A stretch of DNA of 64,000 nt from Collinsella sp. BG-O-102. Its GTDB lineage: Bacteria; Actinomycetota; Coriobacteriia; Coriobacteriales; Coriobacteriaceae. The first letter of the stretch is position 1; the number at the start of each line of letters is the position of its first letter. The stretch covers positions 1 through 64,000 of the forward strand of contig NZ_JAMOKO010000002.1 of NCBI RefSeq assembly GCF_023656745.1. The letters are read 5' to 3'. Below, one piece after another: positions 1 through 64,000 of this stretch. The translations under genes were made by a program, and so were the position numbers. Under the pieces are notes generated by a model, which was not told the origin of the DNA, searched no databases, and was given only the letters and a program-made list of their open reading frames with translations.

Positions 1-8
1 CCCCGCAG

Positions 9-111
9 GTGCGGTAAGGGCTACCGCACGGGCCGATACTCAAAGCCCATTGTGGCACCCCGAGCCCGCGGAAAGAAGCTGCGCCGCGGGGGAGGCGGCC
101 CCAATGGCTTT
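9..111 (+). ncRNA. Candidate structured RNA leader of the DUF3800 gene
   Basis: The 150 bases before the DUF3800 start fold strongly. Positions 9-16 pair perfectly with 22-29 (GTGCGGTA/TACCGCAC, loop AGGGC). Positions 42-52 pair with 102-111 (AAAGCC-ATTG with CAATGGCTTT, one bulged C). Inside that stem, CCCGCGG at 65-71 pairs with CCGCGGG at 84-90. The first loop (GGGC, 18-21) could also pair with GCCC at 45-48 as a pseudoknot. I recall that structured RNA motifs associated with DUF3800 genes have been reported from comparative genomics, but I cannot match this one to a class. The left end may be cut by the window edge. Folding is seen in the sequence; a function is inferred. Confidence 0.5.
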
Positions 112-148
112 CTCATATCGTCTTTATCCATTCCATTAGGAGTCCCCA

Positions 149-823
149 TTGGCCAAGGAGCTCAGCATCTTCGTCGACGAGAGCGGCGACCGCGGCGGCA
201 AAGCTCGCTACTACCTGCTCACACTCGTCTTTCACGACCAGGCAGACAGCATCGCCGAGGCGGTCACGGGCTATGAGGCCAAGCTTGCCAGGGCCGATCT
301 CCCTAACATTCCGTTTCACTCCGAGCCTCTCATGAACGGGCACAAGGACTATGAGTTTCTTGACATCGAGCAGCGCAAGGTGATGCTCGCCTACTTCTCC
401 TCGTTCGTCCGCAAACTTCCCATTTCCTATATCACGTTCGTCTACCGTCGCAGCCAGTTCGAAGACCCGGCAAGGCTAATGGAGCGCATGGGACGCGACA
501 TCTCCTCCGCCATGATTGAACACCTGGGCTTCTTCCAGTCCTTCGACGATGTGAAGGTCTATTACGACAACGGTCAGGACATTGTCAAGCAGGCGCTCGA
601 CCGCTCGGTGGGCAAGGTCCTCTCAAAAGGGGTCGTCCGACGCCGTAAAACCTCGATGACCGACTACCGCCTCGAGCAAGTGGCGGATTACCTCTGCACT
701 ATCGAACTTGCCTTGGTCAAGTACGAGGCCAAGGAGAACGGTGAGACGTACAACAAGTTCTTCGGTGGTATCGGCTCTTTCAAGAGGAACTGGCTCAAGC
801 AAGCCCGCAGCAAGCGGATATAG
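149..823 (+). CDS. DUF3800 family protein
   Basis: A 224-residue protein starting at TTG 149, preceded by TTAGGAG about 7 bases upstream. The N-terminus carries the DUF3800 signature VDESGD (residues 9-14). Further conserved acidic positions are YYDNGQD (about 138-144) and the C-terminal LEQVADYLC segment (about 175-183). This spacing of acidic residues is reminiscent of RNase H-like metal nucleases, but no activity is shown for this protein. No signal peptide or membrane segment is visible, so it is probably cytosolic. The family is often found in mobile or defence regions, and here it lies next to a DUF262 gene on the opposite strand. It follows a folded leader RNA at 9-111. Family assignment is good; function is unknown. 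Confidence 0.85.
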   Translation: MAKELSIFVDESGDRGGKARYYLLTLVFHDQADSIAEAVTGYEAKLARADLPNIPFHSEPLMNGHKDYEFLDIEQRKVMLAYFSSFVRKLPISYITFVYRRSQFEDPARLMERMGRDISSAMIEHLGFFQSFDDVKVYYDNGQDIVKQALDRSVGKVLSKGVVRRRKTSMTDYRLEQVADYLCTIELALVKYEAKENGETYNKFFGGIGSFKRNWLKQARSKRI

Positions 824-1136
824 GTGGTTCCGTAATCTCATAGGGAACGGCCATCTCTCCTCCGGCCAGGAGTCCCAAGTGGCACGCTTCGAGCAGCGAT
901 GGCGAAACGCAAGCAATGGCGTCGAGGGCGCCTCGTGCGCTACATTGTGTCCATGTGGTCATCTCCTATCGTCTCAGCGTGGTAACTGAAGATTCTAGGC
1001 GGTGGCCACACCCCTTTTCCGGGGTGCTGACACCAACGTTTGGCACGCAACCGCAGTAGACGGCAACGTCCGTCTACTGAGCAAAAGCAACGAGCTTTTC
1101 CGGGTCCAAGACCGATAAGCGAAGATGAATCAAGTT
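824..1136. other. Intergenic region between convergent DUF3800 and DUF262 genes
   Basis: No gene is visible. It holds three inverted repeats: CACCCC/GGGGTG at 1009-1026, a perfect 10-bp stem CAGTAGACGG/CCGTCTACTG with loop CAACGT at 1054-1079, and AAAAGC/GCTTTT at 1083-1099. None has a convincing U-tract, but together they probably separate transcription of the two convergent genes. Confidence 0.5.
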
Positions 1137-2870
1137 TTACTCCCTTAGCAGGCCCAACTTGCCAAGCCACTCGACAAAAGTAGTGATGATCCGCTCGGTG
1201 CGCATTTCGATGTCGCTCTCGGCGAAGTCGCCGCATCGCGCAATTTCCACGAGTTCGCGAACAGCGGTCCCCGACACCTCAACGCCCTTATCGTTCACAT
1301 AGCCCTCATAATACTTGCGTTTATCCGTCAGTTGGTAATCTGAGGCGCGAATATTTACGCGCTTCTCCAACATCGCCTTGTTTCCTAGTGCTTCAAGATT
1401 TGAGCGATTGGATAGCGGGTGCACCTCGTTACGCTTTCTTGCATAGATGTGTTCAATCTCGAGCGTTGTGTCCAAGTCCATGAGAGGTTGCTTAGGATCT
1501 GAATAGGCCCACCAAACAAGCATCGATCGTGTGAAGCGACGCTGGTTGGTGAACTGATAGCTTCTGAAGCGTCCCGTAATTGTTTCACGGTCGAACAGAT
1601 GGGCTGAAAAGTCGACCTTGCGACCTTCTACGATATCTATGAGTGCGGGATAGACGGGACCGCGCAGGGCGTTTACGCCGGGACGCTCAAGTGAGTAGGC
1701 GTAGATGAATCCAGTGATGTAGCAAAGGAAATCGTAGAGCTCTTTGTCGTCTAGCTCGCCTTTGGTATTGCGCTTTGCCAGGAACCAGGTACTCAACAGA
1801 TAAGCCCACATGCCGTTGGGTGCATAATTGAGAACGAATAGACGGCGTGCTACACGCTCGGAAAAGCCCTCCTGCGCATCAACCCGTTTCCAAAAATCGA
1901 GCAGAGACTCCAAATCGTCGAGCGTCGCGTCCTCGCGTAGGATTTCGTACGAGCTGTCGCTGTAGAAGTCGCGTAGACTTTTGGTTGTCGTGTCGCGGAT
2001 GCCCTTCTTTGCACGGCGATAATACATATAGCGGGTGAAAAGCTCGTCGAGCGGCGTGCCCGAGGTTGGTTTGAAAATGAGGTTGGCTGTTTCCTCAAGC
2101 ACTTTCCAACGCGCAACGAACTCGTCTTTGCGACCCTCGATGGAGAAGTGCTTGTAGAACTGGCTCTTAAAGATGTCAGCGTCTGCCAACGGGAGTCCAC
2201 GGTCGTTCAAAGTCGAGAAGATTCTGAGCGCGGTGTCCTGGGATTCCGCTTCGATGGGAAGCAAGATTACGTTATTGAGAATGCGAGCGGCAAATAGGGC
2301 GATGTAGCTTGGCCACTCGCTTGCCATTTCGGCCATTCTTTTAGAGAAGAAGGCGTAATTGCGTGAATAGGCGCTGTGGGCCATGGGGCCCACGGAGCCG
2401 TGGCGCAATATATCTAGAAACTCATCTTTATCGGAATCGCTCGCCACCTCTGAATCGATTTTCAGTGCATTCATGTCGGGGTCGTCGAACTCATCGGTCT
2501 TCCAGACGCAGCCAGCAATCGAGTCACGCACTTTAATTGACTGCTTGTCCTTCATGTTTGCGAACTTGTCGTAAAACGCCCTAAGCAGCAACATGATGGT
2601 TGTAAGTCTCTGCTGGCCATCGATTATTTCAAGCTGGCCTGCGTCGTTCTTGAAAGTAACAATGGGGCCGAGGAAGTATTCATCACTAGTGCTTTCGAAG
2701 GCGTCGCAGTCGTCGTTGGGAAACGCGAAGGTGAAGAGATCGTCCCATAGCGTTGCACACTCGTCTTCGCCCCAGGCGTAAGGTCGCTGGTAATCTGGGA
2801 TGAGGAAGTCCGAATGCTTATCTGTAAGGAGCAGCTTGATCGTTTTCTGGTCGATGTTGAGCTTGGACAT
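1137..2870 (-). CDS. DUF262/DUF1524 (GmrSD-like) protein
   Basis: A 577-residue protein if started at ATG 2870, where GGAGG lies 8 bases upstream; an in-frame ATG at 2903 lacks such a site. The N-terminal DUF262 (ParB/GmrS-like) domain shows YQRPYAW (about 27-33) and IIDGQQRLTT (about 80-90), the motif linked to NTP hydrolysis in this fold. The C-terminal DUF1524 part carries LEIEHIYARKRN, an HNH-type His-Me finger nuclease motif. Both halves in one chain match single-chain type IV restriction enzymes such as GmrSD, which attack modified phage DNA. The gene looks less G+C-rich than its neighbours, which suggests recent acquisition. The restriction role is inferred from family. Confidence 0.85.
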   Translation of the reverse strand: MSKLNIDQKTIKLLLTDKHSDFLIPDYQRPYAWGEDECATLWDDLFTFAFPNDDCDAFESTSDEYFLGPIVTFKNDAGQLEIIDGQQRLTTIMLLLRAFYDKFANMKDKQSIKVRDSIAGCVWKTDEFDDPDMNALKIDSEVASDSDKDEFLDILRHGSVGPMAHSAYSRNYAFFSKRMAEMASEWPSYIALFAARILNNVILLPIEAESQDTALRIFSTLNDRGLPLADADIFKSQFYKHFSIEGRKDEFVARWKVLEETANLIFKPTSGTPLDELFTRYMYYRRAKKGIRDTTTKSLRDFYSDSSYEILREDATLDDLESLLDFWKRVDAQEGFSERVARRLFVLNYAPNGMWAYLLSTWFLAKRNTKGELDDKELYDFLCYITGFIYAYSLERPGVNALRGPVYPALIDIVEGRKVDFSAHLFDRETITGRFRSYQFTNQRRFTRSMLVWWAYSDPKQPLMDLDTTLEIEHIYARKRNEVHPLSNRSNLEALGNKAMLEKRVNIRASDYQLTDKRKYYEGYVNDKGVEVSGTAVRELVEIARCGDFAESDIEMRTERIITTFVEWLGKLGLLRE

Positions 2871-3163
2871 GCTGGAAACCTCCGTGCGGATATCTTTTTG
2901 CATCCAGAATTATATTTCACAGAGTAAATAAGGTGCTTGATGACGGCACGATAGGACCAGAGAGCGCGGGGACGAATTGAAGGCCCGCATCCAGCACTCT
3001 CTTTATGTTCTAGCGGTTATTAGTCCCAAATAGCATGGAGAACCGCGTGCCCACTCACTTGGGATAAATCCTTACTCTCGTTCTTCCGAATACCACCCGT
3101 ACTTTGTCATCTTGAAATACGGGGAGTAAATGGCGAAATCGCAGGTGAAAGGGAGTAAAACGG
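2871..3163. other. Intergenic region upstream of DUF262
   Basis: No gene supported. It contains the promoter side of the DUF262 gene (minus strand) and leads into the guaA terminator. Long open frames running from here across guaA are shadows of guaA. Confidence 0.5.
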
Positions 3164-3201
3164 CAAAGAAAAAGCCTCCGTCCCAACGCGGGAACGGAGG
3201 C
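3164..3201 (-). terminator. Rho-independent terminator of guaA
   Basis: On the minus strand a G+C-rich stem (GCCTCCGT.CCC pairing with GGG.ACGGAGGC) is followed by TTTTT. It lies about 115 bases after the guaA stop. Confidence 0.85.
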
Positions 3202-3315
3202 CAGATTATCGTTTTACTCACCGCCGTCGCTGGCGGCTTTGCCGTAACTCTCGTACGAAACGAAACTCAGGAGCACAGTGCAATACTCAAAAGAGCAGGT
3301 CAAAACCCTGTCAGC

Positions 3316-4914
3316 CTACTCCCACTCGATGGTCGCAGGCGGCTTGGACGTAATGTCGTAGCACACGCGGTTGGCACCGGGAACCTCGGCCACGATGCGG
3401 CCCGAGATGCGGGCCAGGACGTCGTAGGGCAGCTTGGCCCAGTCGGCAGTCATGGCGTCGCTGGACTCCACGGCGCGCAAGATGATCGGGCGCTGATAGG
3501 TGCGCTCGTCGCCCATAACGCCAACGGACTTGATGTCGGGCAGGACCGCAAAATACTGCCAGCAGCTGTGCTCGGAGTTGCGCTCGCCGGTCTGCTCAAA
3601 CAGACGCTGGTTATAGGCGTCGAGCTCCTCGCGCACGATGGCGTCGGCATTCTTGAGAATCTCGAGCTTCTCCTTGTCGACCGCACCGATGATGCGGATG
3701 GCCAGGCCCGGGCCCGGGAAGGGCTGACGGAACACGATGTGACCCGGCAGGCCCAGCGCCAGGCCAAGCGCGCGGACCTCGTCCTTAAAGAAGTGATCGA
3801 GCGGCTCGATAAGGTCGAAGTGCACGCCCTCGGGAAACGGAATCAGGTTGTGGTGGCTCTTGATGGTGGCCGTCTTGCCGCCCGTCTTGCGAGCGCCGGA
3901 CTCGATGATGTCGGGGTAGATGGTGCCCTGAGCCAGGTACTTGACCGGCTTGCCATCGGTCTCGAGCTGCTGCGCCACGGTGAAGAACTCTTTCCAGAAC
4001 TGCGTACCGATGATGCGGCGCTTCTCCTCGGGCTCGGTCACGCCGGCCAGAAGCTCGGCATAACGGTCCTCGGCGTGGACGTGGATAAAGTCGACGTCGA
4101 ACTGCTTGGTGAAGACCTCCTCCACCTGCTCGGGCTCGCCCTTACGCAGCAGGCCGTGGTTGATGAACACGCAGGTCATCTGCTTGCCCACGGCGCGGGC
4201 GCCCAGCGCAGCCACGACGGAGGAGTCGACGCCGCCGGACAGGGCCAGAATCACGCGGTCGTCGCCGACCTTCTCGCGGAACTCGGCCGTCATGGTCTCG
4301 ACCAGGTTGTCCATGCTCCAGTTGGGCTCCAGGCCGCAGATCTCAAACAGGAAGTTGCTCAGCAGCTGCTGACCGTACTCGGAGTGCTTGACCTCGGGGT
4401 GGAACTGCGTGGTGAAAATCTTGCGCTCGACGCACTCCATGGCGGCAACCGGGCACACGTCGGTGCTGGCGGTAACGGTAAAGCCCTCGGGCACCTCGGA
4501 CACGGCGTCGCGGTGGCTCATCCACACGGTCTGCTCCATGGGCGTGGAGTTAAAAAGCTTGGCGCCGGCCGTACGCGTGATGGTGGCGCGGCCGTACTCG
4601 CCCACCTCGGAGTGGCCGACCTTGCCGCCGAGCGTCACGGCCGTAATCTGATGACCGTAGCAAAAGCCCAGGACGGGAAGGCCCAGGTCAAAGATGGCAG
4701 GATCGATGGTGGGAGCGTCCTCGGCATACACAGAAGCCGGGCCGCCGGAAAGGATGAGCGCAGAGGCGTTCATCTCGCGAATCTCATCGGCCGAGATGTC
4801 GCAGGGAACGATCTCGGAATACACGTTGAGGTCGCGGACGCGACGGGCAATGAGCTGACCGTACTGCGCACCAAAGTCGAGTACGAGGACCTTTGCGGAA
4901 GCCTTTTGATCCAT
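3316..4914 (-). CDS. guaA: GMP synthase (glutamine-hydrolysing)
   Basis: A 532-residue GMP synthase, converting XMP to GMP with ATP and glutamine in the cytosol. The N-terminal class I amidotransferase domain has the nucleophile motif GFCYGHQ and the His/Glu pair in QFHPEV. The ATP-pyrophosphatase domain carries the SGGVDSS P-loop. The C-terminal dimerisation domain ends in the typical PPATIEWE. The start chosen is ATG 4914 (MDQKASAKVLVLDFG), preceded by GAGGGGG 5 bases upstream; the open frame extends 42 codons further without a ribosome site. It is monocistronic, with a terminator downstream and a divergent asparaginase gene upstream. Confidence 0.97.
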   Translation of the reverse strand: MDQKASAKVLVLDFGAQYGQLIARRVRDLNVYSEIVPCDISADEIREMNASALILSGGPASVYAEDAPTIDPAIFDLGLPVLGFCYGHQITAVTLGGKVGHSEVGEYGRATITRTAGAKLFNSTPMEQTVWMSHRDAVSEVPEGFTVTASTDVCPVAAMECVERKIFTTQFHPEVKHSEYGQQLLSNFLFEICGLEPNWSMDNLVETMTAEFREKVGDDRVILALSGGVDSSVVAALGARAVGKQMTCVFINHGLLRKGEPEQVEEVFTKQFDVDFIHVHAEDRYAELLAGVTEPEEKRRIIGTQFWKEFFTVAQQLETDGKPVKYLAQGTIYPDIIESGARKTGGKTATIKSHHNLIPFPEGVHFDLIEPLDHFFKDEVRALGLALGLPGHIVFRQPFPGPGLAIRIIGAVDKEKLEILKNADAIVREELDAYNQRLFEQTGERNSEHSCWQYFAVLPDIKSVGVMGDERTYQRPIILRAVESSDAMTADWAKLPYDVLARISGRIVAEVPGANRVCYDITSKPPATIEWE

Positions 4915-5182
4915 GGTTTCCCCCTCTTGTTGGCGGGGAGCCGATGCCCGCCCGCGCGAATGAACGAAAATAACTTTCATAGTGTACACGTAACCAGCGG
5001 TTCTGCGCCCGTCATAGCCATCAGCGCACGGCAAACGCACGACCTGGGCCCCTATTTGACGGCAATTGAAGTGTTACCAAACGTTGCAGATGATGTAATA
5101 CGTTTGAACATTGGACGCCCTGTGCCACAATACTGCCGAACGACTCCGCCTCTGCGGCGGCAAATACGATAGGAATACCAGC

Positions 5183-6196
5183 ATGAAGCGCATCCTTCTC
5201 ATCGCCACGGGCGGCACCATCGCATCGACCGAGGACGGCAATGGCCTCTCCCCCGCCCTGACCGGTGAGGAGCTCGCCCAGAGCGTCCCCGAGATCTCGG
5301 GCCTCTGCGAGCTCGACGTGGTGCAGCCCATGAACATCGACAGCACCAATATGCGCCCCAGTGACTGGATGCGTATCCGCGACGTCATCGTCGAAGGCTA
5401 TGCCGACCACGACGGCTTTGTGATCCTGCACGGCACGGACACAATGAGCTACACCGCGGCGGCGCTTTCCTATCTGATTCAGGACAGCCCCAAGCCCATC
5501 GTACTCACCGGCTCGCAAAAGCCCATGGGCAATCCCTTTACCGATGCCAAGCTCAACCTGTACCAGAGCCTGCTCTATGCGCTCGACGAGCATTCGCACG
5601 ACGTCTCGATCGTGTTTGGCGGCGTCGCCATTGCCGGCACGCGCGCCCGCAAACAGCGCACTATGAGCTTTAACGCGTTCATTAGCGTCAACTATCCGCC
5701 CATCGCCTATATCCGCAACGACCGCATCGTGCGCAACGGGCTTCACGGCACGCATCAGGACGAAAACCCGGTGCGCTTCTACGACAGCATCGACCCGCGC
5801 GTATTTGTACTCAAGCTTACGCCCGGCGTAAACCCGGGCATCCTCGACGCCCTTGCCGATAGCTACGACGCCGTGATTCTGGAGACCTTTGGCATTGGCG
5901 GTATCCCCGAGTTTGGTGAATCGGGCGAATCGTTCCAAGAGGCAATTTTCCGCTGGGTCGATTCGGGCCGCACCGTCGTTATGACCACGCAGGTCCCCGA
6001 AGAGGGCCTCGATCTGGGCGTTTATGAGGTCGGCCGTGCTTACGCCGATCATCCGGGTATTCTGCGCGGCGACGATATGACAACCGAGACGCTCGTGGCC
6101 AAAACCATGTGGGCACTCGGCCAGTCACGCGATGCCACCGAGATCCAGCGCCTGTTCTACAGCCAAGTCAACCACGACCGCATCCCGATGGCGTAA
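5183..6196 (+). CDS. ansA: Type I L-asparaginase
   Basis: A 337-residue asparaginase that hydrolyses L-asparagine to aspartate and ammonia. It begins MKRILLIATGGTIAS, so the first catalytic threonine motif (TGGTIAS) is at the N-terminus. The second motif HGTDTM appears near residue 85. There is no signal peptide, which fits the cytosolic type I enzyme rather than the periplasmic type II form. ATG 5183 is preferred because AGGA lies 8 bases upstream; the frame opens 24 codons earlier without support. It is divergent from guaA across 268 bases and is followed convergently by a small Xre regulator. Confidence 0.93.
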   Translation: MKRILLIATGGTIASTEDGNGLSPALTGEELAQSVPEISGLCELDVVQPMNIDSTNMRPSDWMRIRDVIVEGYADHDGFVILHGTDTMSYTAAALSYLIQDSPKPIVLTGSQKPMGNPFTDAKLNLYQSLLYALDEHSHDVSIVFGGVAIAGTRARKQRTMSFNAFISVNYPPIAYIRNDRIVRNGLHGTHQDENPVRFYDSIDPRVFVLKLTPGVNPGILDALADSYDAVILETFGIGGIPEFGESGESFQEAIFRWVDSGRTVVMTTQVPEEGLDLGVYEVGRAYADHPGILRGDDMTTETLVAKTMWALGQSRDATEIQRLFYSQVNHDRIPMA

Positions 6197-6218
6197 TTCA
6201 GTTGTCGACGGGTATCCC

Positions 6219-6437
6219 CTATTCGATACCCTCGAGAAGCTCTGACACCGTCATGCCAAGTGCGGGCGCGATCTTAAATAGAACCTTGAGCGTGAAATTT
6301 GCCGTCCCATCTTCGATTCGGTCGAGGTAGGGTCGGCTGATTCCTGTCGCCACACAAAAATCAACCTTGGAGATACCAAGGTCTCTGCGTGTCTCTTCGA
6401 CCCGCCTGCCAAGAATCTGTTTCGCACGTTCGTCCAT
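6219..6437 (-). CDS. Small Xre-family helix-turn-helix regulator
   Basis: A 72-residue protein that is almost entirely one Cro/C1-type helix-turn-helix domain (RRDLGISKVDFCVATGISRPYLDRIEDGTANFT...). The recognition helix is about residues 32-42. It most resembles small single-domain Xre repressors. A perfect 24-bp palindrome lies 29 bases upstream of its start, between it and a divergent unknown gene, which strongly suggests autoregulation and control of that neighbour. No toxin domain is recognisable in the partner. Confidence 0.85.
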   Translation of the reverse strand: MDERAKQILGRRVEETRRDLGISKVDFCVATGISRPYLDRIEDGTANFTLKVLFKIAPALGMTVSELLEGIE

Positions 6438-6466
6438 GCAGACGAGTTTGAAATGGAGCCGAATAT

Positions 6467-6490
6467 AAACGTAAACTATAGTTTACGTTT
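6467..6490. promoter_or_regulatory. Perfect 24-bp palindrome, probable Xre operator
   Basis: Twelve bases AAACGTAAACTA are followed by their exact reverse complement. The site lies between the divergent Xre gene (start 6437) and the unknown gene starting at 6514, and would overlap both promoters. It is A+T-rich in a G+C-rich genome. Operator function is inferred from placement and symmetry. Confidence 0.75.
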
Positions 6491-6513
6491 TGCCGAATAC
6501 ACAGGAGTTTTCT

Positions 6514-6903
6514 ATGTCGGGTTCTTCGGTCCGCATGTACCGAGCCACGCTTCGCACAAACAGCGCACCGCCCAAGCTCGTCGTCGTTGAAGCAGAATGT
6601 CTTTCGCCCGATGAGCGCACAGCATTCGCATTGCTATCAAGTCGAGTCGCCGCTGTTCTGGTCCCTTGCCCGGCGCAAGGTGAACTTGCCATCCAATGCC
6701 AAGCGCACAGTTGCTCGCTCAATCAGGCTGCCGTAATCGCAACCAGTCAACGCGGCCTGCCGCTCCTTTTAGAAGCCGGTATCGCGCTCTGCCTCCGCGG
6801 TGCCGGATACGAAAACGAGGCCGCCGCCGATGTAGTCTTTCAACCACGATCGAGCGGCGGCCTCGCAGCAGCCATCGAATATGCTTGCAGGCTCGTTGCC
6901 TAA
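6514..6903 (+). CDS. Hypothetical protein divergent from Xre regulator
   Basis: A 129-residue protein of no recognised family. The start at ATG 6514 has AGGAG 6 bases upstream; an upstream in-frame TTG at 6490 would overlap the palindrome. It is cysteine-containing, mixed alpha/beta in character, without membrane segments, and has a hydrophobic stretch near residues 80-90 (LPLLLEAGIALCL). It shares the palindromic operator with the small Xre repressor, so the two probably form a regulatory pair. A metabolic or stress role cannot be assigned. Confidence 0.7.
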   Translation: MSGSSVRMYRATLRTNSAPPKLVVVEAECLSPDERTAFALLSSRVAAVLVPCPAQGELAIQCQAHSCSLNQAAVIATSQRGLPLLLEAGIALCLRGAGYENEAAADVVFQPRSSGGLAAAIEYACRLVA

Positions 6904-6912
6904 AGGCGCAAG

Positions 6913-7296
6913 CTAAAAGCCCAGGCCAAAGCCCATACCGGTAATCGCCGAATACATAAAGTAGACGTTGATTACGTTGAGAAACACACCCGTGATGCAG
7001 CCGTTTCGCAGGTAGCGCTCGCACACGATGCGCGCCATGGCGGCGGATTCCTCATTGTTCTTTGCCTGGCGTCCCGCCGTAAAGTACGTCGCCACGCTCA
7101 GCAGCAAGTTGAGCACCGGCAGCGCCAGCAACTCGTAGCTCTTGCCCCAGCGCGTCGCCTCGCCGGCGGCATTAAACTTTGTTGCTACCTCGGGACCAAT
7201 GTTGGGGATAACACACGCTGCGACCACCAGCGGAATCACCGCAAGTACGAGCAGCGCAATACCCATGTAGCCAGCTTTTTTGCCATATTTAAACAT
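6913..7296 (-). CDS. DUF1648-type membrane protein
   Basis: A 127-residue membrane protein with three to four hydrophobic segments (about residues 11-31, 57-75 and 97-120). The segment IGPEVATKFNAAGEATRWG matches the DUF1648 signature, found in SdpI-like and other small membrane proteins, in which a proline/asparagine stretch is followed by a WG motif. AAGGACG lies upstream of ATG 7296. It is transcribed on the minus strand after ychF, 11 bases past that stop codon, so the two may be co-transcribed. The function is unknown; SdpI homologues act in immunity to a toxin, but nothing here shows that role. Confidence 0.75.
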   Translation of the reverse strand: MFKYGKKAGYMGIALLVLAVIPLVVAACVIPNIGPEVATKFNAAGEATRWGKSYELLALPVLNLLLSVATYFTAGRQAKNNEESAAMARIVCERYLRNGCITGVFLNVINVYFMYSAITGMGFGLGF

Positions 7297-7307
7297 ATGC
7301 GTCGTCC

Positions 7308-8384
7308 TTATACGTTAAAGCGGAAGTGCACGACGTCGCCATCGGCCATGACATAGTCCTTGCCCTCAATACGCAGCTTGCCGGCAGCCTTGGCGCCCTG
7401 CTCGCCACCGAGCTCGATGTAGTCGTCGTAGCCAATGACCTCGGCCTTAATAAAGCCGCGCTCAAAGTCGGTGTGGATGACACCGGCGGCCTGCGGGGCG
7501 GTCGCGCCCTGACGCACCGTCCAGGCCTTGACCTCCATCTCGCCAGCCGTAAAGAACGACTGCAGGCCAAGCAGCTTGTAGGCGGCCTGCGCGAGCACGT
7601 CCAGACCGGGCTGCTCCAGGCCCAGGCTCTCCAGGTAGTCGGCGGCGTCCTCGGGATCGAGCTCGGAAAGCTCGGCCTCGATTTTGGCGCAGATGGGCAA
7701 CGGCTTGACACCGTCGATGGGCGCCAGGTCCTCGTTGAGCATATCCTCGTCTACGTTGGCCACATACAGGATGGGCTTCATGGTGAGCAGGAACAAGCCC
7801 TTGGCAGCGGCGCGCTCCTCGTCGGTCATCTCCATGGACGCGGCGCGCTTGCCCTCGTTGAGCCAGGCAAGCAGGCGCTTGGCGACCTCAAACTTGGGCA
7901 TGAGCTCCTTGTCGCGCTTGGCCTCCTTCTCGAGCTTGGGCAGCTGCTTCTCGAGCGTGCCCATGTCGGCCAGGATGAGCTCGGTCATGATGGTGTCGGC
8001 ATCGCCGGCGGGATCGACGAACTCGCCCGTGCGGCCCACCTCACGCATGACGTTGGGGTCCTTAAAGTAGCGCACGACCTCGCAGATAGCGTCGGTCTCG
8101 CGGATGTTTGCCAAGAACTGGTTGCCCAGGCCCTCGCCCTCGTTAGCGCCCTTCACCAGACCTGCGATGTCGACAAACTCGACCGTAGCCGGCACAATGC
8201 GGCCGGGGTTGACGATGTCGGCGAGCTTTTGCAAGCGGCTATCGGGCACGTCGACGATACCCACGTTGGGGTCGATTGTGGCAAACGGGTAGTTGGCGGC
8301 AAGACCGGTCTTTTTGGTAAGCGCGGTGAACAGCGTCGACTTGCCCACGTTGGGCAGGCCCACGATACCGATGGAAAGGGACAC
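7308..8384 (-). CDS. ychF: Redox-regulated ATPase YchF (Obg family)
   Basis: A 358-residue protein of the Obg-related YchF family, which binds ATP in preference to GTP and associates with ribosomes. The P-loop GLPNVGKST is at residues 8-16, and the C-terminal TGS domain ends in the typical DYVMADGDVVHFRFNV. The start is GTG 8384, with AAGGAG 5 bases upstream; the ATG further upstream in the same frame would add an unrelated basic stretch. The length fits the family (about 363). Confidence 0.95.
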   Translation of the reverse strand: MSLSIGIVGLPNVGKSTLFTALTKKTGLAANYPFATIDPNVGIVDVPDSRLQKLADIVNPGRIVPATVEFVDIAGLVKGANEGEGLGNQFLANIRETDAICEVVRYFKDPNVMREVGRTGEFVDPAGDADTIMTELILADMGTLEKQLPKLEKEAKRDKELMPKFEVAKRLLAWLNEGKRAASMEMTDEERAAAKGLFLLTMKPILYVANVDEDMLNEDLAPIDGVKPLPICAKIEAELSELDPEDAADYLESLGLEQPGLDVLAQAAYKLLGLQSFFTAGEMEVKAWTVRQGATAPQAAGVIHTDFERGFIKAEVIGYDDYIELGGEQGAKAAGKLRIEGKDYVMADGDVVHFRFNV

Positions 8385-8511
8385 GACAGCTCCTTTTGGT
8401 ACAGGTACTTCAAACTGCATAAGTATAGCGCCGCCGCAGCATCTGGGCGAACCCGGACGCCACGGCGGCGCAAATGAAGCAGAGATGAGTGAGAGTTCGA
8501 GACTGCAGTCC
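8385..8511. other. Intergenic hairpin region between ychF and the GH4 gene
   Basis: GCGCCGCCG at 8428-8436 pairs perfectly with CGGCGGCGC at 8463-8471 across a 26-base loop. It lies 3' of the glycosidase gene on the minus strand but has no U-tract. Confidence 0.4.
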
Positions 8512-9882
<1,371 letters not shown>

Positions 9883-9952
9883 TCAATCCATCCCCGTACG
9901 CGGCCTGCACGGTTTGGAATTGTTACCTAGAAGTGGAGTTTTTTATCTCTAG

Positions 9953-9992
9953 AATCGGCCTTGCGGTGCATACCGGCTCTGCAAGGCCGATT
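9953..9992. other. Intercistronic hairpin between PTS and GH4 genes
   Basis: AATCGGCCTTGC at 9953-9964 pairs perfectly with GCAAGGCCGATT at 9981-9992 (12 bp, 16-base loop). There is no U-tract on either strand, so partial termination or mRNA protection is more likely than full termination. Confidence 0.6.
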
Positions 9993-10010
9993 GTTTCGAT
10001 GGACGATGGT

Positions 10011-11603
10011 TTACAGAAGACTCTCGAACTTCTCGCGAACCTGCGGGACGGTAAGGCCGATGATGACCTGGATTGACTGGCCTTGGACCACCAAGCCATG
10101 CGTACCGATTGCCTTGAAGGAAGCCTCGGGTGCAACGGCGCCCTTGTCCTTGACGTTAACGCGCAGACGGGTAGCGCAGTTAGTTACATCGATGACGTTG
10201 TCCGTGCCACCGAGTAGATCGAGGATGTTCTCGGCAAGCACCAAGCGCTCGTCATCCTTACTCTGGGCGACCGATTTGCTAGCAGCAGCACCGCTCTGCT
10301 TTTGCTTGTAGTCGGCCTTGGACTTGAGCTCGACCTCAACATCGTCATCCTCGCGACCGGGGGTCTTAAAGTCGAACTTGATGATCAAGAAACGGAAGAC
10401 CACGACCCAAAGAGCGGTAAAGCACAGACCGACAAGGATGGAGATGGCGTACTGCAGACCGTGTGCGGCCCAAAGGGGCAGCCAGTCCCACGAGAGCATC
10501 GAGATGATTCCGCCGTCGAAGATGCCCACGACGCCAAGGAGGTTTTGAGCCATGCAGCCGAGCGCTCCGAGCACGCAGTGGACGACGAACAGGCCGGGCG
10601 CAATGAACAGGAAGGTGAAGTCAAGCGGCTCGGTAATACCGCAAAGCATAGCGGTAAGGGTGACGGGAATGAGCAGAGCCTTGACGCGCTGCTTGCGCTC
10701 GGGTTTGGCGGTCATATAAAACGCAATGGCGACGCCGAGCGAGCCGAAGACCTTAGTCCAACCAGGGCAGGTATAGGCAGCCCAGGGTGCGGCATCCTTA
10801 AGAGCAATGCTCGGATCGGCAGCCAGTTGGGGCAGGATGTTGGCCCAAGCAGCAAAGATGCCACCGTTGACCGCCGCGTTGTCGTAATAGAACGGCGTAT
10901 AGATAAAGTGGTGCAGGCCTGTAGGGATCAGCACGCGCTCGAAGAAAGCAAAGACGCCCACGCCGAACGTACCGGCGGAAAGGATGAATCCCTGGAAGGC
11001 GGAGATAGCAGCCTGGACATGCGGCCACACCAGGCAGGCGATAAGAGCGACCGGAACCATAACGAAGAAACCGATCATATAGATGAACACGGAGCCCGAG
11101 AACACGCCCAACCACTCAGGAAGTTCGGTGTCGAAGTACTTGTTGTGAAGCATCGTGGCGATACCTGAAATGATAAGCGCGCCCATGATGCCCATATCAA
11201 GCGTTTTGATGCTTGCGATAGTGGCAAGACCAGTACCGCTGCCCGCCTCGACAGAGTAGTCGACCCCAAAGACAGGGCCCCACTGCCCCAAGATTGTGCT
11301 TACAAAGTAGTTGAAGGTAAGGTAGATGGCCAAAGCCTCCATGCAGCAGCGAGCGTTCTGCTTGTTCGCGAGCGAGATTGGCAACGCTACGCAAAACAGC
11401 AAAGGCATCTGGTTAAAGAGCGTCCAACCACCCTGGAGCAGCACATTCCAGCAATCAAACCAAAGATGGCCCGCAGTGGCCATCTCGCCAAAGATCGCCT
11501 CGGTGGTAAACAACGTACCCAGGCCGACGACGATTCCGGAAAATGCGAAAAGAATTGCAGGCGTGTACATTGCACCGCCGAAACGTTGTATCTTTTGCAT
11601 CAT
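10011..11603 (-). CDS. PTS alpha-glucoside EIICB permease (GlvC/MalX type)
   Basis: A 530-residue PTS permease with an N-terminal EIIC membrane domain of about ten segments and a C-terminal EIIB domain. EIIB carries the phosphocysteine motif TNCATRLRV. A charged linker (about residues 410-445, rich in Lys and Ser) joins the two. The start MMQKIQRFGGAM at ATG 11603 matches family N-termini and follows GAGGGGG; an extra 17 upstream codons lack support. It has no EIIA domain, so it needs a separate EIIA-Glc, for which the gene at 39821-40318 is a candidate. It feeds the GH4 enzyme downstream and is probably controlled by the GntR regulator at 13052. Confidence 0.92.
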   Translation of the reverse strand: MMQKIQRFGGAMYTPAILFAFSGIVVGLGTLFTTEAIFGEMATAGHLWFDCWNVLLQGGWTLFNQMPLLFCVALPISLANKQNARCCMEALAIYLTFNYFVSTILGQWGPVFGVDYSVEAGSGTGLATIASIKTLDMGIMGALIISGIATMLHNKYFDTELPEWLGVFSGSVFIYMIGFFVMVPVALIACLVWPHVQAAISAFQGFILSAGTFGVGVFAFFERVLIPTGLHHFIYTPFYYDNAAVNGGIFAAWANILPQLAADPSIALKDAAPWAAYTCPGWTKVFGSLGVAIAFYMTAKPERKQRVKALLIPVTLTAMLCGITEPLDFTFLFIAPGLFVVHCVLGALGCMAQNLLGVVGIFDGGIISMLSWDWLPLWAAHGLQYAISILVGLCFTALWVVVFRFLIIKFDFKTPGREDDDVEVELKSKADYKQKQSGAAASKSVAQSKDDERLVLAENILDLLGGTDNVIDVTNCATRLRVNVKDKGAVAPEASFKAIGTHGLVVQGQSIQVIIGLTVPQVREKFESLL

Positions 11604-11748
11604 GACGGGGAATCCCCCTCTCTTCATTCGGAGCGGCTGCGGTTTTGGCTTCACTCGAGACCGCAGACGCGCCGTTTGCGTGTACCTCGTGCAATAGGAC
11701 GGGTGGGCCCGTGTCCCCGACTTCTTGCGCTTCTATTTTTATCATATC

Positions 11749-11764
11749 ACTTATCTAGACAAGT
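11749..11764. promoter_or_regulatory. Probable GntR/TreR-type operator, site 1
   Basis: ACTTATCTAGACAAGT is a near-perfect 16-bp palindrome (one mismatched pair) about 145 bases upstream of the PTS gene. It is the form expected for a HutC/TreR-type GntR repressor, and the matching regulator is encoded 1.3 kb away. Confidence 0.65.
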
Positions 11765-11781
11765 TAGCATCAATACTACGG

Positions 11782-11816
11782 TCGGTAAACGGTTGATTAT
11801 TAGCCGTAAACGGTAT
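11782..11816. repeat. Direct repeat GTAAACGGT in the PTS-dehydrogenase promoter region
   Basis: Two copies of GTAAACGGT about 23 bases apart lie between the two GntR-type sites. They may bind a second regulator, such as one of the LacI type, but no such gene is in the window. Confidence 0.45.
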
Positions 11817-11879
11817 ATGTCCAGTATTTCACCTGCTAAAGCTGATATAGCTGATGGCCACAATTCATAATTCTTTTCT

Positions 11880-11907
11880 ACTTGTCTAGATATGCTTGTC
11901 TATATCT
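11880..11907. promoter_or_regulatory. Probable GntR/TreR-type operator, site 2 (tandem half sites)
   Basis: ACTTGTCTAGATATG and GCTTGTCTATATCTG follow each other in the same orientation. Both contain the TTGTCTA half of site 1. They lie about 55-80 bases upstream of the zinc dehydrogenase start, and so could control that operon. Confidence 0.55.
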
Positions 11908-11960
11908 GCATACACGCCTATACTTCATTACAACATTCACCGCCACGTTAAGGAGTCACC

Positions 11961-12986
11961 ATGAAAAGCGCGGTCTTCTATGGAAAGCACGACCTCAGAG
12001 TCGAGGAATCGGCAAAGCCGGCCGTGGGCAGGCGCGACGTTCTGATCAACGTCAAGGCTTGCGGCGTCTGCGGTACCGACGTTCATATCTATGAAGGCGA
12101 CAAGGGCGCAGCGGACGTTACCCCGCCCACGATCCTTGGTCATGAGTTTGCGGGCGTTGTCGAGGCCGTGGGCAGCGATGTCGCTGGCTTTAAACCGGGC
12201 GATCGCGTGTGCATCGACCCAAACCATCCCTGCGGCTGCTGCGAACCCTGCCGCGACGGAATCAACCACTACTGCGAGCATATGACCGGTTACGGGACCA
12301 CCGTTAACGGCGGCTTTGCCGAGTACTGCTCCGTCGATATGCAGCAAGTCTACAAGTTGGGCGATCACACCAGCTTTGAGCAGGGTGCTATGACCGAGCC
12401 CGTCGCCTGCTGCCTGCACGGCATCGATATGTGCAACATCAAGCCCGGCAGCACAGTTGTCGTTATCGGCGGTGGCATGATCGGTCTGCTCATGATGCAG
12501 CTTGCCAAAAACGCCGGCGCCACCAAGGTCGTCTTGCTCGAGCCCGTCGAGGGCAAGCGCGAGGTTGCGCTCAAACTCGGCGCCGATCTGGCAATTGATT
12601 CCATCCACGAGGACGTCCCGGCCCGCCTGGAGCAGGAGGGCGTCGGCAACGTCGATGTCGTTATCGAGTGTGTTGGCAAGCCCGTCACCATCGAGCAGGC
12701 CATCCAGATCGCCGGCCACAAGGCTACGGTCATGATGTTCGGCCTCACCAAGCCCGATGAGACAATCACCGTCAAGCCCTTCGAGGTCTTCCAGAAGGAG
12801 CTTGTGCTCACCTCGTCCTACATCAACCCTTATACGCAGCGTCGCGCGCTCGAGCTCATCGACTCTGGCAGGCTCGACGTATCCTCGATGGTCGCCAAGG
12901 TGGCTTCCCTCGACGAACTCGGCGCCATCCTGTCAGACCCAGCTCTGCGTGCCATGGGTAAATATATAATCGACCCCAGCAAGTAA
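11961..12986 (+). CDS. Zinc-dependent alcohol/polyol dehydrogenase (MDR family)
   Basis: A 341-residue medium-chain dehydrogenase. The catalytic zinc site is seen in ACGVCGTD (Cys) and GHEFAG (His-Glu). The structural zinc lobe has the four cysteines in PCGCCEPCRDGINHYC. The Rossmann motif is VVIGGGMIGLLMMQLAK (about residues 168-184). The closest groups are sorbitol and threonine 3-dehydrogenases; the substrate is not fixed. AAGGAG lies 6 bases before ATG 11961. It is divergent from the PTS permease and followed by the GntR regulator 65 bases downstream, so it probably works on a sugar or polyol handled by this locus. Confidence 0.87.
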   Translation: MKSAVFYGKHDLRVEESAKPAVGRRDVLINVKACGVCGTDVHIYEGDKGAADVTPPTILGHEFAGVVEAVGSDVAGFKPGDRVCIDPNHPCGCCEPCRDGINHYCEHMTGYGTTVNGGFAEYCSVDMQQVYKLGDHTSFEQGAMTEPVACCLHGIDMCNIKPGSTVVVIGGGMIGLLMMQLAKNAGATKVVLLEPVEGKREVALKLGADLAIDSIHEDVPARLEQEGVGNVDVVIECVGKPVTIEQAIQIAGHKATVMMFGLTKPDETITVKPFEVFQKELVLTSSYINPYTQRRALELIDSGRLDVSSMVAKVASLDELGAILSDPALRAMGKYIIDPSK

Positions 12987-13051
12987 ATCGATTGACACCT
13001 GCGCGGACGGCCCTCATCCGTCGTTCACGCACCCAGCTCTAGGAGACCGTC

Positions 13052-13807
13052 ATGGCGCGAGCCATCTTCCAAACTATTTATGACAACGTGAAGCAGTCGA
13101 TTGACGACGGCACATACGCCTATCAGAGCTATCTGCCTTCGGAGACTGAGCTCACGCAGCTGTTTGACTGTTCGCGCATGACGGTCCGTCGCGCCATCTC
13201 GATGCTTGCGGCAGATGGTTACGTGCTCCCCCAGCAAGGCAAAGGCATGCGCGTCATTCGCAACATCAGTGACGAGAAGAGTCGTGGTGGCGGCGGACTC
13301 GAGACCTTTAAGGAAATCGCGGTCAACCGAGGCTTTGAGCTCAAGACTGTCACCACCGTCTTTGAGCTCCTCATCTGCAGCAAGGCGCTCTCCAAGATTA
13401 CCGGGTTTCCCGAAGGCTGTGAGCTCACACGCGCCAAACGCATCCGTTATGCAGACGGACAAGCCGTGTGCTCCGACGACTCCTATTACCTAAGCTCACA
13501 GGTACCGGGGCTGACGCCCGAGATTGTCAACGACTCGATCTATCGTTACCTCGAAGAAGGCCTTGGCATTAAGATTGCCACGGGCAAACGCGATGTAACG
13601 ATTGAGCATCCCACGCCCGAGGATGCACGCGTGCTCGATCTCGACGACTTTAACGCACTCGCCGTTGTACGCGGACAGACCTACAACGCCGACGGCATCC
13701 TTATGGAATACACCGAGACAAAGCAGGTTCCCAGCTTCTTTTTACTCCACGAAACGGTCACCCGCCGCAATAACGGCAGCGAGACCCATCAGAGCAGTAT
13801 GAGCTAA
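13052..13807 (+). CDS. GntR/HutC-family transcriptional regulator (TreR-like)
   Basis: A 251-residue regulator with an N-terminal winged helix (LPSETELTQLFDCSRMTVRRAISMLAADGYV, about residues 30-60) and a C-terminal UTRA effector domain that usually binds a phosphorylated sugar. AGGAG lies 6 bases before ATG 13052. It is the third player of the divergent locus. Palindromes with TTGTCTAGACAA-like half sites at 11749 and 11880 fit its expected operators. It probably represses both operons until a sugar phosphate appears; this regulatory link is inferred. Confidence 0.88.
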   Translation: MARAIFQTIYDNVKQSIDDGTYAYQSYLPSETELTQLFDCSRMTVRRAISMLAADGYVLPQQGKGMRVIRNISDEKSRGGGGLETFKEIAVNRGFELKTVTTVFELLICSKALSKITGFPEGCELTRAKRIRYADGQAVCSDDSYYLSSQVPGLTPEIVNDSIYRYLEEGLGIKIATGKRDVTIEHPTPEDARVLDLDDFNALAVVRGQTYNADGILMEYTETKQVPSFFLLHETVTRRNNGSETHQSSMS

Positions 13808-13818
13808 CCATCTATTAG

Positions 13819-13920
13819 TTGCGGTGGGATAGTTCCTAGAATGGCCAGCTTAAGGGCAAAACAGGAACTATTCCACCGCAACTTCTTTGGCCGGTGGGGC
13901 AGTACCTGTCCCACCGGCCA
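13819..13920. repeat. Two adjacent long hairpins of the CCTGTCC-loop family
   Basis: The first hairpin pairs 13819-13837 with 13863-13881 (18 of 19 matched). The second pairs TGGCCGGTGGG at 13888-13898 with CCCACCGGCCA at 13910-13920, perfectly, around loop GCAGTACCTGT. Both share GGTGGG..AGT.CCT. They lie between the convergent GntR and ferredoxin genes and could terminate both. Confidence 0.75.
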
Positions 13921-13938
13921 TCATTTACGCTCTTTTAG

Positions 13939-15192
13939 CTAGTCCGCGAGCTTTTCCACTTGGTCGAGCATCTTGTTGAGCTTTTCCTTTGCCTCAGCCT
14001 TGACCTTCTCAGCTTCTTCATGAGCCTTTGCCTTCTGAGCGGCCTTTTCCTCGGCCTCGGGGTCGACGACGACCAAGTTGGACGCATCGTGCTCAACAAG
14101 CTTGAGCGCATGTTCGGGACAAACCTTGACACAGGCGCCGCAGCCTAAACAATACGTGGACTCCAACGCAAAGCGGCCGCTTCCCACCAGGTCGCAGGCA
14201 GATGTGGGGCACGCATTGACGCACTCGCCGCACGACGTGCACTTGTCAAAATCGCACTCCGGCGTGCTCACCTGCATGTTCTGGGCAAGCTCGGGATGGT
14301 TCTGCAGTGTCGAGAGCACCAGCTGTCGCCCGTGCGTGAGCGAACGGCGACGCTTGGTCGTCGTGGTGCCGCACATGGTGCTGAGCGTGCGCTCCAGCTG
14401 GGTAATCTGATGGCGATGGGCTTTGAGCTTTTGCGTCACCGAGGCCAGCGCCGCCGTCGCCGGGTTGAGCTTGGTCACCGTCAGGCCCGTCGTGCGGGCG
14501 ATCTTTTCCATGTACTCCTTGCGCTCGTACTCGCGAAGCTTATGGCACTTGAGGCTCTTGGGGTCGACCTCAAGGCCCATACCCGTGCCAGACCACTCCT
14601 CGGCCTTCGCAATCGCCTCGCCCAGAATGTCCTCACCGCCGGTGTTGCGGCATTTATCGCACACGCCCAACGGCAGGTAGACGCTCACGTTGGGATAGTC
14701 GGCCAGCACCGAGAACCAGGTCTCGGCCGTAATATCGCCCACGCAGGCGACGACGACCTCGTTTTCGCGCGGCATGCGCTTAAGGGCGCGCGTGCAGGTG
14801 ACGTAGGCGGTCTCGTGGCTTGTGGCAGCAGAAACAATCTCGTCATAGAGGTTTTTGGGCGCCAGGCGCGGCGAGATGATCGCCTCGGTCGGACAGGCAG
14901 CGGCGCACAGGCCGCACTTGCGACAGGAGTCGAGAATCTCAATGGCATCTTCCTCGACCTCGATGGCATTGACCGGGCACACGTCCATGCACGCGGTACA
15001 ACCGCTCTTCTCGTTTTTACAGGTCAAGCACGGAATGGTGTTGCCGCGCGGACGCTCCTTATAGTCGGCAGGATTCCACTGCGGCGCCGACGGATCGAGT
15101 GCATCGGTCACACCGCCAAGCGGGTTTTTAAGAAAGTCGAAACCCTTGCTGATCTCGATAATGTCATCAAACAGATCGTGTTCCTGCGCCAT
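13939..15192 (-). CDS. Multi-cluster 4Fe-4S ferredoxin-type protein
   Basis: A 417-residue cytosolic iron-sulfur protein. Four cysteine motifs are visible: CLTCKNEKSGCTACMDVCP, CRKCGLCAAACP, CDFDKCTSCGECVNACP and CLGCGACVKVCP, enough for at least four [4Fe-4S] clusters. The middle part has further cysteines (ACVGD, GVCDKCRNTGG) and resembles the iron-sulfur subunit seen with hydrogenase or heterodisulfide-type complexes. The last 45 residues are a charged Ala/Glu/Lys helix, probably a coiled coil. ATG 15192 has GGGAGGGG upstream. No electron-transfer partner lies next to it. The role is inferred to be electron transfer. Confidence 0.8.
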   Translation of the reverse strand: MAQEHDLFDDIIEISKGFDFLKNPLGGVTDALDPSAPQWNPADYKERPRGNTIPCLTCKNEKSGCTACMDVCPVNAIEVEEDAIEILDSCRKCGLCAAACPTEAIISPRLAPKNLYDEIVSAATSHETAYVTCTRALKRMPRENEVVVACVGDITAETWFSVLADYPNVSVYLPLGVCDKCRNTGGEDILGEAIAKAEEWSGTGMGLEVDPKSLKCHKLREYERKEYMEKIARTTGLTVTKLNPATAALASVTQKLKAHRHQITQLERTLSTMCGTTTTKRRRSLTHGRQLVLSTLQNHPELAQNMQVSTPECDFDKCTSCGECVNACPTSACDLVGSGRFALESTYCLGCGACVKVCPEHALKLVEHDASNLVVVDPEAEEKAAQKAKAHEEAEKVKAEAKEKLNKMLDQVEKLAD

Positions 15193-15343
15193 GCGCGGCC
15201 CCTCCCTGAGCAGTGCAAACAAGCAACGATAAATGATACGCCATCAGCACCCGCCTCGGGCAAATTACACGCGGAGCATCTTTGCGGCAAATAGCCCATG
15301 GCCTATCGCCGACTCGATTGCACAAGGTCAATCAAGAGCCAAA

Positions 15344-16411
15344 CTATGCCTCGCACATGAGCTGCACGAGCTTTTGTTTGGTCACCTTGGCCTGCTCGTT
15401 GGCCATATTACGCCCGTTTCTAAAGACCGCATTTGCAACACTCTGCAGATCGGCATCGGAAATCTCGCCAAGGCCCAGCTCCTCGAGCGTCGTCGGCAGA
15501 CCGACGCGTTGGCAAAACTCGAGCACCCGATCAAGCTCGGGTGCACGCTCCAGACGAAGCTGAACCATCAGACCAAACGCTACGGCCTCGCCGTGCATGG
15601 CCTTGCACTCGGGCAAAATCGTCAGGCCGTTGGCGATCGCATGCGCCAACGCCAAACCGCCACTCTCAAAGCCAACACCCGAGAGCAGAATATTGCACTC
15701 GATCAGGCGCTCAACTGCCGGCGATGTACGGCCCTTTTTGAGATCGCGCTTGGCAGCGACGCCGCACTCCATGAGTGTGTCATAGCAGGCACGAGCCGCA
15801 ACCAAGGCCAAGTGCCCCGGCGCGCCACCGTGCTCGTTGGCACCGTGCGCCGCGGCGCACGAACGCGCCTCGAAGTACGTTGCCAGTGCGTCGCCCATGC
15901 CAGCGACCGTCATACGCAGTGGGGCTGCCGCGACCACGTTGGTATCGACCACGACCAGGTCTGGATTCTTCTCGAGCATCAGGTAGTGGTCGAACGACCC
16001 ATCCTCGTGATACAGCACCGAAATCGCGCTGCACGGACCGTCCATCGAAGCCGCCGTGGGGCATACGCACAACGGCACCTCGGCATAAAACGCAACGGCC
16101 TTGGCAATATCGAGTATCTTGCCGCCGCCAATGCCCACCACCATGTCGCAATACTCGGCCCGGGCTTCCTTAGCCATTTCGACAACGGCGTCTTCCGTAC
16201 ACGGACCGTCATAAATCTTAAAGAACGGCTCACTTAGATCTTCGTCCAGAAATCCATCGACGATCTGCTTGCACAGCCGATCCTCGGTGCCCTGGTCAAA
16301 CAAGACATAAGCAGCGCAGCCCAACCATGACAAATACCTGCCCTGACGCGAAAGTTCGCCCGGCCCCTGAACATACCGGCCGGGACCGCCATAAACCATG
16401 GGAAGCGCCAT
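15344..16411 (-). CDS. gldA: Glycerol dehydrogenase (GldA family), copy 1
   Basis: A 355-residue iron/zinc-type dehydrogenase of the GldA group, which oxidises glycerol to dihydroxyacetone with NAD or runs in reverse. GIGGGKILDIAKA (about residues 92-104) binds NAD. The metal ligands are expected in MGDALATYFEA (Asp), LAHAIANGL (His) and MHGEAVAFG (His). It is a paralogue of the gene just upstream on the same strand (16556-17656), with the same motifs but a divergent N-terminus. A terminator between them suggests separate transcripts. The substrate may differ from glycerol. Confidence 0.87.
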   Translation of the reverse strand: MALPMVYGGPGRYVQGPGELSRQGRYLSWLGCAAYVLFDQGTEDRLCKQIVDGFLDEDLSEPFFKIYDGPCTEDAVVEMAKEARAEYCDMVVGIGGGKILDIAKAVAFYAEVPLCVCPTAASMDGPCSAISVLYHEDGSFDHYLMLEKNPDLVVVDTNVVAAAPLRMTVAGMGDALATYFEARSCAAAHGANEHGGAPGHLALVAARACYDTLMECGVAAKRDLKKGRTSPAVERLIECNILLSGVGFESGGLALAHAIANGLTILPECKAMHGEAVAFGLMVQLRLERAPELDRVLEFCQRVGLPTTLEELGLGEISDADLQSVANAVFRNGRNMANEQAKVTKQKLVQLMCEA

Positions 16412-16442
16412 ACGAGAATCCGCCCTTCATCAAACAACGATT

Positions 16443-16504
16443 GGTGCAAAGTAACCTGCCCCCTGCACCAACTTGTGCATTGGAGACAGGCCACTTTGCA
16501 CCAT
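16443..16504. repeat. Long hairpin between the two gldA copies
   Basis: TGGTGCAAAGT at 16443-16453 pairs perfectly with ACTTTGCACCA at 16494-16504, and CCTG at 16456-16459 pairs with CAGG at 16488-16491. On the minus strand the inner part reads GGCCTGTCTCC, close to the loop motif of the other CCTGTCC hairpins. Confidence 0.6.
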
Positions 16505-16505
16505 A

Positions 16506-16543
16506 GTAAAAAGGGGCAAAGCCATCTGCTTGCTTTGCCCCTT
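16506..16543 (-). terminator. Rho-independent terminator of gldA copy 2
   Basis: On the minus strand GGGGCAAAG pairs with CTTTGCCCC and is followed by TTTTTAC. Confidence 0.85.
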
Positions 16544-16555
16544 CCTTAGCTTGAT

Positions 16556-17656
16556 TTACTCATCCATGAGATAGTAGTGGCCCAGCGCGTCGGCACCCAG
16601 GATGGCGTTTGCGACCATCTCGGGCGTCACCTCAAACGGCATGTTGCACATGGTGTCATCGGGTGCGCAGGCGGCCTCGGCAACAATCATGGCCTGCTCG
16701 CGCGTAAGCTCGGCAACGCCAAGTTCCTTCATCGTGACCGGCAGGCCCAGCTCAATGCAGAAGCCCAAGACTTCCTCGAGCTTCTCGGTCGGGGCATCCT
16801 CGAGTACCAGCTGGACGATGGTGCCGAAGGCGACCTTCTCGCCGTGATACATGCCGTGGCACTCGGGCAGCATCGTCAGGCCATTGTGGATAGCATGAGC
16901 AGCAGCAAGGCCCGAGCTCTCAAAGCCAATGCCCGAAAGCAGCGTATTGGCCTCAATGATGTGCTCGACGGCAGGCGTGAGCGCACCCTTCTCCAGCGCG
17001 ACCTTGGCCTTGACGCCATCGGCCATAAGCGTCTCGTAGCAGAGCTTGGCGAGCGCCAGGCCGGCCATGCCGCCCTTGCCGCCGGCGCAAGTGCCGCCGT
17101 CGGCATCATGCGTCGCCTGGGCCTCAAAGTAGGTTGCGAGCGCATCGCCCATGCCGGAAACCGTCAGGCGCACCGGGCTCGCCGCGATAACCGTCGTATC
17201 CATCAGGACAATATTGGGGTTTGCCTTAAGGAAGAGATACTTGTCGAACTGGCCGTCGTCGGTGTAGAGCACCGAAAGTGCCGAGCACGGAGCATCGGTC
17301 GAAGCAATGGTGGGGCAAATGATGACCGGGGACTCCAGGTAGTAGGCAACGGCCTTCGCGGTGTCGAGGATCTTGCCGCCACCGACGCCGACGATGATGT
17401 CGCAACCGTTGTCGCGAGCGAGCGCAACCAGACGATCGACCTCGCCCTTGGAGCACTCGCCGTTAAAGTCCTCAAACAGCAGCTCGGCCTTGGCCTCGGC
17501 AAAACCGCCCTCGATCTTGGCACCGACGCGCTTCTTGCCCGAAGGCGTCACGATGACGAGGGCTTTAGCACCGAGCGGCTCGACATAGGAGCCGAGCTTT
17601 ACGAGCTCGTCCGGACCCTGGATGTACTTGCTGGGGCTATTGAAAATTGCAGCCAT
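16556..17656 (-). CDS. gldA: Glycerol dehydrogenase (GldA family), copy 2
   Basis: A 366-residue GldA-type dehydrogenase. VGVGGGKILDTAKA (about residues 92-105) is the nucleotide site. The metal ligands are in SGMGDALATYFEA, AAHAIHNGL and MYHGEKVAFG. The N-terminus (FNSPSKYIQGPDEL) is typical of GldA, so this copy is the more canonical of the two. It lies between an Fe-dependent alcohol dehydrogenase upstream and the second gldA copy downstream, all on the minus strand, with terminators on both sides. Three dehydrogenases in a row suggest redox balancing of polyols or fermentation alcohols. Confidence 0.92.
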   Translation of the reverse strand: MAAIFNSPSKYIQGPDELVKLGSYVEPLGAKALVIVTPSGKKRVGAKIEGGFAEAKAELLFEDFNGECSKGEVDRLVALARDNGCDIIVGVGGGKILDTAKAVAYYLESPVIICPTIASTDAPCSALSVLYTDDGQFDKYLFLKANPNIVLMDTTVIAASPVRLTVSGMGDALATYFEAQATHDADGGTCAGGKGGMAGLALAKLCYETLMADGVKAKVALEKGALTPAVEHIIEANTLLSGIGFESSGLAAAHAIHNGLTMLPECHGMYHGEKVAFGTIVQLVLEDAPTEKLEEVLGFCIELGLPVTMKELGVAELTREQAMIVAEAACAPDDTMCNMPFEVTPEMVANAILGADALGHYYLMDE

Positions 17657-17671
17657 AACTATCCCATTCTC

Positions 17672-17719
17672 TAATAATAAAAAAGAAAGGGGCTCCGTAC
17701 GGATACGTGCGGAGCCCCT
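17672..17719 (-). terminator. Rho-independent terminator of the Fe-alcohol dehydrogenase
   Basis: On the minus strand GGGGCTCCG pairs with CGGAGCCCC and is followed by TTTCTTTTTT. Confidence 0.88.
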
Positions 17720-17740
17720 CGTTACGATAACAAGAGTCGA

Positions 17741-18964
17741 TTAGAAATCGATGTCGGTGTCGTAGTAGCAGGCCTTGAGAATCTTCTCGAAGTCGGCAGC
17801 CTTGGTCTCACGCGGGTTCTCGGGCGTGCAGGCGTCGGTCTCGGCGTTCGCGGCGATCTCGGGAAGCTTGGCGAGGAACTCCTCCTCGGAGACCATCTGC
17901 GGGTTCTCGGCGTCGACCTTCACGCCACCATTCGCGTAATCCTTGATGGACTGCGGAATGTTGAGCTGGTCGTTGAGGTCGCGAATCTTCTGGACGAGCG
18001 CGGCGATGAGCTCCTCGTTGGTCTCGCCGGGAAGGTGCAGGATCTCCTTGGCCACGTAAGCATAACGCTCGGCAGCACGGGGATCCTTGGAGTTCCACTG
18101 GATGACCTTGCCCAGGTACATGGCGTTAGCAGCACCGTGGATGATGTGGCCGTTCTCGAAGGCAGCACCGGTCTTGTGAGCCATGGAGTGAACGATGCCG
18201 AGCAGGCCCGAGGAGAAGGCGATACCGGCGATGCACTGAGCCTCGTGCATGTGCTGACGGGCCTCATGGTCGCCAGCATAGGACTTGGGCAGCCACTCAA
18301 CGATCTCGCGGATGCCGTGCAGAGCGTTGGCGTCGGTGAACATAGAGGCGCAGGTGGAAACGTAGGCCTCCATGCAGTGGGTCAGAGCGTCCATGCCGGT
18401 GTGAGCGCACAGCTTGGCGGGCATGGTGTAGGTGAGCTCGGGGTCGACGATGGCGACATCAGGGGTGATGTTGAAGTCGGCCAGCGGGTACTTGATGCCC
18501 TTGGCGTAGTCGGTAATGACGGAGAAGGCAGTGACCTCGGTAGCGGTACCGGAGGTAGAGGAGATGGCGCAGAAGTGAGCCTTCTGACGCAGCTCGGGGA
18601 AGCTGAACGGCTGGATGATGTTATCGAAGGACTCCTCGGGATACTCGTAGAAGACCCACATGGCCTTAGCGGCATCGATGGGCGAGCCGCCGCCGATGGC
18701 GATAATCCAGTCGGGCTCGAACTCGCGCATGGCCTCGGCGCCCTTCATGACCGTCTCGATGGACGGATCGGACTCGACGCCCTCGAACAGCTTGACCTCC
18801 ATGCCGGCCTCTTTGAGGTCGGCCTCAACGTCCTGCAGGAACCCGCCGCGGCGCATAGAGCTGCCGCCAGAAACGATGATGGCCTTCTTGCCCTTGAGGT
18901 TCTTCACCTCGTGGCGAGCGCCCTCACCAAAGTACAGATCGCGAGGATTGGTAAAACGTCCCAT
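17741..18964 (-). CDS. Iron-dependent alcohol dehydrogenase (class III)
   Basis: A 407-residue class III alcohol dehydrogenase, probably cytosolic and NAD(P)H-dependent. AIGGGSPIDAAKAMW (about residues 88-102) is the nucleotide motif. Iron ligands are expected in DALTHCMEAY (His), HSMAHKTGAAF and the following GHIIHGAANA. It resembles butanol-dehydrogenase-like enzymes of gut anaerobes. The start ATG 18964 (MGRFTNPRDLYFG) has AGGAGG 6 bases upstream, so the 17 extra upstream codons of the frame are left out. A perfect 9-bp hairpin at 19005-19031 lies in its upstream region. Confidence 0.92.
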   Translation of the reverse strand: MGRFTNPRDLYFGEGARHEVKNLKGKKAIIVSGGSSMRRGGFLQDVEADLKEAGMEVKLFEGVESDPSIETVMKGAEAMREFEPDWIIAIGGGSPIDAAKAMWVFYEYPEESFDNIIQPFSFPELRQKAHFCAISSTSGTATEVTAFSVITDYAKGIKYPLADFNITPDVAIVDPELTYTMPAKLCAHTGMDALTHCMEAYVSTCASMFTDANALHGIREIVEWLPKSYAGDHEARQHMHEAQCIAGIAFSSGLLGIVHSMAHKTGAAFENGHIIHGAANAMYLGKVIQWNSKDPRAAERYAYVAKEILHLPGETNEELIAALVQKIRDLNDQLNIPQSIKDYANGGVKVDAENPQMVSEEEFLAKLPEIAANAETDACTPENPRETKAADFEKILKACYYDTDIDF

Positions 18965-19464
18965 ACTGTGCCTCCTAAACAAGCCCCTCTTAGACTTGCG
19001 TATATAACGGAGCACCCGATTGGCTCCGTTAGGACCGTTTTGCGCGTTGCCGGCGATGACAATGCGCGATGTCTAAACGTCTCAACGCTCAGACAAACAT
19101 TATTCTACCGTTCTGGTTGGTCAGTTATTCACCTAAAGCCGACAATGATGAAACGTTTTTTCTATCCCTGAAGACCCTTGTGGGGCATTCATACTCCCAA
19201 GCTGGGCAAACGTTTTATCAAGGTTGACCACATATCCCGGGCAGGACTGTGGCCCTCCAAAATGTGCCCCGTTCGCCGCCAAAAATCGACCGTTTGCGGC
19301 ATCGTGATACCACTCAGTCGTCCAAGGTGCCGACATTTGTGCGACATCCGTCTTCGTGGTGCAAAGGTGCATGTCCAAGTGCGGCACCCCCGGTGTGCCA
19401 CATGCGGGTAAACTAGAACCTTATATAGAGACATTTGAACCCTAACCGCAGCAAAGGAGGCCCC
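18965..19464. other. Divergent promoter region, Fe-ADH and TPR-like gene
   Basis: No gene is supported in these 500 bases. It holds a perfect hairpin TAACGGAGC/GCTCCGTTA (19005-19013 with 19023-19031), two AAACGTTTT blocks near 19152 and 19210 that could be sites for a LacI-type regulator, and a likely -10 box TATATA just upstream of the plus-strand gene near 19425. Confidence 0.5.
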
Positions 19465-20541
19465 ATGGCATTCGATCCCATTCAAGAGGATTGCCATCGC
19501 CTCGTTCTTGAGGCCTTGCGCCGCGACAATATCCCGCTCACCGACGGTGCCGCCGTAGAGCGTCTGATGGAACAATTCACCCGCAACCCCGCGCCGCTCA
19601 TCGTGCACGACCGCGACCGCGCCGGGCACCTCATTGCCAAGGTGGTCGAGGCTGTCGACTACCGCATTCCCTTTATCCCTGACGATACCCAGGCAGAGCA
19701 AGAAGAGGCCGCTGCCGAGAACATGCTTCGCGAGGCAGCCGCGCTCGACCCCACCAACTGGGATGCCCAGCGCATGCTGACCGCCCTCACCGCCAACTCC
19801 AACGAGGAGTACGTACAGTACCTGGTATCCAAGCGCGATGAAGTCGAGCACGACCTGGCACTCAAGATCGCCTCGGCGCAGGACCCCTACGAGCGTGAGG
19901 CCGCAGGCGACCTTATGCGCCGCCCCTACCTGCGCTGGCTTGCCGCCCTTGCGTCGCGCGCCCTCATTAGCGGCCGCTATCGCATGTCGCTCGAAGCCGC
20001 AAACTGCAGCCTCGACTTTGCCCCCAACGATCCGGCCGGCGTCCGTCACACCGCGATGCTCGCCATGGCGAAGCTCGAATACCCCGCTGAGGAGCTCAAG
20101 CGCTTTCGCTCTGCCCACTCCGTCCCCTATCTCACCAACACGCCGCTACGCCGTCGTCCCAAGGACGCGGAGCGCGACTTGGACCCATGGACGCTCATCG
20201 CGCTGATGAGCGCTGCCTGGCGCGAGCTGGACTACGAGGGTGCCGAGCACTACTTGCGCATCCTTGCACGCTCGTGCCCACACGCAGCCGAGGCGCTCTA
20301 TTTCCAAACCGAGTTTCCCGATGGCGTCTATGCCCGCGTCAACGTGGGCGTGGGCTCCACCGACGAGCTTGTCCTTGCGCTGTCCGAGGCGACGCCGGTA
20401 CTGCAAGAGGGCTTGGGCGCCCCCGACAACGCCAGCTTTGCCGCCTGGGTCGCCACCAACGATATCGTGCGTTCCCAGATTGACGAGCGCATCCTGCGGG
20501 CGGCCGAGCAGGGCCTGCCGTTTAAGGGAGGAGACCTCTAA
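19465..20541 (+). CDS. Hypothetical repeat-type cytosolic protein, gene 1 of a pair
   Basis: A 358-residue, almost wholly alpha-helical acidic protein without signal peptide or membrane segments. The central part (about residues 80-260) has helix pairs of the kind seen in tetratricopeptide proteins, for instance AAAENMLREAAALDPTNWDAQRML and RMSLEAANCSLDFAPNDPAGVRHTAML. AAAGGAGG lies 4 bases before ATG 19465. The next gene starts inside its stop codon (one base shared), so the two are translationally coupled and look related in organisation. The function is unknown; a scaffold or interaction role is inferred. Confidence 0.75.
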   Translation: MAFDPIQEDCHRLVLEALRRDNIPLTDGAAVERLMEQFTRNPAPLIVHDRDRAGHLIAKVVEAVDYRIPFIPDDTQAEQEEAAAENMLREAAALDPTNWDAQRMLTALTANSNEEYVQYLVSKRDEVEHDLALKIASAQDPYEREAAGDLMRRPYLRWLAALASRALISGRYRMSLEAANCSLDFAPNDPAGVRHTAMLAMAKLEYPAEELKRFRSAHSVPYLTNTPLRRRPKDAERDLDPWTLIALMSAAWRELDYEGAEHYLRILARSCPHAAEALYFQTEFPDGVYARVNVGVGSTDELVLALSEATPVLQEGLGAPDNASFAAWVATNDIVRSQIDERILRAAEQGLPFKGGDL

Positions 20542-21584
20542 TGGATCCGAGCGTCTACATCCCCGCCTACCTGGAGCGCGCCTACCTTGCGTCGCACCCC
20601 GAACTCACCGATGCAGCACGCGAGCTTGTCCATAACGACGTGAGCGTCAACCCTCATAAGTATGCGCAGACCGAGCATGCCCAGGCACTGCTGTCCTATG
20701 CAGGCGTCCACCGCCACCTGCTCGACGAGCTCCATCGCATCGAGGACATGGGCAGCGACGAGGAGTTTGAACAGACGCGCAACCACCTGTTCGACGATAC
20801 GCGCGATGAGCTGCTCAAGATCGTCCGCGTCGACGCGCTGGCCGTCGATGCCCAGCTGCTCGCCATCATTTTGGCGGACACGCCCGTCGACGCCTGTCTG
20901 GGCGACCTGATGAAACTCGAGGCGACCACGACCGATTACCTGCAGCAAAGCGTGCCCGGGTTCGACATGGAGGCCCCGCACTACTGGGCCAACAAGGTGC
21001 TGGCAGACGGCGTGACGGCGGCCGATCTCACCGTAAGCGAGCCGGCTCTTATCGGGTGGCTCCACACGCTCGAGGCCATCTCGCTGCTGTGCATGGCGAG
21101 CGCTCGCTACCGTGCTGCCGCCAACTACGCCCGCCGCGTCCTTAAGGCGGAAGGCTATCCCACCCGAGCTGCAGGCACCGTGCTACTCGCCCTCGCTCGC
21201 CTAGAAGACGAGGACGGCTTTTTTGCCCTGGCCCACCAGCTCGAGGAGCAGATGGGGGCCGATACCCTCGAGAACTCCCCCTGGTACCTGCTCGCCCGCA
21301 CGATCTTGCTGTTCAAAACGAACAAGATGCGCCCGGCGACACGCGCGCTGCGTGAGTTTGCCAACCGCTGCGAGGGCGGCGCGTTCTTTTTGCTGAACCC
21401 CATGTATCAGACGCCGTATCTTCCCTGCCGGCCCGAACCGCACGACCCCTGGGACCTTTCGCATCAGGCAGTTTGGGAGGCCGACGGCATCATCTCGGAT
21501 ACTCCCGACTTTGCCCCCTGGGCCAGCGCTTGCGAAGACGTATCGCAGCTTGCCCAGGAATTTGCGCGCCGCTACGGCTTTTAA
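20541..21584 (+). CDS. Hypothetical repeat-type cytosolic protein, gene 2 of a pair
   Basis: A 347-residue helical protein starting at ATG 20541 within the stop codon of the previous gene, with GGGAGGAG upstream. It has TPR-like helix pairs (AANYARRVLKAEGYPTRAAGTVLLALARLEDEDGFFALAHQLEEQ, about residues 195-240). The last 60 residues are rich in Pro and aromatic residues. It shares size and layout with its upstream neighbour, so the pair may stem from an old duplication. It is followed 45 bases later by the murT-gatD fusion, and could be in the same transcript. Confidence 0.73.
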   Translation: MDPSVYIPAYLERAYLASHPELTDAARELVHNDVSVNPHKYAQTEHAQALLSYAGVHRHLLDELHRIEDMGSDEEFEQTRNHLFDDTRDELLKIVRVDALAVDAQLLAIILADTPVDACLGDLMKLEATTTDYLQQSVPGFDMEAPHYWANKVLADGVTAADLTVSEPALIGWLHTLEAISLLCMASARYRAAANYARRVLKAEGYPTRAAGTVLLALARLEDEDGFFALAHQLEEQMGADTLENSPWYLLARTILLFKTNKMRPATRALREFANRCEGGAFFLLNPMYQTPYLPCRPEPHDPWDLSHQAVWEADGIISDTPDFAPWASACEDVSQLAQEFARRYGF

Positions 21585-21629
21585 CGGCACAAACGTCACG
21601 ACCATGTCATTCACGTTAGGAACGGCTTC

Positions 21630-23807
21630 ATGAACTTCCGCTCATCTCTCGCCTGCACCTCGAGCGATATCGCCCGCTGGGGACTGCGCTCCGTCCTTAA
21701 GCGCCAGGGCGGCGTACTCCCCGGCCGTATCGCCATGAAGATCGACCCCGAGCTGCTAAGCGACCTCGCGGGCCTTGTCGACCGCAGCGTGGTGATCACC
21801 GGCACCAACGGCAAGACCACCACCTCCAACCTCATCGCCGATGCCGTTGCCGCCAGCGGCGCCACCGTGGTATGCAACCGTGCCGGAAACAACATGGAGC
21901 CGGGCGTGGTGGGCGCGTTGCTCGAGGCGCGCGGCAACCTTAAGCGAACCGCCAGCAGCAAGCGCGTAGGCGTCTTTGAGTGCGACGAGCTCTACACGGT
22001 GCGCGTCCTGCCCAAGCTCAAGCCGACCTACTTTGTGCTGCTCAACCTGTTCCGCGACCAGCTGGACCGCTACGGTGAGATCGACCACACCCAGGACGTC
22101 ATCGCCCACGCGCTGGAGCTTTCGCCGACAACGACGCTCATCTATAACGCCGACGACCCGCTGTGCGCCGCGATCGCCGCGCGCGTTCCCAATGCAAGCA
22201 TCGCCTTTGGCATCGACGGCGCCACCGACACCGAGTCTGACCGCATTAGCGACTCGCGCTTTTGCTCGCAGTGCAACACCCCGTTGGAGTACGACTACGT
22301 GCAATACGGCCAGCTCGGCGCCTATCATTGTCCTTCGTGCGGCTGGAGTCGCCCAGCGCTGCTCCGTCGCGTGACAGGCGTTGAGCTCACCTGCGACGGC
22401 TACGGCTTTGACCTGAACTTTGGACCCAATACCGACGCACCCGCAACGCACATCGCCACGCGCTACAACGGCTTGTACATGGTCTACAACGTTGCCGCCG
22501 CCTTCTTTGCGGCGCGCGAGCTGGGCGTGGACGCGGCGCATCTGCAGCCCACGCTCGATGCCTACGTCCCCGCCGGCGGGCGCATGGGCCGCTGGGAAAT
22601 CGCTGGCCGTACCGTCGAGGCAAATCTGGCCAAAAATCCCGTGGGCTTCGATCGCCAGATCCAGTCCATTAAAACGGCAGGCGGCAGGCTCTGCGCCTTC
22701 TTCCTGAACGACAACGACGCCGACGGCCACGATGTATCGTGGATCTACGACGTCGACTTCGAGCGCATCGCCGATACCCCAGGTCTTATCGCCTTTGTCG
22801 GGGGTACACGCGCGCACGATATGCAGGTACGCCTGAAGTACGCCGGCATCGACTCCGCCATCATCTCGAATATCGAGCAGGCGATCGGTGCCGTGGCGGA
22901 CGAGGAGGCTGGTGATACTTTCTACGCCGTCGCCAACTACACGGCCTTCCCGCCGCTGATCAAGGAGCTCGACGAGCTTAAGAGCACCGATGCGAGCTCG
23001 GTCGCCTCCCACGCCGTAACGCGCGCCGATGGCAGCGCTGTCCCCACCGACATTGCGCCGGTCGAGCTTTCGCGCCCGCTACGCATCGTCTACCTGTATC
23101 CCGATGCCCTCAACCTCTATGGCGACGGCGGCAACGTCATTGCCCTCGAGCGCCGCTGCGCCTGGCGTGGCATCCCCGTGCGCGTGGACGAGGTCCGTAT
23201 GGGCGAGTCGCTCGATCTCACCGACGCCGACATCGTCATGATGGGCGGTGGCTCCGACCGCGATCAGCTGGCCGTGGCACACGAGCTGTTCGCTCAAAAA
23301 GACAAGGTCGCGGCCTATGTTGAGGATGGCGGCTCGCTGCTCGCTATCTGTGGCAGCTATCAGCTGCTCGGCCGTTCGTACTATATGGGCGAGAATCGCA
23401 TCGAGGGCCTGGGCGTCATTGCCGCCGAGACCGTGCGCGGCTCCGACCGTCTGATCGGCAACGTCGCCGTCAAGACCGACCTGTCACCCGAGCCCTTTGT
23501 GGGATTCGAGAACCACGGCGGCCGCACCCTGCTCGATGCAGAGGCCACGCCGCTCGGAACGTCCGTCGTCACGGGTACCGGTAACAACGGCGACGATGGC
23601 TTTGAGGGCATCATCTACAAGGGCGTCATCGGCACGTACCTACACGGACCGGCACTGCCCAAGAACCCCGAGCTCGCCGACTGGCTCATCGCCCACGCTC
23701 TCGAGCGCCGTGGCGATGCACGGGCCACCGCTCTGCTGCCGCTCAAGCCCCTCGACGACACTTACGAGCACGCCGCCCACGACGCCGCGATGAAGCTCCT
23801 CCTCTAA
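21630..23807 (+). CDS. Fused MurT-GatD lipid II isoglutaminyl synthase
   Basis: A 725-residue fusion of the two subunits that amidate glutamate in the stem peptide of lipid II. Residues 1 to about 455 are the Mur-ligase-like MurT part: ATP loop TGTNGKTTT (57-65), a zinc ribbon with cysteine pairs near 212/215 and 234/237, and the MurT C-terminal domain. Residues about 485-725 are the GatD class I amidotransferase: nucleophile motif AICGSYQLLG (Cys about 574) and the histidine in GTYLHGP (about 672). In staphylococci these are separate, adjacent genes. The linker (about residues 455-485) is polar. The fold is cytosolic; the fusion ensures ammonia channelling. Confidence 0.93.
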   Translation: MNFRSSLACTSSDIARWGLRSVLKRQGGVLPGRIAMKIDPELLSDLAGLVDRSVVITGTNGKTTTSNLIADAVAASGATVVCNRAGNNMEPGVVGALLEARGNLKRTASSKRVGVFECDELYTVRVLPKLKPTYFVLLNLFRDQLDRYGEIDHTQDVIAHALELSPTTTLIYNADDPLCAAIAARVPNASIAFGIDGATDTESDRISDSRFCSQCNTPLEYDYVQYGQLGAYHCPSCGWSRPALLRRVTGVELTCDGYGFDLNFGPNTDAPATHIATRYNGLYMVYNVAAAFFAARELGVDAAHLQPTLDAYVPAGGRMGRWEIAGRTVEANLAKNPVGFDRQIQSIKTAGGRLCAFFLNDNDADGHDVSWIYDVDFERIADTPGLIAFVGGTRAHDMQVRLKYAGIDSAIISNIEQAIGAVADEEAGDTFYAVANYTAFPPLIKELDELKSTDASSVASHAVTRADGSAVPTDIAPVELSRPLRIVYLYPDALNLYGDGGNVIALERRCAWRGIPVRVDEVRMGESLDLTDADIVMMGGGSDRDQLAVAHELFAQKDKVAAYVEDGGSLLAICGSYQLLGRSYYMGENRIEGLGVIAAETVRGSDRLIGNVAVKTDLSPEPFVGFENHGGRTLLDAEATPLGTSVVTGTGNNGDDGFEGIIYKGVIGTYLHGPALPKNPELADWLIAHALERRGDARATALLPLKPLDDTYEHAAHDAAMKLLL

Positions 23808-23814
23808 CGCCCCG

Positions 23815-23851
23815 CCACCACAAAGGGGACAGGCACCTTTGTGGTGGTTTT
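23815..23851 (+). terminator. CCTGTCC-family hairpin, probable terminator of murT-gatD
   Basis: CCACCACAAAGG at 23815-23826 pairs perfectly with CCTTTGTGGTGG at 23836-23847 and is followed by TTTT. The loop GGACAGGCA is the complement of the TGCCTGTCC loop seen at 60441. Confidence 0.8.
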
Positions 23852-23870
23852 GACCTGCCACGGCAGTTTG

Positions 23871-24005
23871 TCTCAATCTGTAACATCTAGACCGTTAAAA
23901 GTCGTCTTACTGTTACAGATTGAGATATTCGTCCCGACGCCCGCCGTTTGTCTCGATCTGTAACAGATAGAGCCGATTTGCCCGCCCAGATGTTACAGAT
24001 TGAGA
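23871..24005. repeat. Two tandem inverted repeats with ATCTGTAACA arms
   Basis: Copy 1 pairs TCTCAATCTGTAACA at 23871-23885 with TGTTACAGATTGAGA at 23911-23925. Copy 2 pairs TCTCGATCTGTAACA at 23951-23965 with the same right arm at 23991-24005. The period is 80 bases; both are preceded by GTTTG, and the loops are unrelated. Confidence 0.8.
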
Positions 24006-24106
24006 TATTTGAAAATCAGGATAGGGAGCCAGCTCCTGTGTGGTGGTTTTCCAGTTTGCCAACGATATACGCGCCGGCAAAAAAGTCTGCTATACTCTTT
24101 CCCGCT

Positions 24107-24183
24107 GTCCCCATCGTCTAGCGGCCAAGGACGCCACCCTTTCAAGGTGGATATCGCGGGTTCGAATCCCGCTGGGGGCACCA
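24107..24183 (+). tRNA. tRNA-Glu (UUC anticodon)
   Basis: The acceptor stem is GTCCCCA/TGGGGGC with discriminator A and an encoded CCA. The anticodon stem CCACC/GGTGG holds loop CTTTCAA, so the anticodon is TTC at 24141-24143. The T arm is GCGGG-TTCGAAT-CCCGC. TATACT at 24091 is a likely -10 box. Confidence 0.97.
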
Positions 24184-24195
24184 CAGAATCTGAGA

Positions 24196-24226
24196 AGCCC
24201 GTTGCCAATTCGGTAGCGGGCTTTTT
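24196..24226 (+). terminator. Terminator of tRNA-Glu
   Basis: AGCCCGTTGCC pairs with GGTAGCGGGCT (two wobble pairs, loop AATTC) and is followed by TTTT. Confidence 0.8.
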
Positions 24227-24237
24227 GCTACCCATGT

Positions 24238-24372
24238 GCCGGGATTCGAACCCGACAGGGTGCGGAGCTGAGGAAACGCGCAAGCGTTTTCCAGCGCAGC
24301 GCGCAAGGAGTGAAGCGACGCAGCGGAAGCGGGCGGCGCCAGCCGCACGCGGACATCCCGCTGGGGGCACCA
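24238..24372. repeat. Inverted T-arm-like element and duplicated tRNA-Glu 3' end
   Basis: On the minus strand 24238-24256 reads as a T arm (CGGGTTCGAATCCCG). It is followed by a stem with AAAACGCTTGCGCGTTT (24271-24290). At 24355-24372 an 18-base exact copy of the tRNA-Glu 3' end, CCA included, recurs. The layout recalls the two ends of a small inserted element; no integrase is present. Confidence 0.65.
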
Positions 24373-24385
24373 ACTCAAAAATGTA

Positions 24386-24427
24386 CGAACCCGTGCGAGT
24401 TACCATCGCACGGGTTCGTTCTTTCTT
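24386..24427 (+). terminator. Second terminator after the duplicated tRNA end
   Basis: CGAACCCGTGCGA pairs perfectly with TCGCACGGGTTCG and is followed by TTCTTTCTT. It is probably the original terminator of the tRNA, displaced by the insert. Confidence 0.82.
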
Positions 24428-24460
24428 GACATTAGATGAAGAAGACTCAAAGCCCCTGCG

Positions 24461-25222
24461 CTAGATAAACAGCTCGCACTCCTTCCGCTCGGCACAAACT
24501 TTGCTCAACATCTTGGTAGTCGCAGAGAGCATGACGGGATTTACCGCGCGAGCGCCCCACGGACATACGGCAATGCAGCGCATGCAGGAAATGCAGGCCT
24601 TTTTGTCCACCCGCTTGGGATCGTCTTTATCGATAGCGCCAACGGGACACGCTGCGACGCAAGCCCCGCAGGCGGTGCACTCCTTTGTGGCCCTAGGCAC
24701 CATGCCGGTACCCCCGGCCTTCTTATAGGGACGATTACCCGGAATAGCCGGCTCAGAAGCATCTCCTGCAGACATCTTTTGCTGAATCTGATCCGCAAAC
24801 CCAGCGAGCTGCGCCGCGTCCTGTGCATCAGGCCGACCGGCTGCAAACTGGCGAACAATAGAATGCTCGGCGATGGCAGAAACCGCCGCGATCACCCGAA
24901 AGCCCGCGCCCTTTGCCGCATCCTCAAGCTCGACCAGCGTGTCCTCATACGCGCGGTTTCCGTAAACACAAACCAGAACCGCCTGCGCACCGTTTCCCCG
25001 CATCATACCCAAGCGCTCCGCAGCCACAGCCGGGACTCGCCCGCCATACGAGGGTACCGCGATCACGGCTACATCCTCTTTTGTCATCGCAACCGTGCGA
25101 AAACCAAGCCCGCTATCGGTCAGATCTACAGCAACGGTTTCCCCTTCCAACGCATTGGCAATGTAGCCAGACGCCTTTTCCGTTCCGCCGGTCGGGCTAA
25201 ACACGATATCGAATACCTTCAT
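24461..25222 (-). CDS. Flavodoxin-ferredoxin fusion (EFR1-type) protein
   Basis: A 253-residue protein with an N-terminal flavodoxin-like domain (phosphate loop SPTGGTEKA, residues 9-17, and PSYGGRVP near 55-62). The C-terminal part has two [4Fe-4S] motifs, CTACGACVAACPVGA and CISCMRCIAVCPWGA. This layout matches the EFR1 family of ferrodoxins in anaerobes, thought to pass electrons between NAD(P)H-linked enzymes and radical or reductase partners. The start ATG 25222 has GGGGAGG 8 bases upstream, so 36 upstream codons are left out. It is probably cytosolic. No partner gene is adjacent. Confidence 0.87.
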   Translation of the reverse strand: MKVFDIVFSPTGGTEKASGYIANALEGETVAVDLTDSGLGFRTVAMTKEDVAVIAVPSYGGRVPAVAAERLGMMRGNGAQAVLVCVYGNRAYEDTLVELEDAAKGAGFRVIAAVSAIAEHSIVRQFAAGRPDAQDAAQLAGFADQIQQKMSAGDASEPAIPGNRPYKKAGGTGMVPRATKECTACGACVAACPVGAIDKDDPKRVDKKACISCMRCIAVCPWGARAVNPVMLSATTKMLSKVCAERKECELFI

Positions 25223-25344
25223 CGGATAATCCTCCCCTTTATGAACAAACGGCCGAAACGTCCGCGTGCCAAAACAGGTTACAACTTTTAAGATGTCCCG
25301 CGTGAAACGCCCGCTCGGCTGCAAGTTCAAAGCAGGTCAAAGCG

Positions 25345-25381
25345 GCAAAAAAGAAGGGGCCTCACACAGGCGAGACCCCTT
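25345..25381 (-). terminator. Rho-independent terminator of glnN
   Basis: On the minus strand AAGGGGTCTC pairs with GAGGCCCCTT (one wobble) and is followed by CTTTTTT. Confidence 0.85.
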
Positions 25382-25405
25382 CACACGCAAAATCAAACGT
25401 GTCTG

Positions 25406-27493
25406 TTACACATAGAACAGAATGTCGTCGTAGGTCGGGACCGGCCAGTAGTCGGCGGCCACGATCTCCTCCATGGCATCCACGGCGGCGCGCAGCGTAT
25501 CCATAGCGGGAACGACCTCGTGCGCGTACACGTTGGCCTGCTCCTGACCATCGAGGGCTTCGGCCTTCTGATGCACGGCATCGAGCGCCTTGATGGAGTC
25601 GTTGATGGTGGTGATGCCGTTGCAGAGCTTGTTGAGCGTGTTCTGCTCGCACTGCATGGCGGCCTCGGCACCGGCGGCACGAATAGTCTCAAGGCCCTTA
25701 GCGACCTTGGTGGCATAGGCGGTAATGACCGGGCGATAGGTACGACGCGCCTCGCGAACCATCGTGGTGGCCTCGATGTTCATGAGCTTGTTGTACTTCT
25801 CGAGCTTGCAATCGTAGCGGCACTGGGCCTCGGCCTTGGTCAGGACACCCGTCTCCTCAAAGAGCGCAATGGCCTTATCGGAAACAAAGGCGGGCAGGGC
25901 GTCGGCCGTGGTCTTGTTGTTGGCAAGGCCGCGCTTCTCGGCCTCGACGGGCCACTCGTCGGAGTAGCCATCGCCGGAGAAGAGGATACGCTGGTGGTCG
26001 GTCAGGACCTTCTTGCAGTACTCGAGCGCGGCGTCCTGGAACTCATCCTCGGGCGTACCCTCAAGCGCGTCGGCGAAGGACTTGAGCGACTTGGCCACGG
26101 CGGCATCGAGCACCAGGTTGGAGTCGGAGACGTTCTGCTCGGAGCCGCAGGCACGGAACTCAAACTTATTGCCGGTAAAGGCAAACGGGGAGGTGCGGTT
26201 GCGGTCGGTGTTGTCCTGCATCAGCTTGGGCAGGGTATCGGCGCCCAGGTCGAGCACGCCGCGCGTGGCATGGACGGAAGCCTTGCCATCGATGATCTTC
26301 TCGACGACCTCGGTAAGCTGGTCGCCCAGGAAGATGGACATAATCGCCGGAGGAGCCTCGTTGGCGCCCAGACGATGGTCGTTGCCGGCCGAGGCAACGG
26401 AGGCACGCAGGAGCTCCTGATAGTTATCGACGGCCTCGATCACCGCGGTGAGGAAGACGATGAACTGCAGGTTGTCGAGCGGGGTGTCGCCCGGATCGAG
26501 CAGATTCTCGGACTCGGTGCCAAGCGACCAGTTGTTGTGCTTGCCCGAACCGTTGATGCCCTCAAAGGGCTTCTCGTGCAGCAGGCAGACCAAGTCGTGG
26601 CGGGAGGCGATGAGCTTCATCTTCTCCATCATGACCAGATTCTGGTCGATGGCCTCGTTGACCTCGCCATAGACCGGTGCGAGCTCATGCTGGCAGGGAG
26701 CAACCTCGTTGTGCTTGGTCTTGGCGGGAATGCCAAGCGCCCACAGTTCATCGTCCAGGTCCTTCATATAGGCCGAGACGGTGGGGCGGATAGCGCCAAA
26801 GTAGTGCTCCTCGAGCTCCTGGCCCTTGCAGGGAGCGGCACCAAAGAGGGTGCGGCCGGTGATGACCAGGTCCTTGCGCTTGCGATAGGCGTCCTTCTTG
26901 ATCAGGAAGTACTCCTGCTCGTCGCCCACGGAAGGAACGACCTTCTTGGGGGTCTTGCCAAACAGCGCCAAAACGCGCTTAGACTCACGCGAGAGCGCGG
27001 TCATGGAACGCAGCAGCGGGGTCTTCTTGTCCAGGGCCTCGCCCGTGTAGGAGCAGAAAGCCGTGGGGATGCACAGGACATCGTCCTTGATAAAGGCGGG
27101 GCTAGTGGGATCCCAAGCAGTGTAGCCACGGGCCTCGAAGGTAGCGCGCAGGCCGCCGTTGGGGAAGCTGGAGGCGTCCGGCTCGCCCTGGATGAGGTTC
27201 TTGCCCGTAAACTTGGTAATGGCGGTGCCGTCGTGGTTGGGCTCCAGGAAGCTGTCGTGCTTCTCGGAAGTAATGCCCGAAAGCGGCTGGAACCAGTGCG
27301 CGTAGTGCGTCGCACCCTTGGAGATGGCCCAGACCTTCATGGCATGGGCAACGGCGTTGGCCACGTCCAGGTCGAGCGGCTCACCGCCCTCGAGGGTTGC
27401 AGCAAGGCGCTTCCAAATGTCCTTGGGGAGGTAATCCTTCATGACTTCCTCAGAGAACACCATGGTCCCGAAGCGGTCAGTAAGTTCGGCCAT
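25406..27493 (-). CDS. glnN: Glutamine synthetase type III
   Basis: A 695-residue glutamine synthetase of the large type III class, which makes glutamine from glutamate, ammonia and ATP and is the usual form in many gut anaerobes. The catalytic domain shows the ammonia/glutamate region [15 protein letters not shown] and the ATP-side motif [27 protein letters not shown] and the late [12 protein letters not shown] segment are also characteristic. The start [23 protein letters not shown] at ATG 27493 has AAGGGAG upstream; 21 further upstream codons are not counted. It is monocistronic, with its own terminator. Confidence 0.96.
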
Positions 27494-27919
27494 ACGGAAC
27501 TCCCTTCGTATCGGCACCGCGTGAGAAGCGGTGTTGATTACTAACGAACGAGTCATAGCTTAGACTCGCCGTGTTTCCGCGACATTACCGTTATGTTGCC
27601 GTCGCGAAACCAATCAATGAGGTTACCCTATCGAGGCGGCGTTGCCACCCTCAACAGTCAATCAACTGCATAAATTGCAGACCTCTCCCCATGGTTTAAG
27701 GGTGGTCAATGTAGGATGGGGCTCTATTAACTGGTATTTCGCATCAGATACCATTCAATATAGCCCCATCCTACATTGACCGCTCTGTTATAGGAAATGC
27801 CGATAGCAAGGCATCTTTGATTGGTATCCCCAAATAGCGAGTGAAACTCCACCGTGGCACAGTGGTGCAGTAGAATCCTTACAAGACATCACACTATTAC
27901 GTATCTAGAGGAGCACGAT
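27494..27919. other. Divergent promoter region, glnN and metF
   Basis: No gene is supported. It contains CTGCATAAATTGCAG (27666-27680) and a long inverted repeat listed separately at 27704-27781. No cobalamin or SAM riboswitch consensus could be seen before metF. Confidence 0.5.
27704..27781. repeat. Inverted repeat with 34-bp arms
   Basis: Arms 27704-27737 and 27748-27781 match at 31 of 34 positions around the 10-base loop TTCGCATCAG. The arms begin GGTCAATGTAGGATGGGGCT. It lies between the divergent glnN and metF genes, where a terminator is not expected. Confidence 0.8.
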
Positions 27920-28792
27920 ATGCGCGTCGACGAGGTTTTTAAGCAGGCAGCATCCCAGGGCACCGCGCCCGTTTCGTTTGAGATGTTCCCGCCCAAGGGC
28001 GAGCTGACCCTCGATACGGCTCGCGAAGTGGCAGGCAATCTGTGCAAGCTTTCGCCGAGCTTTGTCTCGGTCACCTGCTCGGCCGGCGGCTCGGGCAACG
28101 GTGCCACCACCGCCCCCATCGCGCATATGATTACGAGCGAATTCGATACGCCCTCGGTGGCGCACCTCACCTGCGTTGGCCGCACCCACGCCGACATCGC
28201 CGCCAAGATTGACGAGTATCGCTCGGCCGGTGTGGAAAACGTGCTAGCCCTGCGCGGCGACCTGCCCGCTGGCGCGACTGAAGATGACAAGCCCGCCTCG
28301 GACTACGCCTACGCCTGCGACCTCATCCCGGAGCTCGTCGATGCCGGCTTTTGCGTGGGCGCCGCAGCCTACCCCGAGGGCCACATTGCCTGCGAGGATC
28401 TCAACCTCTCGGTCGAATACCTCAAGCAAAAACAGGACGCCGGCGCGAGCTTCTTTGTGACGCAGCTCTTTTTTGACAACGAGTGCTTCTACCGTTTTCG
28501 CGAGCTTGCCGACAAGGCCGGCATCACCGTGCCCATTACCGCGGGCATCATGCCGTTTATGGGCAAGTCGCAGATCAGCCGCATGGTCTTTATGTGCGGC
28601 GCGTCGCTGCCCTCCCCCGTCATCAAGATTCTCGCCAAGTACGAGAACGACCCCGAGAGCCTGCAGGCGGCCGGTGTAGATTATGCTGCTCGTCAGCTTT
28701 GCGACCTTAAGGAGCACGGTGCCGACGGTCTGCACCTGTACACTATGAATCGTCCTGCGATCGCCGCAACCATTATGGAGCGCCTGGGGTAA
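27920..28792 (+). CDS. metF: Methylenetetrahydrofolate reductase
   Basis: A 290-residue TIM-barrel flavoprotein that reduces 5,10-methylene-THF to 5-methyl-THF for methionine synthesis. SFEMFPPKG (about residues 17-25) and LALRGDLP (about 110-117) are family hallmarks, as is the ITAGIMP segment near 212. GAGGAG lies 6 bases before ATG 27920. The following gene starts inside its stop region (one base shared), and together with metH these make a methionine operon. MetF supplies the methyl donor used by MetH two genes on. Confidence 0.95.
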   Translation: MRVDEVFKQAASQGTAPVSFEMFPPKGELTLDTAREVAGNLCKLSPSFVSVTCSAGGSGNGATTAPIAHMITSEFDTPSVAHLTCVGRTHADIAAKIDEYRSAGVENVLALRGDLPAGATEDDKPASDYAYACDLIPELVDAGFCVGAAAYPEGHIACEDLNLSVEYLKQKQDAGASFFVTQLFFDNECFYRFRELADKAGITVPITAGIMPFMGKSQISRMVFMCGASLPSPVIKILAKYENDPESLQAAGVDYAARQLCDLKEHGADGLHLYTMNRPAIAATIMERLG

Positions 28793-29580
28793 TGGAAAAA
28801 CCGCACATCGATACAGCTTTTGGTGAAGTGCCGGCTGACCTTGCGTCGCCGGCGCTCTACCGTATCGATGCTGCCCATCGCCCCCGAGTCGACCGTGCCG
28901 AAATGCTGCGCTACCTGGGCTACGGCGGTCAGCAGATTGAGCCCGAGCTGTCGCAGCGTATTGAGCTTGTCGTTGAACGTTTGGAACTGGACATTGAGCC
29001 CCGTGGCGTGCGACGCGTGTTTGCCGTCGATGCCACGGGCGTCGACGAGCAGGGCGAGCCTTGCATCCGCCTGGTCGGCACCAACGTTGAGCTGCGCGGC
29101 CGCGATATCTATCGCCACCTCAAAGACGCCCGCTTTGCCGCACTCATGGCATGCACCCTCGGCATGGACGCCGAGCGTCGCCTGCGCACCACGGGAGCCC
29201 AGCAGCCCCTAGAGGGAGCCGTGCTCGACGCCGCATGCTCTGCCTATGTAGAAGCCGCCGTCGAGCAGATGGACCAACAGGTCAAGGCTGCGGCCGCCGC
29301 ACACGGACTCGCCGGTAACTGGCGCTTCAGTCCCGGCTATGGCGACTGCCCGCTTACGGCCCAGCGCTCAATCGTAGCTGCACTCAACGCCACGCGGCTC
29401 ATCGGGCTTACCGTCACACCTACCAGCCTGCTCATGCCCACCAAGAGTGTGACCGCAGTGATCGGTCTGTTTGACGGCGAGGTCCACGACGCCCAGAGCC
29501 GCCCCACCTGCAATATCTGCCGCATGCACGAGCACTGCCGCTTCCGCGCCGCCCACACCACCTGCTATTCCAGCCATTAG
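28792..29580 (+). CDS. Separate MetH activation-domain protein
   Basis: A 262-residue protein equivalent to the C-terminal AdoMet-binding activation domain of cobalamin-dependent methionine synthase, which reductively methylates oxidised cobalamin. The core motif FSPGYGDCPL (about residues 181-190) and TPTSLLMPTKSVTAVIGL (about 208-225) match the domain. It ends in a cysteine cluster (CNICRMHEHCRFRAAHTTC) that could bind a metal or cluster. It sits between metF and metH, and metH lacks this domain. So the protein should act in trans on MetH. Confidence 0.9.
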   Translation: MEKPHIDTAFGEVPADLASPALYRIDAAHRPRVDRAEMLRYLGYGGQQIEPELSQRIELVVERLELDIEPRGVRRVFAVDATGVDEQGEPCIRLVGTNVELRGRDIYRHLKDARFAALMACTLGMDAERRLRTTGAQQPLEGAVLDAACSAYVEAAVEQMDQQVKAAAAAHGLAGNWRFSPGYGDCPLTAQRSIVAALNATRLIGLTVTPTSLLMPTKSVTAVIGLFDGEVHDAQSRPTCNICRMHEHCRFRAAHTTCYSSH

Positions 29581-29589
29581 GAGCCCTCG

Positions 29590-32145
29590 ATGTTTACTCC
29601 GCTTATCACCCATGATTCCGACGGTACCGCGCTGGCAGCGCCCGTCAATACTGCGCGTTGTAACGGCGCCACGTACAAGACGCGCACAATCGACGACCTT
29701 CGCATTAAGGACGATCGCCTGCGCGCCGCCATCGAGGGCACGGGGCACCTGCTGTTCGACGGCGGCATGGGCACCATGCTGCAGGCGGCCGGCATGAAAG
29801 CCGGCGCCCTGCCCGAGCTGCTCAACTTTGAGGAGCCTCAGGTCATTACCGACATTCAGCGCCAATACGTCGAGGCTGGCTGCGACGTGATCACCGCCAA
29901 CACCTTTGGTGCCAACGCCCACAAGCTCGACGGCGCCGCCACCGTGGCAGATGTCTTTGCCGCCGCTGTCGCCTGCGCCCGCGCGGCCGGTGCCCACTAC
30001 GTCGCCGGCGATATCGGCCCCATCGGCGCGCTACTTCGCCCCTTGGGCACCCTGAGCTTCGACGAGGCCTATGACCTCTTTGCCGAGGAAGTGCGCGCCG
30101 GCATCGATGCGGGCGTGGACCTCTTTATTATCGAGACCATGACCGACCTTGCCGAGATCAAGGCCGCCGTCCTCGCCTGCCGCGAGAACTCCGACCTGCC
30201 CGTCTTTGCCACCATGACCTTTGAGGAAGACGGCCGCACCTTCCTGGGAACGAGCCCCGAGGTCGCCGCCATCACCCTCGACGCCATCGGCGCCGACGTC
30301 CTGGGCATCAACTGCAGCCAGGGCCCGGCCGAGCTCCGAGGACTCGCCGCGCGTATGCTCACCGTCACCGACAAGCCCGTTATGGTGCAGGCCAATGCGG
30401 GACTGCCCCGCGTGGACGATGACGGCAATACCGTCTTTGACATCCAGGCACCCGAATACGCCGAGGCCGTCGCCGGCATGATTGAGGACGGCGTGAGCGT
30501 CGTGGGTGGCTGCTGTGGCACCACGCCCACGCACATGGCGGCACTTCGCACCCTCATCGACAATCACACGCCCAGCCCGCGTCACCGCAAGCCCAGTATG
30601 TCGGTCACGAGCGCCCAGACGGTCGTGGACCTCCCCTGCGACGGCCACAAGATCGCCGTCATCGGCGAGCGCATCAATCCCACCGGCAAAAAGCGCCTGC
30701 AACAGGCCCTGCGCGACGGCGACCTAGACTACGTCGTGAGCCAGGGCATCAGCCAGCAGGAACAGGGCGCCGACATCCTGGACGTCAACGTAGGCCTGCC
30801 CGAGATCGACGAGGTCAAGATCATCCAGCAGGCGACCGAGCAGCTCCAGGGCTCCACGCTGCTGCCGCTGCAGATCGACTCCACCGACCCCGCAGCCGTC
30901 GAGGCAGCCGTGCGCCGCTACGCCGGCAAGCCCATCATCAACTCGGTCAATGGCAAACGGCAAATCATGGACGAGATCTTTCCCCTAGTCGCCCACTACG
31001 GCACCAACGTTGTCGGCCTCACGCTCGACGAAGACGGCATCCCCGATACCGCCGAGGCTCGCTTCGCCATCGCCGAGCGCATCGTGGCAGAGGCTGCCCG
31101 TTACGGCATCGGACCGAACCGCATCCTCATCGACTGCCTGGTCATGACCGCCTCGACCAACCAGCGCCAGGCCGAGCAGATCCTGCGCGCCATGTCCCTG
31201 TGCAAGGAGCGTCTGGGCGTCAAATGCGCACTCGGCGTGTCGAACATCAGCTTTGGTCTGCCCGCCCGCCCGCTGCTGGGCTCGGTCTTTTTGGCTGCCG
31301 CCTTCGGCGCGGGCCTGGACGCCCCCATCATGAACCCAGGTTCCAAGCGCTTTATGGATACCGTCTACAGCTATCGCGTCTTGAGCGTTGAGGACGAGGG
31401 CTCGACCGGATACATCGAGCGCTACGCCGGCTGGACCGATCCGTACAAGATCGCCGCTAACCCGGCAGCAGCTCAAGCAGTATCGAGCGATGCCGCACCT
31501 GCCGCAAGCACCACCGCAAGCGCCGATGACGATCCCATCCGCCACATGGTCGTCTCGGGCCGCAAAGGCGAGATCGCAGCCGAGACCGAGCGTCTTCTGG
31601 CAGATCACGACGCCATGGACCTCATCAACAACCACTTTATCCCCGCCCTCGACGAGGTTGGCGTCCTCTTTGACCAGGGAAAGTTCTTCTTGCCGCAGCT
31701 CATGGCCTCGGCCGAGGCCGCGCGCGTGGGCTTTGACACCATTAAGCGGCTGATGCCCGCCGGCGAGATTGCCGATAAGGGCAAGATCTGCGTGGCCACC
31801 GTCAAGGGCGACATCCACGACATCGGTAAGAACATCGTCAAGATGCTGCTCGATAACTACGGCTACACCGTCTTTGATCTGGGTCGCGACGTCGACCCGC
31901 AGGAGGTGCTCAAGACCGTCAAGGAACGCGACATTAAGCTCGTCGGCCTCTCGGCGCTTATGACCACCACGGTCGTCGCCATGGAGGAGACCATCAAGCT
32001 GCTTCATGCCGAGGTGCCGGGCGTCAAGATCATCGTGGGCGGCGCCGTGCTCACCCCCGAATACGCCAAGCAGATCGGCGCGGACTACTACGCCAAGGAC
32101 GCCGCCGAAAGTGCTCGTATCGCCGAAGAGGTCTTTGGGCAGTAA
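29590..32145 (+). CDS. metH: Cobalamin-dependent methionine synthase, without activation domain
   Basis: An 851-residue enzyme that moves the methyl group from methyl-THF through cobalamin to homocysteine. The homocysteine domain has zinc ligands in INCSQGP (about 239) and GGCCGTTPTH (about 304-313). The pterin-binding domain follows (ERINPTGKKRL, near 357). A helical cap and the B12 domain come next, with DIHDIGKNIV (about 742-751) providing the axial histidine. The full-length enzyme has about 1,200 residues; the missing C-terminal domain is encoded by the preceding gene. AGGAG lies 6 bases before ATG 29590. A Ser/Ala-rich stretch near 630-650 is a linker. Confidence 0.95.
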   Translation: MFTPLITHDSDGTALAAPVNTARCNGATYKTRTIDDLRIKDDRLRAAIEGTGHLLFDGGMGTMLQAAGMKAGALPELLNFEEPQVITDIQRQYVEAGCDVITANTFGANAHKLDGAATVADVFAAAVACARAAGAHYVAGDIGPIGALLRPLGTLSFDEAYDLFAEEVRAGIDAGVDLFIIETMTDLAEIKAAVLACRENSDLPVFATMTFEEDGRTFLGTSPEVAAITLDAIGADVLGINCSQGPAELRGLAARMLTVTDKPVMVQANAGLPRVDDDGNTVFDIQAPEYAEAVAGMIEDGVSVVGGCCGTTPTHMAALRTLIDNHTPSPRHRKPSMSVTSAQTVVDLPCDGHKIAVIGERINPTGKKRLQQALRDGDLDYVVSQGISQQEQGADILDVNVGLPEIDEVKIIQQATEQLQGSTLLPLQIDSTDPAAVEAAVRRYAGKPIINSVNGKRQIMDEIFPLVAHYGTNVVGLTLDEDGIPDTAEARFAIAERIVAEAARYGIGPNRILIDCLVMTASTNQRQAEQILRAMSLCKERLGVKCALGVSNISFGLPARPLLGSVFLAAAFGAGLDAPIMNPGSKRFMDTVYSYRVLSVEDEGSTGYIERYAGWTDPYKIAANPAAAQAVSSDAAPAASTTASADDDPIRHMVVSGRKGEIAAETERLLADHDAMDLINNHFIPALDEVGVLFDQGKFFLPQLMASAEAARVGFDTIKRLMPAGEIADKGKICVATVKGDIHDIGKNIVKMLLDNYGYTVFDLGRDVDPQEVLKTVKERDIKLVGLSALMTTTVVAMEETIKLLHAEVPGVKIIVGGAVLTPEYAKQIGADYYAKDAAESARIAEEVFGQ

Positions 32146-32170
32146 CACAACGGAAACAACCGAGCACCAA

Positions 32171-32208
32171 AACGTGCCGCATGCGCCACTTGGCACGTGC
32201 GGCACGTT
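32171..32208. other. Hairpin between metH and the DUF711 gene
   Basis: AACGTGCCGCA at 32171-32181 pairs perfectly with TGCGGCACGTT at 32198-32208, and GCC/GGC around ACTT extends it inside. No U-tract follows, so it may slow or process read-through between metH and the next gene. Confidence 0.6.
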
Positions 32209-32253
32209 AGAATAGATAAGACTATGCTCGTTTTGGCAGATAGGAGCGCAAGG

Positions 32254-33618
32254 ATGGCGATTACGCCCGCAGAAATCGCGGAAACCCGCGGCATGGTTGA
32301 GGAGCAGAACCTCGACATCAGGACCATCACCATGGGTGTTTCGCTCATGGGTTGCGGTGACGAGAACCTCGACCGCATGTGCACGAAGATCTACGACCAC
32401 GTGACGCACACGGCTGAGCACCTGGTCGAGACCGCCGAGAACCTCGAGCGCGAGTACGGTATCCCCATCGTCAACAAGCGCGTTTCCGTCACCCCGGTGG
32501 CGCAGATTGCCGCTTGCTGCAAGGATGAGAACCTCACCCCTATCGCGCATGCCCTCGACCGCGCGGCCGAGACGCTCGGCATCGATTACCTGGGCGGCTT
32601 CTCCGCGCTCGTCCAGAAGGGCATCGGCGACGCCGACCGCCGTGTCATCCAGTCCATCCCCCAGGCGCTCGCCGCCACCAGCCGCGTCTGCTCCAGCGTC
32701 AACGTCGCTAGCCTGCGCGCCGGCATCAACATGGATGCCGTGCTCATGGCGGCTCAGACCATCATCGATGCCGCCAAGCTTACGGCAGACGAGGATTCCG
32801 TTGGCGCCTCCAAGTTTGTCTGCTTTGCCAACATGGTCGAGGACTCCCCGTTTATGGCGGGTGCCGTCCACGGCGGTGGCGAGGCCGACGCCGTCATCAA
32901 CGTAGGCGTCTCGGGTCCCGGTGTTATGGCTGCAGCCCTGGAGACGCTGCCCGATTCCGCATCGATGATGGAGGTCGCCGAGAAGATCAAGCAGACCGCC
33001 TTTAAGATCACCCGTGCCGGCGAGCTCATGAGCCGCGAGGCCGCCCGTCGCCTGGGTGTCGAGAAGGGCATTGTCGACCTGTCGCTGGCTCCCACGCCCG
33101 CCATCGGCGACTCCGTCGCGCGTATCCTCGAGATCATCGGCGTGGGCACCTGCGGTGGCCCGGGCACGACCTGCGCACTCGCCATGCTCAACGATGCCGT
33201 CAAGAAGGGCGGCGTCATGGCCAGCTCCAGCGTGGGTGGCCTCTCGGGCGCCTTTATCCCCGTGTCCGAGGACGCCGGCATGATTGCCGCCGTCGAGGCC
33301 GGCGCGCTTTCGCTCGAGAAGCTCGAGGCCATGACCTGCGTGTGCTCCGTCGGCCTGGACATGATCGCCATCCCCGGCGACACCCCGGTCGAGACCATCG
33401 CCGGCATCATCGCCGACGAGATGGCCATCGGCGTCATCAACAATAAGACCACGGCCGTGCGCGTGATTCCCGCTATCGGCAAGGGCGTGGGCGACTGCGT
33501 TGAGTACGGCGGTCTGTTCGGCCGTGCGCCCATCATGCCGGTGAACCCCAACGCCGGCACCGTGCTTGCCCACCGCGGTGGACGTTTCCCGGCGCCGCTG
33601 AACTCGCTGAAGAACTAG
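32254..33618 (+). CDS. PFL family protein (DUF711/UPF0210)
   Basis: A 454-residue protein of the DUF711 (UPF0210) group, whose fold resembles pyruvate formate-lyase and anaerobic ribonucleotide reductase barrels although no activity is known. ATG 32254 with AGGAG 7 bases upstream is chosen, because the 19 upstream codons lie in the leader. The C-terminal part is glycine-rich ([11 protein letters not shown]-like [17 protein letters not shown], about 310-326), as usual in the family. In other genomes it follows an ACT-domain regulator gene, which is absent here. A long folded element begins 17 bases after the stop. Confidence 0.88.
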
Positions 33619-33635
33619 CTGAGGGGGACTGGCGA

Positions 33636-33769
33636 GGAGCCCCGGGGAGGGCAAATATATAAGGTCGCCTGCTCGGACAGTCCTGACTCGCACGGAGAGC
33701 ACATTAAGTGCTCTCCGGCTCGTGCGGAACTCGCGATCGACCTTATATATTTGCCCTCCCCGGGGCTCC
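33636..33769 (+). ncRNA. Long folded 3' element, copy A (covarying core)
   Basis: The outer arms 33636-33667 and 33738-33769 are exact reverse complements (32 bp). The core between them has ACAGTCCTG, a stem GGAGAGCAC/GTGCTCTCC with apex ATTAA, and GTGCGGAACTC. A second copy on the minus strand at 53945-54091 keeps those same core words but has wholly different arms and stem sequence. It lies 17 bases after the DUF711 stop. RNA or DNA function is inferred. Confidence 0.65.
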
Positions 33770-33936
33770 CGCACAACGGGACCTCGGTTGGGTTCTATCC
33801 CGATTGCAGTTGCTTCGCTCCTGCACCACTTGGTTGGTGCGGCGGTTTGGCGTTGGAACGGTTCTTTTTCTGATATATGCTGGTTGCGGCTCTTCTTTTG
33901 GGAGGAGTCGCTTTTTTGTTGTGAGGGGGATGGCCC

Positions 33937-34824
33937 GTGGCTGATGGTGTAATTCAATCTGAGCTGCTTGCTGCGGATTGGAATGGCGAATGGATGCGCC
34001 TGCAAAGTGGTCGGCATCGGGCTGATGATTCTTTTGAGTGGGATAAGCGGGCTCGGCATTTTCGTCCGCTGGAGACTGCCCCGTATGCTCGGGATTTTAT
34101 AAAGCTGTTGGCGCTTGAGCCTGGTGAGTCGGTGCTTGATATGGGATGTGGGGCTGGGTCGATTGCTATTCCGCTTGCTCAGGCTGGGCATCCCGTGATT
34201 GCTGCCGACTTCTCTCCTGCCATGTTGGGCACCCTTGATGCCGGCATTGAGTATTACGGGCTCGAGGATCTGATTACGCCGCTTGAGCTTGCTTGGGATG
34301 ATGATTGGGATCTGGTTGGGCCGGTTGCCAAGACTGTAGATGTTGCCTTTGCGAGTCGCTCGGTTACTACGAACGACCTGAAGGGAGCACTTGCCAAGCT
34401 TGACCGTACGGCTCGTCGGCGTTGTGCTGTCACGATGGTCGCCAACTCCAGCCCGCGTTATGACCTGCACTTGATGAATGCCATCGGTGCCTCGGTTACC
34501 TGCAGCAATGGTTTTGTGTACGCCTTTAACATCCTCATTCAGATGGGTGCCCTGCCGCAGGTCACGTACTTTGAATCGCCTCGTCGCGATACCTTCGATA
34601 GCCTTGAGGCGGGAGTGGCGGACTTCTCCCGCATGCTCGAGCACGGTAACGAGGATAAGATTGACCGTCTACGCGACTACGTCGCTCAGCATATGATTGA
34701 GAATCCCCATGCCGGCGAGCCAGGGTCCAAGGGCGTACCGCAGGGGCGTTACATGCTCGACCACGTCCGCAAGGTCCGTTGGGCGTTTATTGCATGGGAG
34801 CCGGTCTCTTCGGGCCGTCCATAG
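33937..34824 (+). CDS. Class I SAM-dependent methyltransferase
   Basis: A 295-residue methyltransferase. SAM-binding motif I is VLDMGCGAGSIAIPLAQAG (about residues 68-86), followed by the acidic end of strand 2 (AADFSP). The target is unknown. The start is GTG 33937, with GAGGGGG upstream. The gene uses many T- and G-ending codons (GCT, GGG, TTT) unlike the C-ending ones of neighbours, notably in its first half, which hints at transfer or low expression. It follows the long folded element and stands alone before yhbY. Confidence 0.85.
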   Translation: MADGVIQSELLAADWNGEWMRLQSGRHRADDSFEWDKRARHFRPLETAPYARDFIKLLALEPGESVLDMGCGAGSIAIPLAQAGHPVIAADFSPAMLGTLDAGIEYYGLEDLITPLELAWDDDWDLVGPVAKTVDVAFASRSVTTNDLKGALAKLDRTARRRCAVTMVANSSPRYDLHLMNAIGASVTCSNGFVYAFNILIQMGALPQVTYFESPRRDTFDSLEAGVADFSRMLEHGNEDKIDRLRDYVAQHMIENPHAGEPGSKGVPQGRYMLDHVRKVRWAFIAWEPVSSGRP

Positions 34825-35005
34825 ACCGCTTTCGGCCGCCGTACACGTCCGCCTGTAACCCGCGCTGTTCTCCCGCTCGGCATCCGCATTCTTTGCGAAC
34901 TGGGCAAACGCGCTCCACACCGCGCCGTTCCTGCGCTATCGTGGGACAGCTCACGTAGATTAAGGCCCCATTGCGGGGCGCCCCATACATAGAAAGCGAG
35001 AACCC

Positions 35006-35305
35006 ATGGCACTGACAGGAGCCCAGGTCAAGCAGCTTCGCAGCATGGCCCATCACCTCAACCCCGCCATCATCATCGGCAAGTCCGATATCAACGAGGG
35101 CACCGTCGAGCAGACGGTCGCCTACCTGGAGAAGCACGAGCTCGTTAAGTGCTCCGTGCTCGATGGCTCCAGCCTTTCCGCCCGCGAGGCCGCCGAGGAG
35201 CTCGCCGAGCGTTGCCACGCCGAGATCGTCCAGGTCATCGGCCGCAAGTTCTCACTGTATCGCGAGTCCTCGCGCAAGGACATCGAGAAGATCAAGCTCG
35301 TCTAA
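35006..35305 (+). CDS. yhbY: Ribosome assembly RNA-binding protein YhbY (CRM domain)
   Basis: A 99-residue single CRM-domain protein. It starts MALTGAQVKQLRSMAHHLNPAIIIGK, and the loop IIIGKSDINEG corresponds to the RNA-binding GxxG region of the domain. The family binds precursors of the large ribosomal subunit. It is cytosolic and monocistronic, with a strong terminator downstream that also overlaps the end of the convergent BTAD gene. Confidence 0.93.
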   Translation: MALTGAQVKQLRSMAHHLNPAIIIGKSDINEGTVEQTVAYLEKHELVKCSVLDGSSLSAREAAEELAERCHAEIVQVIGRKFSLYRESSRKDIEKIKLV

Positions 35306-35342
35306 GAGCCAATGATCCGGCGAGCCAACACATAGCAAGCTT

Positions 35343-35376
35343 ACGGGCGCCCAAGTACTTCGGGCGCCCGTTTTTT
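35343..35376 (+). terminator. Rho-independent terminator of yhbY
   Basis: ACGGGCGCCC pairs with GGGCGCCCGT around a short loop and is followed by TTTTTT. Its end overlaps the stop codon of the convergent regulator gene. Confidence 0.9.
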
Positions 35377-38371
35377 ATCGCTCGACCAGCACGCGATTGA
35401 GCCGCCCCTCCACCAAGCGCTCGTATAGACGCCGCGTCTCGGGCTCGGGCACGCCATTGACCTGCTCCCTCAGGTGGTGCATATGCCCGCTGTACAGCTC
35501 GACGATATCGCGCCGTCGCCCCGCCGCACTGTAGACGCGCATGGCGCAGCGCACCATATCCTCACGCGCCGTTTCCTGCCGAAGCCCCGACTCCGCCAGC
35601 CAAATCGCCGACTGCAGATCGTTTTCTTCTAGAGCGGCATTTGCTCCCTTAATCATGCAATCGATGTACTTTGACTGCATAATGCGTCGCATACGCAAAA
35701 AGTAGGTGGGATTACAGCCATTGGGAACATACAGCGGTCCGGCATAAAGCTGCTCAATCTTAAGGCACAGCTCAACTAAATGGGGCCCGCGCGCACCCGT
35801 GCGATTTCCCAAAACCTCGCGGCTTATCTGGTCAAACAGCCGTACATCGGTCTTGACGTAGTCGCCGTTGAGTCCGATGCATTCATTTTGGATGAGCACA
35901 CACGACTTGCCATCCGGCGTCGGTCCCAGAGCCGACCGCAAGCGCGATATCGTCGAGTACAGGTTGTTGCGGGCGCTATTAAACTCGGCATGGGGCCACA
36001 GCTCCATGGCCAGCGTCTCGCGATCGACGAGCGCATCCATGCCCAGCGCAAGCCGCTCGGCAAGCGTCGCCGCCTTCTTGCGGCGCCACATTTTGTCCGT
36101 GATGGGAAACCCGTCGCGCTCGGCGCGAAACGCACCAAACATGCGAATCTCGATATGGTCGATGGTATCAACGGCTTCAACCTCGCCGGCCTGGAACAGG
36201 CGCTCACCCTCCCCTTCCAAATCGTCGCGCAGCGAGTACCGCGACAGCTCGCGCACGGGAAGCTTCTTGCGTATCCTGCCCGCCGGCTCGCCCAGACAAT
36301 GCATGGCAAGGCGCGCAAAGAGCCGATACGATGGCTCTAGAATCCCCGCACGATTCATGGACATCCAGGCCGCAAGATCGCTGTCTCGGCCCGCACAGGC
36401 CAAATGCAGCGCCACCATCCAGGCTTCTGCGCCACCAACCTGCGTCTGGCTTATATCGAGTAGCTCCGCTTCCTCGCGCACCGAAACCATCGAGGTGTTA
36501 CGCAGATATGCCGCGCGCTCCAGCAGCAATGCGTTATCGCGCATGTACGCAATCGACTCCTCGGCAAGTTTGAGCACTTGGACCGCACGGAACTTTGCAT
36601 TAACCGGCCGTCCCTCCGCCAGCGATTGCCAGCCCTCCAGCAAAAGCCCAAACAGCTGAATTTGATTGTCGCGAACACGCACCGCAAAGCGATCGAGCTC
36701 GCCAAACGCCACATCGTCGGTCACGGGCAAGCCCGCGAGCAGGCGTCGCGCCGCCAGCACCATACGCAGCCAAATGGATGGCGCCTTAAGCCCGCGGATA
36801 TCGAGCGCCTCGAGTATCTGCGCCATCTTGTCATCGCGCTCGTCGGGTTTAGTAAACGAGCCGTCGAACAGCTCCACCAGCATATGGTCGGCCTGTATGA
36901 GAATCCCCGCGATATCGAGCTCGCAATCATAGGCTTTGCATGCCTTGAGCTTCGCGAGAACATTGCCGTCTTCCGCTCGCTCGGTCAGGTGGCGCTTGAC
37001 CTCGATATGCGCGGACAGCATGTCGAGCACCTCGCAGGATGTCTGTTCTTGCAAAACAGGGTTGGCGGGAAGCCCCAGGTCATTGTCGCCGTAAAAGGCG
37101 ATAGTGAGTGCCTGGGCTATTTTCCAGGTAGCGGGGTCGAGCTCGCGTGCGGCCTGGTCACCCGCACATTCGATAACGGACGCCATATACCTTGCGAGCT
37201 TTGTATTGCACACGCTGACAGCCGCCAGATACACGCCGAGTGCCTCGGCGGGTGCCGGCTCTTGCTCCTGCTTTTCCGCATTGATCATCGCCGACGCCGC
37301 ACGGCAAATGTCCCCTCCATGCCCGGTCAAGGCAAGATCGGCCCCATACTGCCCGGCAAGTTCCAACACCACATGGCGGTCCAAGAACGCATCGGCCAGG
37401 TCCATGGCCAAATCGCATCGGCCTGCCTTAATCAAAATGCGAGCAGCCCGCGATACAAGTTCGGGACGGATCTCGGCAACAAGCTTTCGCAACCTCAGGC
37501 GCGCATTGTCCTTAGCACCCAAACACCTAAAGGTGCGATCAGACGGATCCACGCCAAAAATCGGATAATCGCGCACAAAGATGGACTGGTCGATCATCGA
37601 AAGCCTTACACCGCACGCCTCTAGCTCCGCAATGCGGCCCTCGCCCATCAGCACCATCAAGCAGGCAACGGTAAACAACAGGTTGTTCTCGAGCGATGCG
37701 AGATCTGCCAGCGCCGCACCGTACACGTTGACGATTTCGTTCTCGAGCAACCCGGAAACATCGCCCTGTCCATACATTCCCGTCTGCAGGGCAGATACCA
37801 GCTCGGGCACACCCTGCGTGAGCCGATAAAAATCGAGCGATGTACTGATCGAAAACGCCGTAGCCCATGACGAATACTCATAGGCGTGCACCTTGAGCAT
37901 CTGCGCATTGACTTTTACAGAATCGCCCAGCCTGTGGATAAGCAATCGGTTGGAGGGGCGGCAAGTAATAAAGACCCCCGTCCCCGTAGCACGTAAGCTG
38001 CGGATTCGATCGATGAGGTCCTCTGTTTCGCGCTGCTCGAGATTGGGCACGTTGTCGATTGCAACGAGCGAATGCGGTTTGTCCTTAAGCTCATCGGCGA
38101 CAACCTCGAACTGCATAAAGAGCTCGCGTCCAATCGCGCGGTCGGCCTCGATTATCCGAACCGGCCCTCGCGTGGGATCCGATTTAACTTCCTGCACGTA
38201 TTGCAGCAATACCGACGTCTTACCAAACCCGTCGGGCGCGTAAAGCAGAACGATTCCTGCCTTGCGCCCTTTAACGATGAGCTCGTTCATCAAGCGATCG
38301 CGCCGCACCATATAGCCGCCGCCCGTCGGCATCAACTCGAGGTCGTCCGTATTGCCCAGATCGTTTACCAT
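35375..38371 (-). CDS. Large STAND-type regulator with C-terminal BTAD domain
   Basis: A 998-residue regulator. The N-terminal P-loop YAPDGFGKTS (about residues 44-53) and AIDNVPN Walker-B-like segment mark a MalT-like STAND NTPase. A long helical middle region follows. The last 230 or so residues hold an OmpR-type winged helix (MWRRKKAATLAERLAL...RNNLYSTISRLR) and a bacterial transcriptional activator (BTAD) domain (CLKIEQLYAGPLYVP...). This layout is common in Coriobacteriia activators. The target genes are unknown. GAGGAG lies 5 bases before ATG 38371. Two direct GACCATATG repeats lie just upstream and could be autoregulatory sites. Confidence 0.87.
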   Translation of the reverse strand: MVNDLGNTDDLELMPTGGGYMVRRDRLMNELIVKGRKAGIVLLYAPDGFGKTSVLLQYVQEVKSDPTRGPVRIIEADRAIGRELFMQFEVVADELKDKPHSLVAIDNVPNLEQRETEDLIDRIRSLRATGTGVFITCRPSNRLLIHRLGDSVKVNAQMLKVHAYEYSSWATAFSISTSLDFYRLTQGVPELVSALQTGMYGQGDVSGLLENEIVNVYGAALADLASLENNLLFTVACLMVLMGEGRIAELEACGVRLSMIDQSIFVRDYPIFGVDPSDRTFRCLGAKDNARLRLRKLVAEIRPELVSRAARILIKAGRCDLAMDLADAFLDRHVVLELAGQYGADLALTGHGGDICRAASAMINAEKQEQEPAPAEALGVYLAAVSVCNTKLARYMASVIECAGDQAARELDPATWKIAQALTIAFYGDNDLGLPANPVLQEQTSCEVLDMLSAHIEVKRHLTERAEDGNVLAKLKACKAYDCELDIAGILIQADHMLVELFDGSFTKPDERDDKMAQILEALDIRGLKAPSIWLRMVLAARRLLAGLPVTDDVAFGELDRFAVRVRDNQIQLFGLLLEGWQSLAEGRPVNAKFRAVQVLKLAEESIAYMRDNALLLERAAYLRNTSMVSVREEAELLDISQTQVGGAEAWMVALHLACAGRDSDLAAWMSMNRAGILEPSYRLFARLAMHCLGEPAGRIRKKLPVRELSRYSLRDDLEGEGERLFQAGEVEAVDTIDHIEIRMFGAFRAERDGFPITDKMWRRKKAATLAERLALGMDALVDRETLAMELWPHAEFNSARNNLYSTISRLRSALGPTPDGKSCVLIQNECIGLNGDYVKTDVRLFDQISREVLGNRTGARGPHLVELCLKIEQLYAGPLYVPNGCNPTYFLRMRRIMQSKYIDCMIKGANAALEENDLQSAIWLAESGLRQETAREDMVRCAMRVYSAAGRRRDIVELYSGHMHHLREQVNGVPEPETRRLYERLVEGRLNRVLVER

Positions 38372-38387
38372 GCCTGCTCCTCAACTC

Positions 38388-38421
38388 GACCATATGGACA
38401 CCGTAGCTGCAGGACCATATG
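38388..38421. promoter_or_regulatory. Direct GACCATATG repeats upstream of the BTAD regulator
   Basis: GACCATATG occurs at 38388-38396 and 38413-38421, 25 bases apart (about two and a half helical turns), 17-50 bases before the start codon. Site function is inferred. Confidence 0.45.
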
Positions 38422-38761
38422 AGCCACCCCGTGAATAGCGCGACTTAGAGTTTTTGGTTGTCTGCCGGTACGTGTTTGGCAAGTTTTTGTACAGCGAGGC
38501 CCGATGGTAATTTATCCCCCGACCAATAGGTCTTTGCGCAGGTCAATGCGCTTGCCAGCATGTCCCATCCAATTTGCAGTGTAGCGCAGTCGTCTATTTT
38601 TATTTGAGTTGCGCAACTCGCCTATTCCTCGCTACCGCTTGCGACTCTATAGTGGCAAATGTGCATAGAATCTGGTATGGAATGAATCTCATGATTTAGA
38701 GCCCACTCGCCAAGCATGTGGCAAGGTTTCCGTCATGCACACATTACGGCCCGCATCCACT
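38422..38761. other. Intergenic region upstream of BTAD regulator
   Basis: No gene is supported. The only clear element is the 14-bp palindrome GAGTTGCGCAACTC at 38606-38619, after an A+T-rich stretch. Confidence 0.45.
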
Positions 38762-38792
38762 AAAAAGGCCCCCGCAAAGCGAGGGCCTTTTG
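38762..38792 (-). terminator. Rho-independent terminator of nagB
   Basis: On the minus strand AAAGGCCCTCGC pairs with GCGGGGGCCTTT and is followed by TTTTTAG. Confidence 0.85.
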
Positions 38793-38820
38793 GAAAGCTA
38801 TGTAAGATCGCTTGGTCGCG

Positions 38821-39549
38821 CTACTCGCAGAGCGAAAGGGCGGCCTCGTCGGCAACGACAACGCAGTTAGTGTGCAGCTGCAGGATCGAAGCCGGGCACT
38901 CGGGCGTAACCGGGCCATAGCACATGTCATGCACGGCCTGAGCCTTGGCCTCGCCGTTGGCGACGACCAGGATCATGCGGGCATACATGATGGTCTGGGT
39001 ACCCATGGTGTAGGCCTGACGGGGAACATCGTCGATGCTGTCGAACAGGCGGCTGTTGGCCTGAATGGTGCTCTCGGTGAGGTCGACGCAGTGCGTACCC
39101 TTGGAGAAGTGGTCATCGGGCTCGTTGAAGCCGATGTGGCCGTTGTTGCCAATGCCGAGCAGCTGCAGATCCGGGTAACCGGCGGCGGCGACGATCTTGT
39201 CGTACTCAGAGCACGCAGCGGCGGCGTCGGGGTTGGAGCCATCGGGCACATGCGTGTTGTTCAGGTCGATGTTGATGTGATCGAAGAAGTTCTCGCGCAT
39301 GAAGTAGTGATAGCTCTGGGGATCGTCGTGCGAAAGGCCGCGATACTCGTCCAGGTTGTAGGTGCTGACCTCGGCAAAGTCGACGTCGCCCTTCTCGTAC
39401 CAAGCAGCGAGCTGCTTGTAGGCACCGATCGGGGTGGAGCCGGTGGCAAGACCCAGCACACAGTCGGGCTTGAGGATAACCTGGGCCGAGATGATATTGG
39501 CGGCCTTGCGGCTCATATCCTCGTAGTCTTTAGCTTTAATGATCTTCAT
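38821..39549 (-). CDS. nagB: Glucosamine-6-phosphate deaminase
   Basis: A 242-residue enzyme that turns glucosamine-6-phosphate into fructose-6-phosphate and ammonia. LGLATGSTPIGAYKQL (about residues 33-48) is the phosphate site, and NLDEYRGL with GIGNNGHIGFNEP are family signatures holding catalytic Asp and His residues. The start MKIIKAKDYEDM at ATG 39549 has AAAGGA 6 bases upstream; the frame runs far upstream without support. It is cytosolic. glmM, making glucosamine-1-phosphate, is encoded about 0.8 kb away on the same strand. Confidence 0.95.
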   Translation of the reverse strand: MKIIKAKDYEDMSRKAANIISAQVILKPDCVLGLATGSTPIGAYKQLAAWYEKGDVDFAEVSTYNLDEYRGLSHDDPQSYHYFMRENFFDHINIDLNNTHVPDGSNPDAAAACSEYDKIVAAAGYPDLQLLGIGNNGHIGFNEPDDHFSKGTHCVDLTESTIQANSRLFDSIDDVPRQAYTMGTQTIMYARMILVVANGEAKAQAVHDMCYGPVTPECPASILQLHTNCVVVADEAALSLCE

Positions 39550-39820
39550 TACGCGTCCTTTCTCGTACAAGAGAGGCAAGGCCCCCTTACAAGCACTTGC
39601 CCGCGGCCCGCGTCGGCCGCAACCAACGTGTGCGGCCACCAGGGCGAGGTCGCGTAATGTATGTGTCTCGTGTCTAGCCGCGTCGAGGCCCCTGCCCGTC
39701 CACGGTGACCCAAAGCTGTTTAGCCTCGGACAAATCCCATCTTGCCACGGAGGGCGTCCTCTTTCAAGGGCGCCCTCCGTAAACGTGCTTGAATTGTAGG
39801 CTAATGGCCACGTGCACTTG
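39550..39820. other. Intergenic region with hairpin 3' of EIIA gene
   Basis: No gene supported. ACGGAGGGCG at 39747-39756 pairs perfectly with CGCCCTCCGT at 39771-39780, without a clear U-tract on the minus strand. Confidence 0.5.
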
Positions 39821-40318
39821 CTAGCGCTCGCGAGCAACGATGAGTTGGTCCATCTCTTCGACATGCACACCAACGGAGCCCTTGATGCTCGAGAACTCAA
39901 CGGAGTTGCACACCAAGATGGGAACCGTCACATCGTAGCCCTCGGCAGCAATTGCCTCGCGATCGAACTCAATGAGTACATCGCCCTTATGGACGATGTC
40001 ACCCACTTGCGCATGTACGGTAAAGTGCTTGCCCTCGAGCTGAACAGTGTCCAAACCAACGTGGATGAGCACGTCCAAGCCATCGACCGTGTTAAGCGCA
40101 ACGGCGTGTCCCGTGGGAAAAATAGCCTCGACCTTGGCATCAGCCGGCGCGATCACGCGCGTTCCGGTGGGCTGAATCGCCACGCCCTGGCCCAAAAGGC
40201 CGGTGGCAAACGTCTGGTCGTTTACCTCGGAAAGCGGAATGACGTCGCCCGAGATGGGAGCATCCAGCGTAAGGACTCGACCACGCATACCAAAAGACCT
40301 TAGGACTTTAGTGAACAT
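39821..40318 (-). CDS. PTS glucose-type EIIA protein
   Basis: A 165-residue soluble EIIA-Glc protein. The phosphorylated histidine is in VLIHVGLDTVQL (about residue 86), with the helper histidine in FPTGHAVAL (about 71). GAGGGGG lies 3 bases before ATG 40318. No permease is adjacent, but the GlvC-type EIICB at 10011 has no EIIA domain, so this protein may serve it and other permeases, and may also act as a sensor of sugar supply. It is followed by nagB and preceded by glmM on the same strand. Confidence 0.92.
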   Translation of the reverse strand: MFTKVLRSFGMRGRVLTLDAPISGDVIPLSEVNDQTFATGLLGQGVAIQPTGTRVIAPADAKVEAIFPTGHAVALNTVDGLDVLIHVGLDTVQLEGKHFTVHAQVGDIVHKGDVLIEFDREAIAAEGYDVTVPILVCNSVEFSSIKGSVGVHVEEMDQLIVARER

Positions 40319-40389
40319 GCTCCCCCTCGGACATACCGATCAATCAAAATAACCTTAACAGTTTACCACTTGGCAACGGTTTTTGACCA

Positions 40390-41727
40390 TTAGGGAAGTT
40401 CGCGCTTGACAACCTCGACGATGTCGTCGACAACGCGCTGGGTCAACTCATGCGTCTCGGCCTCGGCCATCACGCGGACCAGCGGCTCGGTACCGCTCGG
40501 GCGCACCAGAATGCGGCCACGGCCGTCAAGCTCCTTCTCGGCAGCAGCGACGGCATCCCAGATGGGCTGGCAATCGTCCAGACCAGCCTTGTTGTCGGAA
40601 TGCACGTTGACGAGTACCTGCGGATACTTCTTCATGATACCGGCAAGATCGGTGAGGGTGCGACCGGTGCGCTTGAGCACGGCCAGCAGCTGCAGAGCCG
40701 TCACCAGGCCGTCACCGGTGGTGTTGTGCTCCAGGAAGATGATATGGCCGGACTGTTCGCCGCCGATGACGGCGCCGTCCGCGAGCATGCGCTCCAGAAC
40801 GTAGCGGTCGCCCACGGCGGTCTGGACCATCTCGAAGCCCTGCTCCTTCATAGCGATGGAGAAGCCCAGGTTGCACATGACGGTCGAAACGATCTCGGAG
40901 TTGGCGAGCTTGCCGCGAGCGGCAAGGTCAGAACCGCAGATAGCCAGGATGTAGTCACCATCGATCTCATTGCCCTCGCTGTCCACGAACAGTACGCGGT
41001 CGGCGTCGCCGTCGTGGGCCAGACCGATGTCAGCATGGGTGCGCAGCACGAGCTCGCGCAGGGGCTCGAGGTGCGTAGAGCCGCACTCAACGTTAATGTC
41101 AGTGCCGCAGTAATCGGTGTTGATAGCGTGCACCGTGGCACCTAGGCGCTGCAGTGCGGCGGGCGTGGTCTGGCAAGAAGCACCGTGGCCGCAGTCAACG
41201 GCAACGACCAGGCCGTCAAGCCTCAGGCCATCAAGCGTATCGATGGCGTGGTCGACGTATGCCTTGCGAGCGTCCTTCATCTTGATAATGTGGCCCACGC
41301 CGGCACCGGTCGGCAGCGTGTCGGCAGCCATAGCTTCCTCGGACATGACCCAGGCGCTGATCTCTTCCTCGACAGCATCAGGAAGCTTCATGCCTTTGCG
41401 GCTAAAGAACTTGATGCCGTTGAATTCCGGCGGATTGTGCGAAGCGGAGATGACAATGCCGCCATCGAGCTCGTTTTGAACAGTGAGCAGCGCCACGGCG
41501 GGCGTGGGGATAACGCCGCAGCAATGCGGGCGGCCGCCCTCGGCCATAATGCCGGCGGTCAGAGCGCTCTCGAGCATGGTGCCCGAAAGGCGCGTGTCGC
41601 GGCCGATGCAGATATCCGGACCAAGAAACTTGGTCGCCGCACGGCCCAGGCGAAACGCGAGGTCGCACGAGAGGTCGGCATTGGCGACGCCACGGACGCC
41701 GTCGGTACCGAAGATGTTCTGGGGCAT
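40390..41727 (-). CDS. glmM: Phosphoglucosamine mutase
   Basis: A 445-residue mutase that interconverts glucosamine-6-phosphate and glucosamine-1-phosphate for peptidoglycan precursors. The phosphoserine loop is ISASHNPPEFNGIK (about residues 98-111), the metal loop is DGDADR, and the sugar loop is GGEQSGHI. The C-terminal phosphate loop is RPSGTEPLVR. GGAAGGAG lies upstream of ATG 41727. It belongs with rplM-rpsI upstream, from which a terminator separates it, and with nagB downstream as amino-sugar metabolism. Confidence 0.96.
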   Translation of the reverse strand: MPQNIFGTDGVRGVANADLSCDLAFRLGRAATKFLGPDICIGRDTRLSGTMLESALTAGIMAEGGRPHCCGVIPTPAVALLTVQNELDGGIVISASHNPPEFNGIKFFSRKGMKLPDAVEEEISAWVMSEEAMAADTLPTGAGVGHIIKMKDARKAYVDHAIDTLDGLRLDGLVVAVDCGHGASCQTTPAALQRLGATVHAINTDYCGTDINVECGSTHLEPLRELVLRTHADIGLAHDGDADRVLFVDSEGNEIDGDYILAICGSDLAARGKLANSEIVSTVMCNLGFSIAMKEQGFEMVQTAVGDRYVLERMLADGAVIGGEQSGHIIFLEHNTTGDGLVTALQLLAVLKRTGRTLTDLAGIMKKYPQVLVNVHSDNKAGLDDCQPIWDAVAAAEKELDGRGRILVRPSGTEPLVRVMAEAETHELTQRVVDDIVEVVKRELP

Positions 41728-41776
41728 AGGATCGCTCCTTCCCTAGCAGGCGATATGCAACCGCCCACCCTAGTCG

Positions 41777-41820
41777 AAAAAGAAAAGCGGGACCCGCCGA
41801 GGAATCGGCAGGCCCCGCTT
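41777..41820 (-). terminator. Rho-independent terminator of rplM-rpsI
   Basis: On the minus strand AGCGGGGCCTGCCGA pairs with TCGGCGGGTCCCGCT (wobbles) and is followed by TTTCTTTTT. Confidence 0.85.
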
Positions 41821-41850
41821 GTACATTGTATCTCGAAAGGAGATAAAACC

Positions 41851-42246
<396 letters not shown>

Positions 42247-42248
42247 CT

Positions 42249-42692
42249 TTAAGCCTCCAGCTCAATCTTCGTGGGGTTCTGGGCAGTGTGCGGATGCTCG
42301 GCACCAGCGTAGACCTTAAGCTTGGTCATCTGGGCACGGCCGAGGGTGGTCTTGGGCAGCATACCGCGAACGGCGCGCTCGATGACCTTCTCCGGGTGCT
42401 TCTCCATAGCCTGGCGGAAGCTCTCAGCCTTGAGGCCGCCGTTGTAGCCGCTGTGGCGATAATAGGTCTTCGTGTCGGCCTTGTTACCGGTAAGCTGGAC
42501 CTTATCGGCGTTGATGACGACAACGAAGTCGCCGCAGTCGCTGTTGGGCGTGAACTGGGGCTTGTTCTTACCGCGCAGGATCATTGCGATCTGGGTGGCA
42601 AGACGGCCCAGGACAGCACCATCGGCGTCAACGAGAACCCAGTTGCGCTGGACCTCGCCCTGCTTGGCGTAGTGAGTCGATTTCGAAATCAC
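42249..42692 (-). CDS. rplM: 50S ribosomal protein L13
   Basis: A 147-residue L13 protein. [25 protein letters not shown] and [14 protein letters not shown] are family signatures. The start codon is GTG (42692) with GGAGGAG 5 bases upstream. It leads the rplM-rpsI operon. The 190-base leader between here and the patatin gene has no hairpin that I can match with confidence to a known L13 autoregulatory leader. Confidence 0.97.
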
Positions 42693-42885
42693 TTAGACTC
42701 CTCCATGTACAGTACGTGTTGTTACAGAGATTCACGGGGCTCTGCAAGTAACCCGTCCATATTACCCCGCTCGCCGTACGAGTCAACAGGTATTTTGGCT
42801 CCGACCAGAGTTTCTGCACATGTCATCCACGAGCCGTGATTTTCCAGCTCTTTAGCTGTTGCCATTTTTTGAGGGTTCGCCGTCG

Positions 42886-43764
42886 TTAGCGCTCAACGAA
42901 CTCTTGGATTTCCGCGAGCAGACGCTTTGCCTCCTGACGGCCCTGGATATACAGGTCCAAAAGCTTTGCCGAATCGTGCTCGACATGGCCGACCTCGACC
43001 GGCTTTTGCGGAGCGACGACCAACGCACGGCCCTCGCGCTCATACTTCCACAGGTGCATGCGCTGGATGTTGTAACGGTCGTGGCGCGTCTCGATAGCCT
43101 CGAGCAGATAGGGGTAGTCGGCATAGCGGGCGCGCGCGGCAGGCATAAACTCGTAGGGCTTTTTCTCGTACGAGCGGTCCTGCGTGACAATGACAACCGC
43201 GCGATCGAAGCCCGCCTCCTCCAGCACGTGCTCGATAGGAACCGAATCGGCCACACCGCCGTCGACGTATTTGTGCCCGTCAATCTCGACCGGCGGCGTC
43301 ACCAGCGGCAGCGACGTCGATGCGCGCACAGCGTCGAGATCGAGCACGGCGCTTTTGACCGGCAGGTACGCGGCGGTTCCAAAAAGCATGTCCGTCGCGA
43401 CGGCGTACATCTCGATGGGGCTCGCGTCGAACGTCTCGTTGTCAAAGGGGTCCAGGCGGTCCTGGACATCGTTGAAGATAAAGTCGTAACCCACAATAGA
43501 GCCCGTGGACGCAAACGATGCGGCGCCCATGAAGCGACTGTCGTTGCAGAAAGCCAGGTTGATGCGGTTGGCACGGCCGATCTGGTGCGACTTATAGTTC
43601 ACGCCGTTGAGGGCGCCGGCCGAGACGCCGTACACCGCCGGGATTTCGACACCAGCCTCCATGAGGACGTCGAGCACGCCTGCGGTAAATTGCCCGCGAA
43701 AGCTACCGCCCTCCAGGACGAGCGCGACCTTGCCGGCGTTCTTTGCCTTATCTTCTGCAGTCAT
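42886..43764 (-). CDS. Patatin-like phospholipase
   Basis: A 292-residue patatin-like protein, with the oxyanion glycine stretch LEGGSFRGQF (about residues 17-26), the serine nucleophile in YGVSAGALNG (about 44-53) and the aspartate in DGGVADSVP (about 165-174). This Ser-Asp dyad hydrolyses acyl esters of lipids. There is no signal peptide, so it is probably cytosolic. AGGAGG lies 5 bases before ATG 43764. Its upstream flank holds a tandem hairpin array and the tmRNA gene. The role in the cell is unknown. Confidence 0.9.
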   Translation of the reverse strand: MTAEDKAKNAGKVALVLEGGSFRGQFTAGVLDVLMEAGVEIPAVYGVSAGALNGVNYKSHQIGRANRINLAFCNDSRFMGAASFASTGSIVGYDFIFNDVQDRLDPFDNETFDASPIEMYAVATDMLFGTAAYLPVKSAVLDLDAVRASTSLPLVTPPVEIDGHKYVDGGVADSVPIEHVLEEAGFDRAVVIVTQDRSYEKKPYEFMPAARARYADYPYLLEAIETRHDRYNIQRMHLWKYEREGRALVVAPQKPVEVGHVEHDSAKLLDLYIQGRQEAKRLLAEIQEFVER

Positions 43765-43816
43765 GTTGACCTCCTGCGATTGCGTTTTGGCTTTCTTCTA
43801 CCCAGTTTTGGGATGG

Positions 43817-44126
43817 TGAGAGCGCAGGTTTTTCGAGGCGGCAGGTGAAGCGGAAAGTGTGTCCCGTTCTCAGAGCAAATTCCGGGTCTCATTTTCCGCT
43901 GAGCCCACCATCAGGAAAATGAATCCCATTCCGAGCTTAGATTCCGGGATGCGCTTTCCGCTTGAGCTGCCATTGGGAAAGCATGTCCCACTCTACGGCG
44001 GGATTCCGGGTCGCAGTTTCCGCTTGAGGCGCCATCCGGAAACTACGTCCCAGTCTGAGCGCGGATTCCGGGACACGCTTTCCGCCTGGGCCGCCATTGG
44101 GAAAGCGCGTCCCGGTCTGCGTTGCC
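43817..44126. repeat. 62-bp tandem array of covarying hairpins
   Basis: Four clear units start at 43879, 43941, 44003 and 44065, exactly 62 bases apart, each with ATTCCGGG, and a degenerate fifth unit precedes them (43817-43878). Each holds a stem of about 14 bp: ATTTTCC/GGAAAAT, GCTTTCC/GGAAAGC, AGTTTCC/GGAAACT and GCTTTCC/GGAAAGC in turn, with outer GGG/CCC pairs. The paired changes keep the stem while sequence varies. Confidence 0.88.
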
Positions 44127-44129
44127 AAG

Positions 44130-44387
44130 GCGTTTTCTTTACGCTCGCGCCCTGCATAGAGTTCGATTCTCCGCGGGTAGAGATGACGTTGGCGCGGGGG
44201 CATTGTCGGCTGTCATCCGATCGACATCGCATCTGTTTTGGGCTGAGGCATTGCGCGGAGAATCCGCGTATTTACTTCGCAAATACGCACCGGCTTCGGC
44301 CGCCTACCGGCGTCCTCGCCCGCGGGCTAAAAACGCTTACGCGTTTTCTTTACGCCCGCGCCCTGCACAGAGTTCGATTCTCCGCGG
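44130..44387 (+). repeat. Two T-arm-like repeats 3' of tmRNA
   Basis: Bases 44130-44176 and 44341-44387 are direct repeats differing at two positions. Each ends in GAGTTCGATTCTCCGCG (44159-44175 and 44370-44386), a 17-base exact match to the tmRNA T arm but on the opposite strand. Between them are hairpins such as GCGTATTT/AAATACGC near 44270. No gene is seen in this stretch. Confidence 0.7.
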
Positions 44388-44396
44388 TACGGACTA

Positions 44397-44435
44397 GAAA
44401 TAAAAAGACAGGCAGATACGAATATCTACCTGTCT
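44397..44435 (-). terminator. Rho-independent terminator of tmRNA
   Basis: On the minus strand AGACAGGTAGATA pairs with TATCTGCCTGTCT around TTCG and is followed by TTTTTATTTC. Confidence 0.9.
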
Positions 44436-44443
44436 GTTGCTTA

Positions 44444-44807
44444 TGGTGGAGGCGCGGAGAATCGAACTCCGGTCCACGAAAGCCCCCTGATTGGCATCTC
44501 CAAGCTCAGTCGCTGGTTTAGTCTCGGACGCTTTGCGCGCAGCGACACGCTCGCGGCGTCCTAACCGGTTCGGTCTTAGCCTGCGCCATACCGATTACGT
44601 GCGCAGGAGCATTCCCCTAACATGACGTCGCGCCGGTGTCGGGGAAATCACCGGGTTGACGCGCCGCTATAAACTAAGCAGCGAGAGCCATAGGCTCAAA
44701 AGAAGAGTTGTTGTCAATTCAATTTGACGGTACCCCTGTTTAACGAGGCGAGGAGACCTCGGCTTGCTTCCTCTCTCAGAGCTATCGTGTCGAAACCAGT
44801 CGCCCCC
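44444..44807 (-). ncRNA. ssrA: Transfer-messenger RNA (tmRNA)
   Basis: The 5' end GGGGGCGACTGGTTTCGACA pairs with the 3' end CGCCTCC-A-CCA (one G-U), and the T arm is GGAG-TTCGATT-CTCC. From position 93 of the RNA (44715 going down) the frame reads DNNSSFEPMALAA then TAG, a typical tag ending in ALAA. The length is 364 bases. It rescues stalled ribosomes. The predicted small ORFs over this region are not genes. Confidence 0.96.
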
Positions 44808-45044
44808 GAATGTCGGGAAAGTCTGGATGGCATTGGGCACGAGCACCCAACACCCGTCGACTTTTCAAGGAACATGCGGGGCGAGCCCCGCTTGTGGAGT
44901 GTTATCTTACCACGTTCTGAAAGCGGACAGCTGTTCTATGCACGAGCTGTGAAGACCCCAATGTGCTCCGCACTTCGCACTTTTGCTACCGATCGCGTCA
45001 CGTATATTTTCGCCAAGCAAAATTGACCCGTCGAAAGGACCGTT

Positions 45045-45479
45045 ATGGATACCAAGCAGCAACTCGTCAATGCCCTCGCAGGCCTGGGCTCAACCATTAC
45101 CGAAGCTATGGATGTCATCGAAGGCTTTGTCCCCTGCGGACATCCCGCCCTCACGGTATCGAACGCACTCGTCGCGCTGGACGCCGACGATGATGCAGCT
45201 CTCGCCCAGCAGCTTGAGACCGTCGAGGGCTTTATCGACCACGTGAGTGAGAACCGCGGCGTGGCCGCCTACCACGGCATCGAGGTAGAGCTCGCAGGTC
45301 CCAAGGCCGATCTGCTCGCAGCAATCCGCGAGGTAGGTACCCTTATGCAGACTGCAGGCGTCAAGAACACCCAGGTCAACGAGTGGGTCTACCGCAGTCT
45401 GGCAGCACTCGACAGCTCAGACGAAAAGGCAGCCGAGCAGCTCGCAGAAAGTCCCACCATTAAGGCCGAGCTTTTGTAA
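45045..45479 (+). CDS. Hypothetical helical protein
   Basis: A 144-residue, acidic, almost fully alpha-helical protein without cysteine clusters, signal peptide or membrane segments. AAAGGA lies 5 bases before ATG 45045. Similar segments recur (ALAGLGSTITEAMDVIEGF and ALDADDDAALAQQLETVEGF), giving an internal two-fold look. No family is recognised. It lies between tmRNA and a toxin-antitoxin pair and has its own upstream region. Confidence 0.7.
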   Translation: MDTKQQLVNALAGLGSTITEAMDVIEGFVPCGHPALTVSNALVALDADDDAALAQQLETVEGFIDHVSENRGVAAYHGIEVELAGPKADLLAAIREVGTLMQTAGVKNTQVNEWVYRSLAALDSSDEKAAEQLAESPTIKAELL

Positions 45480-45537
45480 ATAGCAGACGCGAGTCCCTTG
45501 GCGCATCGTCGTCCAAGAGGCCCGCAAACAGTTCGCG

Positions 45538-46053
45538 TCAGCCGATAGCCGCGCCGCCGCGTTCGGCCAAAGCAAGAATCGACATCATTTGGCGCGGGGT
45601 CTTCGCTGCAAGATCGGCATGTTCGAGCAGCTTGTGATCGTTGGTCACTAAGTAATCGACCTGTGCGCGCTTGCACGCGGCGAGCACCAAGTTGTCCTCG
45701 TAATCGCGATGGAGCGTCAGATATTTGTCGGCTAGCCACAGATCGGATGCGTCTGCACCCACGGCCGTAGCGTTTTCGGTCATGTTCCGAACAAACGCCA
45801 ACGCCGCATCGCCAATTGCACGGGCAGATGCCTCGTCGAGCGCTCCCCCGCTGGCAAGAACGCTACGCTTCAGCTCGTGTTGGACAACGTACAGCACGTC
45901 CTTGGCGATATGCACCGGAAAGAACAGCAATGCCCCCGTCTCCGCCGCCTGCCCAATAAACGCACGCGCGGCAAGCGACTCGGCATGGTCGACGCAAAAC
46001 GAATCAACCCATACGTTGGCGTCCACCATTATTTTGAGGGGAGCCCCGCTCAC
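45538..46053 (-). CDS. PIN-domain toxin (VapC-like)
   Basis: A 171-residue PIN-domain protein, a likely RNase that targets tRNA or mRNA. Metal ligands are expected at Asp in MVDANVWVDSF (N-terminus) and the acidic pair YEDNLVLAACKRAQVDYLVTND (about residues 125-146). The start chosen is GTG 46053, overlapping the antitoxin stop in GTGA; ATG 46029 (at the MVDAN) is the alternative. The overlap couples its translation to the antitoxin gene, the usual toxin-antitoxin arrangement. Confidence 0.82.
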   Translation of the reverse strand: MSGAPLKIMVDANVWVDSFCVDHAESLAARAFIGQAAETGALLFFPVHIAKDVLYVVQHELKRSVLASGGALDEASARAIGDAALAFVRNMTENATAVGADASDLWLADKYLTLHRDYEDNLVLAACKRAQVDYLVTNDHKLLEHADLAAKTPRQMMSILALAERGGAAIG

Positions 46054-46403
46054 AGGATCATCCCCTTTTGGCGATAGCGCTCGTCCATGGCTTCGGAATA
46101 GATTGTGTCCCAACCGCGATCGTCGGATACGGGCGACGTAGCGATGCCCAAATCTGCATAAAGCCGGTCTGCCGCTGCCCACGACGCGGCGAACGGAGTA
46201 TCGGGCGCGACGGTCTGCTGCCGGTCGTCGACGGCCGCAAGCACTTCCTCGCACTGCCCGCCACCCTGCGCGACCTTGGCCACGACCTTTTTGATGAGCT
46301 CGGGCAGCGAGACGCCCGAAAGCCGCAGCGCTTCCTCGGCGCGCTCTTTAACCGAGCGATCTACGCGAACATTCACCTGTGCCATGCTGCCAACGGTAGC
46401 CAT
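46050..46403 (-). CDS. RelB/DinJ-type antitoxin
   Basis: A 117-residue protein with an N-terminal ribbon-helix-helix (VNVRVDRSVKERAEEALRLSGVSLPELIKKVV), as in RelB/DinJ antitoxins. The rest is acidic and probably flexible, and wraps the toxin. The start ATG 46403 is preferred over earlier codons in the frame, with GAGGTTGAG upstream. The pair with the PIN toxin is inferred from overlap and order. A palindrome CTAGC-ATT-GCTAG (46427-46439) just upstream could be its operator. Confidence 0.8.
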   Translation of the reverse strand: MATVGSMAQVNVRVDRSVKERAEEALRLSGVSLPELIKKVVAKVAQGGGQCEEVLAAVDDRQQTVAPDTPFAASWAAADRLYADLGIATSPVSDDRGWDTIYSEAMDERYRQKGMIL

Positions 46404-46426
46404 CTCAACCTCACCTTCAGCATTTA

Positions 46427-46439
46427 CTAGCATTGCTAG
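46427..46439. promoter_or_regulatory. Palindrome upstream of the antitoxin gene
   Basis: CTAGC-ATT-GCTAG, about 24 bases before the antitoxin start. Ribbon-helix-helix antitoxins commonly bind such sites in their own promoters. Confidence 0.5.
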
Positions 46440-46470
46440 CACGAGCATATATCCGAGCTAACATATCGTC

Positions 46471-46523
46471 AAACAAAAGAAGGCCTGCACCCTGACGGCT
46501 GCGGTGCCGCCCGAATGCAGGCC
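46471..46523 (-). terminator. Terminator of the P-type ATPase gene
   Basis: On the minus strand GGCCTGCA pairs with TGCAGGCC across a 26-base inner stem-loop, followed by TTCTTTTGTTTG. Confidence 0.72.
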
Positions 46524-46542
46524 ATATACTCAATCGAAAACG

Positions 46543-48618
46543 CTAACGCAGGTACGCCTTTGCGTTGCCCAGGCTGTAGGCGATCGTTGAGCCGTTGTGC
46601 AGCAGTGACGACGTCTGCGGAGTGATCATGCCGGTAATACCCAATGCCAACAGCGCCGAGTTGGTGAGCATCACCTTGGAATACGAACTCGACAGACGGT
46701 CGATAAGCCCCTGACTCATGCGGCGCAGGCGCACGATTGCGGCCAGATCGGTATCCGCCAGGATGATGTCGGCGACCTCCTTGGCGATGTCGCTTCCGCC
46801 ACCCATGGCCATGCCCACATCGGCCAGGCCCAGCGCCGGCGAATCGTTGACGCCGTCGCCCACCATGGCAACGTGGCGCCCCTCGCCCTTAATGCGCTCC
46901 ACATACGCGTACTTGTCCTCGGGCAGCAGTTCGGCCTTAAACTCGTCGACACCCGCCTCGCGCGCAATGCGCTCGGCCGTGCGCTCCGAATCGCCCGTGA
47001 GCATAACGACATGCTTGACGCCCAGCGCATGCAAGTCGGCGATGGCCTCACGGACGCCGGGCTTGAGCGGATCCTCGATGCCGAGCACGCCGACGACCTT
47101 GCCGTCGACCGCCAGATACAGCGGCGACAGGCCTTGCATCTGGAGCTCGATTTGCTCCTTGATGTCGGACTCGAGCTGCGCACCCTCGTCCTCAAATATA
47201 AAGTGCGCCGAACCGATAATGGCGCGACGCCCCTCGATGGACGAAGCGATGCCGTGCGCCACGATGTACTCGACCGCGGCATGGCGCTCGCGGTGCTCGA
47301 GCCCGCGCTCGAGGGCGGCGTTGACCACGGCACGCGCCACCGGATGCGGGAAATGCTCCTCCAAGCAAGCGGAAAGGCGCAGGACCTCGTCCTCGCTCCA
47401 GCCGTCGGTCGTCAGCACGCAAGCCAGGCGCGGCTGCGCCTCGGTGAGCGTGCCAGTCTTATCAAACACAATGGTGTCGGCCTTGGCAAACGACTCAAAG
47501 TACTTTGCGCCCTTGACCATGACGCCCATCTTGGCAGCATCGCTCATAGCGGTCATGACGGCGACGGAACCCGTGAGCTTGAGTGCGCACGAGTAGTCGA
47601 CCATCAGCGCCGCCGAGGTCTTGATAAGGCTGCGCGTGGTGAGCGCAACCAGGCCCGCGAGCAGGAAGTTCCACGGGACGATCTTGTTGGCGAGGTCCTC
47701 CATATGCGACTGGCCCTCGGATTTGAGCGAGTCGGCCGTCTGCACGAGCGAGACGATCGAGCGCAGTTTGGTCTGCGCCGTGTTGGCGCGCACGCGCACC
47801 AAGATGCTGCCGTCTTCCACGACGGTACCGGCGAACACGTCGTCGCCCACGCTGCGCTCAACGGCCAGCGGCTCGCCGGTCAGGGTCGCCTGGTTGACCA
47901 TAGCGCTCCCCTGCCCGACGACACCGTCGATGCAAATGGACATGCCAGTGCGCACGGCGACCAGATCGCCGGGCTCGAGCTCGGTCGCAGCAACGCTTAC
48001 CTCGGTATCGCCGACGACCTTTTGCGCCTTGTCGGGTACATCGAGCAGCGAGTTGATGAGCTCGTTTTCGCTCATGGCGCGGGTGTAGTCCTCGAGCAGC
48101 TCGCCCACGTTGAGCAGGAACATTGTCTGGCCCGCGGTGTCGACATCACGCTTGACGAACGAAATGCCGATGGCCGAAGCATCGAGCACGGGAACGGTCA
48201 GGCGCGGCTGCGCGAGCTCACGGAGGGCGGCGCGCAAAAATGCCATGTAACCGGCCACGACAAACACAGCACGCAGAGGCGTCGGCAAGAACCAGCGGCG
48301 CGCGTAGTGGGCGCCGATAAGTGTGGCAAGATCCATGACGAGCTTGTGCTTGCGTGGCTCAAGCTGCATCACGTAACCCGTCTTTGCGTCGGCGATGGCC
48401 TGAGCGTCGAGCGCACCGACGGCGGCCAGCACGGCATCGCGGCGCGACTCGTCGTATTCGAGTGCCATCTGGCCAATGCGGCCGTAGACGCGCACCTTGT
48501 GCACGCCGTCGATGTCGCCGCCAAGCTTAAGAAGTGCATCGAGATCGCTCTCTGGCACAGGACCCGCCAATTGAAGACGGGTCCTGCCGGGGATCTCGCT
48601 AATAATCGAGAATCTCAT
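46543..48618 (-). CDS. Heavy-metal P1B-type ATPase
   Basis: A 691-residue metal pump. The phosphorylation site is DKTGTLTE, the phosphatase loop is LTGEP, and the hinge is GDGVNDSPAL. HFPHPVARAV is the P1B HP motif. The metal-binding membrane motif reads YSCALK, not CPC or SPC, so its metal is uncertain. Membrane segments occur near residues 90-140, 320-380 and the C-terminus. The N-terminal 70 residues are HMA-like but lack CxxC. The small membrane protein gene (48637) lies 18 bases upstream, so they are one operon. Confidence 0.9.
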   Translation of the reverse strand: MRFSIISEIPGRTRLQLAGPVPESDLDALLKLGGDIDGVHKVRVYGRIGQMALEYDESRRDAVLAAVGALDAQAIADAKTGYVMQLEPRKHKLVMDLATLIGAHYARRWFLPTPLRAVFVVAGYMAFLRAALRELAQPRLTVPVLDASAIGISFVKRDVDTAGQTMFLLNVGELLEDYTRAMSENELINSLLDVPDKAQKVVGDTEVSVAATELEPGDLVAVRTGMSICIDGVVGQGSAMVNQATLTGEPLAVERSVGDDVFAGTVVEDGSILVRVRANTAQTKLRSIVSLVQTADSLKSEGQSHMEDLANKIVPWNFLLAGLVALTTRSLIKTSAALMVDYSCALKLTGSVAVMTAMSDAAKMGVMVKGAKYFESFAKADTIVFDKTGTLTEAQPRLACVLTTDGWSEDEVLRLSACLEEHFPHPVARAVVNAALERGLEHRERHAAVEYIVAHGIASSIEGRRAIIGSAHFIFEDEGAQLESDIKEQIELQMQGLSPLYLAVDGKVVGVLGIEDPLKPGVREAIADLHALGVKHVVMLTGDSERTAERIAREAGVDEFKAELLPEDKYAYVERIKGEGRHVAMVGDGVNDSPALGLADVGMAMGGGSDIAKEVADIILADTDLAAIVRLRRMSQGLIDRLSSSYSKVMLTNSALLALGITGMITPQTSSLLHNGSTIAYSLGNAKAYLR

Positions 48619-48636
48619 AGTTTGTGCCTGGGAGCG

Positions 48637-48882
48637 TTACTCGGCTGCCTCGTCAGCAGCGGCCTCGCTCTGGGTGATGTAAGCAGCCTCGGCAACCATG
48701 TCGTCGACATTAGCCTTGGCCTGCTCGACCATGTCCTGGTAGCCGTTCTTGATGCGCATGCCGCACGCGATACCCTGCACGCAGGCGTTCTTTACCGGAG
48801 CGCTGGTAAGCAGCTTGATGCCGGCCGTGCCAAGCAGAAAACCGCCACCGACAAGCAGGGTATTGAACGTCGACTTCTTCAT
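48637..48882 (-). CDS. Small membrane partner of P1B ATPase
   Basis: An 81-residue protein: a short basic N-terminus, one membrane segment (LLVGGGFLLGTAGIKLLTSAPV, about residues 8-29), and an acidic tail. This layout and position match DUF6110 or DUF1490-type proteins, some of which (mycobacterial PacL) aid partner ATPases. The similarity is architectural and I cannot confirm it without a search. The start ATG 48882 has GGAG 7 bases upstream. It is co-transcribed with the ATPase downstream. Confidence 0.75.
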   Translation of the reverse strand: MKKSTFNTLLVGGGFLLGTAGIKLLTSAPVKNACVQGIACGMRIKNGYQDMVEQAKANVDDMVAEAAYITQSEAAADEAAE

Positions 48883-49052
48883 GTTGCTTCTCCTTTTTGC
48901 CGCATTGGACGCGGCATGGTGCTTCAGCACCCGAGTAAACAAGTTTGCTCGAGCACGCTTTTGAAATATCTCAATTTTATCTAACTATCTAGGTCAGCCA
49001 TGGCTAACCTTTTGAAAATTAACGATGCGGAGTAACCGATTGTCAATGTGAG

Positions 49053-49069
49053 AAAGGGACTGTCCCTTT
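49053..49069. repeat. Short CCTGTCC-family hairpin, AAAGGGA/TCCCTTT
   Basis: AAAGGGA pairs with TCCCTTT around loop CTG. It lies 9 bases past the end of the ABC exporter gene and shares a core with the 15-bp-arm copy at 53833. Confidence 0.6.
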
Positions 49070-49077
49070 GCCCCTTC

Positions 49078-50835
49078 TTACAACTGCCAGGTAGCTGCTT
49101 CCTTTTGCAGCGCCACCATGCGGGCGAATTCTCCACCTGCCGCCTTGAGCTGCGCCGGAGTGCCCTGCTCGGCAACCACACCATCCTTGAGTACAACGAT
49201 CTTATCGGCATTTTCCACCGTGCGCATACGGTGGGCAATAACGATAACCGTCTTACCTGCAAGCAGACGGGAGAGCGCCTGCTGAACCACGGTCTCGTTC
49301 TCCACATCCAAGCTCGCCGTCGCCTCGTCCAACAGCACGATAGGCGCGTCTTTGAGCAGCGCACGGGCGATAGAGATGCGCTGGCGCTCACCGCCGGACA
49401 GCTTGGAGCCGTTCTCGCCGATCATGGTGTCATAGCCCTGCGGCATGCGGCTCACAAACTCGTCGCAGTTGGCGGCACGCGCGGCAGCAAGCACTTCCTC
49501 ATCGGTGGCATCGCGACGACCAAGACGGATGTTTCCCATCACCGTGTCGTCAAAGAGCAGCACGTCTTGGAACACAATGGCGTAGTCGCGCAGCAGCGCC
49601 TCGGGATCCACGCTCGCAACATCCACGCCGCCCACGGTGACCGTGCCTTCGGTGGCGTCCCAAAAGCGCGCGGCCAGGCGGCTCACCGTGGACTTACCGG
49701 AGCCCGAAGGACCGACCAGTGCCGTGACCTCGCCTTCCTTGGCGGTAAAGCTCACATCGGTAAGAACTTTCTCGCCGGCGCGGCCGTCCTCGCCCGCACC
49801 ATAGCCAAATGCCACGTGATCGAACACCACATCGTGGCCTACGGGCTCAAACTGCTCGCTGCCCCGCGCCACGGGCTCTTCCATGATGGAACGCATGCGC
49901 TTGGCCGACGACTCGGCGGCAAACAGCTCGGACATCAGCATCAGCGCCTGATCAAAGGGCGCATAGATGCGGCTCACCATAAGCAGGAAGGCAAACATCA
50001 TCAAAAAGTCGACCTGGCCGGAGGCGACCATCGCAGCGCCCGTGACCAACGTGGTGGCAATCCCCAGGCGCAGGATGGCAAAGGCGGAGTTGACCAAAAG
50101 CCCATTGGCGAGCTCGCCCTTGGTGGTCTCGCGCTCCTCGGCATCGATCACGGCGTTGAGCCCCTCAAGATAATGAGTCTCCTGGTTAGTGGCGCGGATC
50201 TCGCGCACGCAGTCGAGCGTCTCCTGGATCGCCTCGGTAACCTTGACCTTCTCGGCACGCACATGGTCGAACACCGGGGTCATGGGGCCGCGTGTCAGAT
50301 ACAGCACGGCAAAGGCCACGGGCACGCTCCAAAACGCCGCGATCGCCAGCTGCCAGCAAAAGAACAGCGACGCCACGAACACAATAGCGCTTGCGATGAT
50401 GGCACCCCAAAGCTCTCCCAGCACGTGGCTGTAGGCGTGCTCCATGGCCTGGACGTCGCCCATGATGGTCTCGGTTAAATCGGCCAGATCACGACGGCCA
50501 AAAAACGACAGCGGCAGCTTGCGCAAGCGCTCGGCAATCTCCATACGCTGCTTGCCGCACTCCTCGTAAAAGATGCAGTAGGTGTAGTAATACTGCTGCC
50601 AGTTAGAGGCAAAGAGCAACACGAAAAAGACCAGGAGGCCGCCCACAATCGGCAGGGCATCCGGCAGGTCGGCACCGGTGGCGAGATGTTCGACAAAACC
50701 GGCCATGACCAGGAACAATAAGCCCATGCCGGCCATGGCAATGAGATTGGTGAGCGCGGTCCAGAAAATGCCGCGTTTTACGCCGGCGACGCCTTTATCG
50801 GATAGGAAATACTTCTTTTGGAATGAGGCGAACAT
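49078..50835 (-). CDS. ABC exporter half-transporter, second subunit
   Basis: A 585-residue ABC half-transporter with six N-terminal membrane segments and a C-terminal ATPase. The Walker A loop is GPSGSGKST, the signature is LSGGERQR and Walker B is IVLLDEAT. It starts directly after the stop of the first subunit (TAA then ATG), which couples them. The two subunits differ in sequence, so they should form a heterodimer that exports a drug-like or peptide substrate. The divergent AraC gene is a likely regulator. Confidence 0.93.
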   Translation of the reverse strand: MFASFQKKYFLSDKGVAGVKRGIFWTALTNLIAMAGMGLLFLVMAGFVEHLATGADLPDALPIVGGLLVFFVLLFASNWQQYYYTYCIFYEECGKQRMEIAERLRKLPLSFFGRRDLADLTETIMGDVQAMEHAYSHVLGELWGAIIASAIVFVASLFFCWQLAIAAFWSVPVAFAVLYLTRGPMTPVFDHVRAEKVKVTEAIQETLDCVREIRATNQETHYLEGLNAVIDAEERETTKGELANGLLVNSAFAILRLGIATTLVTGAAMVASGQVDFLMMFAFLLMVSRIYAPFDQALMLMSELFAAESSAKRMRSIMEEPVARGSEQFEPVGHDVVFDHVAFGYGAGEDGRAGEKVLTDVSFTAKEGEVTALVGPSGSGKSTVSRLAARFWDATEGTVTVGGVDVASVDPEALLRDYAIVFQDVLLFDDTVMGNIRLGRRDATDEEVLAAARAANCDEFVSRMPQGYDTMIGENGSKLSGGERQRISIARALLKDAPIVLLDEATASLDVENETVVQQALSRLLAGKTVIVIAHRMRTVENADKIVVLKDGVVAEQGTPAQLKAAGGEFARMVALQKEAATWQL

Positions 50836-52659
50836 TTAGGCCTCGCCTCCCTTCGTGACGGCGGCATCCGCGGCAGCAGTGATCTTCCAGCTCGCGGCCT
50901 GTTCGTATTCGGCCCACATCTTGGCGTATAGACCGTTTTGGGACAGCAGCTCGGCATGGGCGCCAGTCTCCTGCACGCTACCTTGGTTGAGCACCACGAT
51001 CTTGTCGGCCCCCACCACGGTCGAAAGCCGGTGCGCGATCATAATGACCGTGCGACCCGCCGCCAGTTTGCTAAAGGCACGCTGGATGAGCGCCTCGTTC
51101 TCGGGGTCGGCAAACGCTGTGGCCTCATCGAGCACCACGATAGGTGCGTCTTTAAGGATCGCGCGGGCGAGTGCCACGCGCTGTACCTCGCCGCCCGAAA
51201 GATATGCCCCTCCAGCACCGAGCATGGTGTTAATACCCTGCGGGAGCTTGGCCACAATGTCGTCGCACTGAGCTGCGGAGAGGGCCGCACGCACTTCGTC
51301 GTCAGTGGCCGTAGGCTTGGAGGCGCGCACGTTATCGGCAAGTGTTTGCCGGAACAGTTGGTTGGTCTGAAACACAAAGGCGACCTGGTCCATGAGCTCG
51401 TGCGGATCCATGTCGCGAACGTCTACGCCGCCCACAAGCACGCGACCCGAGGAAACATCCCAAAAACGCGGGATCAGGCTTGCGCAGGTTGACTTACCGC
51501 CGCCCGAGGGACCAACCAACGCAAGGGTGCTACCTGCGGGAACGCTAAAGCTCACATGATCGACGGCAGGCGCTTCGGCACCCTCGTAGGTAAAGCTTAC
51601 ATCCTCAAAGCGCACATCGCTGCCGATAGGGTGCTTGGGCTGGGCAGGCACGGAGAGCTGCTTGGAATCCATAACGCTTCGGATGCGCGCCAGCGAATCG
51701 GCACTCATCTGAGACGCCTCGCCCACAAACATGAGCTTGGTCATGGCCGTCGGCACCACGGCCGAAAAGATCGCGTAAAACGTGAAGTTGACCATAAAGT
51801 GCGCGAAGTCCGTCTCGCCCGGCGCCAACAGCAACGCCACGGGCAAAAGAAATGCCACGAGGCCATTGAGCGCGGTAAGGTTGAGCACCTGCGGGCCTCG
51901 GCAGAACGTGCCCGCATAGCTTTGCGCCATGTCGGCGTATTCGGCGATCGCATCGTGAAACGCCTTAAAGGAGTAGACCGTCTGCTGGAAGACCTTGACC
52001 ACGGGGATGCCGCGTACGTATTCGGTGCCGGTCTTGTTCATCTTGACCAGCGCGCCCATGTAAGCCTTCATAAACTCGGCGCCCTTGCCGCTCATCATGG
52101 TGGCCATGGCGCAAAACGAAACGGCCACCGAAATGAGGCATGCCGCACCCAAACGCCAATCGAGGGCGAAAAGCAGCACGAGCAGGCCCACGACCATGGC
52201 GGTGGCGCCGGCGATATCGGGCAGCATGTGCGCGAGCAGGGTCTCGGTGGAGGCGGCGCATCCGTCTACGATACGGCGCAGCTCACCGGTGGCGTGCGTG
52301 TCAAAGTAGCCGAGCGGCAGCTTAAGCAGATGCTCGCTCGTGGTCTTGCGGATATTGGATGCGCAGCGAAACGCGGACAGGTGCGTGCACATGAGTCCCA
52401 CGAAATAGACCACGATGCTTGCCAGGGCAAAACCGACAGCCCACCAACCATACATCGCGATGTCGGCGGCCTCGCTCCAGTTAGGCGCCACAGCGATCAG
52501 GTCTCGCGCAACAAGCCAGATGCACACGTACGGGCCAAAGCTCAACAGCTGCGAGAACGCCGAGAGGGCCATGCCCAAATACGTTAGGAATTTACGGTCA
52601 CCGGCATATGCAAGCAGCTCGCCGATGCCGCCGCCTTCCTTTTTTGATCCCTTTGTCAT
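50836..52659 (-). CDS. ABC exporter half-transporter, first subunit
   Basis: A 607-residue ABC half-transporter. The membrane domain spans about residues 20-310. The ATPase domain has Walker A GPSGGGKST, signature LSGGEVQR and Walker B IVVLDEAT followed by AFADPENEA; the last has D after AFA where the classic catalytic glutamate region is normal in both. ATG 52659 (MTKGSKKEGG) has AAAGGA 5 bases upstream; the frame extends 106 codons upstream without support. It is the first gene of the exporter operon. Confidence 0.92.
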   Translation of the reverse strand: MTKGSKKEGGGIGELLAYAGDRKFLTYLGMALSAFSQLLSFGPYVCIWLVARDLIAVAPNWSEAADIAMYGWWAVGFALASIVVYFVGLMCTHLSAFRCASNIRKTTSEHLLKLPLGYFDTHATGELRRIVDGCAASTETLLAHMLPDIAGATAMVVGLLVLLFALDWRLGAACLISVAVSFCAMATMMSGKGAEFMKAYMGALVKMNKTGTEYVRGIPVVKVFQQTVYSFKAFHDAIAEYADMAQSYAGTFCRGPQVLNLTALNGLVAFLLPVALLLAPGETDFAHFMVNFTFYAIFSAVVPTAMTKLMFVGEASQMSADSLARIRSVMDSKQLSVPAQPKHPIGSDVRFEDVSFTYEGAEAPAVDHVSFSVPAGSTLALVGPSGGGKSTCASLIPRFWDVSSGRVLVGGVDVRDMDPHELMDQVAFVFQTNQLFRQTLADNVRASKPTATDDEVRAALSAAQCDDIVAKLPQGINTMLGAGGAYLSGGEVQRVALARAILKDAPIVVLDEATAFADPENEALIQRAFSKLAAGRTVIMIAHRLSTVVGADKIVVLNQGSVQETGAHAELLSQNGLYAKMWAEYEQAASWKITAAADAAVTKGGEA

Positions 52660-52779
52660 GAGATTCCTTTCTAACGGCTTGAGAGTTAACCGTAAGAAAC
52701 TTATCATGGGCGTGTTAGCCAAGGCACACAATTGGGCCAGGCGTGGACGTTTTCGCAAATGAAGGGGACGCTTTTGAAA

Positions 52780-53778
52780 ATGCGGCGGGCGGCAACCGAT
52801 ATAACCGAGCTCTACGCACCGCAGTTTGAGCAGTTTGGCTTGGAGTTCTCCGGCAAGGGCGCTGTCTTTACCGGCGAGGTGGCAAACGATCGGGCGCACG
52901 GACGCGCATGGATCATGCCCCTTTCCCCCACCTGCATCGTCATGGAGCATTTCATTACCCCGATGCGCAACATGCACCTAGCCGAATACACGCCCGAACC
53001 GTACGCGTGCGTGAGCGAGGTCAGCGCGCCCACGCTCATGTGCATGCCCGAAGCCGGCATAACGCCTGCGAACCTCAAGCCGCTGCATGGACCGTGGCCG
53101 AACAGCGCGATCTGCAGCTTTGTCCAAGATAGCTGCGGTGAGGAGCTAAGCCCGCTGTTTGCAGGGCAGCTCTACCACTCGCGCTCGGTCCTCTTTTTGC
53201 CCGGTTATTTTGACGAGCTGGAGCACCGCTATCCCACCGAGTTCGCGGGGGTCTTTGAGGCGTTTGCCGAGTCATGGCACGAGGAGGCAGCGTCTGCCAT
53301 CTACCACACGCTGCGCCGGGTTAACGAGGAACGCGCCCGCACCGTAGGCGGACACGTCTATATGCAAGGCATCGTGGAGACCATGGTCGCGGAGCTCGCC
53401 TGTTCGCGCGCGGCCCACAAGCAGGCGCAGCAGGCGGCAGACACACGCGCCAGCGTGACCAGTGCCGAAGAAGCAACGGCAATGATTGAGCGCGCGCTCG
53501 ACAAAGGCAGGCGTGTGGGTATCAACGAGGTGGCCGAGAGGCTCTACACAAGCCGCTCCAAACTATGCGCCACCTTTAAGGCCCAAACTGGCGAGTCCCT
53601 GGGCGCCTACATTCGCAGACGCCGTATGGAACGAGCACAGGACCTTTTGGCCGATAGCACGCTCACGATAGCGCAGGTGGCAGAGCGTCTAGGCTACCCT
53701 CAGCAGGCCGCCTTCGCCCAAGCCTTCAAGCAACACACCGGCACCACCCCCACCACCTGGCGCTCCCAACACCAGTAA
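52780..53778 (+). CDS. AraC-family regulator
   Basis: A 332-residue regulator, divergent from the ABC exporter across about 120 bases. The C-terminal AraC/XylS DNA-binding domain has two helix-turn-helix units (NEVAERLYTSRSKLCATFKAQTGESLGAYIRRRRM and IAQVAERLGYPQQAAFAQAFKQHTGTTPTTWR), about residues 245-330. The N-terminal part is a sensor of unknown ligand. The start is uncertain: ATG 52780 has AAGGGG 12 bases upstream, ATG 52759 and 52732 are alternatives. It probably controls the exporter. Confidence 0.85.
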   Translation: MRRAATDITELYAPQFEQFGLEFSGKGAVFTGEVANDRAHGRAWIMPLSPTCIVMEHFITPMRNMHLAEYTPEPYACVSEVSAPTLMCMPEAGITPANLKPLHGPWPNSAICSFVQDSCGEELSPLFAGQLYHSRSVLFLPGYFDELEHRYPTEFAGVFEAFAESWHEEAASAIYHTLRRVNEERARTVGGHVYMQGIVETMVAELACSRAAHKQAQQAADTRASVTSAEEATAMIERALDKGRRVGINEVAERLYTSRSKLCATFKAQTGESLGAYIRRRRMERAQDLLADSTLTIAQVAERLGYPQQAAFAQAFKQHTGTTPTTWRSQHQ

Positions 53779-53832
53779 GGAGCCAGCAAAGGGACAGACC
53801 AATGAGCTCCACATGCAGAGAAGGTCACCTGC

Positions 53833-53865
53833 AATGTGACAAAGGGACTGTCCCTTTGTCACATT
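53833..53865. repeat. CCTGTCC-family hairpin with perfect 15-bp arms
   Basis: AATGTGACAAAGGGA pairs exactly with TCCCTTTGTCACATT around loop CTG. It follows the AraC gene by 55 bases on the plus strand. Confidence 0.75.
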
Positions 53866-53944
53866 CACAAAAATGGGCGCGCCAACGGCACGCCCATTCA
53901 CCAAATTCCATTCAGCCCACCTGACCCGGAAGGCCGAGTCGTCA

Positions 53945-54091
53945 GGGCGGGGAAGGCCCCCGGAGCGGCGGGGCGCTTGCTCAAAATGAGTTCCGCACGC
54001 AAAGAAGGCCACTTAATGTGGCCTTCGTCTTGCGCAGGACTGTTCGAAATTTTGAGGAAGCACCCCACCGCTCCGGGGGCCTTCCCCGCCC
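53945..54091 (-). ncRNA. Long folded 3' element, copy B (covarying core)
   Basis: Arms 53945-53987 and 54049-54091 match at 40 of 43 positions. Two of the three mismatches become G-U pairs in minus-strand RNA. The core (minus strand) reads ACAGTCCTG, a stem GAAGGCCAC/GTGGCCTTC with apex ATTAA, then GTGCGGAACTC, as in copy A at 33636. It starts 6 bases past the gatB stop, in the same direction. It is not a simple terminator, since no U-tract is seen. Confidence 0.65.
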
Positions 54092-54097
54092 GTGAGT

Positions 54098-55774
54098 CTA
54101 CGCGAGCGCCTTTCTCAGCAACTCGTTGAAGAGCTTCGGGTTGCCCTTGCCGCGGCTCGCCTTCATGCACTGGCCCACCAAAAAGCCGATAACCTTCTGG
54201 TTGCCGTCACGATACTGCTGCGCCTGATCGGCACAGTTAGCCAGCACCTCGTCCACGATCGGCTGCAACGCACCGGCATCGCTCACCTGACGCATACCAC
54301 GCTCGTCGACGATCTTGTTGGGGTCGTCACCGGTCTGGGCCATGGCCTCAAAGACCTCGTGCGCTTGGTTGGAGCTGATGGCATCGGTCGCCAGCAGCTT
54401 GGCAAGAGCGGCCACCTGAGTCGGCGCGATGCCGGACTCGGCGAGCGACACGCCCGCGCCCTTAAGGTAGGCGATCATCTCGTTGACCAGCAGGTTTGCG
54501 ACCGTCTGGGCCTCTTTGCCAGCCATACCAGCAGCAGCGGCCTCAAAGAAGTCGGCAAACTCGGGGTCGCCGGCGATCTGCTCGGCGTCTGCTGTCTTAA
54601 TGCCAAAATCGGCCTCAAAACGGACGCGCTTGGCATCGGGCAGCTCGGGGATCTCGCCACGGCAGCGGTCGATGAACTCGTCGTCCAGGTCGAACGGCGC
54701 CAGGTCGGGATCGGGGAACAGGCGATAGTCGTCGGCCGTCTCCTTCACACGCATGACCACGGTGCGCTTGCGGCTAGGCTCCCAGTGGCGGGTCTCCTGA
54801 TAGATGATGCCGCCCTCCTCGAGTACCTCGGCCTGGCGGCAGATCTCGTAGGCAAGGCCGTCATGCAGGCTCTTAAACGAGTTGAGGTTCTTGAGCTCGG
54901 TCTTGGTGCCCAGCTTGGTCTCGCCGCGGCGACGCAGCGAAACGTTGCCGTCGCAGCGCATGGAACCCTTCTCCATGGAGCAGTCGGAAATGCCCAGCGT
55001 CACAAAAATGCGACGGAGCTTTTCCATAAACAGGCGAGCCTCCTCGGGCGTGCGCAGATCAGGCTCAGTCACGAGCTCGATCAAAGGCGTGCCGCAGCGG
55101 TTGTAGTCGACGAGTGACTCGGCCGCGGCGGTAATACGGCCCTCGGCACCGCCCACGTGCACCATCTTGGCGGCGTCCTCCTCCATGTGGATGCGCAGGA
55201 TGCGGATGGGCACCGTGTAGGAACCGTCCTCGCGACGCTCGGGCATCTGCAAGTTGGACGCATCATAGCTGGCCAGGTGGCCGGCGCGCTGGTTGCCCTC
55301 GCGCATGGTCGACGTCATGGACGTGGACAGACCCTCGGCGTTGGCCGAGGCGCTCGCCAGGCTCTGGACCTCGGCCTCACCAAACGCGCAGTCGGGGCGC
55401 TCGGCGGCACCGCGACCGGTCACATCCAGATCCAGGTGACCGTACATGGCAAAGGCGACCGGACCCTGCGTAGTCTGGAAGTTCTTGGCCATATCGGGAT
55501 AGAAGTAGTGCTTGCGGTAGAACATCGAGTGGCGCTGAATCTCGCAGTTGGTGGCCAGACCCGCCTTGACGATGCTCTCGATGGCACGTTTGTTGGGCAC
55601 CGGCAGGGCGCCGGGCAGGCCCAGGCACACCGGGCACACGTTGGCGTTGGGCTCGTCATCGTGGCTGAGCTTGCAGTTGCAGAACATCTTGGTATCGAGT
55701 GCGGTGAGCTCGGTATGGATCTCCAGGCCAATCACGGCCTCCCAATCCTGCAGGACCTCGGAAAGCTCCTTCAT
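54098..55774 (-). CDS. gatB: Asp/Glu-tRNA amidotransferase subunit B
   Basis: A 558-residue subunit B. It starts with the kinase core (IGLEIHTELTALDTKMFCNC) that activates misacylated tRNA, with the zinc cysteines CNCK and CPVCLGLPG. YFYPDMAKNFQTTQ and the GTPLIELVTEPDL segment follow. The C-terminal GatB/YqeY domain binds tRNA. AGGGAGG lies upstream of ATG 55774, which overlaps the gatA stop by one base. It makes Asn-tRNA and Gln-tRNA with gatA and gatC. Confidence 0.97.
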   Translation of the reverse strand: MKELSEVLQDWEAVIGLEIHTELTALDTKMFCNCKLSHDDEPNANVCPVCLGLPGALPVPNKRAIESIVKAGLATNCEIQRHSMFYRKHYFYPDMAKNFQTTQGPVAFAMYGHLDLDVTGRGAAERPDCAFGEAEVQSLASASANAEGLSTSMTSTMREGNQRAGHLASYDASNLQMPERREDGSYTVPIRILRIHMEEDAAKMVHVGGAEGRITAAAESLVDYNRCGTPLIELVTEPDLRTPEEARLFMEKLRRIFVTLGISDCSMEKGSMRCDGNVSLRRRGETKLGTKTELKNLNSFKSLHDGLAYEICRQAEVLEEGGIIYQETRHWEPSRKRTVVMRVKETADDYRLFPDPDLAPFDLDDEFIDRCRGEIPELPDAKRVRFEADFGIKTADAEQIAGDPEFADFFEAAAAGMAGKEAQTVANLLVNEMIAYLKGAGVSLAESGIAPTQVAALAKLLATDAISSNQAHEVFEAMAQTGDDPNKIVDERGMRQVSDAGALQPIVDEVLANCADQAQQYRDGNQKVIGFLVGQCMKASRGKGNPKLFNELLRKALA

Positions 55775-57288
55775 TACAGCTCGCCTCCCTTCCCGGCAAA
55801 ATCGGGCGCGACGGAAAGCGCGGGCGCACCCGTGGCGGCATCGGCAAAGCCGCGCTCCAGGGCGCGAGCAAACGTGAGCAGCTGACGGTCCTTAAACGCC
55901 GGACCCACCAGCTGGGCAGAAACGGGCAGCTGAGTATCCTCGCCCAGGCCCAGCGGCACCGAGATGCCACCGTTGCCGCAAATGTTGAGCGAGATGGTGT
56001 ACAGGTCGGAGAGGTACATCTGCGTGGGGTCGCTGATCTCGCCAAACTTAAAGGCCGTGCGCGGCGAGGCGGGCATGAGGATGGTGTCCACCTTGGCATA
56101 CGCGGCGTCGTAGTCCTGCGTGATGAGCGTGCGGGCCTTTTGCGCGGCGTAGTAGTACTTGTCGTACACGCCCGAGCTCAGCAGGTAGGCGCCGAGCATC
56201 TGACGGCGTTTGGCCTCGGCGCCAAAGCCGTGGGCGCGCGACAGCGAGCTCTGGTCGGATAGGTTGGCGCAGCCCTCCTCCTGATAGCCATAGCGAATGC
56301 CGTCGAAACGAGCCAGGTTGGAGAACGCCTCGGCCGGGCCGATGACGTAGTAGGCGGCGATGGCGGCGTCCAGGTGCGGCAGGTCGACCTCTACCAGCTC
56401 GGCGCCCTGGTTCTGCAGCTCCTGGGCGGCGCGCTCAACGGCGGAGCGGACCTCGGGCGTCAGGCCCTCGGCCTCCATAAACACGGGGATGATGCCCACG
56501 CGCCTACCCTCGATGCTGTCGTTGAGATGCTCGGTAAAGTCGACGGCGCAATCCTGGCTGGTACAGTCGTACGGATCGTGGCCCGCACCGGTAAGCGCGT
56601 TCATGGCCAGCGCGACATCCTCGACCGTGCGGCCGAAGGGGCCAACCTGGTCGAGCGACGAGCCAAAGGCCACAACGCCGTAACGGCTCACGGCGCCATA
56701 CGTGGGCTTAAAGCCCACCACGCCGCAGAGCGCCGCCGGTTGGCGAATAGAGCCGCCGGTGTCCGAGCCCAGCGAGAGCGCGACCTCGCCCGCGGCGACG
56801 GCGGCAGCGGAGCCGCCCGAGGAGCCGCCGGGCACGCGCTCGGTATCCCAGGGGTTGTTGGTGCGGTGGAACGCCGAGCTCTCGGTGGAGCTGCCAAAGG
56901 CAAACTCGTCCATGTTGGCCTTGCCCATGGGCAGGCAGCCGGCGTCGAGCATGCGCTGGACGCAGGTGGCGGTGTAGACGCTCTGGTAGTTCTCGAGCAT
57001 GCGGGAAGCGCAGGTGGTGCGCGTACCCACGAGGTTCATGTTGTCCTTAATGGCCAGCGGCACGCCCGCGAGCGGGGGCAGCGGCTTGCCTGCGGCACGG
57101 TCGGCATCCACGCGCGCGGCGGCCTCGAGCGCAAGCTCGGGCGCCACCTGCAGGAATGCCTGGACCCCGCCCTCGCGCGCCTCGATGGCGGCAAGGGAGG
57201 CCTGGGCCACCTCGGTAGCGGTAAAGTCGCCGGCGGCAACGCCTGCGGCGATCTGGGCGGCGGTAAAGGAATCGAAGCTTAGCGCCAT
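55774..57288 (-). CDS. gatA: Asp/Glu-tRNA amidotransferase subunit A
   Basis: A 504-residue amidase that releases ammonia from glutamine. The Ser-cisSer-Lys triad lies in AIKDNMN (Lys, about residue 81), the GGSSGGSAAAVAAG loop (about 154-167) and SLGSDTGGSIRQPA (nucleophile Ser about 179). A conserved early motif is LAGVPLAIKD. Its start overlaps the gatC stop (TAATG). The order gatC-gatA-gatB is as in many bacteria. Confidence 0.97.
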   Translation of the reverse strand: MALSFDSFTAAQIAAGVAAGDFTATEVAQASLAAIEAREGGVQAFLQVAPELALEAAARVDADRAAGKPLPPLAGVPLAIKDNMNLVGTRTTCASRMLENYQSVYTATCVQRMLDAGCLPMGKANMDEFAFGSSTESSAFHRTNNPWDTERVPGGSSGGSAAAVAAGEVALSLGSDTGGSIRQPAALCGVVGFKPTYGAVSRYGVVAFGSSLDQVGPFGRTVEDVALAMNALTGAGHDPYDCTSQDCAVDFTEHLNDSIEGRRVGIIPVFMEAEGLTPEVRSAVERAAQELQNQGAELVEVDLPHLDAAIAAYYVIGPAEAFSNLARFDGIRYGYQEEGCANLSDQSSLSRAHGFGAEAKRRQMLGAYLLSSGVYDKYYYAAQKARTLITQDYDAAYAKVDTILMPASPRTAFKFGEISDPTQMYLSDLYTISLNICGNGGISVPLGLGEDTQLPVSAQLVGPAFKDRQLLTFARALERGFADAATGAPALSVAPDFAGKGGEL

Positions 57289-57599
57289 TACTCGCTCTCC
57301 CCCTCTCCCAAAATGGACGGCACGCGGAAGTAGCGGTCGCGCGCGCTGCCGGCGTTTTCGAGCGCAATGTCGAGCGGCAGGTCGCGCTCGGGCTCGCGCA
57401 GGTCATCGCCCATCACGTTGGACAGGCTTCCGATGGGATGGAACGTGGGCTCCACGTCGGGCAAGTCATATTGCAAGACGGGCTCGAGCATCTGGACGGC
57501 GTCGTTCATGTAGGACGTCATCTGGGTGAGCTCGTCATCGGTCAGTGCGATCTTTGCGTACTCGGCGATGCCGCGCACGTCTTTCTCGCTGAGTGCCAT
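57288..57599 (-). CDS. gatC: Asp/Glu-tRNA amidotransferase subunit C
   Basis: A 103-residue subunit that wraps and stabilises GatA. VRGIAEYAKIALTDDEL is the family N-terminal helix. The C-terminal part (RDRYFRVPSILGEGESE) has the conserved RVP motif. The start chosen is ATG 57599 with AAGGGAG 5 bases upstream; six upstream codons of the frame are left out. Confidence 0.93.
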   Translation of the reverse strand: MALSEKDVRGIAEYAKIALTDDELTQMTSYMNDAVQMLEPVLQYDLPDVEPTFHPIGSLSNVMGDDLREPERDLPLDIALENAGSARDRYFRVPSILGEGESE

Positions 57600-57941
57600 A
57601 GGCGCTCCCTTCCGCATAACAGTTAAACCGCTCTAGTATACAAGGCAACGCCGGCTTGGAGCAGGCGCTTTACCCAAATGCAGTGAAAACGTAACGAGGG
57701 CGGCGGTTGGTAGGCGGCGGGCTGGCGGTTCTATAGCGAATCCGCACCGTCCATACCGAAAACCGTCTCGTCCACAGCGAAAAGCATCCCGACCACAACG
57801 AAAAGCATCACAACATTCGACGCTTTTCGTCAAAATCGCGATTTTCATCGAATGTTGTGATGGTCTGGATATCTCGAATGCCCAGTTGAAGCCAATCCGC
57901 CACAAAGGCGTACTGTCCCCTTGCAGAGTTCTCCCCCAGCG
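57600..57941. other. Intergenic repeat region between gatC and HAD gene
   Basis: No gene is supported. About 57745-57810 has three 22-base imperfect tandem units (of the type CCAcaaCGAAAAGCATC), followed by a palindrome at 57806-57862 and a degenerate CCTGTCC-type element near 57899-57925. Confidence 0.55.
57806..57862. repeat. ACATTCGA-family palindrome, copy 1
   Basis: CATCACAACATTCGA at 57806-57820 pairs exactly with TCGAATGTTGTGATG at 57848-57862. The loop contains AAAATCG/CGATTTT at 57832-57845. Copies 2 and 3 lie at 58912 and 63037. Confidence 0.8.
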
Positions 57942-58763
57942 CTACAGCAGATGTTCCTCGATAAAGATCGCGATGCCGTCTTTGTCGTTGCTGGCGGTTA
58001 CAAAATCGGCGGCGGAGCAGGTGGCGTCGCTGCCATTTGCCATGGCCACCCCCACGCCGGCGTCAGCCACCATGCAGGTGTCGTTATCGGCATCGCCAAA
58101 CACGCAGATGTCCTGGAGCTCCATGTCGTTGAGCTCCGCCACGCGCACAAGGCCGCGCGTCTTGGACACGCGCGGATCCATGAACTCGTAGAGCCGCTGC
58201 GTGGTTTGCAGAGCCGCCGCCTTAACAGTGTTATCGGCAAACGTCGACGCCCGCTCAATCACCCGCGGCATTACCTCGGGCGCCATGGTAAACATCACCT
58301 TGGGCTGCGGCTCGCGCAAAAACTCGGCAAAATCGACCACCTGGTAGGGCACGCCGTCGACGCGCGACAGGTGCTCGACGCACGCGTTGCTCTCGGGCAC
58401 GTAGAACACGCCGTCTCGGGGGCAGACGGGCGTTGCCGGAAGGTCCGCCATGTGCTTGCAGATGCGCGCGATAGTCTCGCCCAGCAGTGGATAGCTCAGC
58501 TCGTTGATGTCGTGCGCGCGGTCGATGACCTCGGCGCCACCGCAGCCCACGAGCACGTCCACCAGGCCTTCGATGCCCCAGAGCTCGTACATGGCCTCGG
58601 TCGCATGGGCGTCGCGCCCGGTGCACAGGCCAAAGAGCACGCCGCGCTCGCGCAGGGCGCGGATCGCCGCCACGGTGCGCGGGGACACCGTGTGCTGGCT
58701 CGTGAGCAGCGTGCCGTCGATATCGCAGAACACGGCTTTGATGTGGCTGAAGGTGGTGTCCAT
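57942..58763 (-). CDS. HAD-family (Cof-type) phosphatase
   Basis: A 273-residue HAD hydrolase of the Cof type. The nucleophile motif is VFCDIDGTLLTS (about residues 10-21), motif II is CTGRDA, and the later KAAA segment with FGDADNDTCMV (about 225-235) gives motifs III-IV. Such enzymes remove phosphate from sugar phosphates or flavin-related compounds, but the substrate is unknown. The start ATG 58763 (MDTTFSHIKAV) has AAAGG upstream; the frame runs about 60 codons further into repeats. Confidence 0.9.
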   Translation of the reverse strand: MDTTFSHIKAVFCDIDGTLLTSQHTVSPRTVAAIRALRERGVLFGLCTGRDAHATEAMYELWGIEGLVDVLVGCGGAEVIDRAHDINELSYPLLGETIARICKHMADLPATPVCPRDGVFYVPESNACVEHLSRVDGVPYQVVDFAEFLREPQPKVMFTMAPEVMPRVIERASTFADNTVKAAALQTTQRLYEFMDPRVSKTRGLVRVAELNDMELQDICVFGDADNDTCMVADAGVGVAMANGSDATCSAADFVTASNDKDGIAIFIEEHLL

Positions 58764-58857
58764 GGGGGCCTTTCTGGGTTGTGCGGCGGTGTGGGGTGCA
58801 TTCGCAAACGGCGTACATGGTATACCAAGGCGCAGGTGCGGCCCGTCAAAGCAAAAA

Positions 58858-58890
58858 CCACCACAAAGGTGCCTGGCCCCTTTGTGGTGG
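58858..58890. repeat. CCTGTCC-family hairpin, CCACCACAAAGG arms
   Basis: CCACCACAAAGG at 58858-58869 pairs with CCTTTGTGGTGG at 58879-58890 around TGCCTGGCC. Its flanks (AGCAAAAA before, AAGTGACGTTTGC after) match the copy at 60429 almost exactly, so the repeat unit is about 55 bases. Confidence 0.8.
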
Positions 58891-58911
58891 AAGTGACGTT
58901 TGCGGGCCAAG

Positions 58912-58970
58912 CCATCACAACATTCGATGTTTTTCGCCATAATTGAGATTTCCATCGAATGTTGTGATGG
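58912..58970. repeat. ACATTCGA-family palindrome, copy 2
   Basis: CCATCACAACATTCGATG at 58912-58929 pairs exactly with its complement at 58953-58970 (18 bp). On the plus strand it is followed by TTTTT. It stands next to the CCTGTCC copy, so the two families are composite here. Confidence 0.82.
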
Positions 58971-58973
58971 TTT

Positions 58974-60254
58974 TTACTGCCTTGCGGCACGATCAAAATG
59001 CCGGCGTCCAAACAGCAGCAACGCCGTAGGGACCGCCGTCACGACCATGCCTGCCCCCACGAGTGTCTGCTGTACGCCAAATGTCGCCGCCAGCCACGGG
59101 GCAATCGCCAGCGGCGCCACGCCGGCGAACATATTGCCAAAGCCCATGACCGAGTTCACTCGACCGAGCTGCTCGAGCGGGGCCGTCGTTTGCACAATGG
59201 TGTTGTGGAGCGGGTTGACGACGCCCCACGCCACGCCCAGGAAAATCTGGCCGACGAGGGCTACACCCACGTACGGTGTTCCCACATAGAGCAAACTTCC
59301 CAGGCCCACGGACATAAGCGCCACGAGCAGCGTTTTAAGGTTGACCAGGTGCGGCGGCAAGCGGAGCGCGAGGACGGCGCCCAGCACCGCGCCGACACCG
59401 CTGGCCGACGAGAGCCAGCCCATCCACTCAACGCCGACATGCAGGACATCGCGATAGAAGAACGACTCGAGCGGGTCGAAGGCTCCATAGCCAAAGTTCG
59501 AAAGAAAAATGATGCAGAAAAGTAGCGCGAGGACGCTGTTGGTGAAGACTGTCTTGATGCTGGCTGCGAAGGTGGCGCGGGCGGACGTGCTGGGGTTGGA
59601 GCTTTGTCCCGCACGCTCCCCTTCCTCCGCCGAATCGGCATCCGCATCCCCGGCGACATGGCTGGTCTGCGGCCTAAAGCCCCAACCGACGACGAACGCC
59701 AGCACGGTAAAGAGCATCATAAGCACAAACACCGCGCGCGACGACGCAGCCGCCGCGACAAAGCCGCCCAACGTGGGTCCGACGATAATACTCACGTTTG
59801 AGAACATGGCGATGGCGGAGTTGATGTCTTTGAGCTCGACAGAATCGTCGGTGAGATACGCCGGATAGGACGTAGCGATGGGCTGGGCGAATCCCATCAC
59901 AAAGCCCAGGAGTACCGCACCGAGCAGGACGATGCCAGTCGCGCTGCCAAAAACGAGGATCGCCGCGCCGGTTGCCAACGTGCCGACGATACTTGCCCGG
60001 AAATGCCGGCACGGACCCCAAGCGTCAAGCGCCGCTCCACCCGCAAAGGACCCCAGGATCACGAAAACGTTCATAAACAGAACGGCCAGCGATGTCGCCA
60101 CGACCGAGGCATCGTCTGCATAGGTGAGCGTTCCGATGACGCCGATAAAGTAGCTGGTCTGAAAACCGGTGTAGATGAGAAAGCGCATCGCCACCAGGCG
60201 CTTGGCCTGCACGGACAGCGATGATTGAGGCTTTGAGAAAAGAGAGGCGAGCAT
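58974..60254 (-). CDS. MFS transporter
   Basis: A 426-residue major facilitator permease with about twelve hydrophobic segments in two halves separated by a charged cytoplasmic loop (about residues 195-220). The sequence has the FSNFGYGAF and GDALATY-free glycine-rich helices typical of drug or sugar exporters; the substrate is unknown. The start ATG 60254 (MLASLFSK) has AAGGAG 5 bases upstream. It lies after the moaA-moaCB genes on the minus strand but is separated by 288 bases of repeats. Confidence 0.87.
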   Translation of the reverse strand: MLASLFSKPQSSLSVQAKRLVAMRFLIYTGFQTSYFIGVIGTLTYADDASVVATSLAVLFMNVFVILGSFAGGAALDAWGPCRHFRASIVGTLATGAAILVFGSATGIVLLGAVLLGFVMGFAQPIATSYPAYLTDDSVELKDINSAIAMFSNVSIIVGPTLGGFVAAAASSRAVFVLMMLFTVLAFVVGWGFRPQTSHVAGDADADSAEEGERAGQSSNPSTSARATFAASIKTVFTNSVLALLFCIIFLSNFGYGAFDPLESFFYRDVLHVGVEWMGWLSSASGVGAVLGAVLALRLPPHLVNLKTLLVALMSVGLGSLLYVGTPYVGVALVGQIFLGVAWGVVNPLHNTIVQTTAPLEQLGRVNSVMGFGNMFAGVAPLAIAPWLAATFGVQQTLVGAGMVVTAVPTALLLFGRRHFDRAARQ

Positions 60255-60428
60255 GGAGACTCCTTGTTTCATACGAATGCGGACGGTGGGCATTCGCCAC
60301 CGTCTGTCAAATCAATCTATCCGCATGAAACATTAAGGACGCATCAAGCCCCTTCTCTCCGTTTTTCGCCCGTCATGAACTACTTGGTAGATTGTAAGAC
60401 ATGTCCCACACATCTACCAAAGCAAAAA

Positions 60429-60461
60429 CCACCACAAAGGTGCCTGTCCCCTTTGTGGTGG
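60429..60461. repeat. CCTGTCC-family hairpin, second CCACCACAAAGG copy
   Basis: CCACCACAAAGG at 60429-60440 pairs with CCTTTGTGGTGG at 60450-60461 around TGCCTGTCC. It is nearly identical to 58858-58890 with its flanks. Confidence 0.82.
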
Positions 60462-60482
60462 AAATGACGTTTGCCCAGATAA

Positions 60483-60519
60483 AACCTGCCAAAATAAACC
60501 TGTCCCTATTTGGCAGGTT
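60483..60519. repeat. CCTGTCC-loop hairpin with AACCTGCCAAA arms
   Basis: AACCTGCCAAAATA at 60483-60496 pairs with TATTTGGCAGGTT at 60507-60519 (one bulge). The loop AACCTGTCCC repeats the same word though the arms are unrelated to the neighbouring copy. It lies 24 bases past the moaC-mobB stop. Confidence 0.78.
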
Positions 60520-60542
60520 ATGGCAGCGCAGCGAGCCAGCCC

Positions 60543-61844
60543 TTAAAGGTGATCTTGGATAAGATCGCAGATGGCTCGGGCGTCGTTGATGTTGATGGCT
60601 CGGGTCGCAAAGCCGGCGTCGAAGGCCTGACGCGCCAGGGCTTCGTTGCAGGCAAGGGCCAACGTGTGACCGTCGACCAGGTCGAGCGAGCTCTTGCCGC
60701 GCAGACGGTCGACACCGGAGCGTGCGACGACGATGTTGTCGAAGCCCTCGGTCTTGTAGCCCTCGATGATTACTACGTCGACATCGTTGTAGCGCGACAG
60801 CAGCTCGCGCGCGGGCATCTCGTCCTCCTCGCGCGTGTCGGCGTACTCCGCCCAGCGCGTGGCGCAGATGAGGCCCACGTGTTTTGAGCCGGCCTGGTGA
60901 TGGCGCCACGTATCCTTAGCGGGCACGTCGATATCAAAGCCGTGGTGCCCGTGATGCTTGAGCGAACCCACGCGCAGACCGCGGCGGGTGAGCTCGGCAA
61001 TGACCTTCTCGACGAGCGTGGTCTTGCCCGAGTTTTGGTAGCCGATAAACGCGATCGCGGGGACGGCCGGTGCCGGAGCTGCGGGCGCGACGGCGACGGG
61101 TGCGTTTGCGAGCGCGGCACCGTCAGTGGCCACGGTCTCAGCGGCAGCGGCCTGACGCTCTGCGCGATCCCATACGCCCGAGCGGCCGCCCTCCTTGTGC
61201 AGCAGGCGCACGCCGACGATCTCCATGCCGCGATCGACCGCCTTGCACATGTCATAGATCGTTAGGCACGCGGCACTCGCTCCAGTCAGTGCCTCCATCT
61301 CGATACCCGTCTTGCCCGTCACGCCCGCCGTGACCAGCACGTGAAAGCCAACCTGCCCGTCCGTGCGCGCCGGCGCCCAGCCCTCAGGCACGTCATCGAC
61401 AGGCGTCCCTGCCGGAGCGATGGGCTCAATATCGCACTTACTCTTGGTAATGAGCAACGGATGGCACATGGGGATGATGTCGCTCGTGCGCTTGATGGCC
61501 ATGATGCCCGCGACGCGCGCGCAGGCGAGCACGTCGCCCTTTTTGGCGCGGTCCTGCAGCACCATGGCCTGCGTCTCGGGATGCATGAGGATGGTGCCCT
61601 CGGCGATGGCAATGCGATGGGTCTCGGCCTTGTCGGACACGTCGACCATGCGAACCTCGCCCTTGGCATCCACGTGCGTCAGCTCGTCGCGACGGGCGTC
61701 GCGGGCGGGCTCGGTGGCAGCGCTGGTAGTCGGCTGCACGGACGTGTCGGCGTTGCCAGTATTAGCCGCGACTGAGGCTTTATGGGCAGACATCGCGGCC
61801 CTGCGAGCGGCCTTGGTGGCATCGGCGTACCTGCTCTTGGCCAT
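60543..61844 (-). CDS. Fused MoaC-MobB molybdenum cofactor protein
   Basis: A 433-residue fusion. Residues about 50-70 form a Ser/Ala/Thr-rich entry. MoaC follows (about 70-215), with MCHPLLITK and GVTGKTGIEMEALTGASAACLTIYDMCK as its signature; it makes cyclic pyranopterin monophosphate with MoaA. A linker of Ala/Pro runs to about 255. MobB (about 258-433) has the P-loop FIGYQNSGKTTL and KHHGHHGFDIDVPAKDTWRH, which handles GTP in guanine-dinucleotide cofactor formation. ATG 61844 has GGAGG 8 bases upstream. It starts 4 bases after the moaA stop. Confidence 0.93.
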   Translation of the reverse strand: MAKSRYADATKAARRAAMSAHKASVAANTGNADTSVQPTTSAATEPARDARRDELTHVDAKGEVRMVDVSDKAETHRIAIAEGTILMHPETQAMVLQDRAKKGDVLACARVAGIMAIKRTSDIIPMCHPLLITKSKCDIEPIAPAGTPVDDVPEGWAPARTDGQVGFHVLVTAGVTGKTGIEMEALTGASAACLTIYDMCKAVDRGMEIVGVRLLHKEGGRSGVWDRAERQAAAAETVATDGAALANAPVAVAPAAPAPAVPAIAFIGYQNSGKTTLVEKVIAELTRRGLRVGSLKHHGHHGFDIDVPAKDTWRHHQAGSKHVGLICATRWAEYADTREEDEMPARELLSRYNDVDVVIIEGYKTEGFDNIVVARSGVDRLRGKSSLDLVDGHTLALACNEALARQAFDAGFATRAININDARAICDLIQDHL

Positions 61845-61848
61845 ATGA

Positions 61849-62904
61849 TCATCCTCCGATTTGGGACATAAATCGTTGCGTGCCCTCAATTATCGCGTGT
61901 TCCTGCGGTTTGTGGGCCACGGCATCGCGCCAAATCGAAAGTACCTGCATATCATCACCACGGCGCAGCGCCTCACGCACCGAATACTCGGCATCGCTGA
62001 ACAGGCACGGACGCACGTTGCCGTCTGCCGTCAGGCGCAGACGGTTGCAGTTCGCGCAAAAATGATTGGACATAGCACTGATAAAGCCCACCGTACCCGC
62101 CGCGCCCGGAAAGCGCCAGTAGCGCGCGGGGCCCGCGCCGGCAGGAGCGTCGTTGATGTCGAGCGGTTCAAGCTCGCCCAGTCCCGCCGCGGTGGCCCCG
62201 GCATTGATGCGCGCCCGCAGCTCGTCACTCGGCACGGTATCGCTCGCGTCCCACAGCTCGGGATTGAGCGCGGGCGCATGCGGGTCCACAGCGCAATGCG
62301 AGCTGGTGCGCTCGTCGCCGATGGGCATGTATTCGATAAAGCGCAGGTGGATAGGGCGGTCGAGCGTGAGCCGCGCGAGGGCCGCCACATCCTGGTTGAG
62401 CCGGCGCACCACAACGCAGTTGACCTTAACGGGCTCAAAGCCCCAAGCCAGCGCCGCGTCGATGCCAGCCATGGTCTGCTCGAGCCGACCCAAGCGCGTG
62501 ATCTTTCCAAAGAGCGTAGGGTCGAGCGTATCGAGCGAGATGTTGACGCGGTTAAGCCCGGCGTCTTTGAGCTGCGGCGCCAGCTTGGGCAGCAGGGCGC
62601 CGTTGGTGGTGAGCGAAATGTCCTCGATCTGCGGAATCGCGCGGATATCACGAATGAGCGGAATAATACGGCGGCTGACCAGCGGCTCGCCGCCCGTCAG
62701 GCGTACGCGGCGAATGCCCTCCCCCGCCACCAGGCGCACAAAGCGGGCGATCTCCTCGGCGCTGAGCAGCTCGTCGTGCGCGCGGGGTGCCACGCCATCG
62801 GCCGGCATGCAATAGATGCAGCGGAAATTGCACTTGTCGGTAACGGCAATGCGCAGGTAGTTGATGTCGCGGCCAAAACCGTCATGTTGCACGTGCCCGT
62901 CCAC
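61849..62904 (-). CDS. moaA: GTP 3',8-cyclase (radical SAM)
   Basis: A 351-residue radical-SAM enzyme for the first step of molybdenum cofactor synthesis. The SAM cluster motif is CNFRCIYC (about residues 24-31); the second cluster is in CANCNRLRLTADGNVRPCLF. The protein ends MSQIGG, the Gly-Gly tail required in the family. The start codon is GTG (62904) with GAGGGGAGGG upstream. It is co-transcribed with the moaC-mobB gene downstream. No moaE, moaD or molybdoenzyme gene is in the window. Confidence 0.96.
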   Translation of the reverse strand: MDGHVQHDGFGRDINYLRIAVTDKCNFRCIYCMPADGVAPRAHDELLSAEEIARFVRLVAGEGIRRVRLTGGEPLVSRRIIPLIRDIRAIPQIEDISLTTNGALLPKLAPQLKDAGLNRVNISLDTLDPTLFGKITRLGRLEQTMAGIDAALAWGFEPVKVNCVVVRRLNQDVAALARLTLDRPIHLRFIEYMPIGDERTSSHCAVDPHAPALNPELWDASDTVPSDELRARINAGATAAGLGELEPLDINDAPAGAGPARYWRFPGAAGTVGFISAMSNHFCANCNRLRLTADGNVRPCLFSDAEYSVREALRRGDDMQVLSIWRDAVAHKPQEHAIIEGTQRFMSQIGG

Positions 62905-63036
62905 GCAGCCCTCCCCTCACGCGGCGTTTTATTCTTCGGAAAACATAATACCCCACGAGAGAATCATGCCAACACCCGTACGACAGGACAGGCCACTTCG
63001 AGCAAGACCGGCCTCCCAAGCCCATCCTCAGCACGC

Positions 63037-63101
63037 AAACCATCACAACATTCGATGCTTTTCTCGTTTTTGGCAAAAAACGTTGAATGTTGTGATGGTT
63101 T
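63037..63101. repeat. ACATTCGA-family palindrome, copy 3
   Basis: AAACCATCACAACATTC at 63037-63053 pairs exactly with GAATGTTGTGATGGTTT at 63085-63101. It lies between the moaA start and the end of the edge gene. Confidence 0.82.
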
Positions 63102-63139
63102 GTCTGCCCACGGCACCCCGTAGAAGGGCCGGAACGCCC

Positions 63140-64000
63140 CTAGAGGCCGCCGTCCCAGTGCCGAATCACGAATTCTCGCAGGTCGTTCTGACGTTTCTGA
63201 AACGCTTCGCTTCGATCGCACTTAAGGCCCATAGCGAGCGCGATGGCGTTCATCGCCCGATGCAATTGCAGCTGATGGGCAAACTGAGTCCCGGTGAGGA
63301 CGATCATCCTAAAGCCCAGCGCGCTCAGCACGGTCATACGCTCCGCATCCGACGCGCTGCGCTGTTTATCAAGATGGTCCGAGCCGTTGTATTCAATCCC
63401 CGTACCGCTCGCAGGCGCATATACGTCGATTTCGAAATACCCGGCCTTCGCGAGATATTTGAACTCGCTGGGAACATTGACCCGATGGTTGAGCTCGATC
63501 TTGGCGTATCCCAGCCCGCCCTGGGAACGTTTTGCTACGATCATGATTGCGGTGGCCGTCTCCATGGGCGACCGCGCGCCATCGTGCACGCGCTTGAGCA
63601 CGGCGGCCGCGCGTATAGCCCCCTGACGAGATCGGTTCTCATTGCAATAAGCATTCAAATCGGCAACGGTATGCCTCTGCCCCATCTCGATATAATCGCC
63701 TGTCGACAGGTGATTCAAATGGTATCGGGCGCAGATTTCGTAGCCATATTCCAGCTGCTCGGGTTCGCTCATCCACGAACCCGCCTGGACAAAGCACATG
63801 ACCTCATCAACCACCAGAAGGCCCTCTGCCACTTCGATAAGATGGCCTGGAGGTACCGGCGCCCCAAACACGTGACACCTAAATCCAGCCGGCGTCGAGC
63901 GCTCAAAATCGAAGTTGACGAGCGTGTCGATATGATCGAGCTCTTCTCGTGGAATACCAAGCGAAACCAGATAGTCGGCAACGATCCCAACTGCCGTTGA
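63140..64000 (-). CDS. DUF559-like protein, cut by the right window edge
   Basis: The frame is open from 64000 down to the stop at 63140, at least 286 residues; an internal GTG at 63871 is not a real start, because the upstream frame continues without stops (…GIPREELDHIDTLV…). The middle to C-terminal part has GYFEIDVYAPASGTGIEYNGSDHLDKQRSASDAERMTVL, which looks like the acidic core of a restriction-endonuclease-like fold (DUF559 type). The N-terminal part may bind DNA or a partner. The family and role are uncertain; such genes are common in Collinsella-like genomes. Confidence 0.65.
   Translation of the reverse strand, partial: STAVGIVADYLVSLGIPREELDHIDTLVNFDFERSTPAGFRCHVFGAPVPPGHLIEVAEGLLVVDEVMCFVQAGSWMSEPEQLEYGYEICARYHLNHLSTGDYIEMGQRHTVADLNAYCNENRSRQGAIRAAAVLKRVHDGARSPMETATAIMIVAKRSQGGLGYAKIELNHRVNVPSEFKYLAKAGYFEIDVYAPASGTGIEYNGSDHLDKQRSASDAERMTVLSALGFRMIVLTGTQFAHQLQLHRAMNAIALAMGLKCDRSEAFQKRQNDLREFVIRHWDGGL

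Follow-up and report, generated by a model that had tools for sequence, protein, structure and literature searches.

What kind of structure is the long hairpin that lies directly behind a DUF711 gene in the window, the 64,000-nt stretch of Collinsella DNA analysed here, and at which level is its pairing maintained? The preliminary description had noted that this hairpin (element A) shares core words and an apex with a second one (element B) 20 kb away while arms and inner stem differ but still pair, and had taken the compensatory change as strong evidence for a selected RNA, or possibly single-stranded DNA, structure. Our best reading is that A and B both represent an interspersed, Coriobacteriia-specific palindromic DNA element with a REP/BIME-like lifestyle.

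Elements A and B and the family they belong to

The arms of A are perfect along all 32 bp, as first described, and ACAGTCCTG, GTGCGGAACTC and CACATTAAGTG are indeed common to A and B. The arms of B span 43 nt with 93% complementarity. That the inner stem differs yet pairs was borne out for the arms and the apical stem, and has to be limited to these because the segment of A between core words and apical stem, CTCGCA / GCTC, forms no regular stem; the same segment of B, CGCAAG / TTTGCG, is a regular stem. RNA folding z-scores were -13.5 for A and -15.9 for B. A begins 17 nt past the DUF711 stop codon and B 6 nt past that of gatB; A itself has no T-run behind its 3' arm. Adjoining the terminator of B we observed a perfect 16-bp hairpin, AATGTGACAAAGGGAC / GTCCCTTTGTCACATT, at 53833-53865, with a partial third copy at 53787-53800.

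Table 1. Features of elements A and B and their neighbours in the window.
Feature	Position	Strand	Remarks
DUF711 gene immediately 5' of A	32254-33618	+ (same strand as A)	PF05167, E=1.3e-181
Element A, whole hairpin	33636-33769	+	32-bp perfect arms round 70-nt centre
Element A, 5' arm, 32 bp, locus-specific	33636-33667	+	perfect inverted repeat with 33738-33769
Element A, internal loop, 5' side, CCTGCTCGG-ACAGTCCTG	33668-33685	+	columns fixed or almost fixed across 19 copies
Element A, apical hairpin CGGAGAGCAC-ATTAA-GTGCTCTCCG	33693-33717	+	stem covariation among 72 distinct cores
Element A, internal loop, 3' side, GTGCGGAACTC-GCGAT	33722-33737	+	invariant in 19 copies
Element A, 3' arm	33738-33769	+	perfect inverted repeat with 5' arm
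Intrinsic terminator downstream of A, separate from it	33886-33911	+	stem plus TTTTTTG
Intrinsic terminator 45 nt 3' of B	53871-53899	-	GAATGGGCGTGCCGTTGGCGCGCCCATTT then TTGTG
Element B, whole hairpin	53945-54091	-	arms 54049-54091 and 53945-53987; core 53988-54043
Element B, apical hairpin GAAGGCCAC-ATTAA-GTGGCCTTC	54004-54026	-	sequence, stem covariation and folding
gatB, 5' neighbour of B	54098-55774	- (same strand as B)	PF02934/PF02637

A and B are members of a large, previously undescribed hairpin family. We searched with the exact-core pattern ACAGTCCTG-N20..50-GTGCGGAACTC, using the reversed pattern as control. The pattern matched 19 times in the 2.27-Mb Collinsella source genome, where the control did not match, and occurred in 33 of 43 congeneric genomes (up to 23 copies each), again with no control matches, so that the family is not a product of chance. 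Further copies with a matching core thus exist, and their stems covary as predicted: in a structure count over the 19 copies, 26 of 38 pairs had changed on both sides, and none of 500 shuffles scored as high. A covariance model found about 29 places in the source genome, with each palindrome counted once, and 10-16 places in several other genera of the same family.

Across the class, 33 of 89 genomes contained matches. Three families of Coriobacteriales carried many copies, up to about 20-30 per genome, and the element was sparse in the other orders, at one or two copies per genome. Copies were listed on genome contigs of at least Collinsella, Adlercreutzia, Slackia, Parvibacter, Enterorhabdus, Gordonibacter, Tractidigestivibacter and other Coriobacteriia. 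A looser core pattern, run against 396 genomes of the phylum, matched almost exclusively Coriobacteriales; outside the class a single incomplete genome held a copy with arms (L293), and the match in genome G308 was short and was also hit by the control pattern. Short-read assemblies probably undercount the element, because draft contigs end inside or beside the hairpin, as four Collinsella contigs do (G008:C3:70394, G004:C58:9-64, G005:C45:11-66 and G009:C12:13-68).

The preliminary description called the structure unnamed, and Rfam, including Collinsella-1, returned no match at gathering or relaxed thresholds, only miRNA-type hairpins far below gathering scores. We found no description in the literature; an unnamed entry in the supplements of a survey of gut structured RNAs (PMC8040213) is possible. 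A phage origin was rejected: exact-pattern matches on viral contigs lacked arms and were attributed to chance, element A matched no phage record, and a Halorubrum virus matched the minimal core in the GC-rich apex word only. The sole matching plasmid record is a 900-kb Collinsella sequence equal in length to a chromosomal contig (G007:C6). The window also holds a separate dispersed hairpin family, AGTTGCGGTGGAATAGTTCC...GGGACTATTTCACCGCAACT, at 13817-13884 on the minus strand (about 67 bp, tens of copies per Collinsella genome), and inverted repeats, TCAATCTGTAACA..., at 23871-24005, just 5' of a tRNA gene at 24107-24180.

Aligned copies are 110-150 nt long and run arm, GC/TC(R)(R), ACAGTCCT, apical stem, TGCGGAACTCGC, arm. 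The internal loop, TC..ACAGTCCT / TGCGGAACTCGC, is near-invariant: ACAGTCC is kept with few variants throughout the class, and TGCGGAACTCGC is common to copies throughout it. A motif kept across a bacterial class in this way can be expected to bind a protein and to influence the genes that precede it. The apical stem occurs in many covarying versions (72 distinct cores) with the loop ATTAA or ACT/ACC/GCC, and is almost absent in some copies (L286). The arms, 22-48 bp long, have no sequence in common between loci and are AT-rich beside the core; the 5' arm is G-rich (G>C 0.47/0.33, T>A 0.12/0.08). In the flanks of 182 elements, no position was conserved among 69 upstream and 60 downstream, nor was there a conserved promoter, upstream motif or tail, or any T enrichment beside the 3' arm. 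A promoter for an independent sRNA was rejected, as these upstream flanks have no conserved motif.

Placement behind stop codons

The preliminary description had proposed testing whether copies cluster 3' of genes; they do, and about half of those in Collinsella lie just behind a same-strand stop codon. Among 150 Collinsella copies with gene calls, counts that take in orthologous loci and are not independent, 78 begin about -12 to +46 nt from the end of a same-strand gene, mostly 3-46 nt past the stop codon with a median near 15. Another 62 are antisense copies with a gene on either side. A separate intrinsic terminator was found downstream of 41 of the 78 sense copies and upstream of 2. Copies in other families and orders are mostly placed in the same way, behind eno, rho, thyA, ffh or a leuC-type gene, some of them inside likely operons (eno-pyk, thyA-dfrA, leuC-leuD), and the sense bias is present even in genomes with one or two copies. 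Convergent pairs are frequent, at a spacing of 35-220 nt. At one locus (L015), a terminator 53 nt past the first element repeats the apex hairpin of that element, GAAGGCCACATTAAGTGGCCTTC plus TTTG.

A sense bias behind stop codons is what would be expected of an RNA function, and it counts against a DNA element. The main rival to our reading is a cis-acting 3'-UTR RNA element, in which hairpin and loop, transcribed together with the upstream gene, are recognised as RNA and determine how stable the upstream message is, as an exonuclease block, an RNase III site or the site of an RNA-binding protein. Its arms would drift since pairing alone is needed, and template switching would keep them perfect. 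The position ahead of the terminator, the recurrence of this placement in distantly related orders and within likely operons, the very stable fold and the near-invariant internal loop all speak for this account, which we regard as possible rather than probable. Against it stand the roughly 40% of Collinsella copies that are antisense to both neighbours, and the lack of a conserved promoter or tail.

Loci are shared among most Collinsella compared and are fixed within a species group, and within one genus certain species have no element at loci that are occupied in others. We found no conserved direct repeat beside the arms. Where a species lacks the element, the orthologous intergenic region had diverged too far for its empty site to be aligned.

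Mismatches and the replacement of arms

If pairing were selected at the RNA level, the mismatches left in the stems should favour G-U. In Collinsella arms we counted 56 G-T against 76 A-C mismatches, and in apical stems 3 against 4, whereas control tRNA stems at the same loci had 23 G-U against 3 A-C. The sense copies alone showed no preference for G-U either (26 G-T against 42 A-C), and antisense copies were as well paired as sense copies (0.945 and 0.958, p=0.37); both results also count against the 3'-UTR account.

Arms of Eggerthellaceae gave a different picture, with 45 A-C against 7 G-T mismatches (p=7e-8). Most of them lie at positions 5-9 below the loop, where an A in the 5' arm recurrently faces a C in the 3' arm. 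DNA symmetry alone gives no explanation of this bias, which counts against our reading. On the opposite strand these A-C mismatches become G-U, which is what an RNA transcribed from that strand, with the core read as GAGTTCCGCAC...CAGGACTGT, would show. The excess is, however, mainly confined to those few positions and is absent overall in Collinsella, no conserved promoter lies 5' of such an RNA, and most copies would then be antisense to the abutting gene; we consider an opposite-strand RNA very improbable.

Concerted change that shows no preference for wobble pairs points to copying of arm onto arm at the DNA level, or to exchange of whole elements. The pattern of change at individual loci bears on both. 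In 295 same-locus comparisons between different genomes, both arms were replaced jointly at 16 of 22 loci, usually together with a switch of core, in flanks about 2-12% diverged (for example L010/L203/L141, L032/L106/L110 and L042/L064/L072). L010 and L203, with a flank identity of about 98.6%, differ by 11 two-sided changes and no one-sided change. The commonest two-sided change was a swap of C-G to G-C (218 of 472), for which there is no wobble route. Comparisons with arm replacement tended to show a changed core too (odds ratio 10.7, p=2e-19, from pairs that are not independent). Arm divergence was about 0.2 at any flank divergence between 2 and 12%, a figure that may overstate the speed of arm replacement because inter-strain recombination may homogenise the flanks.

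These results bear directly on what the covariation means. With no G-T excess among the mismatches, antisense copies equally well paired and arms replaced jointly, the conclusion that a selected RNA is present does not follow from stem covariation, and of the two structures first offered, the single-stranded DNA alternative fits better than RNA. The family is a natural case of perfect, covarying stems without a sign of RNA-level selection, and a caution for RNA discovery based on covariation.

Some loci were found in one-armed recombinant states, namely L013 and L087 (both with one arm from each allele), L068 (one arm rewritten) and L058; L013, L087 and L068 look like replacement intermediates. 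A search for donors of new arms at other loci gave only GC-rich matches of about 16 nt, except for L058 (in G002) and L172, which have an inner arm in common and different flanks; this sharing suggests a rearrangement or an ectopic exchange through the element. Template switching inside a hairpin is a known source of multi-base, two-sided changes and predicts G-C and U-A asymmetry (PMC8794818), and the G>C and T>A asymmetry of the 5' arm is what intrastrand switching predicts. The data fit template switching and inter-strain recombination of whole elements alike and do not separate the two routes. With so many recent paired replacement events, the mechanism of arm rewriting should be readable from sequence.

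The joint change of arms and core at fixed loci would also be expected if a hairpin-recognising recombinase or HUH-type enzyme moved or replaced whole elements; the enzyme would act at the internal loop, and each event would build or bring in new arms. The multi-copy, class-restricted distribution, the convergent pairs and the patchy occupancy of loci within one genus agree with such mobility. However, we found no cognate enzyme neighbouring the copies or co-distributed with them, no target duplication was obtained, and most loci are shared across the Collinsella compared, so we consider a mobile hairpin of this kind quite unlikely. The failure to find an enzyme, a target duplication or a clean empty site counts against our own reading as well. 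A RAYT/Y1 transposase was not supported as the enzyme, being absent from some copy-bearing genomes (G015, G017 and G044 have copies and no Y1 gene) and, where present, not flanked by copies; no model match lay within 3-4 kb round the three Y1 genes of G000. Doubtful, if somewhat less so, is a dedicated Coriobacteriia system that recognises the folded DNA hairpin via its internal loop and replaces or rebuilds the whole unit. Were it real, it would define a class of mobile or self-renewing hairpins by their centre and not their ends, in which arms are rewritten in single events while position and core persist.

We give an even chance to our reading of A and B: a DNA palindrome whose internal loop is under selection, whose arms are maintained at the DNA level by template switching or conversion, and which probably has a secondary effect on 3' mRNA ends. 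Such an element would work as follows. The duplex would extrude, or a single strand at the replication fork would fold, into a hairpin, within which one arm could template the other, so that any change would be followed by a return to Watson-Crick pairing. At the conserved internal loop a putative enzyme may recognise the hairpin, either to maintain or spread the element or to direct its replacement. Where a sense copy stands behind a stop codon, the transcript would fold into a very stable 3' hairpin and so would probably protect the upstream cistron against 3' exonucleases, a role that REP plays in malEF.

Comparison with known systems

Integron attC sites are folded, imperfect hairpins with unpaired internal bases that stand right behind stop codons, and in them the outer core sites are conserved and the middle is variable. 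The Coriobacteriia element is likewise an imperfect hairpin with unpaired internal bases behind stop codons, but its outer ends differ at every locus, its middle is conserved and its hosts are housekeeping genes. It is short, non-coding and interspersed and is built on an inverted repeat, as are MITEs and ERIC/Correia-type repeats, but those have ends conserved throughout a family, whereas its arms are locus-specific. It differs from an intrinsic terminator in lacking a U-run directly behind the stem, and from structured RNAs in that wobble pairs are not preferred over A-C mismatches, as they are in the tRNA control.

Hairpins maintained by template switching, as described by Monttinen and Loytynoja (PMC8794818), resemble it in their one-event, multi-base compensatory changes, perfect stems and G-C and U-A asymmetry. 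Those hairpins lie in rRNA and miRNA genes; here the repeat is bacterial and dispersed, and its arms are much longer.

The REP/BIME/REPIN palindromes (with TnpA_REP/RAYT), as described in PMC8266576 and PMC3116915 and in general background, are extragenic, occur in tens of copies without coding capacity, often lie 3' of genes or between cistrons, form convergent pairs and occupy fixed loci, all of which the Coriobacteriia element does too. It differs in its conserved centre, free arms and length, and in the flank positions of the 182 elements it lacks a foot tag of the GTAG/CGTC type. The element fails the tests that define REPs, namely the foot tag and the RAYT link, but it is REP/BIME that it most resembles in the way it works.
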